A stretch of 64,000 bases of DNA from Marinobacterium lutimaris (GTDB lineage Bacteria > Pseudomonadota > Gammaproteobacteria > Pseudomonadales > Balneatricaceae), in contig NZ_FNVQ01000001.1 in NCBI RefSeq assembly GCF_900108065.1, positions 1,736,001 through 1,800,000 on the forward strand, in the 5' to 3' direction. Positions 1 to 64,000 of this stretch are shown one piece after another; position 1 is the stretch's first letter; each line of letters starts with the position of its first letter. A model generated the notes under the pieces. The model did no database searches, was not told the origin of the DNA, and worked only from the letters and a program-made list of their open reading frames with translations. Position numbers and translations under genes: made by a program.

Positions 1-254
1 TTCTCACCACTGAGGAAGGTCACATCCGCCTGCTTGAGAGCGCGGGCATTTTCCGGAGAGGGCTCGAAGTCATGCGGATCGCCATTGGCGGGCACCAGCG
101 AGGTGACATTAACCTGATCGCCGCCCACGTTCTTCACCACATCCGCCAGCACCGTGAAGCTCGCCACAACATCCAGGGTATCGGCCTGAACCGGCATCGC
201 GGCAGACAGGGTAAAAGCGGCGGGAACGGCAAGCGCCAGAAAACGATTTTTCAT
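1..254 (-). CDS. znuA: Zinc ABC transporter substrate-binding protein, 3'-truncated by window edge
   Basis: Periplasmic zinc-binding component of the ZnuABC importer; only the first 84 codons are inside the window. The ATG at 254 opens a signal peptide (MKNRFLALAV, cleavage after VQA near residue 24) followed by the family start LDVVASFTVLADVV and the loop NGDPHDFEPSP, whose His is the first metal ligand in the TroA/ZnuA family. It follows znuB by 19 bases on the same strand. The Zur box at the head of this operon argues for zinc rather than manganese. The His-rich loop that would support this further lies outside the window. Confidence 0.9.
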   Translation of the reverse strand, partial: MKNRFLALAVPAAFTLSAAMPVQADTLDVVASFTVLADVVKNVGGDQVNVTSLVPANGDPHDFEPSPENARALKQADVTFLSGE

Positions 255-273
255 TACTTCAAACTCCACAGGG

Positions 274-1146
274 TTAGCCCGTCAGATGCGAGCGTTTTAC
301 AAAATGCCAAAGCGCGCCACAGGGGCTGAAAATCAGTGACAATGCATAAATGAGGCTGGCGGTCAGAATGATCGACGGACCGGAGGCGGTGCTCAGATGA
401 TAAGAGGCCAGCAGGCCGATCAGGCCCGAGAGCGAGGCGCAACCGGCCGCCACCGCGAACATACCCGGCAACGTGCGCGCCCAGAGCTGCGCAATCGCCG
501 CCGGCAGCATCATCAACCCCACCGCCATTAGCGTGCCCAGCGCCTGAAAGCCGGCCACCAGGTTCAGTACCACCAACAGCAGGAAGATGATGTGATAAAA
601 AGACCCCATACCTCCGACGGCACGCAGGAAACCAGGGTCAAAACACTCGGCGACCAGAGGCCGGTAGACCAGCGCCAGCATCAACAGCGAAAAGCATGAG
701 ATACCAGCCACCAGGTACACCGCCTGCGCGTTCACCGCGAGAATGGTGCCAAACAGTATATGCAGCAGATCCAGGTTGGAGCCGTGCAGCGAGACGATCA
801 AAACACCCAGCGCCAGCGAGGTTAGATAAAAGCTGGCAAAACTGGCGTCCTCTTTCAGCTTGGTGGTGCGACTGACCAACCCAGCCAGCAGCGCCACACT
901 GAGCCCGGCCACCAGCCCGCCGATGCCCATCGCCAGCAGCGATAATCCACCGGCCACCAGGAAACCGATCGCCGCACCGGGTAGCACCGCATGGCTCATG
1001 GCATCGCCCACCAATGACATACGCCTTAGCATCAACAGCACACCCACCGGGCCAGACCCCAGCCCCAGCGCCATGGACGCCACCAGCGCCCGGCGCATAA
1101 AGCCGTACTCCACAAAGGGCTCGACGACCGCCGTGTACAGCATCAT
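274..1146 (-). CDS. znuB: Zinc ABC transporter permease ZnuB
   Basis: Inner-membrane permease of the zinc importer, about 290 aa with eight or nine hydrophobic segments, ABC-3 family (MntB/ZnuB). Recognisable blocks are the N-terminal MMLYTAVVEPFVEYGFMRRA, the GDAMSHAVLPGAAIGF segment and the late ALGTLMAVGLMMLPAAIA helix. The start at 1146 is chosen because its ATG overlaps the znuC stop as ATGA (1143-1146), a translational coupling signal. An in-frame ATG 24 bases upstream lies inside znuC and is less likely. Confidence 0.9.
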   Translation of the reverse strand: MMLYTAVVEPFVEYGFMRRALVASMALGLGSGPVGVLLMLRRMSLVGDAMSHAVLPGAAIGFLVAGGLSLLAMGIGGLVAGLSVALLAGLVSRTTKLKEDASFASFYLTSLALGVLIVSLHGSNLDLLHILFGTILAVNAQAVYLVAGISCFSLLMLALVYRPLVAECFDPGFLRAVGGMGSFYHIIFLLLVVLNLVAGFQALGTLMAVGLMMLPAAIAQLWARTLPGMFAVAAGCASLSGLIGLLASYHLSTASGPSIILTASLIYALSLIFSPCGALWHFVKRSHLTG

Positions 1147-1895
1147 TGGACCGCCTCCGGACGAGTACAAATATGAGCGGATTCATCCCAGGATTCCGCC
1201 ATCGCCCGCGCGCGAACCAGATTAGTCTCGGTCAGCGTATGCGCCGTTGGCCCCCAGCCGATCAGCTCCCGCGCCAGTAGCAATGTATTGGGAAAGTAGG
1301 CCCGCACCTGATCAAAATCGTGCAGCACTGCGATCACCGTGCGCCCCTCACCGTGCCAGCGCACCACGATCTCCAGCAGATCCCGGGTGGTGCGCGCATC
1401 GATGGCGGTAAACGGCTCATCCAGCACAATCACCCGCGCATCCTGTAGCAGCAGGCGTGCAAACAGCACCCGCTGAAACTGGCCCGCCGAAAGCGCACCC
1501 ACGGCACGACGTTCGAATCCTTCGAGTCCCACGGCGGCCAGCGCCTGCTGTGCCCGTTTGGCGATATCGCGCTTAACGCCACCGAAGGGGCCGATCTGAC
1601 GCCAGGCCCCCAGGATCACCGCGTCCGCTACAGTGATCGGGAATTGCCGGTCGATCTCCGCGGCCTGAGGCAGATAACCCAGCTCCCGCACCGACAAACC
1701 ACAGCGGCTTATCTGCCCCTCTACTGGCGTAAGCTCACCCATCAACGCCTTCAGCAGTGTCGATTTGCCGGCACCGTTAGGCCCGGTAATTGCCGTCAGA
1801 CTACCAGGTTCAAAGGCGCCGGAAAGGTGATGCACCGCCGGATGACGGTCATAGGTCAGGGTGACGTTATCGAATTGTATGGGTGCGACGCTCAT
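1143..1895 (-). CDS. znuC: Zinc ABC transporter ATP-binding protein ZnuC
   Basis: Cytoplasmic ATPase that powers zinc import, 250 aa. Walker A is GPNGAGKST (about residues 39-47), the signature is LSAGQFQRV (about 134-142) and Walker B is VIVLDEP. The signature has SAGQ where most ABC proteins have SGGQ, as is common in metal importers. It sits between the 46-aa membrane protein and znuB in a Zur-type operon. A manganese transporter of the same family is the alternative; the operator favours zinc. Confidence 0.92.
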   Translation of the reverse strand: MSVAPIQFDNVTLTYDRHPAVHHLSGAFEPGSLTAITGPNGAGKSTLLKALMGELTPVEGQISRCGLSVRELGYLPQAAEIDRQFPITVADAVILGAWRQIGPFGGVKRDIAKRAQQALAAVGLEGFERRAVGALSAGQFQRVLFARLLLQDARVIVLDEPFTAIDARTTRDLLEIVVRWHGEGRTVIAVLHDFDQVRAYFPNTLLLARELIGWGPTAHTLTETNLVRARAMAESWDESAHICTRPEAVQ

Positions 1896-1926
1896 GGCAT
1901 GGGCTCGAAAAGGTAGCTCTTAAAAC

Positions 1927-1965
1927 TGGCTGGTAAAGTTGGCTGGTAAAGCTGTCCGGTAAAGA
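1927..1965. repeat. Three 13-bp degenerate tandem repeats upstream of znuC
   Basis: Three adjacent 13-bp units, CTGGCTGGTAAAG, TTGGCTGGTAAAG and CTGTCCGGTAAAG, fill the gap between the stop of the 46-aa protein and the start of znuC. No function is assigned. Similar unit sizes with unrelated sequences occur at 2365, 23031, 26060 and 28206. Confidence 0.75.
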
Positions 1966-1971
1966 AAGTTT

Positions 1972-2112
1972 TCAAGCCAGAGAGACGGCCCAGCCGACAG
2001 CGATCCAGAGCACGGCGAGCAACAGCGTAATGCCGGCAAAGCGATGGATAACCGGCAAGGCAAACAATGAGGAGCTAAACGGATCGCGAGGTTTCAAGGA
2101 GAAAGGTTTCAT
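1972..2112 (-). CDS. 46-aa single-span membrane protein, first gene of the zinc operon
   Basis: Small ORF with a clean ATG at 2112 and TGA at 1972. Residues 1-15 are polar and basic (MKPFSLKPRDPF), residues about 19-45 form one hydrophobic segment containing FAGITLLLAVLWIAVGWAVS. It lies between the Zur box and znuC on the same strand, so it should be co-transcribed and zinc-regulated. I do not recognise the family. A role as a small partner of ZnuB or as another zinc-stress membrane peptide is inference only. Confidence 0.65.
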   Translation of the reverse strand: MKPFSLKPRDPFSSSLFALPVIHRFAGITLLLAVLWIAVGWAVSLA

Positions 2113-2145
2113 TGAGGGATGTTCCAGGCAACGGCTCGATTTCTA

Positions 2146-2168
2146 TAAATGTTACATTATAACGTTTC
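2146..2168 (-). promoter_or_regulatory. Zur box controlling the zinc-uptake operon
   Basis: A 23-bp imperfect palindrome with halves TAAATGTTACA and TATAACGTTTC around a central T. It matches the known gammaproteobacterial Zur consensus (GAAATGTTATA, A or T, TATAACATTTC) at most positions. It lies 33 bases upstream of the 46-aa ORF start, where Zn-loaded Zur would block transcription. The flanking DNA is AT-rich, as expected of a promoter. Confidence 0.82.
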
Positions 2169-2364
2169 ATAAAATAAAGAGAGCCAGGCGAAAGAATTTG
2201 AAAACCCTAAGCCAGCCGCGCGACCGAGAGATCTCAAAGCGAAACGGGATAAGGCGAAAGGAAGCCGCAAGCCCGGCATTTAACGCAGCACTCGGGGCCT
2301 GCCAAAGGGCCAGGCGGCATTGGAGCTAATAGGGTTTAGGACTAAGGGGCTTAGACCTCATTAA

Positions 2365-2406
2365 GCTTAGAGGTAAGAGCTTGGAGGTAAGAGTTTGGAG
2401 GGAAGA
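2365..2406. repeat. Three 14-bp degenerate tandem repeats near the end of aqpZ
   Basis: Units GCTTAGAGGTAAGA, GCTTGGAGGTAAGA and GTTTGGAGGGAAGA follow each other without gaps. Related but more decayed copies seem to continue to the left (from about 2330). They lie just beyond the aqpZ stop at 2453. The gap 2169-2452 holds nothing else I can support. Confidence 0.75.
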
Positions 2407-2452
2407 GGTCAGAGCAAGGCTCCCCATTTAGCGGAAAGCCCTGCCGCCAGGA

Positions 2453-3169
2453 TCACTCAACGGCGAGACTCGCCTGCCGGGCTGGCTTTTCCGCTCCGAT
2501 AAAGCGGTAAATACTTGCGCCCAGTATCGCTCCCACAATCGGGGCAAGCCAGAACAACCACAGCTGCGCCAGGGCCCAATCACCCACGTAGATCGCCACG
2601 CCGGTACTGCGCGCAGGATTGACCGAGGTATTGGTGACTGGGATCGATATCAGATGAATAAGTGTCAGACAAAGGCCGATAGCGATGGGGGCAAACCCGG
2701 CCGGCGCGCGGGCGTCGGTGGCGCCCATGATCACGATCAGGAACATCAGGGTCATCACCACTTCGCACACCAGGGCCGCCATCAGGCTGTACCCGCCCGG
2801 AGAGTGATCACCATAACCGTTGGAGGCGAAGCCCGAAGACAGCTCAAACCCCGGCTGCCCACTGGCGATAATATAAAGCACCGCACCCGCTACTATGCCG
2901 CCAAAAACCTGGGCAAGGATATAGGGCAACAATTCGCTGGCCGGAAAACGCCCACCGGCCCACAGCCCAATTGAGACAGCCGGATTAAGGTGACAACCGG
3001 AGATGTGGCCAATGGCGAACGCCATGGTCAGAACGGTCAAGCCAAAGGCCAGGGAAACTCCCAGCAGTCCAATGCCCATACCGGGAAAAGCCGAGGCCAG
3101 CACGGCACTGCCGCAACCGCCCAGAACCAGCCAGAAAGTGCCAAAAAACTCAGCGCCATACTTGTTCAT
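2453..3169 (-). CDS. aqpZ: Aquaporin Z, water channel
   Basis: Inner-membrane water channel of the MIP family, 238 aa, six membrane segments. It has both NPA half-helix motifs (HLNPAVSIG near residue 63 and SVNPARSTG near 185) and the AqpZ start [20 protein letters not shown]. The start at 3169 is chosen because the protein family begins there and GGAGTG lies just upstream; an in-frame ATG 54 bases earlier adds residues unlike the family. It is monocistronic with a long upstream gap. Confidence 0.95.
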
Positions 3170-3366
3170 GTCAACACTCCATTGTTGAGTCGCGGCGTCA
3201 TTGCCTACACATGAAACACCCAATGCAGCATAGATCAGTTTTGTCTAAATGAAGGGGAAATCGTCTGCAGAGAAACCTGGCTCAATCAACGGTTTCTCCT
3301 TACCACCTTTTGAGAGCCCCCAAACAGAGACAGAAGCTTAGCCGTGCCAAGGCAAGCTTTATCGGC

Positions 3367-3404
3367 TGTATCATTATCGATACATCTGTATCAAAATCGA
3401 AACA
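3367..3404. promoter_or_regulatory. Tandem 18-bp palindromic operator candidates
   Basis: Two similar sites lie 20 bp apart centre to centre: TGTATC-ATTATC-GATACA (3367-3384, perfect dyad) and TGTATC-AAAATC-GAAACA (3387-3404, near-dyad). That spacing is about two helical turns, as for cooperative binding of a dimeric repressor. They are followed by very AT-rich DNA. They lie in the 554-base gap between aqpZ and the divergent peptidase gene, about 200 bases from aqpZ and 320 from the peptidase. The regulator is unknown. The rest of this gap (3170-3723) shows no gene. Confidence 0.5.
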
Positions 3405-3723
3405 GCTGACTTTCACGAAAAATATTTAAATATCATATACTTAGATAAAAATTACCCAGCGTATTCCTACGCGATCGTATCGCCCGCTTAACACTTAATC
3501 TCACGCCCTCCCTCGCTGAATCAAAAAACCTCACCAATTCAAAAGCCTGCGGGTACCGGCTTGCAAATTGCCTGTCGAACCGCGAACGGACTCGCCAACC
3601 CCTAATTGCCCGTTGTGCCTCGCAGCCAAGGATAGCGCCGCCAAACACAGGCCCAGCATTTGATCCCCGACACTGAAGTGCTTCTGGCGTTGTATTCGGT
3701 GCAGTGCTTCATAAGGAGTCCAC

Positions 3724-5235
3724 ATGAGACTGCTGAAAACGACCCTGATCGTCTCGGCGATACTCGCCACCCAGCAAAGCTACTCCGCCGTGCCCATTGA
3801 TACAGAATCCTATCGCGATGCCGTAAGCCCGGCGGGTATTCTTGACCATATGTTGGAGCTCCAGACTATTGCCGATGCCAACGGCGGAACCCGAGAAGCA
3901 TCTAGCCCTGGCTACCAGGCATCCCTGCTGTACGTGCAAGATCTGCTGGAGGGTGCCGGCTACGAGGTATGGATACAGGAGTTCGATTACCCTTACTTCG
4001 AAGAGCAGCAAGCTGCGGTACTGGAGCAGCTCTCACCTGATCCGTTCATCTACCCCTATTTTGGCTTAGACGGCTTTGCCACCATGAGCTACTCCGGCAG
4101 CGGAGACGTGACGGCTATAGCCGAAGCTGTCGATCTGCTTCTGCCGCCGGGCAGCGACGCCAACAGCTCAACCAGCGGCTGTGAACCCGAAGACTTCGCA
4201 GGTTTCTCCCCCGGCAATATCGCTGTTATCCAGCGCGGCAGCTGCAGCTTTCTGATCAAAGCACAAAACGCCACGGCGGCTGGCGCGACCGGCGTGATTA
4301 TCTTTAACGAGGGCCAACCGGGACGAACCGATAACTTCCTTGGCACCCTCCAGGAACCCAGCATCGCAATACCGGTGGTGGGCGCTGCCTTCGATGCCGG
4401 TGTTGAACTTGCAGCGGGCGGTGTGGAAAGCCGCATCTTCGTCGATGCGATTTCCGAGAACCGGACCACTGCCAACCTGCTGGCGGATACCCCAGCCGGC
4501 CGCGATGATCGCCTGGTTGTGGCCGGTGCACACTTGGATTCGGTTTCCGAAGGCCCGGGTATAAACGACAACGGCAGCGGCTCCGGCATGATTCTGGAAC
4601 TGGCGCTACAACTGGCCGCCATGGGTGAACCGGTCAACAAGGTGCGTTTCGCCTGGTGGGGCGCGGAAGAAGCGGGACTCCTGGGTGCCGAGCATTACGT
4701 CGCCAATCTGACCAAGCGCGAGATCAAGAATACCGCGCTGAATCTCAACTTCGATATGGTGGCATCACCCAACTTCGTCCGTTTTATCTATGATGGCGAC
4801 GGCTCGGCCACCGGGATATCTGGCCCCAATGGCTCGGCCAATATCGAAAGAGTCTTCAAGGACTATTTCGACAGTCAGAGCTTAGCGAGCGAACCCACCG
4901 CCTTTGACGGTCGCTCCGACTACGGCCCCTTTATCGAGGTGGGCATCCCGGCCGGAGGTCTGTTCACCGGAGCGGAGGAACTGAAAACAGAGGAGCAGGA
5001 AGCGATCTATGGCGGCACCGCCGGCGAACAGCTGGACCCCTGCTACCACCTGGCCTGCGACACCTTCGACAACTATAGCTTTGAAGCGCTGGACCAGATG
5101 TCCGATGCGGCGGCGCACACGCTGTACACCTTCGCCATGACCACCTCTTCGGTCAACGGTACCGACAAGGCATCAGATAAAGCCACGAAGAAAACTATTG
5201 AGCTGGAATACCAGGGCAACAAGCTGAAACGCTAA
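3724..5235 (+). CDS. Secreted M28 zinc aminopeptidase with PA domain
   Basis: Exported metallo-exopeptidase, 503 aa. A signal peptide (cleavage near SYSA, residue 22) is followed by a PA domain at roughly residues 130-235 (EPEDFAGFSPGNIAVIQRG, then the AGATGVIIFNE block) and an M28 catalytic core. Zinc ligands by comparison with Streptomyces griseus aminopeptidase are His in GAHLDSV, Asp in GINDNGSG, Glu in the EEAGLLGA block, Asp in NFDMVASPN, and His between two cysteines in DPCYHLACDTF, the expected disulfide loop. AAGGAGT precedes the ATG. It probably releases amino acids from peptides outside the inner membrane. Confidence 0.9.
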   Translation: MRLLKTTLIVSAILATQQSYSAVPIDTESYRDAVSPAGILDHMLELQTIADANGGTREASSPGYQASLLYVQDLLEGAGYEVWIQEFDYPYFEEQQAAVLEQLSPDPFIYPYFGLDGFATMSYSGSGDVTAIAEAVDLLLPPGSDANSSTSGCEPEDFAGFSPGNIAVIQRGSCSFLIKAQNATAAGATGVIIFNEGQPGRTDNFLGTLQEPSIAIPVVGAAFDAGVELAAGGVESRIFVDAISENRTTANLLADTPAGRDDRLVVAGAHLDSVSEGPGINDNGSGSGMILELALQLAAMGEPVNKVRFAWWGAEEAGLLGAEHYVANLTKREIKNTALNLNFDMVASPNFVRFIYDGDGSATGISGPNGSANIERVFKDYFDSQSLASEPTAFDGRSDYGPFIEVGIPAGGLFTGAEELKTEEQEAIYGGTAGEQLDPCYHLACDTFDNYSFEALDQMSDAAAHTLYTFAMTTSSVNGTDKASDKATKKTIELEYQGNKLKR

Positions 5236-5255
5236 TCGCTAAAACTCAATAAAGA

Positions 5256-5283
5256 TCAGGGGCGTCGCCGCTGGCGCCCCTGA
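5256..5283. terminator. Convergent hairpin between the peptidase and the CWC gene
   Basis: A perfect 9-bp stem TCAGGGGCG / CGCCCCTGA follows the peptidase stop by 20 bases. The U-rich tract is on the minus side (TCTTTATTGAG), so it may end the CWC transcript better than the peptidase transcript. A bidirectional role is likely. Confidence 0.5.
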
Positions 5284-5341
5284 CTGCAGCGCTGTCCCTA
5301 AGCGATTAGCTTTCGGAGAGGCCAGCGTGGATAAGCGCAAG

Positions 5342-5563
5342 TTACTCAGACAGACTGTTCTGGAACTTCAACGCGCATTCACGGCAAACACACGCCTTGC
5401 CTCTTTTCTCGGCGGGGATCTGCGACAGCAGCTCTTGCGGGAATTTGATATCCGGATCGTTGCACCAGCAGGTGCGGGCGATATCTTTCTCACCCAGATT
5501 GACGCAGGCATTAGCAGTGCCGCACAGGGGGCAAACCAGTGGATCAGGTGTTTCGGTGATCAT
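5342..5563 (-). CDS. Cysteine-rich CWC family protein
   Basis: 73-aa soluble protein with paired cysteine motifs CPLCG (residues 11-15), CWC near 32-34 and CVCREC near 58-63, the pattern of the cysteine-rich CWC family and suggestive of bound zinc. Function of the family is unknown. It stands alone, convergent with the peptidase gene. Confidence 0.8.
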   Translation of the reverse strand: MITETPDPLVCPLCGTANACVNLGEKDIARTCWCNDPDIKFPQELLSQIPAEKRGKACVCRECALKFQNSLSE

Positions 5564-5635
5564 ATCTACCCTCGGAATACCTGCGACTGCCTGCTACCGA
5601 TCCCCGGTTCAATGATCGATTGCTTAGCAGCCCTT

Positions 5636-5666
5636 AAACAAAAAAGGAGGCGCCTTGGCACCTCCC
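5636..5666 (-). terminator. Rho-independent terminator of yeeN
   Basis: Read on the minus strand: GGAGGTGCC, loop AA, GGCGCCTCC (one U-G pair) followed by TTTTTTGTTT. It lies 48 bases beyond the yeeN stop codon. Confidence 0.85.
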
Positions 5667-5713
5667 TCTAGGATCCCATCCTGGAACCCTGTCTAACCCA
5701 CAATCAGCCGCGA

Positions 5714-6430
5714 TTACATCTCGACGTTGTGGTAGACCTGCTGCACGTCGTCCAGATCGTTCAGGATCGCCATAAACTTCTCGAACAGCGCCACATCATC
5801 GCCTTCCAGCGTGGTGTAGCTCATCGGGATAAACTGGATCTCATCGACGTCGAAGTCGATCTCACCGAAGCGCTCGATCAGCGCGGTCTTGGCCTTGAAG
5901 TATTCGGTGTTCGGCGCGAAAACGGTAATTTTGCCATCTTCGTTTTCGATATCGGTAACGTCCACGTCCCCTTCCATCAGCGCTTCAAGCACCGCTTCTT
6001 CATCATCGCCGGAGAAGACGAAAATGGCGCAGTGATCGAACATGTGGCTGACGCTGCCCTGAGTACCGATCTTACTCTTGGTCTTGGTAAACGCCTGGCG
6101 CACGTCGCCAAAAGTACGGTTAGGGTTATCGGTCAGACACTCGATGATCGCCATGCTGCCACCGGGGCCGTAACCTTCGTAACGCGCCGGAGAGTAATCT
6201 TCACCGCCACCACCCTTGGCCTTGTCGAGCGCCTTTTCGATAACGTGCGCAGGAACCTGCTCCTTCTTCGCACGATCGATCAGGCCGCGCAGCGCCAGGT
6301 TACCATCGGGGTCAGTACCGCCCGACTTGGCCGTGACATAGATTTCGCGCCCGTAACGGCTATAGAGCTTGGCCTTCATGTCCGAGGTTTTGGCCATCGA
6401 CTCTTTGCGGTTCTGATACGCTCTGCCCAT
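5714..6430 (-). CDS. yeeN: YebC/PmpR-family protein, YeeN type
   Basis: 238-aa cytoplasmic protein of the YebC/TACO1 family. It begins [20 protein letters not shown], the YeeN-type start, in place of the YebC start with MAGHSKW. The conserved YEGYGPGG block is near residues 85-92. Family members have been described as transcription regulators and, more recently, as factors relieving ribosome stalling; which applies to YeeN is not settled. GGAG precedes the ATG. Confidence 0.9.
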
Positions 6431-6587
6431 GCGGTGAATTCTCCGAAAATGATCTTAAAGGTGGCGATTCTACTGCGATCTGCACGATCTGAACACTGCG
6501 TATTTCAGTGGCGCAGCCACTTCCCTGCGGGAGGTCATGTTGGGCTTATGGCGGGAACCTGATGTGGCCTCTGACGCGATACAATTT

Positions 6588-6809
6588 TTACTGGCAGAAG
6601 GTTTTAATATAAAGCGCTTCAACCTTTTCTCGCGCCCAGGGCGTTCTGCGTAAAAACTTCAAAGAGGATTTGATGGAAGGATCGTTATAAAAGCAGTTGA
6701 TCCGAATCTCTTCATCCAATCCTTCCCACCCGTAGTGCTCCTGCAAGCGCGCCAGGATCTTCTCCAGGGTCAGACCGTGCAAAGGGTTATTCGGTTGTTC
6801 TTGGCTCAT
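6588..6809 (-). CDS. VF530 family small DNA-binding-like protein
   Basis: 73 aa, matching the VF530 family over its full length: [12 protein letters not shown], then [15 protein letters not shown], then [20 protein letters not shown]. The fold has been linked to DNA binding by structure only; the cellular role is unknown. Single gene. Confidence 0.88.
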
Positions 6810-6967
6810 GGATGCGTGTTCCTGCGGGCATTAATTCAAAGACATAGTTTACCAGAGAAGATGGTGACAAAGCCCCTGCACCGAATGACCCAGGCACTGC
6901 TTCCCCCCACAGCAAAGCCAGCGGATCGGTCTCCGTCATACCTCGGTGTAACGGCGTTCATTTTCTG

Positions 6968-7288
6968 TCAAGTATTGGCCAAAAGCACAACGCTGATACC
7001 AAAAGTCGCCTGAAACGAAAGCGCCATACAGACTGCACTCAAAATCACATACTGGGGCACCCTGTTCTTCAGGATGTACCAACCGATTGAGATCTGTGCA
7101 GCAGCCTGCAGCGCCGCCATCCCGATGAAGTGACGCAGCTCCCAAAGGCCGAACTCCCCATCAGGCTTATGGGATATATAGACCATATAGAAAGGAAATA
7201 AGCTAAAGGCGATAAACATGACAAGTATGCCCTTCTTACGCCATGAGGCCATTTCGGTAGAGAGAAATTCTTGCTTAATATTTTTCAC
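6968..7288 (-). CDS. Small multi-span membrane protein, unknown function
   Basis: 106 aa with three predicted membrane segments (about residues 20-37, 53-70 and 82-103), a basic cytoplasmic start (MKNIKQEFLS) and no family I recognise. It lies in DNA much richer in A and T than its neighbours (7289-7430 is almost all A/T), together with the PIN-like gene, which suggests acquisition from elsewhere. Coding status rests on the membrane pattern and the lack of a better gene here. Confidence 0.55.
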   Translation of the reverse strand: MKNIKQEFLSTEMASWRKKGILVMFIAFSLFPFYMVYISHKPDGEFGLWELRHFIGMAALQAAAQISIGWYILKNRVPQYVILSAVCMALSFQATFGISVVLLANT

Positions 7289-7426
7289 CTATTAATTTTA
7301 TAAGAATACAAAAAAATATAATTTAACACCATAATCGATTCTAAAAATATTACAAAAACCCCAAAAAACCATTAAATAATATCAAAATATCTTAATAAAA
7401 ATAAATCAATAATTCTCAATGATTAT

Positions 7427-8041
7427 TCAATTAGGTAATTGATATGAAACATTGCTATTACTAACTCTGATATACTTCCTCTGCTCGAGATTTTTTACTA
7501 TCGCATCCAATTGCTTTTCTGATAATTTTTCAGTGAATAATGAATTAATCGTATTTGAGAGTGTTTTAATTTTTCGCGGTCTTGAAGATCCTCGCCCTGC
7601 GAGGTTCTTTACGATAGCACTAACCATATCATCCGCAGAAGTAGCCGTAGACATCCTCACGACCGGGATTTCCGCAAGATCATTCTCCCGTTGAATTTTT
7701 ACGCCCTTCGACTTTAGATGTTTGATCAGCGTATCAAAGCCAGTGTCGCGAGAGATGATATGGAAATAAGCATTTTTGTCTTTAGCAGACAACTCTCCAA
7801 CATAATAGGCAATATGAAAGTCGAGTGAATTTTTTCCAGTACCACCGATCTTAATGTACTTCCCTGCGTGACCTAACTCTTGCATCGCAGTAACCAAGTC
7901 GAATGGAATTTTCGTTTGGTTAGCACCGACAAAAACTAACACTTTAAAAGGGTGCTGTTTCAATATATCTAAATTAGATGGCTGAATATTTTCGAAATCA
8001 ATTAAAATATAATTAGTGAGCAATTTAACGTTCCTTGTCAT
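7427..8041 (-). CDS. PIN-like/NYN nuclease-fold protein with C-terminal helical domain
   Basis: 204 aa. The N-terminal 125 residues have the PIN/NYN pattern with acidic residues at the expected strand ends: ILIDFENIQPSNLDIL (D15/E17), LDFHIAYYVGEL and IISRDTGFDTLIKHLK (D near 99 and 103). This suggests a metal-dependent RNase, by family only. Residues about 155-204 look like a small winged-helix domain (LFTEKLSEKQLDAIVKNLEQ). A, T-rich codons set it apart from flanking genes. Stand-alone; no antitoxin-like partner is evident. Confidence 0.8.
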   Translation of the reverse strand: MTRNVKLLTNYILIDFENIQPSNLDILKQHPFKVLVFVGANQTKIPFDLVTAMQELGHAGKYIKIGGTGKNSLDFHIAYYVGELSAKDKNAYFHIISRDTGFDTLIKHLKSKGVKIQRENDLAEIPVVRMSTATSADDMVSAIVKNLAGRGSSRPRKIKTLSNTINSLFTEKLSEKQLDAIVKNLEQRKYIRVSNSNVSYQLPN

Positions 8042-8074
8042 AGAAATAAAAATAAAACGTATTATTAAAAATAA

Positions 8075-8215
8075 TTAATGACAATGAACTTTGCCTGTAC
8101 TAGTTTGCATATGGCAGCACTTTCCTGGAGGAGAACTTTTACGACAACCTCCACCATGAGCCATCACCGTGCTACTCGCGAACAACAAAGTTAACATAAG
8201 AATTAAAATTTTCAT
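8075..8215 (-). CDS. 46-aa secreted Cys/His-rich peptide
   Basis: Short ORF with an obvious signal peptide (MKILILMLTLLFASSTVMA) and a 27-residue mature part dense in Cys and His: HGGGCRKSS, PGKCCHM and GKVHCH. This resembles other small exported bacterial peptides with a terminal HCH and invites metal binding, but I know no assigned function. It lies 33 bases upstream of the PIN-like gene on the same strand and may be transcribed with it. No strong ribosome site is visible. Confidence 0.6.
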   Translation of the reverse strand: MKILILMLTLLFASSTVMAHGGGCRKSSPPGKCCHMQTSTGKVHCH

Positions 8216-8484
8216 TATTTTTAACCAGCCTATGTTTTATTGAATTCTATACAGTAACGCCCCAAAACCAACATCATTTTATTGATTAAATGTTTGTTAC
8301 CGTTTTTACGACATAATCCAGATTTTCTTCGCCACTCACCTCGAGTAAGCAATAATCCTGTTGCTCTATCGAGTCAATATAGACCAATTCTAGATAGGGG
8401 CTCCAGACTCATCACTGAGTCTTTGGTATTAAATACCTCGATCCTATGCGACATCGATTACTGCAAACCTGAATTATCTGTCCG

Positions 8485-9276
8485 TCAAGGCTCGTTACCC
8501 CCCTGCCCATACCTCTCCCCTATCTCCTGCGCTGCGCTCTGCAGCGCGGCCAGATGACGCTCTGCAAACCGTGCCTCAGTCATGTAGTCACGTACACAGA
8601 TCAGGCTGATACAACCGAGCAGTTGCGAGCCGTTAAGGACCGGTACGGCGATCACGCTGAGGCCATCGTCCGGTTTGGTTTCACCGGTGTAACCGGGTTG
8701 GCGGGTACCGTAGCCCTGCTGGCGGATCTGTTCGATCATGCGGTCGATCCCCTCGTCGGTGATATCGCAGGGCTGTTCCTTGCGGATCGTCTCAATCAGC
8801 TCTCGCCGTTCCGCTTCAGGACAATAAGCCAGATAGGTGCGTCCGCCTGCCGAATAGAGCATTTTCACCTTGATATTGAGGCGGCTTGGATAAAGGGAGA
8901 TCGGGGTACTGGTGCGGGTGCTTTCGATATAACGCATACCTATCCCTTCACGCACGAACAGATCCGAAGGCCAGCGCACTTCGTCTACCAAACGCAGCAT
9001 CACCGGCGTGGCCACATCGCATAGCCGCCAGACGTGAGGCGGGAGCTGGTAGTCTTTTTCCAGCGGCAGGAAGATATTGCAGCGGTAGAGGCCATCGGCG
9101 AGGCTTTTGCGGATCAGGCGCTGGTCCAGCAGCGTCAGCAGCAGACGCCGTACCGTGGATTTTGGCAGATCCGCCTCGCGGGCAAGCTGGCTCAGAGTCA
9201 CTCCTCCCAGCCGATTGATCAGTTTAAGCAGCAGGATGCCGCGTTCCAGCGATCGGTTGGTTGATGAATCGGCCAA
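8485..9276 (-). CDS. IclR family transcriptional regulator
   Basis: 263 aa. N-terminal winged helix (LERGILLLKLINRLGGVTLSQLAREADLPKSTVRRLLLTL split over residues 9-50) and the IclR effector domain with LGCISLICVRDYM near the C-terminus. The start is a TTG at 9276: GGAGTG lies eight bases upstream and no suitable ATG exists nearby. Target and ligand are unknown; no catabolic operon adjoins it, and the HD-GYP gene is divergent. Confidence 0.88.
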   Translation of the reverse strand: MADSSTNRSLERGILLLKLINRLGGVTLSQLAREADLPKSTVRRLLLTLLDQRLIRKSLADGLYRCNIFLPLEKDYQLPPHVWRLCDVATPVMLRLVDEVRWPSDLFVREGIGMRYIESTRTSTPISLYPSRLNIKVKMLYSAGGRTYLAYCPEAERRELIETIRKEQPCDITDEGIDRMIEQIRQQGYGTRQPGYTGETKPDDGLSVIAVPVLNGSQLLGCISLICVRDYMTEARFAERHLAALQSAAQEIGERYGQGGNEP

Positions 9277-9594
9277 GGTTCAGTCACTCCAATAAAACGT
9301 TCAAGCTTATTACGGCGTAAAACGAATCCATGCTCTTCGCATGCTTTCGATCAAGTAAACACCGCTCTCATTATACTGCCGTCCAGGATATCAGCGTCGG
9401 CTATCTCGCCGTTGGTGCTGCTCCATGGAAATATCCAGAGCTCAGAGGTCATTAAATTGCTGATTTAGCAGTCGCACAGGTATAGCTCTGACGAGTTTTC
9501 TTGCCACATTGGAAACTGTCCCATGAGTGTATGCGCGACTGCTTCGAGATCTATGTGGCTGCTCATCAGCCATTAGATTTACGAGTGAGGATCG

Positions 9595-9619
9595 TATGCT
9601 TCACCATTGATGAAGCATA
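9595..9619. promoter_or_regulatory. 9-bp inverted repeat upstream of the HD-GYP gene
   Basis: Perfect dyad TATGCTTCA / TGAAGCATA with a 7-bp spacer, about 75 bases before the HD-GYP start in an AT-rich region. It could be an operator or an mRNA hairpin. The remainder of the 416-base gap 9277-9692 holds no gene I can support. Confidence 0.4.
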
Positions 9620-9692
9620 ATCTTATGAATTATAAGAGTTTAATTTATCAATTGTGTGTGTTTCATATCCATAAAAGGTCTACATTGACGGG

Positions 9693-11108
9693 ATGCTTCA
9701 GCAACTACAGGCGGGAGAGACTGTGAATCGATTTGAATCAACCGTTGGCGATGGGATGAAGCTTTCGGAACTGATCGCGGCGCTCAGCCATGCACTGGAC
9801 ATGACCGAGGGGCAACCTGCAGGACACTGTATGCGTTGCTGCTGGATCGGGATGCGCATCGCAGAGCAGATCTGCATGCCCGTTGAGCAGCGCTGGGAGC
9901 TCTACTACACCCTGCTGCTAAAGGATCTGGGTTGCAGCAGCAACGCTGCGCGTATCTGCGAGCTTTACCGAACCGACGATCTCACGTTCAAGCACGATTT
10001 CAAGCGTGTCGATGGCAGCTTGTCACAGGTGGTGCGTTTCGTACTGGGCCATACCGGACTGACAGCGGGAGTGGCGGAGCGCTTCCGCACGATTCTCACG
10101 ATTATGCGCGATGGCGAGGAGCTCGCTAACGAGCTGATCCAGACCCGCTGCGAGCGTGGCGCAAGCATCGCACGCCAACTGCGCTTTCCGGAGGCGGTCG
10201 CCCAGGGTATCCACGCGCTGGACGAGCACTGGGACGGTAAGGGCAAACCTGAGCACCTTGCCGGTGAGCAGATCCCCCTCTATGCGCGGATTGCGCTGCT
10301 GGTGCAGGTGGTGGATGTCTTTCAGGTCGCCGATGGCGCTCAGGCCGCAATTGACGAAGTGAGTGCGCGCAAAGGGAGCTGGTTTGACCCGGAACTGGTT
10401 AAGGCGCTGCAGTCGTTTGCCGATGACGAGACGTTTTGGGCGGCATTGAGCAGCGAGGATCTGGCCCAGCGAGTATTGGCTCTTGAGCCAGCGCATGACG
10501 AGATATCCCTCGATGACGACTATATGGATCAGATCGCTGCGGCCTTTGGTCAGGTGGTGGACTCCAAGAGCCCCTATACCGCTGGCCACAGTGAACGCGT
10601 GGGACTCTACACCGACCTGATCAGTGAAGCGCTGGATATCGACCCGGTCCGTCGCCGCTGGCTCAAGCGCGGCGCTTTACTGCACGATATCGGCAAGCTT
10701 GGGGTCAGCAACTCGATTCTGGATAAGCCGGGTAAGCTGAATGATGAAGAGTGGGTGGCGATGCGCGACCACGCCCGTTTCACCGAGGAGATACTGTCGC
10801 GAATCAGCGCATTTTCAGAGCTGGCACGAGTATCGGCGGCACACCATGAACGGCTTGATGGAAAGGGCTATCCCAGGGGTGTCAGCGGTGATGAGATTAA
10901 GATGGAGACGCGCATTATAACCACCGCCGATATCTTCGATGCCATCACCGCGGACCGTCCCTATCGCGCTCCGATCCCGGTGCCCAGGGCGCTTGATATC
11001 ATGCGAGCCGAGATCGGTACCGCGATAGACAGGCGCTGTTTCGAAGCGTTGGAGAGCGCGCTAAAACGGTTAAAAATGGACCAGGAGCTGCCAGTCGCTG
11101 CCAGTTGA
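9693..11108 (+). CDS. HD-GYP phosphodiesterase with a degenerate N-terminal HD-GYP copy
   Basis: 471 aa, cytoplasmic, no membrane segment. The C-terminal HD-GYP domain (about residues 295-450) is intact: GHSERVGLYT, LLHDIGKLGVSNSIL, HHERLDGKGYPRGVSG, DIFDAITADRPY, the signature of cyclic di-GMP phosphodiesterases. The N-terminal half repeats the same plan in decayed form (GHCMRCCW, LLKDLGC for HD, and DEHWDGKGKPEHLAGEQIP for HHE-GYP). Likely a duplicated domain in which one copy is regulatory. A GTG at 9723 with GGGAG five bases upstream is an alternative start. Confidence 0.88.
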   Translation: MLQQLQAGETVNRFESTVGDGMKLSELIAALSHALDMTEGQPAGHCMRCCWIGMRIAEQICMPVEQRWELYYTLLLKDLGCSSNAARICELYRTDDLTFKHDFKRVDGSLSQVVRFVLGHTGLTAGVAERFRTILTIMRDGEELANELIQTRCERGASIARQLRFPEAVAQGIHALDEHWDGKGKPEHLAGEQIPLYARIALLVQVVDVFQVADGAQAAIDEVSARKGSWFDPELVKALQSFADDETFWAALSSEDLAQRVLALEPAHDEISLDDDYMDQIAAAFGQVVDSKSPYTAGHSERVGLYTDLISEALDIDPVRRRWLKRGALLHDIGKLGVSNSILDKPGKLNDEEWVAMRDHARFTEEILSRISAFSELARVSAAHHERLDGKGYPRGVSGDEIKMETRIITTADIFDAITADRPYRAPIPVPRALDIMRAEIGTAIDRRCFEALESALKRLKMDQELPVAAS

Positions 11109-11385
11109 CCGGGGACCTATCGACGATCGACGGCTATTGCTCCGAAACCCAGTGCGCCAGCGGTATCCATCATCAGCAATGGCCATGTTTACGTTGTAAT
11201 CCATCTAAAAAACCGCGTTTATTGCCAGGCGTAGTTATAAATTAGCTAGATAGGCGTCCGAGACTGAGGAAGTTCCATCAACCGCATAACGCGGCTACGG
11301 AAGGTACTCACGTATGCTCTCCGCACAGACAACAGAAAGGCGGCGGTTTAGCAAAGCTGTGAGCGATGCTCCCAAAGCTCTGAGT

Positions 11386-11417
11386 GCAGGGGGCGCCAAA
11401 CTCATGCGCTCCCCTGC
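11386..11417. terminator. Convergent hairpin after the HD-GYP and 105-aa genes
   Basis: Stem GCAGGGG-GCGC / GCGC-T-CCCCTGC, eleven pairs with one bulge, ends four bases from the stop of the minus-strand gene. U tracts are weak on both sides, so efficiency is uncertain. The gap 11109-11385 shows nothing else. Confidence 0.5.
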
Positions 11418-11421
11418 CTAA

Positions 11422-11739
11422 TTATTTATCGAAGCTTTTAAAACGCGCCAAAGTCTGCAGCAGCAGTTTGAGTTTTAGCGCCAGCTTTTGAAGGTCGGCG
11501 GTGAAATCGTCGCTGTCCTGGAGCGCCAGCAGATCCTGCCCCAGCTCCTCAACATAAGGCTGGAAGCGCACCGCATCAGAGCTAAACCCGCTGCCGGGTT
11601 TCAGTACGGATTCAAACTGCGCCAGGTTTTCCTTGGCCAGCGCATCGAGCTGAGCATCTGCATCCAGGGCCTGCTGATAGGCGGCCTTAATGCTGTCACG
11701 CAGATGGTTGATAAGGTTTTGGCGATCAGAGTGGTTCAT
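11422..11739 (-). CDS. Conserved-looking small helical protein, unknown function
   Basis: 105 aa from the ATG at 11739 (an ORF extension of 32 codons upstream looks non-coding). Predicted all-helical with heptad-like leucines (LQKLALKLKLLLQTLARF at the C-terminus) and many acidic residues. No domain is recognised. Followed by a hairpin terminator. Confidence 0.6.
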   Translation of the reverse strand: MNHSDRQNLINHLRDSIKAAYQQALDADAQLDALAKENLAQFESVLKPGSGFSSDAVRFQPYVEELGQDLLALQDSDDFTADLQKLALKLKLLLQTLARFKSFDK

Positions 11740-11980
11740 AGCTGTACATCCAGTAGATTTTGCCAGGCTTACCCGCTCCTTTCCGGGCCAGTCTCCATTA
11801 GGGATACCGCATAACCAGGCGTTGAGGCGGCGCATGATAACGCGGGTCTGCTTTCGCTACTACGCACGGTTTTGGATGTTGCTATTTTGCGGACATAAAA
11901 AGCCGCCGGCTCACGCTAAGTTTTGACGGCATACAAAGTAGGTCACGTGAGCGGCGGGGGTACAAAAACTCAGATGGGTA

Positions 11981-12004
11981 AAGGGGAATGCGGTGACTCC
12001 CCTT
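11981..12004 (-). terminator. Hairpin downstream of the porin gene
   Basis: Stem AAGGGGA / TCCCCTT with a 10-base loop lies 23 bases past the porin stop; the following U tract is short, so termination is likely but not certain. Confidence 0.5.
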
Positions 12005-12027
12005 CAGCTGCAAAAGCAGTTACTGCA

Positions 12028-13320
12028 TCAGAACTTGTAGTTCAGATGGATGCGGGTGTAGAGCAGATCGTCGTTATCGACGGCATCGCGGTCGAAATCC
12101 ATGTAAGAGGTACGGAAGCGGCCACTCAGCCCTTCAACTCCCTGAAACTGGTACTCCACATCAAAGCCGGCCTCATAACCGCCATCCAGATCCTTACGGC
12201 TGTTGATTCTGCCCTCTTCGCTCTGCTTCCAGCCGGAGTAGATCAGCTTGGTTTTAAGACCCGGCACACCGAAACCGTAACCGACACTCAGGGAGGTGGT
12301 ATCTAGGCCAGCGAAGATCTCGTCGATAAAGCCGGATTTATAGCTGCGGAACATCGGCACATGGCCCAATGAGCCCGGGAAGTTGGCCTCATCATCCACC
12401 GAGGTGTAACCCAGTTGCAGCTCGACTCCGCCAACGGTGGTCTTGGCGTTTACACCCCAGTAACCGGTATCCGGCAGGTTTTCATAGTCGGCGGTAAGCA
12501 CCTTGGCACCGAGCACCCAGCTGGAGTTAGGCACCTTGTAGGTCAGGCCGAGGAAACCGGTGTCGTAGGGATCCGCGGTTACAACCGCAGCGGGGGGATC
12601 ACCCGCCGGTGTGTCGTTCTCGTTGGAGAGCCACTGGGCTTCGATATTCAGACCAGCGAGGCTGCTGTTGTTCAGGTAGAACGAGTAGATAGCATCGTCA
12701 TAGTCCTTATCTTCCTCGGTTACCGCGCCGTTGGAATCGTCGCCATAGCGCATGTTCCAGCGATCCACGTAGATCGCCTTCAATACGGTATCCGGCAGGT
12801 CGCGATTTTCGACCACCAGTGCATCGAAGGAGTCCTGCATGGCGAACTCGCCGCTGTTCATCAGTAGCGGGCTGACGATCTTCTGGCGGCCGATACGCAG
12901 GCTGGTTGCAGTTAATTCCTTGTCGAAAGCATATTCCAGATAGGCCAGTCGCAGATCGGTGGAGTCGATGGAGACACGGCTGTCATCCTCACCACCGGCC
13001 ACGGTCAGCCCCTTGTCTTCATCATGGATGTTCCAGTCCCAGCCGGACTGCAGCCCTACTACCGCCTTAAAGCCGTGAAAGCTGCCGGTGGCGTAATTCA
13101 GGTTAAGTGCGGAACCGAGGGTATGGGAGTTATTCAGTGCCCCCGCTTCGCCCCGGGCATCGGAAGCAGAGCCCTCGACATAGACGTTGCGGATTTCACC
13201 GCTGACCTTACCGCCGGTAAGCGCTTCGCGGAAGGAATCCGCCTGTACGTTGGTACCCATGGCTGCCAGCACAGCGCTGGTCGCCAGGAGATCACGGCCA
13301 AGTTTCATACCGAGTTTCAT
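12028..13320 (-). CDS. Outer-membrane porin, OprD-like (Opr) family
   Basis: 430-aa beta-barrel precursor. Signal peptide ends near VQADSF (residue 28). The mature part alternates short beta strands, contains LRIGRQKIVSPLLMNS and LAYLEYAF blocks typical of Opr porins and ends in aromatic Phe (HLNYKF), the Bam-recognition terminus. AAGGTCC precedes the start. It lies 137 bases downstream of the periplasmic hydrolase on the same strand, so substrate entry and hydrolysis may be linked; substrate unknown. Confidence 0.88.
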   Translation of the reverse strand: MKLGMKLGRDLLATSAVLAAMGTNVQADSFREALTGGKVSGEIRNVYVEGSASDARGEAGALNNSHTLGSALNLNYATGSFHGFKAVVGLQSGWDWNIHDEDKGLTVAGGEDDSRVSIDSTDLRLAYLEYAFDKELTATSLRIGRQKIVSPLLMNSGEFAMQDSFDALVVENRDLPDTVLKAIYVDRWNMRYGDDSNGAVTEEDKDYDDAIYSFYLNNSSLAGLNIEAQWLSNENDTPAGDPPAAVVTADPYDTGFLGLTYKVPNSSWVLGAKVLTADYENLPDTGYWGVNAKTTVGGVELQLGYTSVDDEANFPGSLGHVPMFRSYKSGFIDEIFAGLDTTSLSVGYGFGVPGLKTKLIYSGWKQSEEGRINSRKDLDGGYEAGFDVEYQFQGVEGLSGRFRTSYMDFDRDAVDNDDLLYTRIHLNYKF

Positions 13321-13457
13321 AGTTAGGACCTTTTTAAATCTTATTGTTATTGAGAGCGTCGACTCTCTGCTTTGGCATTTAAAACCGCTGAGAAGCTAAC
13401 CGGCAGGTAAAACCTCGATATCTGCCGGCGCTGAACCCGATGTGCGGATCAGCAGAA

Positions 13458-14378
13458 TCAATAGATATCCAGATCTTCAGCCAGTACGACTTCGCCGTCG
13501 TACAGCGCCTTCACTTCTGTGAGTGTGTTTTCGCGCGGTGCGCTGTAGCTCAGCACATGGGTCAGCACCAGCAGTCCCGGCTTGGCTTCGTTGGCAACGC
13601 GGGCCAGCATGTCGGTTTTGGTGTGGGCAGCGGCGTGGTACTTCTGCCAGTTCTCCGGCAGTTTTTCCCAACCCTCTTCACAGATCACTTCATGCACCAG
13701 GATATCGGCGCCCTTGGCCATCTCGACCAGCTTTTCGCTGTAGCTGGTATCACCGGAGATCACGATGGTTTTGTCCGGGGTGGTGATGCGATAGCCAAAG
13801 GCCGGGGTGATATCGCCATGGGGTACTTCAAAGGCTTCGACGGTGACGTCGCCATCTTTTACGGTCCAGCCGCCCTGGTCGTATTCATGGGTTTTGTACT
13901 GGTAACCGGTGGGATCCTTGACCGGGTTGAGACCGGTGGTGCGCAACTCGATATCGCGCTTGGTCATCAGGTAGTAGCCATCGGTCATCTCGTTCAGGCC
14001 AGTGGGGCCCCAGACGCTGATGTTGCCCTCGGTGCGACGCCACCAGTAGGTAGAAGCCAGTTCCGGGTAGTCTAGAATATGATCGCTATGCAAGTGGGTG
14101 ATAAACAGGCGCTTGATCTTAGTGGGGTAAAGGGCGTCGATCCCCTTTTTCTGTGCAGCGGTAATCGCGCTGCGGACCATTCCCGGACCCACGTCGAAAA
14201 CATAGGCTTCGCCGTTATAGATCACGGCGGTGGAGGGGCCGGAGTGGTCGGCATCCGGTACCGGTGTGCCGGTGCCCAGCATCACCACCTGGGTTTCTGC
14301 CTGTGCAGAGACAGCAGAAAGACCGAACAGGCCGGCAAAGGCCAGACCCGCGAACAACTTCTTGGGGTTCATCATCAT
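13458..14378 (-). CDS. Periplasmic metallo-beta-lactamase-fold hydrolase
   Basis: 306 aa. Signal peptide (cleavage near SAQAETQ, about residue 28), then the MBL core: LGTGTPVPDADHSGPS, THLHSDHILDYPELAST (HxHxDH zinc motif), SGDTSYSEKL and LVHEVICEEGW, with a late LVLTH. The layout resembles RNase Z/arylsulfatase-type MBL proteins, but export makes an RNA role unlikely. Three ATGs in a row start it; GGAG fits the first. The substrate cannot be told from sequence. Confidence 0.85.
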   Translation of the reverse strand: MMMNPKKLFAGLAFAGLFGLSAVSAQAETQVVMLGTGTPVPDADHSGPSTAVIYNGEAYVFDVGPGMVRSAITAAQKKGIDALYPTKIKRLFITHLHSDHILDYPELASTYWWRRTEGNISVWGPTGLNEMTDGYYLMTKRDIELRTTGLNPVKDPTGYQYKTHEYDQGGWTVKDGDVTVEAFEVPHGDITPAFGYRITTPDKTIVISGDTSYSEKLVEMAKGADILVHEVICEEGWEKLPENWQKYHAAAHTKTDMLARVANEAKPGLLVLTHVLSYSAPRENTLTEVKALYDGEVVLAEDLDIY

Positions 14379-14679
14379 CGTATCTCCAGATAATTATTTT
14401 TTTAAGGAGCAGCGAACTTCAAAACGCTTTCAGTAACGCTCTTCATCAGGCAAGCGCAAAGGCGCTAACCACAGCCTGAATGCTCAGGCAGAGCAGAAGA
14501 AAAGAAAGAGTCGGAAACTCAAAATCCGCGGTATGAGCGAGGGGCAAAGCGGCTGTGTGCTGGGTAGGGTTCATTGTGAAGCTCGCTGATTATTATTGTT
14601 TTGCTGCATCGATGAGTGCGTCATCTGATGGTTAAAAGTTAAGCGAGATCAGCACCTGGGAAAACTGGTTTTCGGTGTG

Positions 14680-14698
14680 TGTGCCACCTGTTGGCACA
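14680..14698. promoter_or_regulatory. 7-bp inverted repeat in the gap upstream of the hydrolase
   Basis: Perfect dyad TGTGCCA-CCTGT-TGGCACA. It lies about 300 bases upstream of the hydrolase start within the 439-base gap 14379-14817. The gap otherwise holds only the terminator at 14741-14784; no further gene is seen. Confidence 0.35.
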
Positions 14699-14740
14699 GC
14701 CTTAAAATAAGAGCCGGTGGGTCGTGACACCACGTCCACA

Positions 14741-14784
14741 AAAAAGGCAGAGACGCGCTTTTATCAGCTCGTTCTCTGCCTTTT
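14741..14784 (-). terminator. Strong terminator at the end of the selD-mscS operon
   Basis: On the minus strand AAAAGGCAGAGA pairs with TCTCTGCCTTTT around a 19-base loop and runs into TTTTTTGTGG. It lies 34 bases beyond the mscS stop and closes a six-gene transcript. Confidence 0.88.
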
Positions 14785-14817
14785 CGGTTGTGTTTGGCGG
14801 TGCTGAAAAGCCGGTCC

Positions 14818-15666
14818 TCAGGCCGCCGGCGTCGGATTCAGCAGACGTACCTCGCGCTGCGGGAACGGAATCTCGATCCCTTCCGCTTTCAGCGCATTAA
14901 ACAGCGACAGGTTCACCTTGTAGAGCAGTTCGTAGTAACGCTCGGTGGGAATCCAGGCGCGGATGCCGATGGTGATACCGCTGTCGGCGAACTTCTCGAT
15001 ACCTACCTGGGGCGTCGGGTCCTGACAGAGCTCTTCGCTGTACTCAGCCAGCGCCCGGTTCAGTGCCGCTATAGCACGCTCAGGCTTGGCGCTGTAGGCG
15101 ATATCGATGCTCAGCTCCGCCAGCATATGCTGGTGGGAGTTCTGGATGATCTCACCGATGATGTGCTTGTTGGGGATGGAGATCTCGACGCCATCCTCGT
15201 TGGTCACCATCGTATGCGACAGGTGCACCTCTTTCACGAGGCCAGTAACGCCCTGTACGCTGATGGTATCGCCGACCACAAAGGGCCGTGTCAGCACAAT
15301 GGTCAGACCCGCGCTGTAGTTGGAGAGCAGCCCCTGCACCGCCAAACCGGCGCCGAGACCGACGGCACCGATCATGGCCACCAGCGGTGTCACACTGATC
15401 CCCAGTTTGCCCAGCGCGACGATCGCCACCATCGCCACCAGGATCACCTTGACGCAGCTGGCGATAAACCGGCTAAGGGTGATATCCAGGTTGTGGCGCT
15501 GGGTCAGCGCGAACACCATGCCAGAGATCTTGCCCGCCACCCAAAGGCCGACGAGCATGATCAGAATCGCGCCGACGATGTGGAAACTGTAGTTAACGAA
15601 AAATTCCACGACGATGCCGTAGATCTCCTGGAACTGTGCCAGTTCTTGGGTCACCTGCTCTTCCAT
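14818..15666 (-). CDS. mscS: MscS-family mechanosensitive ion channel
   Basis: 282-aa inner-membrane channel. Three membrane segments in residues about 20-110, with the pore helix pattern GAVGLGAGLAVQGLLSNYSAG, slightly split, then the MscS beta domain (PFVVGDTISVQGVTGLVKEV, SIPNKHIIG) and the C-terminal domain. The start at 15666 has AGGAAAGAGACA upstream; the 27 extra codons upstream lie in the permease gene. It is the last gene of the selenium-type operon, 10 bases after the permease. A role in oxyanion efflux is possible but unsupported. Confidence 0.9.
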   Translation of the reverse strand: MEEQVTQELAQFQEIYGIVVEFFVNYSFHIVGAILIMLVGLWVAGKISGMVFALTQRHNLDITLSRFIASCVKVILVAMVAIVALGKLGISVTPLVAMIGAVGLGAGLAVQGLLSNYSAGLTIVLTRPFVVGDTISVQGVTGLVKEVHLSHTMVTNEDGVEISIPNKHIIGEIIQNSHQHMLAELSIDIAYSAKPERAIAALNRALAEYSEELCQDPTPQVGIEKFADSGITIGIRAWIPTERYYELLYKVNLSLFNALKAEGIEIPFPQREVRLLNPTPAA

Positions 15667-15676
15667 TGTCTCTTTC

Positions 15677-17197
15677 CTAGTGGGTTCGGCCCGGTTGCGG
15701 CGTATCGGCGCCCGCTGCGCGACGCAGTCGGCGGGATACGGCATCAACCAGTATATTCAGTAGTGCAGTAGCGAGTATCAACAGGAACGCCCGATCATAA
15801 CGTATCTCTTCGAATGCCGAGTCAATATAGAAACCCAGGGTGGCGATACCGAGAATCCCCATAATGGCGCTTTCTCTCAGGATCACCTCCCAGCGATAGA
15901 AAAGAAAGGCCAGCATCGCCGGAAAGCGGCGCGGGGTTTCCAGGTAGGCGTAACGTTTAAGGCCGCGGGGATCATCGGGCCGCCCCAGGCGGCTGCGACA
16001 TTCCGCATCGCTGGCGTTGGCCACCAGAAATGCGATCAGGCCGCCGTTGTGCAGCGCCAGCGCCAACACCGCCGGCAGTCCGGAAGGGCCGAACAGCAGC
16101 AGAAACACAAAGGCGAGAATCATCTCCGGCATCGAGCGTAGCACCAGCAGCAGGAAACGCCCGGGCCAGCGTATCACCGGCCCGGCCAGTGCCTGGCTGG
16201 CAAAGGGATAGGTGAACAGCACGACGATAGCGGTCAACACCAGCGCCAACTGGGTCAGCAGTAGTGTCTGCACGATACCGGGCCAGACCTGGCTACTGAA
16301 CATGCCGGCATACCAGTCAGCCGCCTCGCTCCACTGCCCCGCCAGTAACGCGGTGGGCCAGATATCCTGGCTGATAAATTGCCAGAGGTAACCGCCGTTA
16401 CTGAAACCGATGGTCTCCGGCAGCAGCCAGATAGCGGCCAGAATATAGAGCGGTATCAACCTGGGCCGCAGCCAGAAACGGATCGTCGCGATCAGCAGGA
16501 TAAACGCCCAGAGCAGCGCCCCCGCTTCCGAATAGTCGCCCTGCTTGAACGCGGTTTCCAGATGAAAACCGAGCGTCGGCAGACCGATAAAACCGAGGAT
16601 CGCGCTGGAGCGCAGCGCGCACTCGAAGCGGTAACGGGTATAACTGGTCAGCGCCGGCCAGGACTGGGGAATCAGTGTGTAGGCATAACGCTTGATGCCC
16701 CGTGCACCGGATCCCAGGGTCGCTGCGGGCGCTCGGTCCTGCTGCTCAAAGATCTCGGTAAACACCTTGGCGAACACGCCGGTAAAGGGCACCAGGATCG
16801 CCAGCAAGCCGGTGGTAGCACTAAGCCCGTAGACCTGCATAAAAATCAGGCCCCAGAACAGCTCATGCACCGAACGGATCGAGGCGCAGAAGATCCGCAC
16901 CGCACGCCAGTGGAACAGCATCGCCAGGGCCAGCCCCAGCGGCACCGCCATCGCCACGGCCAGCAGCGCAAAGGCGATGGTCTGCCCTACTGCCTGCAAC
17001 AGGATCTGCCAGCCGTCCCAATACGGCATCACCAAGCCACGGCCGATACGGCCCAGCTCCATCCAGGGATCCACCGAGTAAACTTCGATATCGGCCCAGG
17101 GCAGCGCCAGCAACGCCAGCACAATCAACAGCCCGCAGACGGCGTTCAGCGCCCGTGCAGAAGAGTTGCCTCTGGGTTTAAACAGTTGAGAGATCAT
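15677..17197 (-). CDS. Fused permease of a selenate/phosphonate-type ABC transporter
   Basis: 506-aa inner-membrane protein with two PhnE-like permease halves joined (about residues 60-265 and 300-495), each with the cytoplasmic ATPase-contact loop (ALRSSAILGFIGLPTLGFHL and LRESAIMGILGIATLGFYID). Single-domain PhnE is usual; the fused form supplies both subunits in one chain. The ATG at 17197 overlaps the ATPase stop as ATGA. The neighbours selD and mnmH make selenium oxyanions the likely cargo. Confidence 0.85.
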   Translation of the reverse strand: MISQLFKPRGNSSARALNAVCGLLIVLALLALPWADIEVYSVDPWMELGRIGRGLVMPYWDGWQILLQAVGQTIAFALLAVAMAVPLGLALAMLFHWRAVRIFCASIRSVHELFWGLIFMQVYGLSATTGLLAILVPFTGVFAKVFTEIFEQQDRAPAATLGSGARGIKRYAYTLIPQSWPALTSYTRYRFECALRSSAILGFIGLPTLGFHLETAFKQGDYSEAGALLWAFILLIATIRFWLRPRLIPLYILAAIWLLPETIGFSNGGYLWQFISQDIWPTALLAGQWSEAADWYAGMFSSQVWPGIVQTLLLTQLALVLTAIVVLFTYPFASQALAGPVIRWPGRFLLLVLRSMPEMILAFVFLLLFGPSGLPAVLALALHNGGLIAFLVANASDAECRSRLGRPDDPRGLKRYAYLETPRRFPAMLAFLFYRWEVILRESAIMGILGIATLGFYIDSAFEEIRYDRAFLLILATALLNILVDAVSRRLRRAAGADTPQPGRTH

Positions 17198-17949
17198 GAA
17201 CCGGAGATCGCCCACTCGCCGGCGGGGGCCGGTTCCGCCGGAGGTTCGGGCGTTGGATCCTGCTGATAGAAGCTGTCGAGTTTGGCCTCGTTCAGGCTCG
17301 CAGCCGGCGCATCACAAACGATGCGACCGTCCACAACGATGACCAGACGGTCGAAGTGCTCAAGCGCCAGCTGACGGTTGTGCAGGCTAACCACGGCGGT
17401 CTCATGTTGATCGAGTAGATGTTCCAGCAGCAGTTTTGCCTGTAGCGGATCCACCGCGGAGACCGGTTCGTCACCGAGGAAAATCGACTGCCTGCGGTAC
17501 AACGCCCGACCGATGGCGACGCGCTGACGTTGACCGCCGGAAAGCCGGTCGACCGATTGCCAGAGTTTATCGCTAAGGCCCAAGGTTTCGGCCAGCTTTT
17601 CAATCTCGGCACGGTGTTGTGCCAACGGACGCACCAGGTTCCAGAGCGCCGGCAGAGTGGCGACCCGGTCCAGCGCACCCATAAAAATGTTCTGGTAGGT
17701 CGACAGCAGATCCACCAGACCGGTCTGCTGCGGCTGCAGCGCGACCTGGCCCGGCTGCTGCTGATACAGCAGGTTCAACAGGCTGGTCTTGCCGGCGCCG
17801 GACGGGCCGATCAAGGCGATCTTCTCACCCGAGCGGACCTCCAGATCGATACCATGCAGTATGGGGTTCCGACCCAGCGTCAGCGACTCGTTCGCCAGCC
17901 GAAACACCATTTTGCCTTCGGTTTTACTCTTGGTTTGGAACGCGCTCAT
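17194..17949 (-). CDS. ATPase of the putative selenate ABC transporter
   Basis: 251 aa, PhnC-like. Walker A GPSGAGKTS, signature LSGGQRQRVAIGRAL, Walker B IFLGDEPVSAVDP and the H-loop VVSLHN. The C-terminal tail is rich in Pro and Glu. It follows the binding protein by two bases and is coupled to the permease by ATGA overlap. By homology alone it could serve phosphonate; the operon points to selenium. Confidence 0.87.
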   Translation of the reverse strand: MSAFQTKSKTEGKMVFRLANESLTLGRNPILHGIDLEVRSGEKIALIGPSGAGKTSLLNLLYQQQPGQVALQPQQTGLVDLLSTYQNIFMGALDRVATLPALWNLVRPLAQHRAEIEKLAETLGLSDKLWQSVDRLSGGQRQRVAIGRALYRRQSIFLGDEPVSAVDPLQAKLLLEHLLDQHETAVVSLHNRQLALEHFDRLVIVVDGRIVCDAPAASLNEAKLDSFYQQDPTPEPPAEPAPAGEWAISGS

Positions 17950-17951
17950 CG

Positions 17952-18818
17952 TCAGTCCAGCAGGCCGATCGCCTTGGCGGTTTCCTCGATGGGCACGTAG
18001 TCGTCGTTGGATGCCGGCACAAAGCTTTCGCGCGGGAAGCTGGCCAGCAGATCGGGATCGTCCATGCCCAACAGCGCCTCACGTACCTTGTCCTTGAAGC
18101 CATCACCAAAGCGCTCGTTCACATCACCGCGGATAGTCCACTGGTAATCGGGGTAGGTCGGCGTGGTCCAGATCACCTTAACCTTGTCGGCGTCGATGGT
18201 GCCGTTCTCGGTTTCACTTTCCCAGACCGCGAAGTTCACGGCACCGATCTCGTAGGCACCGGACTGCACCTGGGCGATGGTACGGCTGTGATCGCCGGAG
18301 AAGCCTACGCGGGAGAAGATCTCTTCGGGCGCTGCACCAAACTGCTCTCGCAGGTAGAACTCAGGCATCAAACGGCCAGAGGTAGATCCCTTGGAACCGA
18401 AGGTAAAGGTCTTGCCCTTGATCTCGTCGCTCAGCTCATCACCGGCTTCCAGGCCGGTGGAGGTGTTGGCAATGATGTAGGACTTGAAGAACTGGTCCTC
18501 GTAACCCTGAGCCAGCGCTTCGGAACCGGGCACCAGTTTGCGCGCCTGCACACCCGACAGACCGCCAAACCAGGCCAGCTGCACCTGATCGTTACGGAAG
18601 GCGGTAATCGCCGCGGCGTAGGATTTAACCGGGATGTACTGAACATCCACGTCCAGCTGCTCGGACAGGTAATCCGCGACCTTGCCGAAACGCTCCTGCA
18701 AGCGGGACTCGTCCTCATCGGGGATGGCGGTAAACACGAAGGTATCTGCCTGGGCCAGTGCCGGTAGCAGAGCGATTGCAACGGAAAGTTTGCGAAGCAG
18801 TGACTTAGCTTTAGACAT
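17952..18818 (-). CDS. Putative selenate-type periplasmic binding protein (PhnD-like)
   Basis: 288 aa. Signal peptide ends at ALAQADT (about residue 24). PhnD fold blocks include FTAIPDEDESRLQERF, LAWFGGLSGVQA and FGSKGSTSGRLMP, the anion-binding loop. Proteins of this type encoded beside selD/mnmH are grouped by NCBI as putative selenate ABC transporter substrate-binding proteins; I assign that by context and overall resemblance. It lies 27 bases after mnmH on the same strand. Confidence 0.82.
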   Translation of the reverse strand: MSKAKSLLRKLSVAIALLPALAQADTFVFTAIPDEDESRLQERFGKVADYLSEQLDVDVQYIPVKSYAAAITAFRNDQVQLAWFGGLSGVQARKLVPGSEALAQGYEDQFFKSYIIANTSTGLEAGDELSDEIKGKTFTFGSKGSTSGRLMPEFYLREQFGAAPEEIFSRVGFSGDHSRTIAQVQSGAYEIGAVNFAVWESETENGTIDADKVKVIWTTPTYPDYQWTIRGDVNERFGDGFKDKVREALLGMDDPDLLASFPRESFVPASNDDYVPIEETAKAIGLLD

Positions 18819-18845
18819 GGTTATTCCTTGTCAGTCCTTAAAAAC

Positions 18846-19961
18846 TCAAGATTCCCTGGCAGCAAGGTATTCACGTACCTCTTTGCGGCTGCCCATAAAT
18901 TCGATACGCCCCTTACGATTACGCAGCTGGTAGTCATACATAGGATCGTAGTAATCCACCAGCAGCGCCAGGATCCAGTCCCAGTGCATTTCGGGATCGC
19001 CCTGACGGTGCCTGACCAGCGCACGCTGCATCAGCTCAGCAGCCTCACTGTAACGTACGCCACCCAGACGTTTGCGCACCCGGTAGAGTGACTGGGTCAG
19101 ATCTTCAGCAAAGGCTTCAAAACCCGCCTCTTCACCCAATACCCGCTGCCACTGCGCCAGTTTATCGAGGATGTAGTTATGAAAACTGTGCTCGACACGC
19201 TCTTCCAGTGACACTTCCATAACGATCAGCGGGCTGGTTTCCATGGCATGCTGCAAGATTGGCGGCAGTGCGCAGCGCCCTACCAGACGCCCCTCGTCTT
19301 CCAGCAGGATCGGTGCGCCGCCCTGCACTGCAGCGCTATGCCTGGTCTTGAGCAGAGCGATTGCCAGGGCGTTTTCGAAATTCAGCTGGGTCGGCTGACC
19401 GCCTGGCAGGCGTCCAAAGCTGGAACCGCGGTGATGGGCCAGCCCTTCCAGATCCACGCCAAAGGTGAAGGCGTTGACCATATCGGTCTTGTTGCAGCCG
19501 GTTTTACCCGCCAGCAGCAGTTTCGGCTGATGCTCACAGATCTGCTCGAACTCGCGCAGCAGGTACTGGCGCATCGCCTTGTAGCCGCCGCTGATGCGCG
19601 GGTAATCGGTGCCCGCTTCATGCATCCACTGCTGGCAGGTCTGGCTGCGCAGCCCGCCGCGCCAGCAGTAGAGATAGCCTTGGGGATTACGCTCGGCGAA
19701 ATCGACCCAGGCGGATACACGCTCATCTTTAACCTCGCCACAGACCAGGCTATGGCCGAGTTCGATCGCCGCCTGCTGACCATGATGCTTGTAACAGGTG
19801 CCGACCTGGGCGCGCTCATCGTTGGTCATCAGCGGCAGACTGACGCTGGTCGGGAAGGCACCCTTCTCGAACTCTACCGGCGCACGGGTATCGATCAGCG
19901 GGATATCGTTGAGGAAGATCTCAAGGAACTCTCCGGTGTCCGGGCGATGGCTCACACGCAT
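18846..19961 (-). CDS. mnmH: tRNA 2-selenouridine synthase MnmH (SelU)
   Basis: 371 aa, cytoplasmic. Converts 2-thiouridine at wobble position 34 of certain tRNAs to 2-selenouridine, through a geranylated intermediate, using selenophosphate. An N-terminal rhodanese domain carries the active Cys in [10 protein letters not shown] (C99), and a P-loop domain follows ([13 protein letters not shown], about residues 147-159). The start overlaps the selD end by 10 bases, so supply of selenophosphate and its use are coupled. Confidence 0.95.
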
Positions 19962-21022
19962 ACCTCTTTATCGACAATCGCGCCTTCGACAAAGACGCGC
20001 TGGGCACCTGAGGCGGGCCGTAACTCGCCGATGCAGGTGTTATATACCCCCTGCTCCGCCAGCAGCGCTTCCAGCGCCTCGGTGTTGGCAGGATCGACGG
20101 CGATCAGCAGGCCACCGCTAGTCTGCGGATCACACAACAGATGCCGCGCAGCCTCAGCCATATCGGCAAGTTTATGGCCGTAGCTGTCCAGGTTACGTAG
20201 CGTGCCGCCCGGGATGCAGCCCTGGGCCAGGTAATCCAGCGCTTCGGGAATCACCGGCACCGCTTGCGCATCGATACGCGCATCAACACCGCTGCCCTCG
20301 CACACCTCAACCAGGTGGCCCATCAGACCAAAGCCGGTGACATCGGTGATAGCGTTGACGCCTTCCAGGCGGGAAACCTCGGCGCCGATACGGTTCATCT
20401 GACACATGATATCCCGCGCCAGGAAGGCGTGTTCATCGCGAAGCTTCTTCTGCTTCTGCGCTGTGGTCAGGATACCGATCCCCAGCGGCTTGGTGAGATA
20501 GAGCTTATCGCCGGGCTTGGCGGAGTCATTCTGCTTAAGATGCTCACGGGTGGTAAGTCCGGTGACCGCAAGACCGAAGATCGGCTCCGGCGCATCAATG
20601 CTGTGCCCGCCCGCCAGCGGGATTCCCGCATCGGCACAGGCCTGACGGCCACCGTCGACCACCTGCTGCGCCACTTCAGGTCCCAGCTTATCAATCGGCC
20701 AGCCAAGAATCGCAATCGCCATCAGCGGTCTGCCGCCCATGGCGTAGATATCGCTGATAGCATTGGTCGCCGCAATACGGCCGAAATCGAACGGATCGTC
20801 GACGATCGGCATAAAGAAGTCCGTCGTACTCAACACCACCTGACCATCCCCCAGATCGTAGGCCGCCGCGTCGTCCTTGCTGGAGTTGCCTACCAGCAGG
20901 TTGGGCGAATCCGGCAGCGATAGCTGAGACTCAAGAATACGGTCCAGAACCTTGGGAGAGATCTTGCAGCCGCAGCCAGCACCGTGGCTGTATTCAGTGA
21001 GGCGGACGGGTGTGTCAGACAT
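19952..21022 (-). CDS. selD: Selenophosphate synthetase SelD
   Basis: 356 aa. Makes monoselenophosphate from selenide and ATP. The catalytic segment [10 protein letters not shown] places Cys17, Cys19 and Lys20 exactly as in E. coli; position 17 is TGC, so this is the Cys and not the Sec form. The AIR-synthase-like fold follows ([21 protein letters not shown], split). First gene of the operon. With no selA/selB in the window, visible selenium use is tRNA selenouridine only. Confidence 0.96.
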
Positions 21023-21269
21023 GCTTGGACTCCGGGATAAATCGGGAGGTGAATAATACGAACTAGCGCCGCATTTGTCAGTGTAAACCCATGAGGTAAA
21101 GAGGTTAAACGTCGATAACTCTCAATCTAACTCTCAATCCGATCGCTTTAACTGTTACGTAAAGGCAGGGGTGTAAACAAAGAGTTCTGTTTCTGCGCAG
21201 AACCCGGCGCTGTTTATAGCGACTAAACTGAACCCGATTGTTCAACTCTACCCGCTGAAGGAGAACACC

Positions 21270-21863
21270 TTGGCTATCAAAATCGTCACCATCTGCGGCA
21301 GCGTACGCCCCGGCAACTACACCGCCAAAGCCCTGGCCGTTGCGCTGGATGAACTGAAGAAATATCCGGAGGTCGAGGTAAGCGCGATCCACCTCGAAGA
21401 GCTCGACCTGCCGTTGCCCGGCATGGAAGCGCGCAAACCGGAAGCGATCGAAGAGTTTCAGGCCACCGTCAAAGGCGCCACCGGTGTTATTCTCGCCTCA
21501 CCCGAATACCACGGCGGCATCAGCAGCCCAATGAAGCTGGCCATCGACAACCTGGGCTTTCCCAGCGTTTTGGCCGACAAACCGGTCTCGATCCTCGGCG
21601 TCGCCGCCGGCGTGATCGGCGCGATCAAGTCCACCGAACAGCTGCGCGGCATCTGCTCCCACGTGGGCGCCCTGCCACTGCCGATGGTGGTATCGGTCGC
21701 CAAGGTACAGCAGGTGTTCGATGAGGACGGCAACTGCCTGGATGAGAACATGGAAAACCTGATCCGCAGCTCCGCCCGCAACCTGATCGAGTTTCTCAAG
21801 GATACGGTCTGTGCCAAGGTCAGCCTTGAAGAGATCCTGCGTGAGCAGGGAGAGGCGCACTGA
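21270..21863 (+). CDS. NAD(P)H-dependent FMN reductase, divergent from selD
   Basis: 197-aa flavodoxin-fold protein. ICGSVRPGNYTAKAL is the FMN-phosphate loop and ASPEYHGGISSPMKLAIDNL the second flavin-binding loop, as in chromate/quinone/azo reductases. The start is TTG at 21270: AAGGAG sits seven bases upstream and the family begins here. It shares a 247-base divergent promoter region with selD, so reduction of an oxyanion such as selenite is possible but is inference. Its stop abuts the stop of the converging glycosyltransferase with no gap. Confidence 0.85.
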   Translation: MAIKIVTICGSVRPGNYTAKALAVALDELKKYPEVEVSAIHLEELDLPLPGMEARKPEAIEEFQATVKGATGVILASPEYHGGISSPMKLAIDNLGFPSVLADKPVSILGVAAGVIGAIKSTEQLRGICSHVGALPLPMVVSVAKVQQVFDEDGNCLDENMENLIRSSARNLIEFLKDTVCAKVSLEEILREQGEAH

Positions 21864-23006
21864 TCATTCAGCTCCCGTTGCAGTGAGCGCGCTGAACAGC
21901 TCTGCATAAAGAGGTTTAAGCGCGCTCCAACTGAACCCCGCTACAGACGGCGCCTCCAGTGCGCCGTTTTTCAGTGCCTCGGCCTGCCGCTCAATCAGGT
22001 CTGCCGCCAACCCTGCCTCTCGTTCTATATCGTCGCCACAGTCCGGATACAGGTATTCCTCACTGAACAGCTCCGGGTAGGCCTGGCGTGCCGGTAACGC
22101 CGGTATACAGCCCTGAGCCAGCGCCTCAAGCACCGACAGGCCCTGGAACTCATGGGTTGCTGTTGAGAGGAAGATATCGCCGCCACTGAGCCAGCTCAGA
22201 TAAGCTTCACGGCTCTCGGCATAGCCGCACTGGTCAAGCCGGTGGCTGAACTCCCGGGCGATGGTATCGAACTCTTTTGGGCTGTTACGAAAACGCTCGC
22301 CGAGGATACAGAGACGGAAATCGGTACCCCTGGATTCCAGCGCACGCAAAATCGCTAGCAGCCGATCCGGCCCCTTATCGAACTCCCATCTCGCGGCCCA
22401 GACTATCCGGATCGGATCATCCTGCGCTGGGCATCCGCTCCTCTGTGGCCAGGTCTCGTTCTCTATGGCCCGTTTATCAAAGGCGCTGTCCGGCAAAGGT
22501 ACAGGCACCACGCTGGAGCGAGCCTCGATCTGCTCGATCAGCCCCGGCGGTACCTGGTCCGGGAGTTTAGCAAGTAGTTTCCGAGCGCCTTCCAACAGGG
22601 TGTCGCGGTTGAACCGGGAGTTAAATACCAGCCGATCCCCACATAGAGCGTTATAGATATTCAGCAGTTGAGGTTCGACACTGCGGAATTCGCGCCCGGA
22701 CTCGGGATAGGCGAACTGGTTCTCGTGGAAGTATACGAGTGTGGGTATCTGCCCCAACGATGGCACGAAGCCGCGCAGGCTGCTCAGGTCCACCATGGAG
22801 GTGGCCACCACCAGATCGTAGGGCTGGCTCAATACTTCTCGCTCTGAAAACGCCCAACTCAGGCTGTTACCGCGTATACGCCAGCTGAAATAGCGTGCCG
22901 GCAGCGCCAGCTCGGTCCATTGGTGTTCGGGGAAACAGGCCACAAGCCCCTTGCGCCAGGCGCGGTGGCTGGCGGCATCATAGGCGGATAAAACAAGAAT
23001 ACGCAT
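21864..23006 (-). CDS. Glycosyltransferase of the tRNA-queuosine mannosyltransferase family (DUF3524/GTDC1-like)
   Basis: 380-aa GT-B glycosyltransferase. The N-terminal half matches the DUF3524/QTMAN domain (ILVLSAYDAASHRAWRKGL, YFHENQFAYPES, QLLNIYNALCGDRLVFNS), and the C-terminal half is a GT4-like domain (IVWAARWEFDKGPDRLL, STATHEFQGLSVLEALAQG). The human relative adds mannose to queuosine-34 of tRNA-Asp. Whether bacterial members do the same is not something I can confirm. It sits close to mnmH, another wobble-34 enzyme. Confidence 0.8.
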   Translation of the reverse strand: MRILVLSAYDAASHRAWRKGLVACFPEHQWTELALPARYFSWRIRGNSLSWAFSEREVLSQPYDLVVATSMVDLSSLRGFVPSLGQIPTLVYFHENQFAYPESGREFRSVEPQLLNIYNALCGDRLVFNSRFNRDTLLEGARKLLAKLPDQVPPGLIEQIEARSSVVPVPLPDSAFDKRAIENETWPQRSGCPAQDDPIRIVWAARWEFDKGPDRLLAILRALESRGTDFRLCILGERFRNSPKEFDTIAREFSHRLDQCGYAESREAYLSWLSGGDIFLSTATHEFQGLSVLEALAQGCIPALPARQAYPELFSEEYLYPDCGDDIEREAGLAADLIERQAEALKNGALEAPSVAGFSWSALKPLYAELFSALTATGAE

Positions 23007-23030
23007 TGATAAAGCTAAAGCCGTTGAGAG

Positions 23031-23060
23031 GGTTAAACACCCAAAGGTTAAACACCAAAG
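23031..23060. repeat. Two 15-bp tandem repeats overlapping the stop of the ATL gene
   Basis: GGTTAAACACCCAAA is followed directly by GGTTAAACACCAAAG. The second copy includes the stop codon of the alkyltransferase-like gene, so the repeat has spread into coding sequence. Confidence 0.65.
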
Positions 23061-23356
23061 CTGACAAGGCTGACACGGGCGCCGATAAATTCCACCCCTT
23101 CAGCCTCAAGTGCTTCGCGCTGACGCTGGTAGGCGGGGCTATCTTTCGGGAAAGAGAGCTCGCCCCTGGCATTGAGCACCCGAAACCAGGGCAGCGTGCT
23201 GCCTGCGGGCAGGCGTTTGAGCACGGTGCCGACATAGCGCGCATGACGCGGCGCGCCCGCCAGCGCCGCCACCTGGCCGTAGGTGGCTACCTTCCCTTTC
23301 GGAATAGCGGCAACCACCTGCCAGATACGTTCATTAAGATTATCCTGCTCCATCAA
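23048..23356 (-). CDS. Alkyltransferase-like protein (ATL), DNA-damage sensor
   Basis: 102 aa, matching the C-terminal domain of O6-alkylguanine-DNA alkyltransferase: IPKGKVATYGQVAALAG, RYVGTVLKRLP and the active-site region LPWFRVLNARG. The alkyl-acceptor Cys is replaced by Trp (PW for PC), which defines ATL proteins. They bind O6-alkylguanine, flip it and flag it for nucleotide excision repair without repairing it. Confidence 0.9.
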   Translation of the reverse strand: MMEQDNLNERIWQVVAAIPKGKVATYGQVAALAGAPRHARYVGTVLKRLPAGSTLPWFRVLNARGELSFPKDSPAYQRQREALEAEGVEFIGARVSLVSFGV

Positions 23357-23372
23357 TTAACAAACCGCCTGC

Positions 23373-24806
23373 TCAGCCGCCATTACGAAAACTGCCGCCG
23401 TTAGCCAGGCAGGCCTGTTTTACGGCACTGGGCTCGGTCATGTTATGCACGTAGGTAGTCTGGCTGCCCACGGAGCTGGTCATCGAACAGCTCGGCGCAT
23501 TGCGATCGCAGGATTCGATCACCCTGTTTCCACCCTGCTGGCACTGCTGCCGCATCTGCTGAAAACGGCTCGAGCTGTTGATGTTGTATTCGATACAGAT
23601 GAAATTGCCCGGATCATAGCAGGCAAAGAAATTTCCGCTGCCGGAGCCACCGTCGCTGGAGCCTGAGGAGGCAGACGAGCGGCTAGCGGTTTGTGCCACA
23701 GGTTGAGCACTAGACTGGGCTGCGGATTGAGCAGCCTGTTGCTGACTTGCCTGGGGAGGCGGAGCAGTTCCCGTTTCCGCCGCATTGACCAGTTCCAGTG
23801 CGCGCACATAATGGGTCGCGCCCGTCCCCTGTTCGCTGATGTACTCGTAGAGTTTTCTCTGCGCTGCTTCGGATTGCCCGGTCTGCAGCAGCGCCTCGCC
23901 ATAGAAAAACTTCAGCGAAGGATCGGACTGAACCGGCAAGGCCTCCAGTTTGGGAAAGATGTCCAGCGCCTTGGGGTAATCCTGCTGCTTCAGGTACTGC
24001 GACAGCTGCACCATGTATTTGTCGCGGCGCACGCTGGCAGGCAGCGCCTGCTCCATGGCGATCAGCTGCTGCCGGCGCGCTTCTTCCGCCTGTGCAGCGG
24101 CGACATTCTGTTCAAGCTGACGAATATGGGCTGCAAGCTCTGGAGACACAGCCTCCGCCGGAAGGTCCTTCACCAGCGCTTTGCAGAGCGCCAGTTGATT
24201 TTGGTTAAGGCACTCCTGCCTCTGTTGCTTGACTGACTCGGTCAGCGCTGTAATCAGCGGCATCGGCTGCTCAGTCTCGATCAGCTCGAACGTATCGAGG
24301 CGTCCGAGCGTCTCTTCCAGCGTCAGGCGCTTCACATCGATAACGGTGGTGTCGCCGCCAATGCTTTCATCATCGGAGAGGTCAAACGCTTTAAACTCGC
24401 CAATATCCGGCGTCATTATCTTTATAAACCGCTTCATAAAGAGATCGCGGTTCTCGTCCCAGTCTTCACCCATGCGCAACAGGTACACCTGGTTAGGTAG
24501 CAGTTCCAGCCGAACCCCCTTTTCAACCGGAATGCGGGCGATGGTTTTGCCGTCGAGCTCCAACCTGACCCGGGCAGCTCGACCATTAATCGCCACCGCT
24601 AAGCCCCCGGCGCGGGTCAGGTCGGGTACGAAATAGTAGGTAGAAACGAGATTCGGATTACTCGGTGCCAGTTTTTCAATCTGGGCCTGAGTCTGCGGCA
24701 CCGACGGCGTAGACGCCATCTGCTGCGTCATATCCATATTGTTGGTCAGGCAGCCAGATAGCGCCGCGACAGAAAGTAAAACCACTCCCAGCTTTCGCAT
24801 GAGCAT
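23373..24806 (-). CDS. Large lipoprotein with helical repeats and a Cys-containing C-terminal domain
   Basis: 477 aa. Lipobox LSVAALSGC (Cys near residue 19) marks a lipoprotein. Residues about 55-110 form a beta domain resembling DUF2846-like lipoproteins (LELDGKTIARIPVEKGVRLEL), 190-330 is helical with a TPR-like pattern, 340-395 is a low-complexity Gln/Ala/Ser linker and the last 80 residues hold six cysteines. No function assigned. Start may be the second Met at 24800. Confidence 0.75.
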   Translation of the reverse strand: MLMRKLGVVLLSVAALSGCLTNNMDMTQQMASTPSVPQTQAQIEKLAPSNPNLVSTYYFVPDLTRAGGLAVAINGRAARVRLELDGKTIARIPVEKGVRLELLPNQVYLLRMGEDWDENRDLFMKRFIKIMTPDIGEFKAFDLSDDESIGGDTTVIDVKRLTLEETLGRLDTFELIETEQPMPLITALTESVKQQRQECLNQNQLALCKALVKDLPAEAVSPELAAHIRQLEQNVAAAQAEEARRQQLIAMEQALPASVRRDKYMVQLSQYLKQQDYPKALDIFPKLEALPVQSDPSLKFFYGEALLQTGQSEAAQRKLYEYISEQGTGATHYVRALELVNAAETGTAPPPQASQQQAAQSAAQSSAQPVAQTASRSSASSGSSDGGSGSGNFFACYDPGNFICIEYNINSSSRFQQMRQQCQQGGNRVIESCDRNAPSCSMTSSVGSQTTYVHNMTEPSAVKQACLANGGSFRNGG

Positions 24807-24956
24807 CCCTGTATATATGAGCTGATATTAGGTCGCGCTCTCTACCGGGGGACTTCTCGCCCTGATGGCTCCCGACAGCAGTTAGTCGCAAATCACGATC
24901 ATAAGTAGATTAAGGGCTCAGCGCAAAACCAGGGTGAACACGGCTTGAAAACGAAA

Positions 24957-24990
24957 ATACGCCATCCGTTTGGTGATTCGGATGGCGTAT
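24957..24990 (-). terminator. Terminator of the DyP peroxidase gene
   Basis: Perfect 12-bp stem ATACGCCATCCG / CGGATGGCGTAT; on the minus strand it runs into TTTTCGTTTTC 20 bases past the peroxidase stop. Confidence 0.85.
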
Positions 24991-25009
24991 TCAGCGGGAG
25001 TATGCGGCG

Positions 25010-25936
25010 TTATTTCAGGCTACGCAGCCAATCATTGGAGGGAACAAAGAACGCCGCACCAGAGACTGCGCGGGTGAACTCGAGAATACGGTCGGCACGG
25101 CCCTCTTCGTCACCCTGAACCATGCTTTTCAGCATCAGCTCAAAGTGCTCAGGCGTACGGCAGGTGCTGATAAATACCAGTCCCTTACGCGTTGAATCAC
25201 CGTAAGGCATGCTGTGACGCAGGATCTCCATAGATTTGCCTTCGGCATCTTTTAGAGAGGTGCGTTTGGTATGGGCATGGGGTGACTTCTTGTCGCCGGG
25301 ATACTCGACGTTCTCTTCCTTGGTACGGCCGTATGCATCCTCCTGCTCTTTAACTGGAATCTGGTTCCAGGCGTCCAGGTTATGCTCGTATACCTGCACG
25401 TGCAGATAGGTGCCGCCGGCAAACTCCGGGTCTTCGTCTCCGACCAGCGCCACCTCAAGACGATCATCGCCTTCGGGGTTTTCGGTGCCATCGACAAAGC
25501 CGGTCATATCACGCGCGTCCTTGTAACGGAAACCGTGGATCTCGCGCTCCAGCTTGGCAAGGCCGGCAAGCTTGTCGCCTATGCGGGAGGCCAGCTCAAG
25601 GCAGGCATCATAAGCTGCGGCACGCACGATAAACATAAGATCGACGGGGGTAGACGGAGCCACGCGCTGGCCGTTTTCCAACGCCGGGAACTGACGTAGC
25701 AGTTGTGGCCGCGCATGGGGGCTCACCTGATCCCAATAGGCAGAGCCGATACCCGCAACCAGGTGCAGCTCCTTGTCCGGCATCTCCGCGCGTACCTCTT
25801 CCAGCATTTGCGGCAGCTGGGCCAGCACCTGGCGGATCTTCTGCTCGTTACCCGGACTCTGGATAGCGTTGAAGCTCAGAAACAGAGCATCTCGACTGGC
25901 TTCAGCGATGACGCCCGTTTGATAATCCCGATTCAT
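25010..25936 (-). CDS. DyP-type heme peroxidase
   Basis: 308 aa, no signal peptide, so cytoplasmic or encapsulin-type. It has the DyP GxxDG motif in GFVDGTENPEGDD (about residues 149-161), the proximal-His region HAHTKRTS and the distal-Arg region GLVFISTCRTPEHFE. Uses hydrogen peroxide to oxidise dyes, phenolics or porphyrinogens. No encapsulin gene is adjacent. In this window a link to aromatic metabolism is possible only by proximity. Confidence 0.92.
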   Translation of the reverse strand: MNRDYQTGVIAEASRDALFLSFNAIQSPGNEQKIRQVLAQLPQMLEEVRAEMPDKELHLVAGIGSAYWDQVSPHARPQLLRQFPALENGQRVAPSTPVDLMFIVRAAAYDACLELASRIGDKLAGLAKLEREIHGFRYKDARDMTGFVDGTENPEGDDRLEVALVGDEDPEFAGGTYLHVQVYEHNLDAWNQIPVKEQEDAYGRTKEENVEYPGDKKSPHAHTKRTSLKDAEGKSMEILRHSMPYGDSTRKGLVFISTCRTPEHFELMLKSMVQGDEEGRADRILEFTRAVSGAAFFVPSNDWLRSLK

Positions 25937-26059
25937 CTATGCCTTCCTTAAACAGATACTGTCGAACTGGTGATTGAGTCTCACCAGCCGTTTATCAAGT
26001 GCTAAGGAGTATAACAGCAAGAAAAGTACGGCGAACCCGAAAGGCCCGCCGAACACTGC

Positions 26060-26134
26060 TTAGATCAAACCAGGCTGGATCCAAGAGGGTTAGATCCCCG
26101 GAGGTTAGATCCAGAGATGCTAGATCAAAGGATG
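26060..26134. repeat. Five 15-bp degenerate tandem repeats running into the antiporter stop
   Basis: Units TTAGATCAAACCAGG, CTGGATCCAAGAGGG, TTAGATCCCCGGAGG, TTAGATCCAGAGATG and CTAGATCAAAGGATG are contiguous. The fifth covers the TGA of the antiporter gene (26125-26127) and its last codons. The core (T/C)T(A/G)GATC(C/A) is kept while the second half drifts. Confidence 0.85.
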
Positions 26135-27570
26135 ACTGCAGCGATCCAGCCAAAGATCAGCAGAGGCAGGTTGTAGTGCAGAAAAGTCGGCACCACGGTA
26201 TCCCAGATATGGTTGTGCTGACCATCCACGTTGAGGCCAGCGGTCGGGCCCAGGGTGGAATCCGACGCGGGTGAACCCGCATCTCCCAGCGCACCGGCGG
26301 TCCCCACCAGCGCGACCACCGCCATCGGCGAGAAACCAAGCTGAATCGCCAGCGGCACAAAGATCACGGCAATAATCGGCACGGTGGAAAAGGAGGAACC
26401 GATGCCCATGGTGATCAGCAGACCAACAATCAACATCGCCAACGCGGCCAGCGCCCGGCTACCATCAACCAGAGCCGCTGCGGTCTTAACCAGCGAATTG
26501 ATATCGCCACTATCACGCAAGACCTGGGCGAAACCGGCTGCAGCGATCATGATAAAGCCCACCATCGCCATCATCTTCATCCCTTCGACAAAGGCATCGT
26601 CGCCCTCCTCCCACTTCAGCACGCCAGAGAGGGAGAAGATCAGAAAACCGATCATGCCGCCAAAGACCATGGACTCGGTCAGCAGTTGCACGACAAATGC
26701 CGCCGCCAGCGCGATCACCGCTACGATCAACGTTTTCGCGGAATAGCCCGCGCCGGTGCTTTCGGTGCGCTCGATGCGGCTCAGATCATAGTCGCGCTTA
26801 CCGCGATAGCTGATAAACACCGCCACCAGCAGCCCCAGGACCATACCGATGGCTGGGATCGCCATCGCAGACAACGGGCTGATGCCGTCGGTTTCCATGC
26901 CACTGCGCTGGATGCTGCTGAGCAGAATTTCATTCAGGTAGATCGAGCCAAAACCTACCGGCAGCAACATGTAGGGGGTCACCAGGCCGAAGGTCAGCAC
27001 ACAGGCGATCAGGCGGCGGTCCATCTGCAAACGCGCCATTACAAACAGCAGCGGCGGCACCAGCAGCGGAATGAAAGCGATATGGATAGGTACGATATTC
27101 TGTGAACAGATCGCCGCAATCAGCAACACCGCGGTCACGCCATAACGCACCAGCCCCAGGTGACACGGATCTTCATCCTTACCAACAGCCGCAGCAAGCT
27201 TATCCGCCAGCATATGCGGAATACCCGACTTGGAGATTGCCACCGCAAACGCCCCCAGCATGGCGTAACTCAACGCGATCTGAGCGCCGCCACCGATACC
27301 GGTGTTGAACGAGTCGATCGTCTCTTTGATGCTGTGGTCGCTGATAGAACCGGCAAGCAGAGCCGAGGTGATCAGGGAGATCACTACGTTAACCCGCATC
27401 AGGCTCAACGTGATCATCACCAGCACACTCACCAGCACAGCGTTGAGCCTCAGACTGTCTGGTATCAGCGTGGAGTAAACTAGGAAGGCGGCAATGGCCG
27501 TAAAAATAGCGACGACACTCCAGGAGACGCCAGAATTGGCGGCGTCGCCGGAAGGCAGTGGGTGATTCAT
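26125..27570 (-). CDS. NhaC-type Na+/H+ antiporter family protein
   Basis: 481 aa with about twelve membrane segments. Family blocks are NTGIGGGAQIALSYAMLGAFAVAI (split) and GSSFSTVPIIAVIFVPLA, GDAGSPASDSTLGPTAGLN near the C-terminus, as in the YuiF/NhaC-like group. The start at 27570 (MNHPLPSG) has GAGGTTACCC upstream; 14 upstream codons in the open frame lack a ribosome site. The transported ion or solute is not proven; amino-acid antiport is known for related proteins. Confidence 0.82.
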   Translation of the reverse strand: MNHPLPSGDAANSGVSWSVVAIFTAIAAFLVYSTLIPDSLRLNAVLVSVLVMITLSLMRVNVVISLITSALLAGSISDHSIKETIDSFNTGIGGGAQIALSYAMLGAFAVAISKSGIPHMLADKLAAAVGKDEDPCHLGLVRYGVTAVLLIAAICSQNIVPIHIAFIPLLVPPLLFVMARLQMDRRLIACVLTFGLVTPYMLLPVGFGSIYLNEILLSSIQRSGMETDGISPLSAMAIPAIGMVLGLLVAVFISYRGKRDYDLSRIERTESTGAGYSAKTLIVAVIALAAAFVVQLLTESMVFGGMIGFLIFSLSGVLKWEEGDDAFVEGMKMMAMVGFIMIAAAGFAQVLRDSGDINSLVKTAAALVDGSRALAALAMLIVGLLITMGIGSSFSTVPIIAVIFVPLAIQLGFSPMAVVALVGTAGALGDAGSPASDSTLGPTAGLNVDGQHNHIWDTVVPTFLHYNLPLLIFGWIAAVIL

Positions 27571-27640
27571 GGGTAACCTCAACAATTCAGAGGGCGCGTA
27601 TTCTATAGACAACGGCCGCCCACTTCACCCGCCCTGAGAG

Positions 27641-28180
27641 TTAACCTGGATAAGATCCCCGCTGATCGCGCCAGTCCGCCATCGTCATCCGATAGACGCG
27701 CACGGGACGTTCGTGAAATACAGCGCGGGTGTAGTGTTCGAGTCCGGCTTTCTCCGCCACTCTCACGGACGCGAGATGCTCGGGTTCGATGATAACCACC
27801 ACCGACGCGACCTGTTTTTCACTGAACGCATAAGCCAGCACGCCTTCGGCTGCTTCGGTAGCGTAACCCTGATGCCAGTATCTTTGCGCCAGCCGATAGC
27901 CGAGGCTTATCTCCTCGATACCGGCCACCTCTTCAGGCCCTATGCCACAGAAGCCGATCAGATCACCCGAGTGCTTATCCACCAGCCCCCAGGGCCCCAG
28001 TCCGTTAGTTGCGTAGCACTGCAGACACCAATCGATAAACTGTCGAGTGGCCGCTTCATCACAGACACCGCGAACCGAATACTGCATCACTTCGGGGTCA
28101 CCCAGCATCTCGGTAAGGACTGGACAATCGTGCTGCGTCAGCGGCCTGACGCTCAGTCTTGCTGTTGCAAATAGTTCCAC
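27641..28180 (-). CDS. GNAT acetyltransferase, RimJ/RimL-like
   Basis: 179 aa. N-terminal LSVRPLTQHDCP, LIGFCGIGPEE, the acetyl-CoA loop in YRLAQRYWHQGYATEAAEG and the late SVRVAEKAGLEHY match the GNAT group that acetylates protein N-termini or small amines. The start is GTG at 28180 with AAGGATGG upstream. Substrate unknown. Confidence 0.85.
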   Translation of the reverse strand: MELFATARLSVRPLTQHDCPVLTEMLGDPEVMQYSVRGVCDEAATRQFIDWCLQCYATNGLGPWGLVDKHSGDLIGFCGIGPEEVAGIEEISLGYRLAQRYWHQGYATEAAEGVLAYAFSEKQVASVVVIIEPEHLASVRVAEKAGLEHYTRAVFHERPVRVYRMTMADWRDQRGSYPG

Positions 28181-28205
28181 CTAACCATCCTTATTAACTT
28201 TACCG

Positions 28206-28257
28206 AATAAATGTCCCTAATAAATATCCCTATTAAATAGTCCTGTTAAATATCCAG
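28206..28257. repeat. Four 13-bp AT-rich tandem repeats upstream of the GNAT gene
   Basis: Units AATAAATGTCCCT, AATAAATATCCCT, ATTAAATAGTCCT and GTTAAATATCCAG are contiguous. They occupy the promoter position of the acetyltransferase gene. Confidence 0.8.
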
Positions 28258-28335
28258 AAAACCACCAGCGCCAGACCCGTATTTGAGCTCTGGCAAGGAT
28301 GATAGAGTATGCGCGATTCGAGTGCATACAGACCG

Positions 28336-28369
28336 AAAAAAAAGCGGCGCCCTTTCGGAACGCCGCTTT
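28336..28369 (-). terminator. Terminator of the ligJ-to-ligB operon
   Basis: Stem AAAGCGGCG / CGCCGCTTT with an 11-base loop, followed on the minus strand by eight Ts. It lies about 50 bases past the ligB stop. Confidence 0.88.
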
Positions 28370-28420
28370 ACTCTCCTTACACAACACTAAGCCGTATAGA
28401 GTGTTGTTTTTCGCTTGCTG

Positions 28421-29263
28421 TTAATCCTTGGGGATCAACAGCTGAACACCCACTGCGGTGTTCGAAATCGGCGATACGTAGTTACGCATGCGCTCTTCGA
28501 CTTCGCCTTCGATACAGCCGCGCATCGCCAGCCACATGGCGATCTCGACCATCTGGGCGCCGCCCTTTTCGACCAGCTCGACGTTGCTGTACTGGCAGAT
28601 CGCTTCCGGATCGGAGACGATCTTGTCCATGCACCAGTTATCGAACTCTGCATTCAGGATACCGGCACGCGGGCCATCCAGCTGATGTGACAGACCGCCG
28701 GTACCCAACAGCACAACCTTGGAGTCCTTATCCCAGCAGCGGATCGCATCACCTATCGCCTTGCCAAACGCCAGGCTGCGTGAAGGTTTCGGCATCGGGT
28801 GACGTTCGCAGTTGATGGAAATCGGGATGACCTTGATGCCCTTGTAGGTGAAGTTCGGCCACAACAGAGTGAGCGGCACGGTAGCACCGTGGTCAACCTT
28901 GATATCCTGGCAAACAGTCGGATCAAAATCGTTTTCGATCAGGTGGTTGACGATGTGCCAGCTCAGTTCGGTTTCACCGGTTACCGGCGGAATCGGCTTG
29001 ATACCCCAGCCTTCATCGGCGTTTTCATATTCCGGCGCGCAACCAATCGCGAAGGTCGGCTTCTTGTCGAGGAACATCTCCAGACCGTGGTCGTTGTAAA
29101 ACAGCACGGCAATATCCGGCTTTTCTTCTTCCAGCCACTCGCGAATAGGCGGGTAGATGGCGAACAGGTCGCGGTAATACGGCTCGTTTTCGAGCCCTTT
29201 ATCCATGGCAACGCCGATGGCCGGGATGTGTGCAGTGGTGATACCACCGATAATTTTAGCCAT
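28421..29263 (-). CDS. ligB: Protocatechuate 4,5-dioxygenase beta (catalytic) subunit
   Basis: 280 aa. Extradiol ring cleavage of protocatechuate to 4-carboxy-2-hydroxymuconate-6-semialdehyde. Fe(II) ligands by comparison with Sphingobium LigB are His12 (TTAHIPAIG) and His59 (FYNDHGLEMF), with a Glu in NVELVEKGG; GTGGLSHQLDG carries the catalytic His. Length and full-length similarity fit. It overlaps the ligA end by 8 bases. Gallate dioxygenase has both parts in one chain, so the split argues for the PCA enzyme. Confidence 0.95.
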   Translation of the reverse strand: MAKIIGGITTAHIPAIGVAMDKGLENEPYYRDLFAIYPPIREWLEEEKPDIAVLFYNDHGLEMFLDKKPTFAIGCAPEYENADEGWGIKPIPPVTGETELSWHIVNHLIENDFDPTVCQDIKVDHGATVPLTLLWPNFTYKGIKVIPISINCERHPMPKPSRSLAFGKAIGDAIRCWDKDSKVVLLGTGGLSHQLDGPRAGILNAEFDNWCMDKIVSDPEAICQYSNVELVEKGGAQMVEIAMWLAMRGCIEGEVEERMRNYVSPISNTAVGVQLLIPKD

Positions 29264-29621
29264 TGTTCTTCCCCCTGCCCTGGCTGTCGAGATACGCCTG
29301 GAACTCTTCTGTTGTGCGACCGGACATCATTCCGCCGATCACCTGCATGTTCCAGCCGAAGATGCCTGCGAACTTGGCCAGGTAGTAGATGCTGCCACCG
29401 AGTTCGAGCATGCGGTTGATATCCTGGTCACGGACCGCCTGCTTCTGCTCTTCGCTCAACTTGTATTTTGTCATGTAGGCTTCCGGATCATCACGGAACG
29501 CCTGACGGTTCTCCTCATGGTTGAAGGAGTAACACATCTTGTTGAAGTAGAAGCCTTTGGTGGCCATTTCGCCATCGAAGTGCACGGTGCCTTCGATGTC
29601 CTTCATCTTATAGTTAGTCAT
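29256..29621 (-). CDS. ligA: Protocatechuate 4,5-dioxygenase alpha subunit
   Basis: 121-aa helical subunit that caps the LigB active site. Typical blocks are FYFNKMCYSFNHEENRQAF, DPEAYMTKYKLSEEQ and YYLAKFAGIFG. It starts at 29621 after a 110-base spacer that holds a long hairpin and is translationally coupled to ligB by overlap. Confidence 0.95.
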   Translation of the reverse strand: MTNYKMKDIEGTVHFDGEMATKGFYFNKMCYSFNHEENRQAFRDDPEAYMTKYKLSEEQKQAVRDQDINRMLELGGSIYYLAKFAGIFGWNMQVIGGMMSGRTTEEFQAYLDSQGRGKNNG

Positions 29622-29659
29622 TGTCGAACCCTCGTGTCGTCACGGGTGCATCGGCAAAA

Positions 29660-29707
29660 CGCGCCGACAACCGAAAGCGATGTTGGGGTGCTTCGGTTGT
29701 CGGCGCG
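29660..29707 (-). terminator. Long intercistronic hairpin between ligI and ligA
   Basis: CGCGCCGACAACCGAA pairs perfectly with TTCGGTTGTCGGCGCG, and two more pairs close after a one-base bulge, leaving a loop of about 11 bases. On the minus strand it is followed by TTTTGCC, a short U run. It may be a partial terminator, an RNA-processing site or a stabiliser that sets ligAB apart from ligJKI. Confidence 0.7.
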
Positions 29708-29731
29708 GTTACGCCCGGATGCGCGATGGCC

Positions 29732-30604
29732 TTAAGACCAGTAGAGCTTCATCGGGTTATCGATCAGCAGTTTCTGCTGCAGCTCTTCGGTAACGGCGAT
29801 CTGCGGAATAACATCCACCAGTTTGCCGTCATCCGGTGTGTGGGATTTCATGTTCGGGTGCGGCCAGTCGGTACCCCAGAGGCAGCGGTCCGGGAACTGC
29901 TCGACCAGGGTCTTCATGAACGGCACCACGTCACTGTAATCCGGCGGAGTCTGAGTCAGACGCTCAGGGCAGGTGGTTTTCACCCATACCTTGTCGTTGC
30001 TCTTCATGAAGTCGACAAAACGCTGGAAGTCCGGGTGATCGACACCCTTGGTCACGTCTGGACGGCCCATGTGGTCAACCACGATAGTGGTGTCGAGCTC
30101 GTTCAGGAACGGGATCAGATCTTCCAGGTCCGGCGCTTCGAAGTAGACAACGATGTGCCAGCCCAGCGGCTTGATCTTCTCGGCGATCGACAGGAACACC
30201 TCTTTCGGGGTGGTGTCGACCAGGCGCTTGACGAAGTTGAAACGCACGGCGCGAACGCCGGCCTTATCCATCGCTTCCAGCTCTTCCACGGTGATCGCCG
30301 GATCAACCACGGCCACGCCGCGCGCCAGTTCACCGGCGGTTTCCAGGGCATCAACCAGCGCCGCGTTATCGGTGCCGTGGCAGGAAGCCTGCACGATCAC
30401 ATTGCGGGAGAAGCCCAGGTAGTCACGCAGGCCGAACAGCTGCTCTTTGGATGCGTCACAGGGGGTGTACTTACGCTTCGGGTGGTACGGAAACTTGTCC
30501 GCCGGGCCGAAGACGTGGCAGTGAGCATCAACCGCACCGGCAGGCGCCTTGAACTCAGGCTTGCTCGGATTGGCGTGGAACGGGAGGTAATCAGGATCCA
30601 TCAT
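29732..30604 (-). CDS. ligI: 2-pyrone-4,6-dicarboxylate hydrolase
   Basis: 290 aa, amidohydrolase superfamily. Opens 2-pyrone-4,6-dicarboxylate to 4-oxalomesaconate. Metal-type motif DAHCHVFGPADKFPY near residue 22, then VVDPAIT, VRAVRFNFVKRLVD, VDHMGRPDV and the late WGTDWPHPNM with the catalytic Asp. Two adjacent ATGs (30604, 30601) follow AGGTGC; the longer frame upstream lies inside galD. Sits 16 bases after galD. Confidence 0.92.
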   Translation of the reverse strand: MMDPDYLPFHANPSKPEFKAPAGAVDAHCHVFGPADKFPYHPKRKYTPCDASKEQLFGLRDYLGFSRNVIVQASCHGTDNAALVDALETAGELARGVAVVDPAITVEELEAMDKAGVRAVRFNFVKRLVDTTPKEVFLSIAEKIKPLGWHIVVYFEAPDLEDLIPFLNELDTTIVVDHMGRPDVTKGVDHPDFQRFVDFMKSNDKVWVKTTCPERLTQTPPDYSDVVPFMKTLVEQFPDRCLWGTDWPHPNMKSHTPDDGKLVDVIPQIAVTEELQQKLLIDNPMKLYWS

Positions 30605-30620
30605 CTTGCAGCACCTGCTA

Positions 30621-31685
30621 TCAATTCTGTTGTGTAAAGACTTCGCCATCGAACAGCTTGCGCGCTGTTCTCAGGATAGCCGCTTGCGCGACCTCCCCGG
30701 CGTCGTCCATATCGAGTATCACGGTCATTTCGCCGATCGGGTGTTCCACGGACAACGTCTTGCGGTGGCCTTCGGGAATCACGGCGATATCCGCTGCCGG
30801 GGCACCTTTGAGCACGGCGGCCGTCGCCACGCTGACCGCGCCGAGCACACCGATAGAGGCATGGCAGCGATGCGGAATAAAGGTACGGGTAGACAGGGCG
30901 CCGCCCTCGGTTGCCTTGCTGACCATGGTCATCTTCGGCACCGACTTCTCTTTGACGTCACCCAGGTTCATCAGCGGACCCGCCTGCAGACGAATCGACT
31001 CAAGTTTGGCACGCAGCTCTTCGTTCGCTTCCAGCGCTTCACGGCTTTCAGTGCCAGTAATACCCATATCTTCGGCGCGCATCACGACTACCGGCATGCC
31101 GTTGTCGATCATCGTCACCTCAACGCCGTCGATCACATCGACCGCATTACCGGTGGGCAGCAGCGCTCCGCAGCTTGAGCCTGCGGTATCTTCGAAGGTG
31201 ATAGGCACCGGCGCCGATGAGCCAGGTACGCCATCAATTTTGGCGTCGCCTTCGTAGCTCACCTTGCCGCCGGGCGTGCTGACTCGCGCGGTGGCAATCT
31301 GGCCGGTGTTTTCCATGAAGATGCGCACTTCGGTCTCACCATCCTGAGCCTCAACCAACCCACGCTCGATAGCGAAGGGGCCGACACCGGCGAGGATGTT
31401 GCCGCAGTTCTGCGCATCGGTAACGATCGGCTGATCGACGAACACCTGCAGGAACAGGTAGCTCACATCGGCGTCGTCACGCTCGGAGGGTTTGACTACC
31501 GCGACCTTGGAGGTCAGCGGATCGGCACCGCCGAGGCCATCGATCTGGCGCGGGTCGGGCGAACCCATGACCCGCAGCAGGAAGGCGTCGCGCTCGGCCG
31601 TATCGGTCGGCATGTCGGATGCCAGGAAGTACCCCCCTTTAGAGGTACCGCCACGCATCCACATGCAGCGTACGCCATCAGACAT
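30621..31685 (-). CDS. galD: 4-oxalomesaconate tautomerase (GalD/LigU, PrpF family)
   Basis: 354 aa. Interconverts oxalomesaconate tautomers so that LigJ can hydrate the product. PrpF-family features are [15 protein letters not shown] at the N-terminus, [16 protein letters not shown] and the late [20 protein letters not shown]. The stop of ligK overlaps its start by 8 bases. A sphingomonad enzyme of this pathway is called LigU; GalD is the pseudomonad name, and which orthologue this is cannot be settled here. Confidence 0.88.
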
Positions 31686-32355
31686 ACTTCAGGCCCTTCT
31701 CTTTCAGGCGCGGGCGCATGTCGTAGATATCCAGGCCCAGTTCGCCGTTGGCCAGACGCACGCGCTTGGCTTCTTCGAGTTCCATGCGCTTGCGTGCTTT
31801 TTCGAGCACTTCAGCTGCGTGTTCGCGGCGTACGACAACAACACCATCATCGTCAGCGACAACAACGTCACCGGCGTTGACCAGCTCGTCGGCGCAGACC
31901 AGCGGTACGTTCACGGAACCCACGGTTTCCTTGATGGTACCTTCAGCGAAGACCGCCTTGGACCATACCGGGAAGTTCATCTGGCGCAGGTCCTTGGTGT
32001 CACGCACGCCGCCATCGATCACCAGGCCGACAACGCCACGTGCCTGGGCGGAGGTCGCCAGCAGGTCACCAAAGAAACCGTGCACTGACGGAGAGGTCGG
32101 TGCGAATACCAGCATGTCCCCTTTCTGGCACTGCTCGATCGCCACGTGCATCATCCAGTTGTCGCCGGCAGCGCCGGAGATGGTGATGGCAGAACCGGCA
32201 ACCGCCACGTCCTGCTGGATCGGACGCATGTAGTGCGCCAGCAGACCAACACGGCCCTGGGCTTCATGGATGGTGGCAACGCCACACTCGGCCAGGCCAT
32301 CGATCACTGCCTGATCCGCACGTTCAATCTTCTGAACTACAACTGTCTCTTTCAT
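31678..32355 (-). CDS. ligK: 4-carboxy-4-hydroxy-2-oxoadipate aldolase
   Basis: 225 aa, class II aldolase of the RraA-like fold. Splits 4-carboxy-4-hydroxy-2-oxoadipate to pyruvate and oxaloacetate and usually decarboxylates oxaloacetate too. Motifs are [11 protein letters not shown], then the metal and substrate loop [19 protein letters not shown] and the [14 protein letters not shown] segment. It is coupled to galD by overlap. Confidence 0.93.
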
Positions 32356-32381
32356 GGGAACTCCTAGATTCGATACCGGGA

Positions 32382-33389
32382 TCAGACTTTCAGACGGCTG
32401 AAGACACGACGAGTGTTGTGCTCGAAGATGTCCGCCTTCTGCTCAGCGCTCAGGACGGTGTTGCCATCGATGTAGCGCTTGGTGTCATCAAAGTAGTGAC
32501 CGGTTTCCGGATCGATACCGCGTACAGCGCCGATCATTTCGGAGGCGAACAGGATGTTCTTGGTCGGGATGATATCGAGCAGCAGATCGATACCGCGCTG
32601 GTGGTAAACACAGGTGTCGAAGTAAACATTATTCAGTACGCGCTCAGCCAGATCGAAGCCCTGATCCTGAGCCAGACCACGGAAACGACCCCAGTGGTAA
32701 GGAACAGCGCCACCGCCGTGCGGGATGATGATCTTCAGTTCCGGGAAGTCCTTGAATACGTCGGACATCATCAGCTGCTGGAAGCCGGTGGTATCAGCAC
32801 CCAGGTAGTGAGAACCGGTGGTGTGGAAGCAGTCATTGCAGGAAGCGCTGACGTGAACCATAGCCGGGATATCGTACTCGACCATTTTTTCGTAGATCGG
32901 GTAGAAGGAACGATCAGCCAGGGAAGAACCGTTCCAGTGACCGCCACTCGGGTCCGGGTTCAGGTTGATGCCGATGAAGCCCATCTGCTCGACGGTACGG
33001 ATGATTTCCGGAACAGATTTGGCCGGATCAACGCCCGGAGACTGCGGCAACTGAGCTACAGGTACGAAGTTGTTCGGGAACAGGTCGCAAACGCGACGGA
33101 TCAGGTCATTCTGGTGCTCGGTCCAGAACTGGCTGGTGTGCTCGTTACCGACGTGGTGGCCCATCCAGCTGGCACGGGGAGAGAAGATAGTCAGATCGGT
33201 ACCGCGCTCCTGCTGCAGCTTGAGCTGGTTGTTCACGATCGATTCGCGGATCTCGTCATCGCTGATAACGATGCTTCCCTTCTCGCCGACGAAAGAGGGG
33301 TCTTTGGCAACCGCTTCCTTCTGTTTCTCGCGATACTCACCCACCTGTGGCGGTGTTGTTGTGTAGTGGCCATGGCAGTCGATTATCAT
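32382..33389 (-). CDS. ligJ: 4-oxalomesaconate hydratase
   Basis: 335 aa, amidohydrolase fold. Adds water to 4-oxalomesaconate to give 4-carboxy-4-hydroxy-2-oxoadipate. Zinc-site start [14 protein letters not shown] (His6, His8), then [14 protein letters not shown] and [19 protein letters not shown], with [11 protein letters not shown] near the C-terminus, all typical of LigJ. First gene of the minus-strand lig operon; its promoter faces the LysR gene. Confidence 0.94.
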
Positions 33390-33561
33390 GTCAAAACTCT
33401 CTTGTTCTGCTCACGCGCAAATCACGCGGAAAGTTTGTTTTCGCAGTTATCGACGCCAACCCACCCTGCTAAAAACCGCTCTAGAGCAGCTGTCAGAGCG
33501 ACAAAACGCCCGGCGCCGACATTACACATGCGACCAGTATTGATGCCCGAGATACAAACTG

Positions 33562-33604
33562 GCTATTTCATTTTGGCCGAATAGCTATTAGATTTTGATA
33601 TAGC
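33562..33604. promoter_or_regulatory. Candidate LysR operator between ligJ and the regulator gene
   Basis: The divergent 246-base gap holds a cluster of half sites: GCTATT (33562), AATAGCTATT (33580-33589, perfect palindrome) and ATAGC (33600). GCTATT and AATAGC form an inverted repeat with a 12-bp spacer. Location next to the regulator start fits autoregulation and ligJ activation. Inference from pattern and position. Confidence 0.5.
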
Positions 33605-33635
33605 ACTAACAAAAACAGGTATTCTGGAAGCTGTT

Positions 33636-34859
33636 ATGGACCTGACTATCCCCAACCTCAGACACCTTCGCGTGTTTCTCGAAGTCGCCGCCTGCAAGAG
33701 CATCAGCCAGGCAGCACCGAGGGTCTTTCTATCTCAGCCCGCAATCACCCAGGCTATCGCCAAACTGGAACAGCTGCTGCAGGCAGAGCTGTTCGAGCGC
33801 CACTCCGACGGCATGTACCCCACCGCCGCCGGCAGCGTCTGGCATAACCGTATCCGTCGCTGTCTCGACTATATCGAACAGGGCGCCATGGAAGCGCTGA
33901 AGAACCGTTCCAGCCGCAGCCATAGCGCTCAGACCAGCCTGCTGCCGATGCTGACGACCACCCAGCTAAAAGCGCTGGTTGCCGTCAGCGAGGCTGAGAA
34001 CTTCAGTATAGCCAGTCGCAATCTGGGCGTGTCCCAATCATCGCTGCACCGCGCCGCCCGCGAGCTGGAGCAGCTGCTTGAGGTGCCGCTATTCGAGAAA
34101 ACCAGCACCGGCATCAACACCACCAAGGCGGCCAAGGCGCTGGCAAGGGCCACCAAACTGGGGTTCTCGGAGATCAATCAGGGCTACTACGAGATCAGCG
34201 CCCTGCAGTCGCGAGAGGTCGGCAAGATCGTGCTCGGCAGTATGCCGCTGGCACGTACCTCCATCCTGCCAACGGTGATAACCGACTTCGCCAAGGAGCA
34301 CCCGCACGTCGGCATCAATATAGTCGATGCCCCCTATACCGACCTGCTCAACCACCTGCGTCATGGCGACCTGGACTTCCTGATCGGAGCCCTGCGTTTT
34401 CCGCCGCCCACCGACGACATTATCCAGGAGGAACTGATCGCTCCACCGCTGGCGGTAGTGGGCCGACGTGGCCATCCACTGGAGTATGCGCGCACGCTGG
34501 ACCTGGAAACCCTGGCCACCTATCCCTGGGTTGTTCCCCGCGCCGGCGCACCCACTCGCGTTTTCTTTGATACGTTGTTTACCGACCACGGAATTCCGAC
34601 GCCCAAGGGTTTGGTGGAGACCAGTTCGCAAATACTTATCCGCGAACTGCTGCTTGGCAGCGATCGACTGACCCTCATCTCCAGCCATCAGATCGAACAT
34701 GAACGCGCCCTCGGACTGCTCCGCGTGATCCCCTTTGCGCTGAGCCATACGCGCCGCCCCATCGGCATTACCATGCGCCGTAACTGGCAGGCCACCCCCA
34801 CCCAGAAAGCCTTCCTCGACATGTTGCGCAATGCTGCACAGCAATATGACGACCTATAA
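33636..34859 (+). CDS. LysR-type regulator with two N-terminal HTH domains
   Basis: 407 aa, about 100 more than a usual LysR protein. The first winged HTH spans about residues 5-65 (ISQAAPRVFLSQPAITQAIA) and a second spans about 105-165 (FSIASRNLGVSQSSLHRAAR); an effector-binding domain follows (VGKIVLGSMPLARTSILP onward). Both HTH copies keep the LysR helix pattern, so this is a duplication and not an unrelated fusion. It faces ligJ and precedes ligC, so it most likely senses a PCA-pathway metabolite. Confidence 0.88.
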   Translation: MDLTIPNLRHLRVFLEVAACKSISQAAPRVFLSQPAITQAIAKLEQLLQAELFERHSDGMYPTAAGSVWHNRIRRCLDYIEQGAMEALKNRSSRSHSAQTSLLPMLTTTQLKALVAVSEAENFSIASRNLGVSQSSLHRAARELEQLLEVPLFEKTSTGINTTKAAKALARATKLGFSEINQGYYEISALQSREVGKIVLGSMPLARTSILPTVITDFAKEHPHVGINIVDAPYTDLLNHLRHGDLDFLIGALRFPPPTDDIIQEELIAPPLAVVGRRGHPLEYARTLDLETLATYPWVVPRAGAPTRVFFDTLFTDHGIPTPKGLVETSSQILIRELLLGSDRLTLISSHQIEHERALGLLRVIPFALSHTRRPIGITMRRNWQATPTQKAFLDMLRNAAQQYDDL

Positions 34860-34885
34860 GGGTTGCGCATCCCAAATTGCTTTTT

Positions 34886-34910
34886 TTGAATACCATTTAT
34901 ACTTATTCAA
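34886..34910. promoter_or_regulatory. Candidate LysR operator upstream of ligC
   Basis: Perfect dyad TTGAATA / TATTCAA in which GAATA and TATTC are exactly 11 bases apart, the classical LysR T-N11-A layout. It lies 26 bases after the regulator stop and about 200 bases before ligC. The rest of the gap to ligC shows no gene; an 84-codon open frame there was rejected. Confidence 0.55.
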
Positions 34911-35113
34911 TTATCCAATATCCCTGCGACGGTGCTACATTGAATTCACCAAAGCGAATAGGTCTGTACTCTGGGCTAAGCTATTAACGCAGAAAAATCA
35001 GCCAGATTATCAGGCTGAAGCCCGTAAGACCTTGAATTGCAGGGTGTCTGGAGAAAGCAACTCCGCCATCCCCTATAAGTATTAGAGAATGAACCCGCTT
35101 AGGAGATAATCAG

Positions 35114-36064
35114 ATGAGACTTTGTGTCGCAGGCGCTTCCGGCGCGTTCGGTATGAAACACATGGATGCCATCGCCGCTATCGAAGGCGCTGAAGTGACT
35201 TCAGTTGTTGGCACCAAAGAAGACGTGATCCGTGCATTCGCTGAAGAGCGCGGCGTTGGCCACTACTGCACAGACCTGGCTGAAGCCCTGGCCCGCGACG
35301 ACGTCGACGGCGTTATCCTGGCGACTCCGACCCAGATGCACGCCTCCCAGGCGATCCAGTGCCTGGAAGCCGGCAAGCACGTCATGGTTGAGATCCCGAT
35401 GGCGGACAACATCGAAGACGCTCGCAAGCTGGTTGAAGTGCAGCAGCGCACCGGTCTGGTTGCGATGGCTGGCCACACCCGCCGCTTCAACCCGAGCCAC
35501 CAGTGGATCCACAACAAGATCATGGCTGGCGAGCTGAAAGTTCAGCAGATGGACGTTCAGACCTACTTCTTCCGCCGTACCAACACCAACGCCAAGGGTC
35601 AGGCCCGCTCCTGGACCGACCACCTGCTGTGGCACCACGCTTGCCACACCGTTGACCTGTTCCAGTACCAGACCGGTGAAACCGCTGAGAAAGTCCAGGC
35701 TCTGGAAGGCCCGCATCACCCGGACCTGGGTATCGCCATGGATATGAGCATCGGCATGAAAGTACCGGGCGGCGCGATCTGCACCCTGTCCCTGTCCTTC
35801 AACAACGATGGTCCTTTCGGCACCTTCTTCCGTTACATCTGTGACAAGGGCACCTACATCGCCCGTTACGATGACCTGGTAGACGGTAACGAAAACCCGG
35901 TTGATCTGACTGGCGTTGCAGTTTCCAACAACGGTATCGAGCTGCAGGACCGCGAATTTATCGCGGCGGTAACCGAAGGCCGTGAACCGAATTCCAGCGT
36001 AGCTCAGTGCCTGCCAGCAATGGAAACACTGAACCGCCTGGAACAGTGCCTGGCCGAAGGCTAA
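35114..36064 (+). CDS. ligC: 4-carboxy-2-hydroxymuconate-6-semialdehyde dehydrogenase
   Basis: 316 aa, Gfo/Idh/MocA family. Oxidises the ring-cleavage product (hemiacetal form) to 2-pyrone-4,6-dicarboxylate with NADP+. Rossmann start MRLCVAGASGAFGMKHMDAI, then VMVEIPMADN and TDHLLWHHACHTVDLFQYQ with the catalytic-region His. AGGAGATAATCAG precedes the ATG. It is split from the other lig genes and leads the plus-strand catabolic transcript. Confidence 0.94.
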   Translation: MRLCVAGASGAFGMKHMDAIAAIEGAEVTSVVGTKEDVIRAFAEERGVGHYCTDLAEALARDDVDGVILATPTQMHASQAIQCLEAGKHVMVEIPMADNIEDARKLVEVQQRTGLVAMAGHTRRFNPSHQWIHNKIMAGELKVQQMDVQTYFFRRTNTNAKGQARSWTDHLLWHHACHTVDLFQYQTGETAEKVQALEGPHHPDLGIAMDMSIGMKVPGGAICTLSLSFNNDGPFGTFFRYICDKGTYIARYDDLVDGNENPVDLTGVAVSNNGIELQDREFIAAVTEGREPNSSVAQCLPAMETLNRLEQCLAEG

Positions 36065-36076
36065 GCACGTTCTTTG

Positions 36077-36101
36077 ACCGGCTCCTCCCCCCGGGGCCGG
36101 T
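36077..36101 (+). terminator. Hairpin between ligC and the aldo/keto reductase
   Basis: ACCGGCTCC pairs with GGGGCCGGT (one U-G pair) around a 7-base C-rich loop, 12 bases past the ligC stop. No good U tract follows, so it is more likely an attenuator or mRNA-stability element than a full stop. Confidence 0.5.
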
Positions 36102-36141
36102 TAATTCCCGTTACACCCTGCAGCAAATGAGGTCCGCACTG

Positions 36142-37134
36142 ATGACTACGACTCTGGATCAGAAGTTCTCCAACCCCGGCATCGGCCTGGGCTGCATGAA
36201 CCTCTCCCACGCCTACGGCACGCCGGTGGCGGAAGACGAAGCGATCAATGCGCTGCATGCCGCGTTCGATATGGGCTACCGCCATTTCGATACCGCCACC
36301 CTGTACGGCGGCGGCAAGAACGAAACCCTGGTGGGCAAGGCACTGAAACAGAAGCGCCAGTCATTTTTCCTGGCCAGCAAGTGCGGCATGGAAATCAGCC
36401 AGGAAACCGGCAAGAAAGAGATCAACGGACGCCCGGAAACCATCAAGCGCCAGTGTGAAGCCAGTCTGCGTCGTCTGCAGACTGAAACCATCGACCTCTA
36501 CTACCTTCACCGCCTCGACCCCAATGTGGCCATTGAAGAGAGCGTAGGCGCACTGTCCGATCTGGTACGCGAAGGCAAGATCGGCGCTATCGGCCTGTCC
36601 GAAGTGTCCGCCGCTACACTCGCACGCGCGCAGCAGGAACACCCCATCGCCGCGCTGCAAACCGAATACTCACTCTGGTCCCGCAACCCTGAGATTGCGG
36701 TACTTGAGCACTGCCGTAAGACCGGCACCGCATTTGTCGCTTTCAGCCCGCTGGCACGCGGCTTTTTGACCAACACCCTGCGTGACGTCAGCACGCTGGA
36801 AGCCAAGGATATCCGCAACAACATGCCGCGTTTCAATGCGGACAACTATGCGGAAAACCTGAAATTGCTCGACGAATACACCCAGATCGCCGAAGCCACA
36901 GGCTGCACCCCGGCCCAGCTGGCACTGGCCTGGGTTCAGGCACAGGGCGATTTCATCGTACCGATTCCCGGCACCCGCTTCGCTTCCCACATGGAAGAGA
37001 ACCTGGCCGCCGACGAGGTTTCGCTGGACCCCAGAACGCTGGAGCGTCTTAACGCGCTGATCAACCAGAGCACCGTTCACGGCCCGCGTTACAGCGAAGC
37101 CCAGCAGAAAGAGATCGATACGGAACAGTTTTAA
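36142..37134 (+). CDS. Aldo/keto reductase in the protocatechuate gene group
   Basis: 330 aa, NADPH-dependent (beta/alpha)8 barrel. Catalytic Asp/Tyr/Lys/His set is seen as FDTATLYGGGKNE, FLASKCGM and DLYYLHRLDP; the cofactor end is IPIPGTRFASHMEENL-like (VPIPGTRFASH). The start at 36142 follows GAGG. It lies between ligC and the TRAP genes on one strand. No step of PCA 4,5-cleavage needs it, so it may act on an upstream aldehyde or detoxify a semialdehyde; not proven. Confidence 0.88.
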   Translation: MTTTLDQKFSNPGIGLGCMNLSHAYGTPVAEDEAINALHAAFDMGYRHFDTATLYGGGKNETLVGKALKQKRQSFFLASKCGMEISQETGKKEINGRPETIKRQCEASLRRLQTETIDLYYLHRLDPNVAIEESVGALSDLVREGKIGAIGLSEVSAATLARAQQEHPIAALQTEYSLWSRNPEIAVLEHCRKTGTAFVAFSPLARGFLTNTLRDVSTLEAKDIRNNMPRFNADNYAENLKLLDEYTQIAEATGCTPAQLALAWVQAQGDFIVPIPGTRFASHMEENLAADEVSLDPRTLERLNALINQSTVHGPRYSEAQQKEIDTEQF

Positions 37135-37256
37135 TGAAAAGCCAAAGGGTCTGTAACCAGGCCCTCGCTGTACCCCAACAACATCCTAACTAAACGATAA
37201 CAACCATAATAATAACAATAACTTGGAAAGGCATAACAAGACACGAGGCGAAACCT

Positions 37257-38285
37257 ATGAAAACAATTATGAAGACGGCCGCGCTCTCCGCTGCAATTGC
37301 AGCCTCCAGCTTTGGAACCACCCAGGCGATGGCTGCCGATTACACTCTGCGTTTTGCACACTTTTTCCCGGCCGTTGCTGATGTCAGCAAGGACGTGTTC
37401 CAGGAGTGGGCGAAAACCGTAGAAGAAGAGTCCAATGGCCGTATCGCCGTAGAGATGTATCCTTCCTCCACCCTGGCCAAGCCGCCGGCGCTGTATGACT
37501 CCACTGTCAACGGCATCGCTGACATGGCTGCAACCGTGCAGGGCTACACCGCCAACCGTTTCCCGCTGACCCAGATCGTCGAACTGCCGGGTGTTGTTAA
37601 AACCGCAGAGCAAGGCTCATGCGTCATCCAGAGCCTGTTCGACGAAGGCCTGATCGCCGACGAATACAAGGACACCAAGCCGCTGTTCCTGTTCACCCAC
37701 GGCCAGGGCCACTTCCACCTCAAGGACACCGTGGTTGAGAAGCCGTCTGACCTGGCCGGCAAGCGCATCCGCCGCCCGACCTCCGTGGTCGCTAACCTGC
37801 TTGAAGAACTGGAAGCTCAGCCGGTCGGCATGCCTGCGCCCGAGTCTTACCAGTCCATGCAGCGCGGTGTTATCGATGGCGTCGCCCTGCCCTGGGAAGG
37901 CATGAAGTCCTTCCGCCTGAACGAACTGGCCAACACCCACACCGAAATCGGTGGTCTGTACAGCCTTTCCTTCGTGGTGACCATGAACACCCGTGTCTAC
38001 AACTCTATGCCGGATGACCTGAAAAAGGTGATCGACGACAACTCCGGCATGAAGTGGGCAGAGAAGACCGGCCTGGTATTCGACGCACTGGACGAAGCTG
38101 GACGTAAAGACGCCGTAGACGCAGGTCACACCATCGTCACCATCGAAGGCGGCGGTGAGAACCCGGACTGGAAACCGGTGCTTGATGCAGCGACCGAGTC
38201 CTACCTGAGTGAGCTGGAAGAAAAGGGACTGCCCGCTCGTGACGTGTACGCACGGACCATGGAACTGGCAACTAGCTGCCAGTAA
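37257..38285 (+). CDS. TRAP transporter periplasmic binding protein (DctP type)
   Basis: 342 aa. Signal peptide ends near AMAADYT (residue 25). TRAP binding-protein blocks are LRFAHFFPAVADVSKDVFQEW (split), IDGVALPWEGMKSFRLNE and the ligand-arginine region KRIRRPTSVVANLLEEL. The helical tail has a Cys near the end. With the two membrane genes it forms a Na+-dependent importer; context suggests an aromatic acid such as protocatechuate or a methoxy/hydroxybenzoate. Confidence 0.92.
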   Translation: MKTIMKTAALSAAIAASSFGTTQAMAADYTLRFAHFFPAVADVSKDVFQEWAKTVEEESNGRIAVEMYPSSTLAKPPALYDSTVNGIADMAATVQGYTANRFPLTQIVELPGVVKTAEQGSCVIQSLFDEGLIADEYKDTKPLFLFTHGQGHFHLKDTVVEKPSDLAGKRIRRPTSVVANLLEELEAQPVGMPAPESYQSMQRGVIDGVALPWEGMKSFRLNELANTHTEIGGLYSLSFVVTMNTRVYNSMPDDLKKVIDDNSGMKWAEKTGLVFDALDEAGRKDAVDAGHTIVTIEGGGENPDWKPVLDAATESYLSELEEKGLPARDVYARTMELATSCQ

Positions 38286-38302
38286 CACGAACGGAGTAAC
38301 CC

Positions 38303-38815
38303 ATGAAACAGATTACGCGCCTGGTCGACGCTGTTGCATTCTGGATGCAACAGCTTAGCGGAGTGCTAATCGTTGCGATGATGGTGACGGTCCTTCTGGA
38401 CGTCACCACACGCTTCGTCTTCAAAGTGACCGACGGTGGTATCGATCTCACCTTTATCGGCGGTATCGAGATCATCAAGTACGGCCTGCTGTTTACCATT
38501 CTGTTCGCGCTGCCTTACTGCGTGGACCGCTCCCAGGTGGTTGTCGACCTGTTCACCGAGCGTCTGAGTGACCGTAAAAAGTCGTTCCTTGAGGGGATCT
38601 ACTTTCTCGGCTACACCCTGCTCGGCGCCGGTATGACAATCCGCTTCTATGAAGCTGTGCACGGGGCGGTCATGAGTGGTACCACCACCCAGGACCTGCT
38701 GATCCCGATGAATTACATCTACGCACTTACGATGTTTGCTACTGGCATGCTGGCGATTCGCGCCCTGCTGGTCGCCAAGCAACGTCTTTGTACAGCAATG
38801 GGGTTTAGCGCATGA
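38303..38815 (+). CDS. TRAP transporter small membrane subunit (DctQ type)
   Basis: 170 aa with four membrane segments and the DctQ pattern (VDLFTERLSDRKKSFLEGI in the middle loop). It overlaps the next gene as ATGA (38812-38815) and follows dctP by 17 bases. Confidence 0.9.
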   Translation: MKQITRLVDAVAFWMQQLSGVLIVAMMVTVLLDVTTRFVFKVTDGGIDLTFIGGIEIIKYGLLFTILFALPYCVDRSQVVVDLFTERLSDRKKSFLEGIYFLGYTLLGAGMTIRFYEAVHGAVMSGTTTQDLLIPMNYIYALTMFATGMLAIRALLVAKQRLCTAMGFSA

Positions 38816-40098
38816 GTTCTGCCACTATCGGTTTGATCTGCATCTGTCTGATGCTGGTCATGATGGCGCTGCGGGCACCTATTGCCTTGTCCATGGCAGC
38901 CATCGGTTTCGTCGGTTTCTCCTGGATCATCGCGTTTGATCCGGCGATGGCCATTCTTGAGAACGGCCCGTTTGAAACCCTCTCCAACTACAGCTTCAGC
39001 CCCATCCCGATGTTTATCATGATGGGTGTGTTCGCCTCACGAGCGAAGATGTCTGACCAGCTATTCTCCGGGGCCAGGGCGCTGTTCGGCGCCTGGCGCG
39101 GCGGTATTTCGCTGGCGGCGATTCTCTCCTGCGGCATCTTCTCAGCGATCTCCGGATCCTCCGTCGCGACTGCGGCGAGCATGTCTCGCGTGGCACTGCC
39201 GGAGATGAAGAAGCACGGCTATGCCGACTCCCTGGCCACCGGCACCCTGGCTGCCGGCGGTACGCTCGGCATCATGATTCCGCCGTCTATCGCACTGCTG
39301 CTGTACGCCCTGATCACCGAGCAGTCAGTGGGCGATATGTTCATCGCCGGTATGATTCCGGGTATTCTCGGCCTGGTACTTTACTGTGTAACCATCAGCG
39401 TCCTGGTCAAGTTCAAACCGGAACTGGCGACACCGGGTGAAGCGACTACCCTGCGCGAAAAGCTGATTGGTCTTAAGGGTCTGATCCCGTTCACTGCCGT
39501 GTTCGCAATCATCATCGGCGGTATCTACACCGGCCTGTTTACACCGACCGAAGCGGCCGCCATCGGCGCCTTCGCTACCCTGGTCGTTGCCGTCTGGCGC
39601 GGCATGAACTTCGAAGAGTTCCGCGAATCTCTGCAGGAAACCATGATCACATCGGCAATGATCTTCTTCATGATCATCGGTGCCGAGGTGTTCGGTTACT
39701 TCCTCAGCGTGTCGCGCATCTCCTTCGAGCTGGTAAGCTTCGTCGACAGCCTGAACCTGACACCGTTCATGATCCTGATCTGCGTACTGATCCTGTTCAT
39801 GCTGCTTGGCTGTGTCATGGACAGTATCGCCATGCTGCTGCTGACCGTACCGGTGGTTTACCCGCTGGTTGAAGCAGCCGGTTTTGATCCGATCTGGTTC
39901 GGTATCGTTGCAGTTATCACCGTGGAACTTGGCCTGATAACGCCCCCGGTGGGGATGAACGTGTTCGTGATAAAAGCGTTCGCGCCCGATATCTCTATCG
40001 GTTCGATCTACAAGGGTGTTATGCCCTTCGTAATCTCCGATATCGTGCGCCTGGCGCTGATCATCGCCTTCCCGGCACTGGCGCTCGGTCTGCTATAA
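38812..40098 (+). CDS. TRAP transporter large membrane subunit (DctM type)
   Basis: 428 aa with about twelve hydrophobic segments. Transport-domain motifs include SGSSVATAASMSRVALPEM, GGTLGIMIPPSIALLLYA and PTEAAAIGAFATL; the late LGLITPPVGMNVFVIKAF completes the DctM signature. Forms the elevator domain that moves substrate with Na+. Confidence 0.94.
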   Translation: MSSATIGLICICLMLVMMALRAPIALSMAAIGFVGFSWIIAFDPAMAILENGPFETLSNYSFSPIPMFIMMGVFASRAKMSDQLFSGARALFGAWRGGISLAAILSCGIFSAISGSSVATAASMSRVALPEMKKHGYADSLATGTLAAGGTLGIMIPPSIALLLYALITEQSVGDMFIAGMIPGILGLVLYCVTISVLVKFKPELATPGEATTLREKLIGLKGLIPFTAVFAIIIGGIYTGLFTPTEAAAIGAFATLVVAVWRGMNFEEFRESLQETMITSAMIFFMIIGAEVFGYFLSVSRISFELVSFVDSLNLTPFMILICVLILFMLLGCVMDSIAMLLLTVPVVYPLVEAAGFDPIWFGIVAVITVELGLITPPVGMNVFVIKAFAPDISIGSIYKGVMPFVISDIVRLALIIAFPALALGLL

Positions 40099-40121
40099 CG
40101 TAGATCAGACCCAGCTGACCC

Positions 40122-40153
40122 AAGGCCGGGAGGCCTCCCCTCCTCCCGGCCTT
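40122..40153 (+). terminator. Terminator of the ligC-AKR-TRAP transcript
   Basis: A 12-bp perfect stem AAGGCCGGGAGG / CCTCCCGGCCTT around eight bases, followed by CTTATCT. The AraC gene starts 18 bases later, so it may also limit read-through into that gene. Confidence 0.8.
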
Positions 40154-40170
40154 CTTATCTGGAGAGGCAT

Positions 40171-41085
40171 ATGAAAGCAGAGTCTCTCGGCAAAGCCGTA
40201 TCCGGCAGCATCTCCAACTTCGCGCTCTACAGCGAAGCCCAGTCTGCGGACGATCCGGAATTTATCCATATCGAGGATATTCCCAGCCGCGCCCGCCTGT
40301 TTGACTGGACCATCAATATTCACACCCATCCGCGCATGTACCAGCTGGTCTATGTTCGTACCGGCCAGGTTCGCATCCATATCGACGGCGAAGAGCGTAA
40401 AGAACCGGCCCCCTGCATCATCACCATTCCGCCCTCAGTGGTGCATGGCTTTGAGTTTGGCCGTGAAACCACCAACGGCGCCGTCATTACCGTCTCGCAA
40501 CTGGTGATCATGGATGAGCAGTTCCAGCGCGATTTCCCGTTTGTCGAAGAGATGCTGCGCACACCGCAGATCGTGCCTCTAGGCCAGCACCCCGGTGATA
40601 CCGAGTTTATCGGCCAACTGATCACACAGATGGAAGAGGAGTACCACGAGCGCCGTACCGGCAAAAAGCAGATGTTCGAATGGCTGCTCTACTCACTGAT
40701 GCTCAAGGTTGGACGCCGCATCCAGGCCAGCCGCCGTGCCCGCGACGAAGGCCACTACGAGCGCCTGTACAGACTGCTGACCCAGCTCGTCGAGCACCAC
40801 TACCGCGAGCACAAACCGGCCACCTTCTACTCCGAGGAACTGCATACCACCACCACCTCGCTAAACCGGGCCTGTACCGCCGTGGCCGGCAAATGCCTCA
40901 CCGAACTGCTGCACGACCGCCTGACCCTGGAGGCACAACGGATGCTGATCTACTCCTCAGTGCCGGTCTCATTGATCGCCTATGACCTGGGCTTCAACGA
41001 TCCGGCGTATTTCTCCCGCTTCTTCAAGCGACGCACAGGCATGGCGCCGATAACCTTCAGAGAGATGCGGGACAGAGACGAATAA
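40171..41085 (+). CDS. AraC family regulator, PobR-like
   Basis: 304 aa. An N-terminal cupin sensor (INIHTHPRMYQLVYVRTGQV, then ITIPPSVVHGFEFG) precedes two HTH motifs at the C-terminus (residues about 205-300; DLGFNDPAYFSRFFKRRTG). The layout fits PobR-type activators of 4-hydroxybenzoate hydroxylase. No pobA is in the window, so the target may be the adjacent TRAP genes. Confidence 0.85.
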   Translation: MKAESLGKAVSGSISNFALYSEAQSADDPEFIHIEDIPSRARLFDWTINIHTHPRMYQLVYVRTGQVRIHIDGEERKEPAPCIITIPPSVVHGFEFGRETTNGAVITVSQLVIMDEQFQRDFPFVEEMLRTPQIVPLGQHPGDTEFIGQLITQMEEEYHERRTGKKQMFEWLLYSLMLKVGRRIQASRRARDEGHYERLYRLLTQLVEHHYREHKPATFYSEELHTTTTSLNRACTAVAGKCLTELLHDRLTLEAQRMLIYSSVPVSLIAYDLGFNDPAYFSRFFKRRTGMAPITFREMRDRDE

Positions 41086-41162
41086 CCGACAGCAGCGCCA
41101 GATAGCGTTTTTCACTGAGTTCGTTATGATAGCGGCACACTCGCCGGTATCGATTTAACACC

Positions 41163-41669
41163 ATGAAAAACATACGCTTTTATCTTTTCCTGATGGCAAT
41201 GCCACTCATTACCACCGCTGCGATTTACTGGCTGAGCCAAACCACCAGGGTCGATAACGGCGCCACATTCCTGCTCACTTCTCTGCCCTATTTCTTCTTT
41301 ATCTACTTTTACGGCCTGTTCGACTGGAGCCCGTTCGCCTGGGCCGAGCGTATCCGAGAGAAGCACGGAAAATCCGCCTGCGAATTTTTCAAAAAGGCCG
41401 GCTTCGCCTCCATAGGCGTCAGCGCATTTCTCTACCTGGGGTCCGATCAGATATTCCAGAGCCTGGGCTTCACCCGTGTCGATGTAGACCGCACCAGCCA
41501 CACCCAGACGCCCTACTACTATCAGCGCGACCCATCGGAAAAGGCCAAAGCTGAACAAGAGGAAAAAGAGCGCAAAATGTGGGAAGAACTCAATGCAGCG
41601 CTGGAGAAGCGCTTTGCCGAAGAGGATGCCGAACAGGCAAAAGAATCCGGCCTCTCTGAAGAACAGTAG
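41163..41669 (+). CDS. Membrane protein with charged coiled-coil tail, unknown function
   Basis: 168 aa. Two membrane segments at residues about 5-22 and 37-60, a further hydrophobic patch near 80-95, then a Lys/Glu-rich helical tail (SEKAKAEQEEKERKMWEELN). Not recognised. Last host gene before the prophage. Confidence 0.6.
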   Translation: MKNIRFYLFLMAMPLITTAAIYWLSQTTRVDNGATFLLTSLPYFFFIYFYGLFDWSPFAWAERIREKHGKSACEFFKKAGFASIGVSAFLYLGSDQIFQSLGFTRVDVDRTSHTQTPYYYQRDPSEKAKAEQEEKERKMWEELNAALEKRFAEEDAEQAKESGLSEEQ

Positions 41670-41732
41670 GCATCCACTTTACTGCCAGCCTAACTAGAAG
41701 CGTTTTGGAAAGTTGTGAAGGCACAAACAAAA

Positions 41733-41761
41733 ACAGCGGGTCGCTTTCGCTAACCCGCTGT
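41733..41761 (-). terminator. Original terminator of the tRNA-Val gene
   Basis: Stem ACAGCGGGT / ACCCGCTGT with an 11-base loop; on the minus strand it runs into TTTTTGTTTG. It sits 15 bases beyond the tRNA 3' end and in the same orientation. It may also serve the plus-strand gene before it. Confidence 0.82.
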
Positions 41762-41775
41762 CTTTGTAAAGAATT

Positions 41776-41820
41776 TGGTAGGACTAAGCAGACTCGAACT
41801 GCTGACCCCCACCATGTCAA
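41776..41820 (-). pseudogene. 3' half of tRNA-Val(GAC): prophage attachment core
   Basis: On the minus strand the sequence reads anticodon loop TTGACAT, stem GGTGG, variable GGGTC, T arm AGCAG-TTCGAGT-CTGCT, acceptor strand TAGTCCT, A and CCA. The 5' part needed to pair (AGGACTA, D arm) is missing: upstream DNA diverges just before the anticodon loop. This is the classical att core left when a phage integrates into a tRNA 3' half. The intact, rebuilt tRNA should be at the other prophage end. Confidence 0.88.
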
Positions 41821-41931
41821 GACCGTGGAATATCAGCACTAAGCTATTGATAGCATTGAAGAATAACGCTTATTCACGGGTGTAAAAATGCGCCATTTCC
41901 GCTCGTTATAGATCAAATACTTAGCTGCGCC

Positions 41932-41950
41932 AGCAATACTGTATATTGCT
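41932..41950. promoter_or_regulatory. 7-bp inverted repeat in the prophage end region
   Basis: Perfect dyad AGCAATA-CTGTA-TATTGCT. It lies about 190 bases before the two plus-strand cargo genes and could be an operator for them. The gap 41821-42137 otherwise holds only the hairpin at 41965. Confidence 0.4.
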
Positions 41951-41964
41951 AACGAATCTTCCGG

Positions 41965-41995
41965 TCGAGCACCTCATTACGAGTGAGGCGCTCGA
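41965..41995 (+). other. Strong stem-loop upstream of the prophage cargo genes
   Basis: TCGAGC-A-CCTCA pairs with TGAGG-C-GCTCGA: eleven pairs with one mismatch and a 7-base loop. No U tract follows, so it is not a standard terminator. It may be part of an untranslated leader. Confidence 0.45.
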
Positions 41996-42137
41996 TTCGC
42001 CATTCCGCTTTGCTGATCAGCGACTTGCGGAAGCGATGCGTCCTAAATCTTTTCTGATGGTTGGCTGCAAGCGCCTGATATGGCTAGATAGCAGGTGGCC
42101 TTTTAGGACACTATTTTATTAATTATCGAGGCAGGTC

Positions 42138-42395
42138 ATGCGCCCACCTATATATTCAGCAACACCAACGACATGGGTCGATGCCCAAATGGCGATTCAT
42201 CCGTCAGATGCCGTGAACAGTGCCCTCTTTCTTGGCGCGATGCTCAAGATAGCTGCCGACTGGCCAGACAAGTCGGTAGTGGAGAATCTGATGATGAATC
42301 AACTCAATCTGTACTTCGTCGCCAATACTATGGATCTTGGCGGAATCCCTGTAGAAAACGACCTGGTTGAGGCTATGCTCAGCGCCATCTCATGA
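42138..42395 (+). CDS. Prophage cargo gene 1, 85 aa, unknown function
   Basis: Small soluble protein with GAGG six bases before the ATG. Sequence blocks such as HPSDAVNSALFLGAMLKIA and VVENLMMNQLNLYFV suggest a compact helical fold. Its stop overlaps the next start as ATGA. It is read against the late operon, between the att site and the tail genes, a common place for lysogenic-conversion or defence genes. No family recognised. Confidence 0.65.
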   Translation: MRPPIYSATPTTWVDAQMAIHPSDAVNSALFLGAMLKIAADWPDKSVVENLMMNQLNLYFVANTMDLGGIPVENDLVEAMLSAIS

Positions 42396-42646
42396 GCAAA
42401 TGCCCACACCTAGATGAACCACGATTCATAGCCCTGGTCGATAAAATGGTCGAGCGGTACGAACAGAAGCGTGCTGCGGGTGAGGATCGGATCGAAATGA
42501 GACTTCAGGCAGGCGCCGGCGAGGCTTACAGCAGCTGGCCGGCGATGTATCTGGAGGAGATTTTAACGGCGAAGGGATATCGGGTGAATGTCCGGAGCTG
42601 GACCGGCGCTGGGTTTACTTCTGAGATTGAGGTCGAGACGGAGTAG
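42392..42646 (+). CDS. Prophage cargo gene 2, 84 aa, unknown function
   Basis: Coupled to cargo gene 1 by a 4-base overlap. Contains HLDEPRFIALVDKMVERYEQ (amphipathic helix) and a beta-rich C-terminus (YRVNVRSWTGAGFTSEIEV). Five bases from the end of the converging tail gene. The pair behaves as an operon; a toxin-antitoxin or exclusion role is untested speculation. Confidence 0.65.
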   Translation: MSKCPHLDEPRFIALVDKMVERYEQKRAAGEDRIEMRLQAGAGEAYSSWPAMYLEEILTAKGYRVNVRSWTGAGFTSEIEVETE

Positions 42647-42651
42647 GTGCC

Positions 42652-43179
42652 CTACTCTTGAGGATCGATCGGCAGGTAGTTTGCAAACTCAATGGCGTTG
42701 ATCTGGTCGATCGCGTCCACAGCCGCCAGATCTACATCGGCCAGGGCGCGCATGGCGGCCTGTTTGGCGGCAAAACGGATGCGGTATTCAGCCCCCACGG
42801 CAGCCGCCACCGCTTTGCCTTCGGCCAGGGTTAGGGTGTGCGGGTCGTTGTTGATATCGAACAGGGTCACTGTTGTTGCGCCGTCGAACTCCTGCAGCTG
42901 GACCTCGCCATTGATCGCCATGGCGGAGTCAAAACCTCCATTCCAGATAGTACCATCAGCCAGCGTGACCGGTTCGCGGTAGCTGATTTCAGCATCATAT
43001 CGAACAGTTGATTGCTGACGAGATAGAACCCGCTCAGGCGTCAGTGCAACAGGATCTGGAGCAACTTGAGTCCACGGTCCGTCAGGCCAGTTTTCAGGAT
43101 GCGCCTTCGGTATTGATGCACCAAGGTGTTTTGTAATTTCTCTGTGTGTACCGGCAAACGTGCCGTTTGTGTATTTCAT
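42652..43179 (-). CDS. Phage tail-fibre-associated protein, DUF4376-like
   Basis: 175 aa. The C-terminal 110 residues resemble DUF4376: TLADGTIWNGGFDSAMAING, then TLFDINNDPHTLTLAEG and a final helical region. Such genes follow tail fibres in many phages. Last gene of the late transcript. Confidence 0.7.
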   Translation of the reverse strand: MKYTNGTFAGTHREITKHLGASIPKAHPENWPDGPWTQVAPDPVALTPERVLSRQQSTVRYDAEISYREPVTLADGTIWNGGFDSAMAINGEVQLQEFDGATTVTLFDINNDPHTLTLAEGKAVAAAVGAEYRIRFAAKQAAMRALADVDLAAVDAIDQINAIEFANYLPIDPQE

Positions 43180-43191
43180 TCAATGTTCTCG

Positions 43192-43929
43192 TTATTCATT
43201 TGGGAAAGTAGATGTTGGCAACGTAAAGGAATCCGTATAACGAGCAACGCCAATAGTCAGCCTGAAATCGTCTACCCAGCCTGAATAAAAACTAGTAGGG
43301 CCACTCGTTGGCGTATCTATTGATCCTATAGAAAATTGAGCCGATACGTCATTTAGTGTGGAGTTTGCCCCTCCTTGAACCCCGTCTAATGTGCCATTAA
43401 TAAAGCAACGGAGTACTCCAGACTCTCGTGTAACAGCGACATGTTGAAAAGCTGTTGTTGACAGCGTACCTGATGAGGATACTGTATAGATGGTAGTAGT
43501 ACCTCCGCGCAAAACAGCCTCAAGCTGTCCTACTGTATTTATGCGCAGCTGTAACGCAATTGCCGAAGATGAAGAGTCACTCTGTCTTGAAGCTATTACC
43601 CTATATGTTCCGATCACGGCACTGGGCTTAATCCAGCACTCAATAGTAAAATCACTAGTGCCGATATTATAAGCACTTGATGCGCTACTAAGGACATTAG
43701 AAGCTCCATCGAAGTACCCAGAAGCTCCTCCGAATTTACTTTCATCGGTGTCTATCTGCGCGGAGCCAATCGCCACCCACGATCCGCCGATTTCATCGGC
43801 GAACATAGTGCTTGTATTAGCCCCATCCATATGAAGAAGCGCAGCAACGTTCGCAAAGTATGGATCCCCGCTACCATCACCGCCACCGCCAGCTAAACCT
43901 GCCGCTGCCCGTGCCATGTTATGAAACAT
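43192..43929 (-). CDS. LamG/concanavalin-like tail protein, probable receptor binding
   Basis: 245 aa. After a Gly-rich start (residues 12-20) a LamG-type jelly roll is seen: FDGASNVLSS, DFTIECWIKPS, FQHVAVTRESGVLRCFINGT and WVDDFRLTIGVARY. LamG domains at phage tail tips bind carbohydrate. It touches the next upstream gene by one base. Confidence 0.78.
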   Translation of the reverse strand: MFHNMARAAAGLAGGGGDGSGDPYFANVAALLHMDGANTSTMFADEIGGSWVAIGSAQIDTDESKFGGASGYFDGASNVLSSASSAYNIGTSDFTIECWIKPSAVIGTYRVIASRQSDSSSSAIALQLRINTVGQLEAVLRGGTTTIYTVSSSGTLSTTAFQHVAVTRESGVLRCFINGTLDGVQGGANSTLNDVSAQFSIGSIDTPTSGPTSFYSGWVDDFRLTIGVARYTDSFTLPTSTFPNE

Positions 43930-44576
43930 TAACTCCAGCCCCCGCAGTCGAACCCAACGACCTCGTCGCCGTCGTGTGTGAACTCCAGATAGTGCGTCGC
44001 CTTCAGCTCAGGGGTGGTGCCGTTTGACCAGTGCCCAAGCCCCGTGTAACCCAATGCGTAGGTGTCGCCACCGATGACCTTGTACGACACAGATTGCCCA
44101 GCGCCCAAATCAGTAAGGTCCAGCGTCGTGTTCGCCGCTAGCGTTAGTTTCTGTTTCCCGCCTGTACCTCGGTCAAGAGTCGCACCTGAAGCAGCATTAA
44201 TGGTCTCCGCGAACTCAGTGATAGTGCCATCGACCAGCGTTCCTCCAGATGTTGTCATTAGCCCTGACACATCGGGAATGCTGTCCAGCGTCGAAGCGGT
44301 GACAACAAGCCTCATGATGTCGCCCACTTCCCAATCAAGCGCGATCGTTCCGTCGACGCCCCGGGTGACCGTGCCATCATAGGCCCAGTCGATAAGCTCA
44401 GCTCTAGTCATCACGACTTTGCCGTTAACCGTTTCTTCACGGCACACAAGAAAACGATAAAAATCACCAGAGGCAAGCGCATCTGGTGCCGTGCCGACAG
44501 AGATGGCTGAATCTGCTGCCAGCACGGGCGCCGTTATAAGCGTCGAATAAAAATCCATTCCATACTTACGCGCCAT
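43929..44576 (-). CDS. Phage tail protein, unknown family
   Basis: 215 aa, beta-rich and low in charge, with ELIDWAYDGTVTRGVDGTIA in the middle and a GGKQKLTLAANTTLDLTDLG repeat-like beta segment, similar in style to distal-tail proteins. Overlaps the Cys-rich gene by 11 bases. Confidence 0.6.
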   Translation of the reverse strand: MARKYGMDFYSTLITAPVLAADSAISVGTAPDALASGDFYRFLVCREETVNGKVVMTRAELIDWAYDGTVTRGVDGTIALDWEVGDIMRLVVTASTLDSIPDVSGLMTTSGGTLVDGTITEFAETINAASGATLDRGTGGKQKLTLAANTTLDLTDLGAGQSVSYKVIGGDTYALGYTGLGHWSNGTTPELKATHYLEFTHDGDEVVGFDCGGWS

Positions 44577-45528
44577 TTACATAACCCCCTGTTGAGCCTG
44601 CCGGCAAAATTTCAGTGCGAATACCGTTCTCGTCATATTTACCACCCGCGTTAATTCCAGTCGGGTCGTAAATGATGTACCCCTTATCCGCTGTCGCGCA
44701 CATCGTTCTTTCTTCACCTGAGTTGTTGCAGATGGTGATGCACTCGTTGCAGGCTTTTGCTGCGGCAGATGCATCTGTGTCGCAGGAGCTGGCGGTAATA
44801 CAGCCATTCATCACGGTGTATTCGGTGAGGTCATCAGCCTCCCAAGCGTCACCGATAGTAGTGGGCGCTTCGACCACCTGGCAGTAATCCTCGGTCGATG
44901 CGCCGCACGCAATCTTTGATACATTTCGCGCCTGGTCAACCGGAGTTCCGTTTACTAACTGGTGCACGATTATTCCTACATCTCCAGCGCCTTCAGGAAT
45001 TCCACTGGTAATGGTGTAGCCGTTATATGTAAAAGTATTGCTGCCAACGGTGTACGGGTACGCATCCGCCGCCGTCAGTTCGATGGTTTCATGCAGGGTC
45101 GCGGCCGGTACTGAGGGCGCATACACCAGGTTTGCGGAGAAGTAATAACCCTGTTCCCACGTCTCATCGACATACTCGTTTTTACACGTCTCGATCTGGG
45201 TAAACCCCGCCGGGCTGAAGTTAATCGCCGCACCGTTCGGATCACTGCAAAGATGCCACTCCTCATCCGCACACAGTCCGCCGCCCATGTCCGTTGGAGC
45301 ATCGCCTTCGATGCTCTGGCATTCCTTTTCGAAAGGGGATTCGGTGCCGTCGAGGTCGCCTGAGCAGCAGTCCTTATACTGCTCTTCGTCGGCTGCACCA
45401 CCGATCTGCAGGTACAGGCCGTCAATGCCGCCGCGGTTACGAATCAGGCGAAGTAGGCCGCGGATCTCTGGGTCGTCTTTTGCCATGCGCTGGATAGCTT
45501 TTTTGATGCGCGCGTCAGCGAGTGCCAT
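44566..45528 (-). CDS. Cysteine-rich phage tail-region protein
   Basis: 320 aa with at least fifteen cysteines, many in pairs (CCSGDL, CNECITICNNSG, SSCDTDAS). A helical N-terminal 45 residues is followed by beta-rich sequence. High Cys in a virion-region protein is unusual and suggests disulfides or metal. Not recognised. Confidence 0.6.
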   Translation of the reverse strand: MALADARIKKAIQRMAKDDPEIRGLLRLIRNRGGIDGLYLQIGGAADEEQYKDCCSGDLDGTESPFEKECQSIEGDAPTDMGGGLCADEEWHLCSDPNGAAINFSPAGFTQIETCKNEYVDETWEQGYYFSANLVYAPSVPAATLHETIELTAADAYPYTVGSNTFTYNGYTITSGIPEGAGDVGIIVHQLVNGTPVDQARNVSKIACGASTEDYCQVVEAPTTIGDAWEADDLTEYTVMNGCITASSCDTDASAAAKACNECITICNNSGEERTMCATADKGYIIYDPTGINAGGKYDENGIRTEILPAGSTGGYVNGA

Positions 45529-47328
45529 TTAAAATCCGTTCACCAGGGTGATGTTGTTGATTTCCAGCGGGAGATCACAGGAGGTCGTAGCGATCGCCGG
45601 CATCAGTTCGTCGGTATAGTCGGGCGGTATCTCAGCGACGTTGATATCGAACGCCCTGACCTCGCTGTCTGGGTTGTATTCGGCTGTGCTGATCAGTTCG
45701 ATATTGGCCTCGGGGTACCCGGGTGCCACCGGCGCTGCCCAGTTTTCAGCAGGGGCTGCCACGCCGGTATCCATGTAGCTGATCGCCATCCTGATATTCG
45801 TGCGGCGGATGCCGTCGCCGATGGTGTATTCAACCCCGGTGCACTGGCCGGTCGAGTCGACGATGCGGTTGTCGTGCCGGATGATGTTGCCGAGGTCCAC
45901 GGGGATAATGCTGTGCACCGTGGCGCCGACTTCGCTCTGCCGGTGCGCCTCGATCAGCTGTTTTTTGCCGATCCGGTAGGCAGCCTCGAAAGCCCTGGCG
46001 AGATCGGTGCGGCGGTTATCGGCTGCAGACTGGTAGGCGGCCTGGCTGGCGGCGGCGTCGAATTTGCCGAGCTCTCTGTACTCATCTTCCCAGAGCGCTT
46101 GATCGTACTCGGTATCGATGGAGTAGTTGGCCTCGCTGCCGTCGATTACCTTGCCGTAGGCATCCACCGACTGAGGCGCGGTGATGATGATCTTATAAGA
46201 CTCGGTCACCGGCTGAGCCACGCGGCGCACGATGCTGGACTTGAAGCCCTGGCACCAGGTATCGGCAGAGGTCATCAGGTTGTCGAAGACAAACCCACCA
46301 TTGCCCGCGCGCTCCAGCGGATAGATAGAGAAGCTGACCGTCTCCCACGGGTCGAACGACTGGGCCTTGTCTATCATCAGATCGCGGCGGAATGCCTTGT
46401 AGTCGATGATGTCACGGGGGCCAAACTGGGTAGAGAATTGCCCGGTCACCAGGTTGCGCTCTTTGTAGACGTCAACCTCGCTGGAGAAGGTGCGCAGCAG
46501 TGAGTAGCGATAATCCAGGTTGATCGTAACGCGGTTGATGACGGTGCTGCGGGTCTGGAATTCCGTTGTTGGGTCTTCGTAGGCCACCTCAGCGTTTGTC
46601 AGGGTGAGGTCTACCGGCTTGCCAGCAACCCCCCAGGTGTAGAACCGAAGATTGCCGGCACGGTCGTAGCCGATGGAACCGGGCACGGTCTTCATCACTT
46701 CGGTGACGTACTCGCGGCCGGTGGCGTCTTCGACTTGGGTGGCCGGGCTGTAGATGCCTCCGGTCAGCGCCAGGATCTGGCCGCCATCTTCGTCGCCCAG
46801 CTGCTCGTCACGCAGATTGGTGCAGGTGAAATCTATGCCGCGCTTGGTGCGGTTGTGGCGGGCAGTCTCAATCCAGCCGGTGAATAGCGGGAACACCTCT
46901 GAGGCGGCATCGCGCGGATCGGCGTGCGTCGTGATGAGGATCTTTTTGCCATGGAACGCCGGGATATTGATTATCGATTCGATCTCACGAAAAACGAAAA
47001 TTCGCGCCGTGGCGTTCTGATCCTCGTTATATGACGCGGAGACGTTCATCTCGGTATCGCTGGAGTAGTCGATACCGTTGATCCAGACGTAGGCGGCGGG
47101 CGGTTTCGGCGGCTGTTGGCCAGCAGTCACCACGCGCTGCTGGAATGTGATCAGATCGGCGGCGGGCTCGATCTCGCCTACCGACTGTTCGAACACGATC
47201 AGATCTTCGGCGGGCTCCACTTCACGGAACTTCACGTTCTGGTTGAACTGGATCAGGTCGGCTTCTGGGCTGATAATTCCCAGCTCGCCAGCAACAGCGC
47301 CGACGCCGATTACGCCTGAGCCGATCAT
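45529..47328 (-). CDS. Large tail-tip protein with N-terminal triple repeat
   Basis: 599 aa, no named family assigned; position after tape measure and size fit a baseplate/hub or tip component. Residues 20-70 hold three copies of a unit of the form (E)PAxDLIxFxQxV (PEADLIQFNQNV, PAEDLIVFEQSV, PAADLITFQQRV), 16-18 residues apart. The body includes VWINGIDYSSDTEMNVSASY and a long helical stretch near residue 400-470. Confidence 0.65.
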   Translation of the reverse strand: MIGSGVIGVGAVAGELGIISPEADLIQFNQNVKFREVEPAEDLIVFEQSVGEIEPAADLITFQQRVVTAGQQPPKPPAAYVWINGIDYSSDTEMNVSASYNEDQNATARIFVFREIESIINIPAFHGKKILITTHADPRDAASEVFPLFTGWIETARHNRTKRGIDFTCTNLRDEQLGDEDGGQILALTGGIYSPATQVEDATGREYVTEVMKTVPGSIGYDRAGNLRFYTWGVAGKPVDLTLTNAEVAYEDPTTEFQTRSTVINRVTINLDYRYSLLRTFSSEVDVYKERNLVTGQFSTQFGPRDIIDYKAFRRDLMIDKAQSFDPWETVSFSIYPLERAGNGGFVFDNLMTSADTWCQGFKSSIVRRVAQPVTESYKIIITAPQSVDAYGKVIDGSEANYSIDTEYDQALWEDEYRELGKFDAAASQAAYQSAADNRRTDLARAFEAAYRIGKKQLIEAHRQSEVGATVHSIIPVDLGNIIRHDNRIVDSTGQCTGVEYTIGDGIRRTNIRMAISYMDTGVAAPAENWAAPVAPGYPEANIELISTAEYNPDSEVRAFDINVAEIPPDYTDELMPAIATTSCDLPLEINNITLVNGF

Positions 47329-47753
47329 GCCGCAAGCGCCACTGCTTCAGGCTTACGCAGACGCAGCTCGACCGATACGCCGGCAGACGTTACCGCATTA
47401 GTCACACGAACGTGAATCGGGATCGCATTGGATACGCCAGACAAAGGCGCTACTCCCAAGCTCAACGGCGCGCCAGCGGCAGCGCCATCCAAGCCGCCCG
47501 CCGTCAGCGCGGTTTTGATCTCCGTAGCCTCGTGGCCGCTGCCAGGGGTACTATCGACAATGGAAAGATTGACGTTGCCGCCGCCCAGCATGACCAGCTT
47601 ATAAGCGCCGTTATCAGCTGGATCACGCTCGACATCGGCGAAGTAGAACACGTAATCGAGCGATCCCTCCGAGTGATCGGAGTAATGCACGGTCGACAGC
47701 ACCCCGCTGAACACCTGGGTGCAGGCGGCATCGGTGTAGAGCTTAAAGGCCAT
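47325..47753 (-). CDS. Phage tail protein, 142 aa
   Basis: Beta-rich, small. Contains YKLVMLGGGNVNLSIVDSTP and SNAIPIHVRVTNAVTSAGV. Overlaps the tip-protein gene by 4 bases and the next upstream gene by one, so part of a tightly packed tail operon. Function unknown. Confidence 0.6.
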   Translation of the reverse strand: MAFKLYTDAACTQVFSGVLSTVHYSDHSEGSLDYVFYFADVERDPADNGAYKLVMLGGGNVNLSIVDSTPGSGHEATEIKTALTAGGLDGAAAGAPLSLGVAPLSGVSNAIPIHVRVTNAVTSAGVSVELRLRKPEAVALAA

Positions 47754-48040
47754 TATTCGTTCTCCAATTCACCAAGCGACTCGACGGCGTTTGTGTAGGC
47801 GCTATCGACAACCTCATGCTCACTCATCGCCACCCAGTAATCGTCAGGGCATTTGGCGCCCATGATTCGCGTCTTCGCTGGCAGGAAACATCCGCACCCG
47901 ATAGGCCACGGCTTGCACGTCATGGTGAATTTCACGTACTTCTTGCACTCGTTTGTCTGGCACACCTTGAGACGCGCCTGCTGAATCAGCGACTCTTCAG
48001 GCGTGAGTTTGATCAGGCTCACTTGAGCAAAAGCTCCCAC
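47753..48040 (-). CDS. Small Cys-containing phage protein, 95 aa
   Basis: Six cysteines including KVCQTNECKK and WPIGCGCFLPAK, spaced as for a small disulfide or zinc fold. Unknown function. Its start overlaps the 36-aa membrane ORF. Confidence 0.55.
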   Translation of the reverse strand: MGAFAQVSLIKLTPEESLIQQARLKVCQTNECKKYVKFTMTCKPWPIGCGCFLPAKTRIMGAKCPDDYWVAMSEHEVVDSAYTNAVESLGELENE

Positions 48041-48129
48041 GGGAGGTTTCCGAAAAGGTATCCGGTTGCAAATATCAGCCCGACTGACGCCATCATGAAG
48101 AAGCGCCAGGCCGGAAGTTTGGTGGTCAT
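48019..48129 (-). CDS. 36-aa single-span membrane peptide
   Basis: ATG at 48129 with GAGGTG upstream; basic start MTTKLPAWRF, one hydrophobic segment (MMASVGLIFATGYLFG) and C-terminal LLLK. An in-frame ATG at 48147 is possible. It heads the tail-tip group after the double terminator. Confidence 0.5.
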   Translation of the reverse strand: MTTKLPAWRFFMMASVGLIFATGYLFGNLPWELLLK

Positions 48130-48212
48130 AATTCGCACCTCTCTCATGAACTTGCTAAAATTCAAGGACGTTCTCCTCATAGTTTAGGTATGGGGATGGA
48201 ATGAGAAGCCCT

Positions 48213-48246
48213 CGGAGTCTGCCAACTCCGGGGGTTTCGTTTTTTG
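48213..48246 (+). terminator. Plus-oriented terminator within the late region
   Basis: Stem CGGAGT / ACTCCG, extended by C and G runs, followed by TTTCGTTTTTT on the plus strand, against the direction of the phage late genes. No plus-strand gene feeds it nearby. The gap 48130-48413 holds this and two minus-strand terminators and no gene. Confidence 0.65.
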
Positions 48247-48250
48247 GGCA

Positions 48251-48277
48251 TTAAAAAACCCGCTCAGCGGCGGGTTT
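48251..48277 (-). terminator. Terminator 2 downstream of the tape measure gene
   Basis: AAACCCGC / GCGGGTTT with a 6-base loop; minus-strand U run of six. Confidence 0.75.
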
Positions 48278-48293
48278 CTTCACGAATTTTGGG

Positions 48294-48320
48294 CACAAAA
48301 AAACCCGCTTTAGGCGGGCT
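48294..48320 (-). terminator. Terminator 1 downstream of the tape measure gene
   Basis: GCCCGCC-TAAA-GCGGGT type hairpin followed on the minus strand by seven Ts. It is the first of two in tandem, so the tail-tip genes beyond probably have their own promoter or need antitermination. Confidence 0.75.
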
Positions 48321-48413
48321 TCTCGTAGCGTTTACACGCATGTATTTCAGACTTACCACAATTAATAACCTTTAGTCTCAAACCGCGTCAACTTCTATTT
48401 CCCGGCGCGTGAC

Positions 48414-50273
48414 CTAAGAGCCTGATGCAGCACGGGAAAGCATGTCGGCGAGTGTTGATGCTTGATCGAGCGGAGCAGTCACTGTTGCACTGGCAGTGTT
48501 TGCGCCATCTTTCGCAGTGATTACGAATGAGCCAAGGCTTTTAGCGCCAGCCGCACCACCAATCAACCCTTCATTTAACTTGGTGATCGACTCGTTCAAC
48601 GTGATCAGTGAGTCATTGAGGATGTTTTGTGAATCCAGCATCAACTGCTGGTTTTCGCTGGATTTTGCCTCTTCCAGGTACTGGCGCATGGCGCCCATGT
48701 CGAACTCATCGGCGAGCCCGCGGCGGGCGAAGTCCTGAAACATGGTTTCCATGCGGCCCAGGTATTCGTTCGCCTGATCGGTGTTGCCGGCGTCCATGCT
48801 GTTTTGATACATGCGGGCGGCCTGCTGGAAGCCATCATTCATCTGGCGATCGCCGTAACCCAGAACCTTGTCACGGTTACCGCTGCCATCTACCGCGGCG
48901 TTGTAGCCAAGCTGGGTTTCCGTGAGTTGTTTCAGCTGTTCGTTGTAGCGCTTTGTCTCTTCAGCCAGCAGGCGCTTTTTCTCGGCCTCGGTGATCTGGG
49001 CGGCGTTGATCTCGTCGATCTGTTTTTTATGTTTCTGTTGTGCGGCGGCGGTTTCGTCGTACTCAGCGATCAGCTTTTGGTATGCCTCAGAATTAGCCTC
49101 AGGAGCGCTGGCAATGCTGTCGATATAGTTCTGACCGTCAGGTGTTGATGACGATGTTTTACCAGCATCAATACCCGCAAGTACGCTCGACTTCATATTG
49201 TTCGGCAGGTTCAGCAATGTCTGAACAGTTTCATCCAGCTTTGCATCGTACTTCTCTAACTCGGCAATTTCCTTTTCGAGCCTCAATGCATCATGGAAAG
49301 CAGTTAGGTCGACGTCAAAACCGAGCGTGCCGGCGATAGCAACCTGGCGTTTTTTAAATTCAGCATCAAACAGCTGAATCTCTTTAAACCCAATTTTAAT
49401 ATCGTTTACATATCGCAAAACTTCGCCAGCGCCTTTAATAACCGCCGCGAAGATGTTTACCATACCAATCGCAACACTCTGGGCTACAGCATCCATGCCA
49501 CCGGCTTGCTGGATAACCTTTTCAATGTACTTGAGCACCTCATCCAGCGGCCCAGCCATATAAACGGTCAGCTTCTCGCCAAAGGCGCCGAACAGGTAAT
49601 CGATGTTGGTGCGGGTATCGTTATAGGATTCAACGATGGCTGCCTGCTGCCGGGTGATCGCTGCGCCGAGTGAATCAAACTTGGCAGCGGCCGCATCCAG
49701 ATCGCTGGCCAGGGTGTTAACCAGCGCAACGCCTTCAGAGTCGAACAACTTCATGGCCAGGCGCACACGATCGCCCTGGTTCTCTACCGCTTTCATCGCC
49801 TCTGCGATGGCGTAGAACTGTTGGTCCGGCGACATTCTTGCCAGGTCGGCAGCGGATAAACCGAGCTCTTTAATCGCGTCCTTGGCTTCGCCCGTTCCCT
49901 GGGCGGCTTCTGCCACGCGGCGCGTCATGCGCTGCAATGCCATGTCGGTGGTGCCCATGGCTACACCGCTCAATTCACCCTGGTACCGGAGCTGCTGCAG
50001 TGCCTGGGTAGTGACGCCCAGCTTGTCAGATGTTTTGGCCAGGCTGTCGATCACTGCGGCGTTGTCGTTCACCATGCCCAGCAGATACACCGAGGTACCC
50101 GCGGCTGCAGCACCTACCGCCGTGATGCCGATGGCAACACCTTTGGCGGTGCCTTCCATGACATCGCCCCAGCCGTTCGCCTTCTTGCGCGTTTTATCGA
50201 GCTCCGCGACGAGCTCAGCACTGTTCGCACCCAGGGTGACAACCAGGGAGGCGATGGTGGAGGTAGATGCCAT
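48414..50273 (-). CDS. Tape measure protein
   Basis: 619 aa, helical, with a TMP-type N-terminus (ATLVVTLGANSAELVAELDKT-like, then KGVAIGITAVGAAAAGTSVY) and hydrophobic segments near residues 45-65 and 265-285. Long helical sections follow. At about 1.5 angstrom per residue the tail would be roughly 90 nm, at the short end for siphoviruses. Follows the tail chaperones as usual. Confidence 0.85.
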   Translation of the reverse strand: MASTSTIASLVVTLGANSAELVAELDKTRKKANGWGDVMEGTAKGVAIGITAVGAAAAGTSVYLLGMVNDNAAVIDSLAKTSDKLGVTTQALQQLRYQGELSGVAMGTTDMALQRMTRRVAEAAQGTGEAKDAIKELGLSAADLARMSPDQQFYAIAEAMKAVENQGDRVRLAMKLFDSEGVALVNTLASDLDAAAAKFDSLGAAITRQQAAIVESYNDTRTNIDYLFGAFGEKLTVYMAGPLDEVLKYIEKVIQQAGGMDAVAQSVAIGMVNIFAAVIKGAGEVLRYVNDIKIGFKEIQLFDAEFKKRQVAIAGTLGFDVDLTAFHDALRLEKEIAELEKYDAKLDETVQTLLNLPNNMKSSVLAGIDAGKTSSSTPDGQNYIDSIASAPEANSEAYQKLIAEYDETAAAQQKHKKQIDEINAAQITEAEKKRLLAEETKRYNEQLKQLTETQLGYNAAVDGSGNRDKVLGYGDRQMNDGFQQAARMYQNSMDAGNTDQANEYLGRMETMFQDFARRGLADEFDMGAMRQYLEEAKSSENQQLMLDSQNILNDSLITLNESITKLNEGLIGGAAGAKSLGSFVITAKDGANTASATVTAPLDQASTLADMLSRAASGS

Positions 50274-50279
50274 GGGTGA

Positions 50280-50522
50280 TTACCTGTTGTTGCGCTTGCG
50301 CTGCTCTTCCAGCTTGCGCTGGATATAGGCGGTTTTTTTCTGAGGGGTATCGCAGGTGCTGAACTCGATCTTGTTGCGATAGCTTTGATCGTTCTTCAAC
50401 CGGTCGAGCGCCATAAACTCAGTGATATCTTCATCACTGTATTCCTGCTCAATCTGCCACACGGGTTTGCAGTGCCGGTCCGCCAGCGACACCAGGTACA
50501 TGCGCAGCGGCCGGCTGATCAG
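50280..50522 (-). CDS. Tail assembly chaperone, frameshifted C-terminal part (GT-like)
   Basis: The open frame continues without stop from the slippery site at 50522, giving 80 codons (LISRPLRMYLVSLADRH onward), and includes an internal ATG at 50501. Made as a fusion with the upstream 130-aa protein by -1 frameshift (210 aa in total), as with lambda gpG-gpGT. The T part binds the tape measure protein in known systems. Confidence 0.8.
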   Translation of the reverse strand: MISRPLRMYLVSLADRHCKPVWQIEQEYSDEDITEFMALDRLKNDQSYRNKIEFSTCDTPQKKTAYIQRKLEEQRKRNNR

Positions 50523-50911
50523 TTTTTTGCGGCGGCGTCGATATCGATCAGCGGGTTCAGGCTGATGGCTGCCTGGTAGATGCGGTTCATGTCCGTCTGG
50601 TTGGCGTTTTCCAGCAGCGGCAGGTCTTCATCGGTAAAGACCTGCTCCAGGGTTTCCGGGTCAACCACGCTGACACGCACGGCAACGGCACGCAGAGAGG
50701 CAGTCGCTTTGTACTCCTCTTTGTTTTTCAGCGCTTCCGACTCTTTCAGCCGCTCCTTAGAGAGCAGCTTATCGAACTGGTCGCGCTGGCCGCTGGTCCA
50801 CTGAACAACGGTGACGGTTTCGCCGTCCAGCAGTTCGCCGGCGTTTACGGTGTCGGTTTTCCGGGGTTTCTGGCAGTTGGCCAGCATGCGCTCACGCAGG
50901 GATTTCGCCAT
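50519..50911 (-). CDS. Tail assembly chaperone, unshifted form (G-like)
   Basis: 130 aa, between the tail tube and tape measure genes, ending two codons after the slippery sequence (GCA AAA AAC TGA). Soluble, acidic with basic start MAKSLRERMLANCQKPRK. Known G proteins coat the tape measure protein before tube polymerisation. Confidence 0.82.
   Translation of the reverse strand: MAKSLRERMLANCQKPRKTDTVNAGELLDGETVTVVQWTSGQRDQFDKLLSKERLKESEALKNKEEYKATASLRAVAVRVSVVDPETLEQVFTDEDLPLLENANQTDMNRIYQAAISLNPLIDIDAAAKN
50522..50528 (-). other. Programmed -1 ribosomal frameshift site
   Basis: The heptamer A AAA AAC sits in the zero frame as the last sense codons of the 130-aa chaperone (GCA AAA AAC, then TGA). 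Slipping one base back enters the next open frame exactly (AAA AAA CTG ATC). This is one of the most slippery bacterial heptamers, and this gene position is where tailed phages conserve such a shift. Confidence 0.85.
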
Positions 50912-50989
50912 GGTTGCTTGTGTCCTTCGGGGTCTTGATGGGAAGTGAACAGAGCTTCAGCAGTCGATCAGCCGACAGCAGGCCGGCGC

Positions 50990-51439
50990 TTACGCCCCGG
51001 TCAGCGGCTCAAACGCGGGAATCTCCAGAGTTTTAGTTTTCATGCGCATCTCCAGCGTTGCCTTCATGTCGGCATCGACCTCGACGTTTTCAGACGGGGT
51101 GATTGGGTCGCGCTTAAAACCAACAGTCCACTGCTGTGCATATCCGTTTGGCCACATCCAGGTGAACACCCGGTCAGTAACATCATCGAATGCAGTTTTT
51201 GCCTCGGCGATCGCATCTGCGCTGGCTTTGACGAAGTAGGTCAGCGAGGCCTCGCCGGTGCGCAGGATGCCAAATCCAACGCCTTCGACGCCGCCTTTAA
51301 GAACGCTACGGTCTTTTTCGTTGCGGGTCTGCGCCGGCGGCGTAAAGCCATCGTGCTGCTCAAACTCGATGTCTTCAGTGCCCGCTTCGTTGCGGATGAA
51401 GAAGCGGGAGCCTTCTGTCGGGATAATTTCATCAGGCAC
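50990..51439 (-). CDS. Major tail tube protein
   Basis: 149 aa, mostly beta, with TEGSRFFIRNEAGTEDIEF at the start and MKATLEMRMKTKTLEIP at the end. Size and position between the DUF3168-like gene and the chaperones fit the tail tube subunit. Confidence 0.78.
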   Translation of the reverse strand: MPDEIIPTEGSRFFIRNEAGTEDIEFEQHDGFTPPAQTRNEKDRSVLKGGVEGVGFGILRTGEASLTYFVKASADAIAEAKTAFDDVTDRVFTWMWPNGYAQQWTVGFKRDPITPSENVEVDADMKATLEMRMKTKTLEIPAFEPLTGA

Positions 51440-51460
51440 GGCTGTATCTCCTGTTTTGCG

Positions 51461-51817
51461 TTAATAGCCACGGATGGCGTAATCAAGGGCGTATCGGTAG
51501 AGGTTGGATTCATCCTCATGCAGAGGAATATCGTTGAAGCAGTTGCCGTAGCCTTTCATCGCCTCGATGATGGCTTTGCGAATGTTGTATGCGGTCTGTT
51601 CGTTTTTGGCCCAGGCGTTGATGGTAATCACCCGGCGGGCATAGCCGGTGTAACCATCGCGCAGCGTGTTGATCGGCTGGCTGGTTGGCTGAAAGTAGGT
51701 GATCGCCGGCAGGTTGCCACGCTCTTTCAAAGTGCCTGCGTAGATATTCGCGCTGCTGACAAGCGCCAGCACACCGGCGTCTGCGCGAAGCCGGTCTTTG
51801 ACGCCGCTCATGCTCAT
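51461..51817 (-). CDS. Tail completion protein, DUF3168-like
   Basis: 118 aa. VKDRLRADAGVLALVSSANIY at the start, then LPAITYFQPTSQP and a helix NIRKAIIEAMKGYGN fit tail-terminator proteins of HK97-type phages. Overlaps the gp10-like gene by 4 bases. Confidence 0.75.
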   Translation of the reverse strand: MSMSGVKDRLRADAGVLALVSSANIYAGTLKERGNLPAITYFQPTSQPINTLRDGYTGYARRVITINAWAKNEQTAYNIRKAIIEAMKGYGNCFNDIPLHEDESNLYRYALDYAIRGY

Positions 51818-52290
51818 TTCTTGGTCCTGCTCTGTCGCTTGATGGCGCGCTTGATGGCTTTGGCGAGCTCTGCCTTAAACGTCACCAGCACACGGTCGTA
51901 GTTCAGCAGCAGTGCCGGCCTCAAGAATGGGTCCGCTTGCTGCTTACTGGTGCCGTATTCCTGAGCAATCGCCGCGTGAATAACATGGCTCAGCTTGCGG
52001 CGACTCTTTGAGCCATCACCCGCGGTTTCGGTGACGCTTTTCTTGGTAGCGCCTACGTGGATATCGACAGCCCTGCTGCGGCCGCGCCGCGGCTTACTGG
52101 AGCTGATGACAATGGCCTGGCGAAGATCGCCGCTATCTTCACCGGCGCCGATGGCCGCCGATATCTGAACCGGCTCCATGGCCTTGCGACCAGCGGAGCG
52201 AAGCGTTTTAACGCCGGTCTCAGCGCCCAGGCTAATCAGTTGCTTTTCCAGGTCATCCAGGCCGCTTACATAGAGCCGTTTATTGGCCAT
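51814..52290 (-). CDS. HK97 gp10-family tail component
   Basis: 158 aa. GLDDLEKQLISLGAETGVKTL start and the DPFLRPALLLNYDRVLVTF block with basic tail are typical of the HK97-gp10 family at the head-tail joint. Overlaps the adaptor gene by 11 bases. Confidence 0.85.
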   Translation of the reverse strand: MANKRLYVSGLDDLEKQLISLGAETGVKTLRSAGRKAMEPVQISAAIGAGEDSGDLRQAIVISSSKPRRGRSRAVDIHVGATKKSVTETAGDGSKSRRKLSHVIHAAIAQEYGTSKQQADPFLRPALLLNYDRVLVTFKAELAKAIKRAIKRQSRTKK

Positions 52291-52639
52291 CCGGCGTGAT
52301 CTCTTCGCAGAGGCAGATCAGAGACTCGCGCTTTCCATCAGGATCAATGGGCGTCGCTTTCAACTGGAAATAGCGATCACCGTGCTTGATCCGCATGGCG
52401 GAGTGGATGAACGGGCCGATCTTGTACCGAATACGCACGTTGATAGGAGAGGTGACGGCCACATGATCATTCGCCCAACGTTCGCGGCCGGTGGTCTGCC
52501 GGACCTCGGCCCATACGGTCAGCGGCGAACCATTAACGACAACATCCTCCCAGCTATCGGTATCCGGGTAGCCGTTATCGGATTCACCGCCTGCCAACTG
52601 CTGGAACGTCACTCGGGTGTTAAGTGGACCTGCGCGCAT
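52280..52639 (-). CDS. Head closure / head-tail adaptor protein
   Basis: 119-aa beta-rich protein: RAGPLNTRVTFQQLAGG, TVWAEVRQTTGRERW and MRIKHGDRYFQLKATP match the phage head-tail joining family (SPP1 gp16-like). Confidence 0.85.
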   Translation of the reverse strand: MRAGPLNTRVTFQQLAGGESDNGYPDTDSWEDVVVNGSPLTVWAEVRQTTGRERWANDHVAVTSPINVRIRYKIGPFIHSAMRIKHGDRYFQLKATPIDPDGKRESLICLCEEITPDGQ

Positions 52640-52650
52640 ACGCCCTCCGT

Positions 52651-53250
52651 TTATCCGATACGGTGGATTTTGTAAGGATCGAGCAGCGCATGAACGCCCA
52701 TCGGCAGTTCGCTGGAGATCGTACCGATCACCACGGATTCACGGTTGGCATACAGGTGCCCGATGATCAGCAGCAGCGCACAGCGCACATCTGGTGGTAG
52801 ATCTTCATCGGCGTAGCCCACGGTAGCGGTGATGGTAACGCTTTCCGGCTCATCGATGGTGTCGGGCCACTCGGTACCCCACTGCGGCGCCAGCGTTGGG
52901 TACAGCGGGCGAGTATCCAGGCGCAGTGGTGGAGCATTGAGGGTTTGCGTCTCCCCTTCCGGATCAACGTATTCGACGCTATCGACCGACTGAACCGGCG
53001 TCCATGGCAGTTCGACGGTGTTGCTGAGTCCCTTAATCGACTTTGGGAAGCAGCTGGCCAGGGTGGTGACGTAAAGCGTGCTGGCCGGGAAACCGTCGAG
53101 CACCAGGGTTTCGGTGCGGTCCACAAACGACCGCCCGGTCATATTCTCGGCTGTCTTGTACGCCGCCGCGATCAGCGCATCAAAGAGCGCATCTTCCTCA
53201 GCGAAGGTTTCGGCCCGGCAGTGAAGCCGAGCTTCAGCCTTGGTGATCAT
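52651..53250 (-). CDS. Head-tail connector (gp6-like)
   Basis: 199 aa. N-terminal helical part typical of gp6-like connectors (ITKAEARLHCRAETFAEEDAL split over residues 2-23, LIAAAYKTAENMTGR) and a beta centre (SVEYVDPEG). It ends with a helix that would fit into the portal clip. Overlaps the 64-aa gene by 4 bases. Confidence 0.82.
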   Translation of the reverse strand: MITKAEARLHCRAETFAEEDALFDALIAAAYKTAENMTGRSFVDRTETLVLDGFPASTLYVTTLASCFPKSIKGLSNTVELPWTPVQSVDSVEYVDPEGETQTLNAPPLRLDTRPLYPTLAPQWGTEWPDTIDEPESVTITATVGYADEDLPPDVRCALLLIIGHLYANRESVVIGTISSELPMGVHALLDPYKIHRIG

Positions 53251-53441
53251 TTGTCACCGTCGCCCGATGCTTTGTCGCCGCCCTGCTCTGGAAGCTTCCC
53301 ACCCTTCTTGGCTACTTTCAGATGCTCGATAGCGACTTCAGCACAGCGGTCGCTGACTTCTTGAACACCCTTCTCAATTTCGATGACGTTGTTTCCGCCT
53401 TCGGCAAACTTGAACGATTTTTCAACAGTAATGATTGGCAT
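53247..53441 (-). CDS. Small phage protein, 64 aa, between capsid and connector
   Basis: Acidic, lysine-rich tail (KASGDGDK). ITVEKSFKFAEGGNNVIEIEKG gives a beta pattern. Similar short genes often stand here in HK97-type phages; role unknown. Confidence 0.65.
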   Translation of the reverse strand: MPIITVEKSFKFAEGGNNVIEIEKGVQEVSDRCAEVAIEHLKVAKKGGKLPEQGGDKASGDGDK

Positions 53442-53502
53442 GGTCTAAATCTCCAAATCAGATAGATAAGCGGCTGAGGCCGAAGCCCCAGCCATTCACC
53501 GG

Positions 53503-54708
53503 TTAAACGCTCAGGGTAAGCACCTTGATCGCATTGGAGTCAGTGACCATGCCGCCAACGCGCTTGGTGGTGTAGAAACCCACGTTCGGCTTGTTGGTGT
53601 ACGGATCGCGCAGCACGCGGGTACCGATACGGTCAACAATGGTGTAGCCGCGATTGTAGTTACCGAAGGTCATGGCGTTGGCGTCAGCTGCAACGGCCGG
53701 CACGTCTTCGTTCTCTGCAATGCCATATCCCAGCAGAGTAGACGGCTGATCCAGCTGCAGGCCCGGCTGCCAGATATAGGCGCCGTTGCCATCCTTCAAG
53801 GTACGAACCTTGCCAACGGTCAGCTGGGGCATCATGAACCGAGCACCCCGACGGTAACCGGCTTTCAGGCTATAGATCAGATTAATCAGATCGTCAGCAT
53901 CGAAGTCCCCAGCCACACCGGAGTGCACCTTCTGGATTTCACCAAAGGTGCGGGTTGCATCCGGGTTGGTGGACAGGGTGTATGCCAGAATACCCTTCGG
54001 CTTGTTGGTGCCGTTGCCTGACATGAATGCAGCACCTTCCTGCTGAGCGAACTCATAGGCGACTTCGTCAGTCAGCCACGCTTCAGCATCGAAGAACATG
54101 TCGTCGAGGCTGGTCTGGGTTGCCTGCGGGTTGGCGTAGATTTCACCCATAAAGGCGACGATCTGCGCCAGGGTCGGGGTACCGGTCGCGGAGCGGGCTG
54201 CGGTTTCACCGACCCAGCCTGACGCGGCGCCACCCAGGTTAACCAGTTTCTTGTAGTCGCTGGTGGAGATGCTGATCTGGTTGCACAACTGACGCATCGG
54301 CGACATGTCGCGCTCGACTTCGATCAGGGTGCGGTCCAGCTCTTCCGGCACGGCATAGCCACCATCTGCATCGGTACCGATGCTGAGCGCCTTCTGTTCC
54401 AGTTCGCGCAGACCGTCCTCAGTGCCTTTACGGATGAAGGTACCGAAAGCAGCTTTGTGTTCGACGACTTCCTTGCTCTTGGCACCGGTTACACCAGGGC
54501 GCTTCAGAGCGGCTAATTCATCCTCGAGCTGTTTCTTGTAGGTTTCGTACTCAGACAGCTTTTCGTTCAGGGAGTCGACGGTGCCGGCCAGCTTGGACTT
54601 TTCAGCCTCAATGCCTTCCAGGCGTTTGTCGTTTTTGGATTTGAACTCGTCGAACTTTTTGCCGAACTCTTCAGCAACCTGTTCGATATCTTTCAATTCA
54701 ACAGCCAT
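53503..54708 (-). CDS. HK97-type major capsid protein
   Basis: 401 aa. Residues 1-75 form a charged coiled coil (the delta scaffold domain), then RKGTEDGLREL, LSIGTDADGGYAVPEELD at the usual mature N-region, MSPMRQLCNQISISTSDYKK and the capsid core with GNGTNKPKGILAY and LLGYGIAENEDVP. The protease gene lies 15 bases upstream. Confidence 0.94.
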   Translation of the reverse strand: MAVELKDIEQVAEEFGKKFDEFKSKNDKRLEGIEAEKSKLAGTVDSLNEKLSEYETYKKQLEDELAALKRPGVTGAKSKEVVEHKAAFGTFIRKGTEDGLRELEQKALSIGTDADGGYAVPEELDRTLIEVERDMSPMRQLCNQISISTSDYKKLVNLGGAASGWVGETAARSATGTPTLAQIVAFMGEIYANPQATQTSLDDMFFDAEAWLTDEVAYEFAQQEGAAFMSGNGTNKPKGILAYTLSTNPDATRTFGEIQKVHSGVAGDFDADDLINLIYSLKAGYRRGARFMMPQLTVGKVRTLKDGNGAYIWQPGLQLDQPSTLLGYGIAENEDVPAVAADANAMTFGNYNRGYTIVDRIGTRVLRDPYTNKPNVGFYTTKRVGGMVTDSNAIKVLTLSV

Positions 54709-54723
54709 GATGGTGTCCTCGCG

Positions 54724-55377
54724 TTAGATGCGGTTAATCAGTGATTTCAGGGATTGCAGTGCTTTCTCTTGCTCCGCATCTCGCGGCGCTATTGCGGCGT
54801 AACCCTTGGCCATAAAGGCCTGGGCTTGCGCCTTGCTGAACCCTACCTCTCGCAGGGTTCGCTCAACGTCGGATGGGCGCGGCGTCTCGCCACGCTCCAG
54901 CGCACTTTTGACGTTGGAGATTCGAGCTTCATCGTTGGATGGGAAGGTGACCAGGGAGACCTCCCAGAGGTCGATATCTTTAAGCAGCCAGGCGTCTTTG
55001 GCGCTGTCGTACTCCGAGTCGTTGATCATGTAGCCAATGGAAAGGCCCCCAAGGCTGCCAGCCTTCATGTGAGCATGGGCGCGTTTCGCCAGAGGGTCGT
55101 CATCAATGAGCAGCAGACCTTTGACATAGAGGCCGTGTTCATCCTCTTTCATCTCGGTGTAGACGCCGATTGGCTCCTGCATGTTGTGTTGCCACAGCAG
55201 CGCAGGGAGTCGGCCTTTTTCACTCCAGCTGTCCAGCGTGTTCTTAAATGCGCCGCGAACGACGATGTCGTCGTGACTGTCTTTGTTACCGAAGACGGAT
55301 CCATAGCCTTCGAACTCACCATTTTCGCTGACGGCCTTGATGGTCAGCGGGACGTCAAGACGCTTAGTTGCCAGCAT
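54724..55377 (-). CDS. HK97-type prohead protease
   Basis: 217 aa. Serine protease fold with FEGYGSVFGNKDSHDDIVVRG, LPALLWQHNMQEPIG (catalytic His), and KAGSLGGLSIGYMI (catalytic Ser). Cleaves the capsid scaffold domain. Overlaps the portal end by 14 bases. Confidence 0.92.
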   Translation of the reverse strand: MLATKRLDVPLTIKAVSENGEFEGYGSVFGNKDSHDDIVVRGAFKNTLDSWSEKGRLPALLWQHNMQEPIGVYTEMKEDEHGLYVKGLLLIDDDPLAKRAHAHMKAGSLGGLSIGYMINDSEYDSAKDAWLLKDIDLWEVSLVTFPSNDEARISNVKSALERGETPRPSDVERTLREVGFSKAQAQAFMAKGYAAIAPRDAEQEKALQSLKSLINRI

Positions 55378-56566
55378 TGGTGCTCTCCGGTTTTGTGGTC
55401 ATGTTCGTTGGAGTCAGGTAAATGTCGCCGCCTGCCCGCGGATTGAGGTCTTCCATGTCGCGGCACTCGTTGGGGCTGAGAATGCCCCACTGAATCCCGC
55501 GTCCGTACGATTCGTAGCGGGTCTTTTGGTCACCACGAAGCAGCGCCCCGGCGTTGAATTTCGCGTAATGGGTTGCCCTGTCTTTTGGCTCAAGCAGGCC
55601 AATGCGAACCCGGTGTTCAATGCGCGTCAGATAAGGCACCAGCGAGTAGCTCACAAAGCTCATGGACTGGTGCTCAATGTTGCTGAAGGTGGCCCGGTCA
55701 AGGTTGGCGATCATGTGCGGCGGCACGCGGTAGATGGCGCAGATCTCGTCACGCTGGTATTTGCGTGTTTCCAGGAACTGGCTGTCTTCCTGGTTGAGCG
55801 CGATCGGCTTCCAGTCCAGCCCCATTTCCAGAATCATCGGCTTGTGTGCGTTGGTCAGCCCGGTCTGGTTATCGTTGAACTGCTCTTTCAGGCGCTCGAA
55901 GGCTTTGTCTTCAAGCTTTTGCTCAGTCTGCAGAACACCACTTGTTACCGCTCCGTTCTTGAACAGGCGTGCGCCGTGCTCTTCGGTAGCCAGGCCCAGG
56001 GCGATTGCCTGCCGTGCATAAGCCACCGGGTTCAGCCCGGTCAGCCCGTCGAGTGTCAGTGTGCGGACGTGCCATATCTTTTCCTGAGAGAACGTGTCGG
56101 TTGTACCGTCACGAAAGGTGACCTGGTAACTGACGGACCAGTCATCGTTCAGCTTCGGCTTTACGGCGCCAGGATCGATAGGCAACAGCTCTTTAACCTT
56201 GCCCATGACGGTGACTTTGTAGGCGTAGAAATTGCCGCGCAGGCCAAGGCATGCGATCACGAGCTCCCAGAATTCCTGGGATGTCATGTACCCGTTCGGC
56301 GCGATGGCAAGAAGCTCGTACAGGGGATGATCGACCGCAGGGCGGCGCATATCGCCGGCGTCGCTCATCAGCTTGCATGGCAGCATGCCGACTGACTCTG
56401 AAAGCACCCTGATACAGGCGAACACAGTCACAAGCTGCATCGCTGACTGCGGTGTTACCCGGCGTCCGGTGAACGATTCCGCACCGACGCCCAGGTAGGC
56501 AGCCAGCTTTTCGGGCGTGTCGATGACGTCAGACTTTCGCCCGAATAGCTTGTTGAATATGCCCAT
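55364..56566 (-). CDS. Phage portal protein, HK97 family
   Basis: 400 aa from the ATG at 56564-56566 (MGIFNKLFGRKS), which shares one base with the terminase stop (TAATG). Includes TVFACIRVLSESVGMLPCKLM, QEFWELVIACLGLRGNFYAY and the FSNIEHQSMSFVSYSLVPYL block. Forms the dodecameric portal vertex. Confidence 0.94.
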   Translation of the reverse strand: MGIFNKLFGRKSDVIDTPEKLAAYLGVGAESFTGRRVTPQSAMQLVTVFACIRVLSESVGMLPCKLMSDAGDMRRPAVDHPLYELLAIAPNGYMTSQEFWELVIACLGLRGNFYAYKVTVMGKVKELLPIDPGAVKPKLNDDWSVSYQVTFRDGTTDTFSQEKIWHVRTLTLDGLTGLNPVAYARQAIALGLATEEHGARLFKNGAVTSGVLQTEQKLEDKAFERLKEQFNDNQTGLTNAHKPMILEMGLDWKPIALNQEDSQFLETRKYQRDEICAIYRVPPHMIANLDRATFSNIEHQSMSFVSYSLVPYLTRIEHRVRIGLLEPKDRATHYAKFNAGALLRGDQKTRYESYGRGIQWGILSPNECRDMEDLNPRAGGDIYLTPTNMTTKPESTNAGN

Positions 56567-58278
56567 TAAAGCGTCCTGATTCCGTGTTCGGCGATGTGGT
56601 CGGAGAGGGATGGATCTGTCGGGGCATCGCTGTTGATTGCCCTGCCCAGCGCCATGAGGATCGCGACGATGCCGTCGATCTTGTTCTCGTTGCGCTCTTT
56701 TCGGGGATAGATGTTTTCTTTCGCGTCGGTCTTGGCGACCACGTTGCTGGCCATCCAGGTGAGCACTGGATCTTCCGAGTGCACGAAGCGCTTGCCGGTA
56801 ATGGCGGCTTCCATCTCCCGCATTGGCGGGCTCATGTTCTGAACGGTGTTGCGGTACTCGACTATCTCGGCGCCGTCCTTCATCAACTGGTGCGCCAGCT
56901 GGGTGGCACGCCATGGATCGTATGGCACTTCGATAATCTGGAACAAGCTGGCGAGGTCTTTGACCTCTTCGCGGATCTGATCGAAATCGATCTCCTCGCC
57001 ATCGGTGATGGTGAGGTGTCCGCTGTTCTGCCAGGTCTCATAAGCAGCCCGGTTATTCCCGGCACGCTCGATGGCACCTTCCGGCAGATAGTGCCGACAG
57101 AAGACAATCCACTTGTCCTTCCCGGTTTCCGTTTGGTCTCGGAATAGCAGCGCCACATCGGCAATGTCGGTTTTACTCGCCAGATCTATCGCGGCCCAGC
57201 ACTCGCGCCCAACGAACTGATCGAGCGTCAGGCTTCCATCACCGCAGCTATGCCAGTCGGCCATGTTGAGCCAAGCCGTTCGCGCGCTGACCCAGACGTT
57301 CAGGTGTTTGGTCAGGAATGCGTTGGTTCGACTCGGATACCGGATGGCATCGCGCTGCTGCTTCAGCAGGAATTCATCGAATACCGAAACGCCGTAGTTC
57401 GGGTTTGCCTTCCGGAGTATCGACGGATCTTGCCAGTCATCGTCAGGGTCGATGGTGTAGATGATGGCGAACAGTTCATCGTTCGGCATCACACCGTCGA
57501 GCATCTGCTGCGCCTGGCGCCGCTTGTCGTAACAAGGCCCGGCCAGGTTAAACCCGGCAGTGGTGATGATGAACATCAGACCCTGCTCACGGGCGCCCAT
57601 GCCGGTCAGCATGGTGTCGTATTGCTCGGGCGTATCGTGTTCGTGGTATTCGTCAATCAGCGCACAACTTGGAGAACTACCGTCGCCCGGGTTACCGATC
57701 AGCGGCTCAAAGCGCGATCCATCGGCAGGGCTGCTGATGTTCTTCGCCATGATCTCGATGCCGGCCGCCTGGCGTAACGCCGGTGTTTTCTCGAGCATCA
57801 GCTTGGCGGGCCTGAACACCTCCCAGGCTTGTTTCTCGGTGGTGGCTCCGCAGTACACCTCAGCGCCGTATTCACCATCAGCGCAGAACATGTAGTTGCC
57901 AACCACCGCGGCTATCACGGACTTGCCGTTCTTTCGCGGGATCTCGCAGTAGGCTTCAGTGAACCGGCGCAGGCCTGACTTCTTCCTGAGCCAACCAAAC
58001 ACGCAACTGAAGATGAACAGCTGCCAGGGTTCGAGCTTTATCCGTTCCTGCTTCTGCGCCCACTTGCCTTTTGTGTGCGGGAGAAGCTGACCAAATACAG
58101 CCACCTTCTCGGCTGCATCCTTGTCGAACCGGTACGGGTAGTTCTTCGCCTTCGACTTCTTCAGGTCATCGATGTGACGCTGGCAAGCCTGCCTTACTTC
58201 CTTACAGGCCAGGATTCGGCCAGCCACCACATCACGGGCGTACTTGTTTGCCGCATTGACGTTTGGGTAGCTGGCCAT
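56566..58278 (-). CDS. Terminase large subunit
   Basis: 570 aa. ATPase motor with PRKNGKSVIAAVVG (Walker A variant), CALIDEYHEHD (Walker B), then a C-terminal nuclease (AAIDLASKTDIADVAL carries the first acidic residues). Fits HK97-type cos or headful packaging motors; adjacent HNH supports cos. Confidence 0.94.
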   Translation of the reverse strand: MASYPNVNAANKYARDVVAGRILACKEVRQACQRHIDDLKKSKAKNYPYRFDKDAAEKVAVFGQLLPHTKGKWAQKQERIKLEPWQLFIFSCVFGWLRKKSGLRRFTEAYCEIPRKNGKSVIAAVVGNYMFCADGEYGAEVYCGATTEKQAWEVFRPAKLMLEKTPALRQAAGIEIMAKNISSPADGSRFEPLIGNPGDGSSPSCALIDEYHEHDTPEQYDTMLTGMGAREQGLMFIITTAGFNLAGPCYDKRRQAQQMLDGVMPNDELFAIIYTIDPDDDWQDPSILRKANPNYGVSVFDEFLLKQQRDAIRYPSRTNAFLTKHLNVWVSARTAWLNMADWHSCGDGSLTLDQFVGRECWAAIDLASKTDIADVALLFRDQTETGKDKWIVFCRHYLPEGAIERAGNNRAAYETWQNSGHLTITDGEEIDFDQIREEVKDLASLFQIIEVPYDPWRATQLAHQLMKDGAEIVEYRNTVQNMSPPMREMEAAITGKRFVHSEDPVLTWMASNVVAKTDAKENIYPRKERNENKIDGIVAILMALGRAINSDAPTDPSLSDHIAEHGIRTL

Positions 58279-58288
58279 CGCATCTCAC

Positions 58289-58762
58289 TTATCCCTTCTT
58301 TTTCCCAAGCAGCGCGGCAAATGGGTTTTCTTCTTCGGCACCGGGAACAGCAAGTCGCGCACGACTGGCCGGATCCAGCCCGAGCGCTGAACCGAACATC
58401 GCCATTTGTTTGAGCGACTCGTTGATCACCGTCGCAGCGGGGTTCTTTACTGGCCCCCCGGTAGCGCCTTCAACAACCGGGCCTTCTTTCGCGTAGTGCT
58501 CTTCCGCATCACGCCAGCGACTGTAAGCTGAACAAAAGGCCTCCAGATTATGGAGATCCGTGGCCGTCAAAATCTTTGAGCCGACCAGCCACTCAGCCAG
58601 GTGTTCCCATGCTTCGGCGCCTCTTTCGCTCAACCAGCAGGGAGCAACCGGAACTTTCTTGAGAGCATCCACTTTGGGCTCATCCTTGTTCGTGGAACGC
58701 TTGCCGGCGTTGCCCTGCAGCAGCTTGAGCTCCGTCGGTTTTGGCTTTCTTCCGCGTGTCAT
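58289..58762 (-). CDS. Terminase small subunit, P27 family
   Basis: 157 aa. Start MTRGRKPKPTELKLLQGNAG is diagnostic of the P27 family; helical centre with TDLHNLEAFCSAYSRWRDAE. Lies 10 bases before the large subunit. Confidence 0.93.
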   Translation of the reverse strand: MTRGRKPKPTELKLLQGNAGKRSTNKDEPKVDALKKVPVAPCWLSERGAEAWEHLAEWLVGSKILTATDLHNLEAFCSAYSRWRDAEEHYAKEGPVVEGATGGPVKNPAATVINESLKQMAMFGSALGLDPASRARLAVPGAEEENPFAALLGKKKG

Positions 58763-58873
58763 AGATGAGAACCATTCGCGCCGGATTTAATTTTCAATTT
58801 CGCGGCGATAAAAATTCGACTTGGGCGGCGGTGTCCGAGCTCACAACTCTCAGAGATTTACCCCGCCCCTCCC
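58763..58873. other. Candidate cos (packaging) region
   Basis: Only sizable gap between the lysis/HNH and terminase genes. It contains AT-rich then GC-rich dyads (CGCGCCGG with TTCGCGGCG) and the C-rich tract CCCCGCCCCTCCCC near 58862-58875, resembling cos flanks of HNH-type phages. No nick position can be read. Inference from location. Confidence 0.45.
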
Positions 58874-59068
58874 CTATGCACCAGGGTGGTGCTTATCGGA
58901 CGGCTTGGCCTTTGTCCGCCCCACTTTCACACCGCGGTCGATCATGGCCTTCACTTTCGTCCAGTTCGGATCGAGCCCGGTCAGCCTGGCGGTGATGATC
59001 ACGCCGTATATGTACCACCTCAACCACCAGGAGATGCGCACCTCAAGAACCAGCTTGCTTGCGGCCAT
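58874..59068 (-). CDS. 64-aa membrane-associated phage protein, unknown
   Basis: Start at 59068 (MAASKLVLEVRISWWLRWYI) inside the end of the HNH gene; a longer frame upstream only mirrors HNH. One hydrophobic, Trp-rich segment (residues 13-30) and a basic tail. Not recognised. Confidence 0.55.
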   Translation of the reverse strand: MAASKLVLEVRISWWLRWYIYGVIITARLTGLDPNWTKVKAMIDRGVKVGRTKAKPSDKHHPGA

Positions 59069-59405
59069 GGGCTGCTTCCTTCTGGGTCTTGGCGTCGTGG
59101 CACGGCTTGCAGATCGCCTCCAGGTTGTGGTCGTCGTCGGTGCCGCCTGATTGTTTGTTGATGATGTGGTCAACATGAACCGCGGGGGTTGTTCTGCCTG
59201 CTCGCTTGCACGGCTGGCACAGCCACCTGTCCCGCTTCATGATCGCGTCTCGCTTGCGGCGCCAAGGACGGCCTCCACGGCCTGAACCTTTACGACTGGC
59301 GAACGGCTTATGCAGGTGTTCGTGCTCTTCGCAGTAGCCGTGTGCGGCGGTTGTCTTGCCTGAGCATGCTGGCGCTCGGCACGGGCGTGGTGGTTTACTC
59401 GGCAT
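59043..59405 (-). CDS. HNH endonuclease next to terminase
   Basis: 120 aa. CRAPACSG and CEEH are possible zinc ligands, then the HNH core DRWLCQPCKRAG, HVDHIINKQSGG and HNLEAICKPCHDAKT. In HK97-like phages such a nuclease is needed with terminase for cos cutting. Confidence 0.92.
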   Translation of the reverse strand: MPSKPPRPCRAPACSGKTTAAHGYCEEHEHLHKPFASRKGSGRGGRPWRRKRDAIMKRDRWLCQPCKRAGRTTPAVHVDHIINKQSGGTDDDHNLEAICKPCHDAKTQKEAAHGRKQAGS

Positions 59406-59883
59406 TACCCCACTCCTTAACGCTCACTCGGTCAGCATTGCACTCTTGGAAGAACTGCTCGGCAGCGGCGATGTACTCTCCATACGTGGGCCGAGGTCTG
59501 GTAACGGTAGCGGATCCGTCCAGATTCTCGGGACTGGTTCCCGTCGAACCTGAGGCACGGTCTCTGAACCGAAACAGCCGGAGAGCAGCAGACTGAGGAA
59601 TAGGAGTGTTGAGGCAGTCGTTATCCGACCTGGCCGCTGCCAACTGTTCAGCGAGCGCATCGGCTTCCTGCTCAATCCATTGGCGATCGCGAGCGGTCGC
59701 AGCCAGCATCTGATCTGTCTGATCATACCGCGCGCGCTCCTCTCGGATAGTGTTGCTCAGATGGGTGATTGCCTGGTTGGCCTGATTAAGGTCAGACGAC
59801 AAGCTCACAGCTTTGTAGACAAAGAACCCGAGCCCAACAACAAGCGCAACAAAGATCGTTGTGATCGCAGTTCGGGCAGACAC
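59395..59883 (-). CDS. Inner-membrane spanin, Rz-like
   Basis: 162 aa with one N-terminal membrane segment (ITTIFVALVVGLGFFVYKAV) and a long coiled-coil periplasmic part (LNQANQAITHLSNTIREERA). It overlaps the HNH start by 11 bases and carries the Rz1 frame inside it, the typical spanin layout. Confidence 0.85.
   Translation of the reverse strand: MSARTAITTIFVALVVGLGFFVYKAVSLSSDLNQANQAITHLSNTIREERARYDQTDQMLAATARDRQWIEQEADALAEQLAAARSDNDCLNTPIPQSAALRLFRFRDRASGSTGTSPENLDGSATVTRPRPTYGEYIAAAEQFFQECNADRVSVKEWGNAE
59424..59660 (-). CDS. Outer-membrane spanin lipoprotein, Rz1-like, embedded in Rz
   Basis: In another frame inside Rz an ORF starting near 59660 (MRSLNSWQRPGR) has a lipoprotein signal with lipobox LLLSGC and a short Pro-rich mature part (VPQVRREPVPRIW, PLPLPDLGP). 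These are the marks of Rz1 o-spanins. Exact start uncertain. Confidence 0.8.
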   Translation of the reverse strand: MRSLNSWQRPGRITTASTLLFLSLLLSGCFGSETVPQVRREPVPRIWTDPLPLPDLGPRMESTSPLPSSSSKSAMLTE

Positions 59884-60164
59884 TACTCTGCGTCCATCTC
59901 GTTCGGATCAAGGCCCGCGTCATACATCTCAGCGCGGCGGGCATCTTCCCGGCGCTTGTAGTACCAGGTCATGAATGTGGTGATGCCAGCGAACAACACA
60001 CCGAAAGCGCCGGCGTTATCGTTGAGCGCCTGAAGAAACCAGTCGCCTACAACCAAGGTACCTGACGCGAGATACGCAATGATCGCCCAGACCTTGGTGG
60101 CGATGGGCTCGATGTAACGGTCCAGATCCACCACTGGCTCCTTAGATTTTCGTGTTCGCATCAT
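59883..60164 (-). CDS. Holin
   Basis: 93 aa with two membrane segments (about 25-45 and 50-70), a charged N-terminus (RTRKSKEPVVD) and a basic/acidic tail (YYKRREDARRAEM). Position between endolysin and spanins supports holin. Second Met at 60161 could give a dual start. Confidence 0.78.
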   Translation of the reverse strand: MMRTRKSKEPVVDLDRYIEPIATKVWAIIAYLASGTLVVGDWFLQALNDNAGAFGVLFAGITTFMTWYYKRREDARRAEMYDAGLDPNEMDAE

Positions 60165-60612
60165 TCAGACCCGACAAGCACAGTTCGCGCTCTTCAGCGC
60201 GACGCTTCACCAGCCCTGGCAGTTTGATCCCCTTCGCATAGACCCAACGTGTCAGCTCGTTGCATGCGCCCCGATGATCTCCGGCATTCAGTTTCCGCAG
60301 CAAGGTGCTGCTTTTAAAAGCACCAGTGCCGACGTTGTAGGCAAAGGATGTATATGCCGCTTGTTCCTCATGCGATAGCGGGACAGCAACGCTGTTGCTT
60401 ACCGCTAAACCAAACCGTATCGCTTCATCCAGCAGCAACGCATCGCATCGTTCAGGAGTCGTGGTATCGCCAATTTCTACCCCGTAGGTATAACCGAAGC
60501 AGATGGTAGGAACGCCAACAGGGTCTAAATACGCAACAGTGCGCATCCCCTCGAAGCTGGCTAATGCCGACAACACCAATGCCAGCCATGTCTTTTTGCT
60601 TGGACTGGTCAT
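60142..60612 (-). CDS. Endolysin, GH24 lysozyme with N-terminal signal-anchor
   Basis: 156 aa. Catalytic triad spacing E-8-D-5-T is seen in FEGMRTVAYLDPVGVPTICFGYT split as EGMRTVAYLD and PVGVPT. The first 20 residues (TWLALVLSALASF) are a weakly hydrophobic segment like SAR endolysins, which export without holin and become active on release. Holin overlaps its end by 23 bases. Confidence 0.9.
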   Translation of the reverse strand: MTSPSKKTWLALVLSALASFEGMRTVAYLDPVGVPTICFGYTYGVEIGDTTTPERCDALLLDEAIRFGLAVSNSVAVPLSHEEQAAYTSFAYNVGTGAFKSSTLLRKLNAGDHRGACNELTRWVYAKGIKLPGLVKRRAEERELCLSGLNDANTKI

Positions 60613-60830
60613 GATGAGCCTGTAATTGAAGATGGCACTCTCGCAGAGCCCGCGCCCAATCCACCGCTGTTGATGGCAGTTTCAAGAGTCATTCGTTTAG
60701 ATGGCTGCGGGGATTCCTCGCACTTACGTTCATCAACAGAACAAAGTGGTCAAGGGTCAGTACAACATGCTGCACACATCCCCTTATCGCCGACTGAAAA
60801 TGGCACGCATGCATGAGGTTTCAGGCAACA

Positions 60831-60853
60831 AAAAACCCCGCCGAGGCGAGGTT
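60831..60853 (-). terminator. Terminator between the candidate late regulator and lysis genes
   Basis: AACCTCGCC pairs with GGCGGGGTT (one U-G) and runs into TTTTTTG on the minus strand. It lies downstream of the LexA boxes and upstream of the lysozyme, the place of lambda tR'. The rest of the gap 60613-60969 shows no gene. Confidence 0.75.
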
Positions 60854-60923
60854 CTTTGGTTTGCGGTCACTAAGACCAAGATAACTGCAATGTAGCTTTC
60901 CCCCCGGAGATAATCAAGGGGTT

Positions 60924-60960
60924 TGCTGTATAAATTTACATGCTGTTCAAAAGTACAGTA
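60924..60960. promoter_or_regulatory. Two adjoining LexA (SOS) boxes at the late promoter position
   Basis: Box A, 60941-60960: TGCTGTTCAAAAGTACAGTA, a full CTGT-N8-ACAG match. Box B, 60924-60943: CTGT-ATAAATTT-ACAT, one base from consensus. They are 17 bases apart centre to centre. They lie 10 bases past the candidate late-regulator stop and before tR', so LexA would silence the lysis and virion operon directly. Confidence 0.75.
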
Positions 60961-60969
60961 TTAACAGCT

Positions 60970-61524
60970 TCACCCCATCGCCAGAGCACCGGCGTTAAGC
61001 TCAGTTTTAATCGCCTCATAATCATCCAGCGCCAGGAGTTCGAGAGCGACGATCTCGCGCGCCTTGGTCAAGCGACCCTCGTAGGCCTTCAGCGTCAAGC
61101 CGAAGTGCGCAGCGATCTGTGGCTGGGTCCAGTCGCGATAATATTCGTTGGCCAGAATGGCTACGGTATAGCGATCGGGCACCTTTCCTTTCGCCAGTAC
61201 AAATTGAAAACCGGAGCAACGAACACAGCAGTGATCATCATGAGCTACGCCGCGGCAGTCAGGACAAACGCTCGGGCGGCCAAACATGAAAATCGCCCGC
61301 TCGAACAGCGCATGCTGCTCACGAACAAAGAGGCTTTCATAGATCGCCTTATCGTTTGAGCGATCCATACCCGAACGCTCAGGAAGAAAGCCTTTGTGAT
61401 CACGCCACACCTGGATTGAATTCGGCTGGTGCCAGCCTGCAGGATCCGGCCCCTGCCTGACCCAACCGACATAAACCTCGACCAGCTTATTGATCCGTGC
61501 TCGCAGTGATTCTTCGATCGCCAT
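60970..61524 (-). CDS. Candidate late-gene regulator (Q-like) with zinc-finger segment
   Basis: 184 aa. Central Cys/His set CPDCRGVAHDDHCCVRCSG and a C-terminal HTH-like helix pair (WTQPQIAAHFGLTLKAYEGR). Its place, directly before the late promoter, terminator and lysis genes, is that of antiterminator Q. No firm family match from sequence alone. Confidence 0.6.
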   Translation of the reverse strand: MAIEESLRARINKLVEVYVGWVRQGPDPAGWHQPNSIQVWRDHKGFLPERSGMDRSNDKAIYESLFVREQHALFERAIFMFGRPSVCPDCRGVAHDDHCCVRCSGFQFVLAKGKVPDRYTVAILANEYYRDWTQPQIAAHFGLTLKAYEGRLTKAREIVALELLALDDYEAIKTELNAGALAMG

Positions 61525-61542
61525 ACTTCCTCCCCGTCCGCC

Positions 61543-61824
61543 TTAGGAATACTGATCAAGCACCCATTCATCCCAATCAAAATCGCATTCGTCATCGGTC
61601 CGACAGCACTCCACAACCTGCCCGCACTCAGGGCAGCAAGGCTCAAGAACCAAAACTTTTGTACCGGGCGGGAATCGCTTCGCATCGAGCGTAAGGATGT
61701 CCAAAAAGTCACCATCCATATCGCCCTCGCAGTACGTTCGCCACTGTGGCCGCATTTGGTCCGCGTTTTCACCGGCATAAAGGTCCGGCCTCATTTCGGC
61801 TTGCATCGTCTGGCTATGGCTCAT
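61543..61824 (-). CDS. Small phage protein with CxxC pairs
   Basis: 93 aa from the ATG at 61824 with GAGG upstream (10 codons before it in the open frame are unlikely). Contains EPCCPECGQVVECCRTDDECD, split over residues 65-85, a probable metal-binding knot. Unknown function. Confidence 0.6.
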   Translation of the reverse strand: MSHSQTMQAEMRPDLYAGENADQMRPQWRTYCEGDMDGDFLDILTLDAKRFPPGTKVLVLEPCCPECGQVVECCRTDDECDFDWDEWVLDQYS

Positions 61825-61834
61825 CAGAACATCC

Positions 61835-62128
61835 TCAATCAATCTTGCTGCCAAGGTGCAGAGTTGATGACCTCAGCTTGCGGTTTTCCGACTCCAGTTC
61901 ACTGTTCCGGCGGTCAAGGCTGTGCGCCAGTCGGGCTAGAATGTCGTTCGCCTGGTCTTCAGGGATCGGGTCGCCGTTCGGCATCTGCCACCCGAGCGCA
62001 TTACAGGCCGCGCAGGTGTACTCATGGACGGCACCCTGCCCGACGCCACCATTGCAGCTGGTGCAGGGCTTCAGCCCCGGGTGTTTGATCACCAGGTCCG
62101 GCCCCACCTTCTTAGCGACTCGCGACAT
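61835..62128 (-). CDS. DnaJ-like zinc-finger small phage protein
   Basis: 97 aa. CTSCNGGVGQGAVHEYTCAAC resembles one DnaJ CxxCxGxG unit in two parts, then a helical tail (DILARLAHSLDRRNSELES). Overlaps the resolvase end by 17 bases. Confidence 0.65.
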   Translation of the reverse strand: MSRVAKKVGPDLVIKHPGLKPCTSCNGGVGQGAVHEYTCAACNALGWQMPNGDPIPEDQANDILARLAHSLDRRNSELESENRKLRSSTLHLGSKID

Positions 62129-62600
62129 CGTTCAACCTCCGTTCCCGGGTGCCAAACAGCGCCAGCATGGCGGCATCGCGTTGATCCTCGTTACTGCGTC
62201 CGGTCCAGCCGGTGATACGGTTGAATAGAGCCGCGTCCTTCTTTGTCTGCTTTGCGTAACCACCCAAGGGCTTAATTGCCACGTAATCAGCGCCAGCTTG
62301 CTTCAAATAGGCCACAACCAGACGGCCAAGGCACTTCACGCGGCCGACATCCTGGCTGATCTTTTCGCGGATCTTCTGCTTCTGGACGGGGGTTAGTGGC
62401 TTTTTACCGAAATTCTTTGGGAACGTGGGCTTCGCCAGTTCAACGTCTTCAACAACGAACTTTGCGCCAGCCTCCACGTACTGATCGATCAGCGTCATCA
62501 ACTCGAACAAATGCAACGCCTTCATATCGACAAGCTTGGCGCCATTGGCGATACCTACACCGCACTTCTCCTGGTCCGGATCAATCCCGATGGTCAGCAT
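62112..62600 (-). CDS. RuvC-like phage Holliday-junction resolvase
   Basis: 162 aa from MLTIGIDPDQEKCGVGIANG. RNase H fold acidic residues: D in IGIDPDQ, E in VVEDVELAKPTF, D in NEDQRDAAMLALFG near the C-terminus. Basic central part (KKPLTPVQKQKIREK). Start at 62600 has GAGAGG upstream; it overlaps the next gene by 7 bases. Confidence 0.82.
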   Translation of the reverse strand: MLTIGIDPDQEKCGVGIANGAKLVDMKALHLFELMTLIDQYVEAGAKFVVEDVELAKPTFPKNFGKKPLTPVQKQKIREKISQDVGRVKCLGRLVVAYLKQAGADYVAIKPLGGYAKQTKKDAALFNRITGWTGRSNEDQRDAAMLALFGTRERRLNDVASR

Positions 62601-62968
62601 CCAGGGCGAACCTCTCTCACTTTGTAAACCGAGCATATTTCCTTCTTCGTGAACACCCGCAGCTCCGTCCAGTCCTCACCGTCACCCATATCAAGCTGTG
62701 CGCCTGCAAGATTCGGGCGCCAGCTGTTCGAAACCTTCATCGCCAAAAAGCGGAGTTCACGCTCCCAGTCCAACCAATGGAAAGTTTCAACCTCACAACG
62801 GTTCCGAACCTCCAACATCAACCGCGCCTTACTTGCCAACGTCGGCGTTAACACTACTACTAGGCGGTACTGATCCACGTTGGTGAATAGGTGCTGGCGC
62901 GTATCCATCGAGTGTGAGAAACGAGCGTAGCGCCACGCTTCTTTCCACTGTTCACGGGGTGACAACAT
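62594..62968 (-). CDS. Phage protein, 124 aa, unknown
   Basis: Mixed alpha/beta; LVVVLTPTLASKARLMLEVRN split and ETFHWLDWERELRF. Overlaps both neighbours, so part of the early/middle operon. Not recognised. Confidence 0.6.
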   Translation of the reverse strand: MLSPREQWKEAWRYARFSHSMDTRQHLFTNVDQYRLVVVLTPTLASKARLMLEVRNRCEVETFHWLDWERELRFLAMKVSNSWRPNLAGAQLDMGDGEDWTELRVFTKKEICSVYKVREVRPGC

Positions 62969-63206
62969 CAGTCATACCCTCCAGCTCTTTCAGAATAACT
63001 TGCCCCGCTGCAGCGATATCAGCCTGCGACGACTCAGAAAGGTTCGTTGCCATCTCATGCAGCTGGCGCACCGGTATATGCAGGACCTCGCGGCACGTCG
63101 CCAGGTGATCAGTCAGCGCGCTGTGTTCCTCTGCATTCGCGAGGATCATCGCCAGTGTCATCGCGTTGTGTCGTTGCCGCTCAGTAATCAGTTCAGTTCT
63201 TTCCAT
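62952..63206 (-). CDS. Phage protein, 84 aa, helical, unknown
   Basis: RQRHNAMTLAMILANAEEHS and ADIAAAGQVILKELEGM give a helical protein. Overlaps the 124-aa gene by 17 bases and the next by 14. Confidence 0.55.
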   Translation of the reverse strand: MERTELITERQRHNAMTLAMILANAEEHSALTDHLATCREVLHIPVRQLHEMATNLSESSQADIAAAGQVILKELEGMTDVVTP

Positions 63207-63402
63207 TAGCCCGTTCCTCTCGTCGTATTCGACGCATACGCTCGCCGATATCCTTCTTCAGCGCCTCTGACTTGCCCTTTGCCCAACGTTCCATCCCATC
63301 CGGTGATCGCTTAAGCAGCGCCCTCGCTAAGCAATCACGACGATGACTCTCCTCGGCATCAAGACTGGCCACCACGTCACCCTCTACCAAAGATCGAATC
63401 AA
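63193..63402 (-). CDS. Phage protein, 69 aa, basic, unknown
   Basis: Charged helix-rich (KSEALKKDIGERMRRIRREE). Might bind nucleic acid by charge. Overlaps the zinc-finger gene by 26 bases. Confidence 0.5.
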   Translation of the reverse strand: MIRSLVEGDVVASLDAEESHRRDCLARALLKRSPDGMERWAKGKSEALKKDIGERMRRIRREERANGKN

Positions 63403-63565
63403 AAGGATGCGCTGGCGCTTCTTTAAGCCTGGTCAGCTCAACAAGCGCATCAAGCCGTCGCTGATTGCATGGGGCGCAGATGTAGGCGATTCCCTTTCGA
63501 AGGGTTGCGTCACGAATCTCACCCATCGACTTGCGGCAAACCGTACACTTAATCTCTTTAGCCAT
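63377..63565 (-). CDS. Small zinc-finger phage protein
   Basis: 62 aa from MAKEIKCTVCRKS; two CxxC motifs (CTVC, CAPC) about 25 residues apart, treble-clef style. A GTG at 63574 is an alternative start; GGGGTGA precedes the ATG. Confidence 0.65.
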   Translation of the reverse strand: MAKEIKCTVCRKSMGEIRDATLRKGIAYICAPCNQRRLDALVELTRLKEAPAHPFDSIFGRG

Positions 63566-63566
63566 C

Positions 63567-64000
63567 TCAATCACCCCAGCTCGTATCGTGAATATCCATC
63601 AACGCAGCAGACACTTGCCGGCGTGCTTCCCGTCGATCGACTGCTGGCGCAGCAGACCCGGCTGGCGGCGGCATTACACCGGTGTATCCGGTTGCATGGC
63701 GCTTCAGGTGGCGAATCAGCTTGTGCTCCCACTGAGACTGGGTGTGGGCTACCGCCTCGCCGTTCCAGTAGCTGCGAAACTCACCCAGGATCTCGTCCGC
63801 CTGGTCTGTCTCGATCTTGCTCAACACAACGCCAGCTGCCTGAGCTCGCTCGTAAAACCCGTCGCGCGGCACCCATTCGAAATGCATCTCGAAGCGTTCA
63901 CGGCTATCCGACGCTTTCGGGAACGGCACCACAGCGCCAGCACTGCTCGGTTGGTCAAACAGGGCCTGCTCGTGATCAGGGAGTTGATCAGTGGGGATGT
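63567..64000 (-). CDS. DnaT-like primosomal protein, 5' end outside the window
   Basis: The frame is open from 64000 (IPTDQLPDHEQAL onward) to the TGA at 63567. The part near FEMHFEWVPRDGFYERAQAAG and FRSYWNGEAVAHTQSQWEHK resembles the DnaT C-terminal domain, which loads the helicase with DnaC-type partners. An internal GTG at 63932 is not the likely start. Confidence 0.75.
   Translation of the reverse strand, partial: IPTDQLPDHEQALFDQPSSAGAVVPFPKASDSRERFEMHFEWVPRDGFYERAQAAGVVLSKIETDQADEILGEFRSYWNGEAVAHTQSQWEHKLIRHLKRHATGYTGVMPPPAGSAAPAVDRREARRQVSAALMDIHDTSWGD

Follow-up and report, generated by a model that had tools for sequence, protein, structure and literature searches.

LexA-type boxes in a fixed register before an inferred lambda-type late promoter in a Marinobacterium lutimaris prophage and most of the relatives examined

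Two LexA-type boxes lie side by side directly before the inferred late promoter of a prophage in Marinobacterium lutimaris, and a site of the same kind recurs at the same place in most of the related phages that we examined. Going by sequence comparison, we consider it probable (about 70%) that these boxes are operators at which host LexA represses the late promoter, and that the late genes would need both a Q-like activator and the clearing of LexA. The retention of the site in most relatives suggests that lysis may be tied directly to the host SOS response. The window, by which we mean the whole stretch of DNA that was analysed, is 64,000 nucleotides long.

Results

Two boxes between a Q-like gene and the lysis genes

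The initial annotation had described one perfect and one near-perfect SOS box at the position of lambda pR', and both parts of that description hold. In lambda, pR' sits between Q and the lysis genes. Here, reading leftward, a 184-aa Q-like gene is followed by the boxes, a terminator-like hairpin, and genes for an endolysin, a holin, and an Rz-like spanin. The features, in window coordinates, are as follows.

60970 to 61524, minus strand: gene called Q-like by position, 184 aa, with CxxC pairs and with helices near the C-terminus that weakly resemble sigma region 4
60943 to 60958, no strand assigned: box 2 (distal), CTGTTCAAAAGTACAG, 15.9 bits; its 17-bp spacing is found in 6 of 13 promoters
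60926 to 60941, no strand assigned: box 1 (proximal), CTGTATAAATTTACAT on the plus strand and ATGTAAATTTATACAG on the minus strand, 20.6 bits; register common to 12 other promoters
60902 to 60921, no strand assigned: imperfect palindrome on the boundary of -35 and spacer, candidate late-activator site; 4 of 6 outer pairs here
60912 to 60917, minus strand: inferred late-promoter -35, TTGATT, from by-eye alignment with homologous leaders
60889 to 60894, minus strand: inferred late-promoter -10, TACATT, from by-eye alignment, 17 bp from the -35
60865 to 60877, no strand assigned: inverted repeat GGTC-N5-GACC just past the inferred start (by eye)
60823 to 60855, minus strand: intrinsic-terminator-like hairpin with T-run, tR'-like
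60142 to 60612, minus strand: endolysin (phage lysozyme), by Pfam and PHROGs profiles
59883 to 60164, minus strand: holin, by PHROGs; Pfam below cut-off
59395 to 59883, minus strand: Rz-like spanin, by profile match

Both boxes have the form of the CTGT-N8-ACAG palindrome of gammaproteobacterial LexA operators, like the boxes at the host's own lexA and recA genes. Box 2 fits it with zero mismatches and box 1 with one (ACAT for ACAG), and the two are spaced 17 bp start to start. Two boxes adjoin host lexA, and on the other strand both end in ACAT; the deviation of box 1 is therefore one that the host itself shows. The host recA box is CTGTATACCTGACCAG. A search of the host genome for the LexA DNA-binding domain gave one match. 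Box 2 is the only exact CTGT-N8-ACAG in the window, and 0.60 exact boxes are expected per shuffled window, with at least one in 45 of 100 shuffles. A lone perfect box is thus commonplace by chance, and the weight of the case is comparative. The 20-base E. coli LexA consensus, allowed up to three mismatches, gave no match.

For scoring, we used a weight matrix built from 12 host sites, namely two at lexA, one at recA, one that precedes an ORF judged by eye to be UmuD-like, and a hand-picked set of eight AT-rich sites whose genes are mostly unassigned; 8 of the 12 have no tie to a known SOS gene. In a scan of 83 kb (the window and its right flank), box 1 ranked first and box 2 third. The best scores in 30 shuffled sequences ran from 9.3 to 16.7 bits; box 1 exceeded all 30 and box 2 exceeded 29. 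Elsewhere in the same host genome (L035:1535-1567), there is a second LexA-like pair, CTGTTCAAGCATACAG and CTGTATAAATACACAT, also spaced by 17 bp.

The surrounding prophage

The endolysin is 75% identical to one from M. litorale, the sole named match among the genome_contigs matches listed. G002, which belongs to the same genus as the host, also has an endolysin at 75%, and the ORFs after it look holin- and Rz-like by eye. A DNA search of phage records with 59400-62000 gave six records, with likeness confined to about 130 bases inside the endolysin gene. The initial annotation had proposed looking to the right for a CI-type repressor, and one is present there, with HTH and S24 peptidase domains (L002:4330-5202), along with a P22-type Cro and, beside a tRNA-Val gene, an integrase whose arm-binding domain is of lambda type. 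A C5 cytosine methyltransferase gene lies between repressor and integrase (L002:10455-12386), and the early region carries an Ant/Rha-type antirepressor gene (L002:1484-2275). The boxes were also considered as CI or Cro operators; this was rejected, as the interval between cI and cro has unlike, CAAGCATGCTTG-type repeats.

The 184-aa protein is putatively Q-like, a name given by its position only. No Q family in Pfam or PHROGs matched it, and a fold search with a model of mean pLDDT 78.1 gave no match at E 0.001 or better, with partial matches resembling sigma region 4. The weak likeness of its C-terminal part to that region appears both by profile and by fold. A search of genome_contigs found no match to this protein and one of IMG/VR matched only the same prophage, while 8 of 116 family genomes had matches.

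The inferred core promoter lies directly downstream of the boxes without overlapping them. Box 1 ends 8 bp before the -35, and the predicted start is about 51 and 68 bp from the two box centres. A simple LexA operator would not usually be placed upstream of the core promoter. We also considered a promoter that overlaps the boxes and rejected it; no good hexamer pair was seen by eye, and a simple consensus scan of 60600-61560 found no promoter. The candidate activator palindrome starts 4 bp from box 1. Inverted repeats, similar to or different from that at 60865-60877, occupy the position past the start in some relatives (by eye). With a promoter, inferred by comparison, and a terminator-like hairpin between a putative late regulator gene and the lysis genes, the arrangement is that of a lambda-type, Q-dependent late region.

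Homologous late promoters

Relatives were collected by endolysin homology from IMG/VR and from 116 genomes of the family. IMG/VR gave 17 endolysin loci; L043, L045, and L050 were dropped as repeats of the window, G002, and G061, and the more distant L051-L059, which stand outside the promoter set, showed no box with an AT-rich core and up to one mismatch in the 1.5 kb that precede the endolysin. The family genomes gave 17 endolysin places in 14 of the 116, from which 12 promoters were read; L071-L074 were left out, and a scan of L077 found no box. Altogether, 17 distinct late promoters were read, 16 of them complete. The incomplete one, L044, is cut by a contig end and is excluded from the 16; its remaining 12 letters fit the box. 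The promoter cores were chosen by eye, and for the atypical cores of G036 and G063b the boxes were already known when the choice was made.

Two hexamers 17 bp apart (by eye) characterise these promoters, the first starting with TTG in 15 of 17 and the second reading TACnnT in 11 of 17. Of the 17 leaders, 16 have a terminator-like hairpin in the 190 bases that follow. In 13 of the 16 complete promoters, a site that scores at least 10 bits with the host matrix stops 7 or 8 bp short of the -35 (7 bp in eight cases, 8 bp in five), against a background for such sites of 2.05e-4 per position over 170,642 positions. A second site lies exactly 17 bp further upstream in 6 of the 13 (the window, G061, two prophages of G063, G036, and G022), and no other site of at least 10 bits occurs between offsets -60 and +119. 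Counted independently of the matrix, the proximal site is an exact CTGT-N8-ACAG in 7 of 16. The site is absent from the remaining 3 of the 16, namely L047, G071, and a second prophage of the same host. The endolysin of this second prophage (L233, C18 near 1643628) is 55% related to that of the window; its late promoter has no box, and its early-type site, of the kind described below, is weak (13.3 bits). Colicin genes carry double LexA boxes, and the comparison with them that had been drawn for the window is apt in kind, with both single and double boxes found among the relatives.

Across the 13 promoters, mean pairwise identity is 0.71 over the box and 0.85 over its outer eight bases, compared with 0.67 for each of the -35 and -10 hexamers. 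Outside these elements, the two upstream stretches reach 0.37 and 0.25, the gap 0.34, the spacer 0.39, and the downstream stretch 0.38. No element of the 13 promoters is better conserved than the box, which has not simply been carried along with its surroundings. This pattern bears on the possibility that LexA binds with little repression. In that case, the AT-rich boxes would chiefly be contacted by the polymerase alpha subunits, as an upstream promoter element, and LexA would be a minor modulator or a sink. The proximal box has its centre about 51 bp before the predicted start, in the region where such elements lie, and the box cores are indeed AT-rich. However, it is the outer CTGT and ACAG that are best conserved rather than the AT core, and we regard this explanation as distinctly unlikely.

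The genes upstream of the promoter are less constant. The neighbouring gene differs between relatives, and a Q-like gene lies within 3 kb in 8 of 16, at varying distances; L047 offered only 121 bases for this count, and some of the Q-like query proteins stem from these same phages. The boxes might instead serve the neighbouring gene or a divergent promoter upstream, and in G029 a divergent gene does begin just past the box. Yet, whichever gene a relative has next to the box, the box keeps its spacing of 7-8 bp from the late -35, which makes such a role very unlikely.

The palindromes could also be the binding site of the Q-like late activator, with a superficial likeness to LexA boxes. In favour of this, the boxes lie beside the late promoter at a fixed distance, and the Q-like gene abuts them in the window and in G002. 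The motif, however, stays constant though the upstream genes differ, with a Q-like gene nearby in only half of the promoters, and it equals the host's lexA, recA, and umuD-like boxes. A different palindrome, at the boundary of -35 and spacer, behaves as would be expected of the site of an activator that changes its specificity, in that it keeps its symmetry and changes its letters. At least four of its six outer pairs are present in 12 of 17 promoters, and the mean is 3.65 pairs, compared with 2.76 at the best of 33 other centres, although the palindrome had been spotted by eye before it was tested. An element that keeps its place but not its sequence is what a phage-specific activator would have as its site, whereas the LexA-type box, which keeps both, suits a host factor. 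Consequently, we judge it unlikely that the boxes are the activator site, for which the palindrome at the -35 is the likelier candidate. Its fixed place and changing letters would make it a natural data set on how late activators change their DNA specificity.

Pattern searches in larger collections recovered few further members of this group. In IMG/VR, a box followed by a promoter with a gap of 3-12 was found in 29 stretches, 10 of them with a gap of 7 or 8 (duplicates included); three (L088, L090, and L099) belong to this group, the others having been judged by eye only. Paired perfect boxes occur in at least 120 IMG/VR stretches. A strict form of the box-plus-promoter pattern matched 7 of 390 genomes of the order, only two of which (G061 and G070) represent this group. 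G321 and G340 share one identical site, which in G340 stands before a RecA-like ORF (by eye), and the matches in G140, G471, and G483 were not counted as late promoters. In L078 and L096 from IMG/VR, a LexA-like box and promoter-like hexamers precede an adenine methyltransferase-like gene (by eye), with lysis-like ORFs beyond.

A counterpart in the early region

Between boxes 1 and 2 in the ranking of the 83 kb stands CTGTATAAATTCACAT, at L002:4121-4136 (67121-67136 in the window frame), with 17.4 bits, more than in any of the 30 shuffled sequences. Behind cro there is a hairpin with a T-run; the site lies 15 bases past this run, and 10 bases separate it from an ATG. Sites of this type, scoring 10.8-17.4 bits and placed 14-15 bases past the T-run behind a cro-like ORF, were found in 6 of 8 early regions in a count made without controls. 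Besides the prophage of the window, they are in G029, G033, G070, G071, and the second host prophage; no such site was recognised in the early regions of G061 and G036. An ORF starts 8-10 bases beyond the site in four of the six, and none does so in G029 and G071. A tentative reading, which we think possible though less probable than its contrary, is that these phages have two conserved LexA gates, one at the terminator after cro and one at the late promoter, each beside an antitermination checkpoint. On this reading, host LexA would time the lytic programme like a clock, and even with CI gone the delayed-early and late genes would have to wait until LexA was cleared by SOS or titrated by the phage copies as they replicate.

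Discussion

Proposed role of the boxes

In lambda, SOS acts on the prophage via CI, and Q then governs the late promoter. For the prophage studied here, we infer a similar sequence of events with LexA added to it. LexA dimers would occupy the two adjoining boxes immediately before the late promoter, where they may hinder RNA polymerase by way of its alpha subunits and its contact with the -35, and probably also the late activator, whose candidate site is so close by. Upon damage, CI would be inactivated, and the early genes would make the Q-like protein, which would carry transcription past the terminator. LexA would meanwhile be cleared by SOS or titrated on many phage copies. Such a lock could keep a leaky lysogen from lysing and tie the timing of lysis to SOS. 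If this is true, lysis timing would be read from the damage state of the host, and perhaps from phage copy number.

The initial annotation had suggested that direct LexA control of the lysis operon would bypass or back up the phage repressor. Direct control at the late promoter is supported by the comparison, in that 13 of 16 complete promoters have a host-type site in one register. The bypass, in which loss of LexA alone turns on lysis without the phage programme, is a different matter. The boxes do stand at the late promoter, as it would demand, but a terminator-like hairpin precedes the lysis genes, a Q-like gene lies upstream, and a CI-type repressor is present. With that hairpin and that gene in place, the main product expected when only LexA is lost is a short leader RNA, and we give the bypass very little credence. 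Backing up the phage repressor would be better described as adding a lock, since SOS would have two tasks, the inactivation of CI and the removal of LexA. Of the two readings, an additional LexA lock on a late promoter of lambda type is more likely than a bypass.

Comparison with known systems

The order of late regulator gene, promoter, terminator-like hairpin, and lysis genes is like that of the pR'/Q region of lambda. Unlike in lambda, the regulator here matches no known Q family (Pfam, PHROGs), and lambda is not known to have a LexA box at its late promoter.

A close precedent is GIL01, a phage of Bacillus thuringiensis. Its late promoter P3 has tandem LexA boxes and needs a phage activator as well (PMC6182141). 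Both temperate phages have tandem LexA-type boxes at a late promoter, recognised here by sequence alone. GIL01 has no dedicated phage repressor and uses LexA together with the phage protein gp7; its boxes lie downstream of the -35, and its activator, gp6, is a homologue of LexA. In contrast, the present prophage has a CI-type repressor, a P22-type Cro, a terminator, and a Q-like gene, and its boxes are upstream of the inferred -35.

Other prophages are known to respond to LexA at different points. For example, in Gifsy, 186, and N15, host LexA directly controls an antirepressor (PMC3121763); a prophage promoter would be under host LexA in both cases, but theirs is that of an antirepressor and not the late promoter. 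LexA binding to endolysin promoters of ExPEC prophages has been reported by EMSA. The printed boxes fit CTGT-N8-ACAG poorly, and the passages considered do not assign them a conserved position with respect to a late promoter of Q type (PMC9621596). The passages considered from PMC7556043, PMC8136144, and PMC12700426 hold nothing on a LexA box at a lambda-type late promoter, nor is a conserved one described in what was covered of the open-access literature, a scope outside which most subscription journals fall. While direct LexA control of prophage genes and tandem boxes at the GIL01 late promoter are already known, a conserved LexA-type box at a lambda-type late promoter appears, within that scope, to be new.
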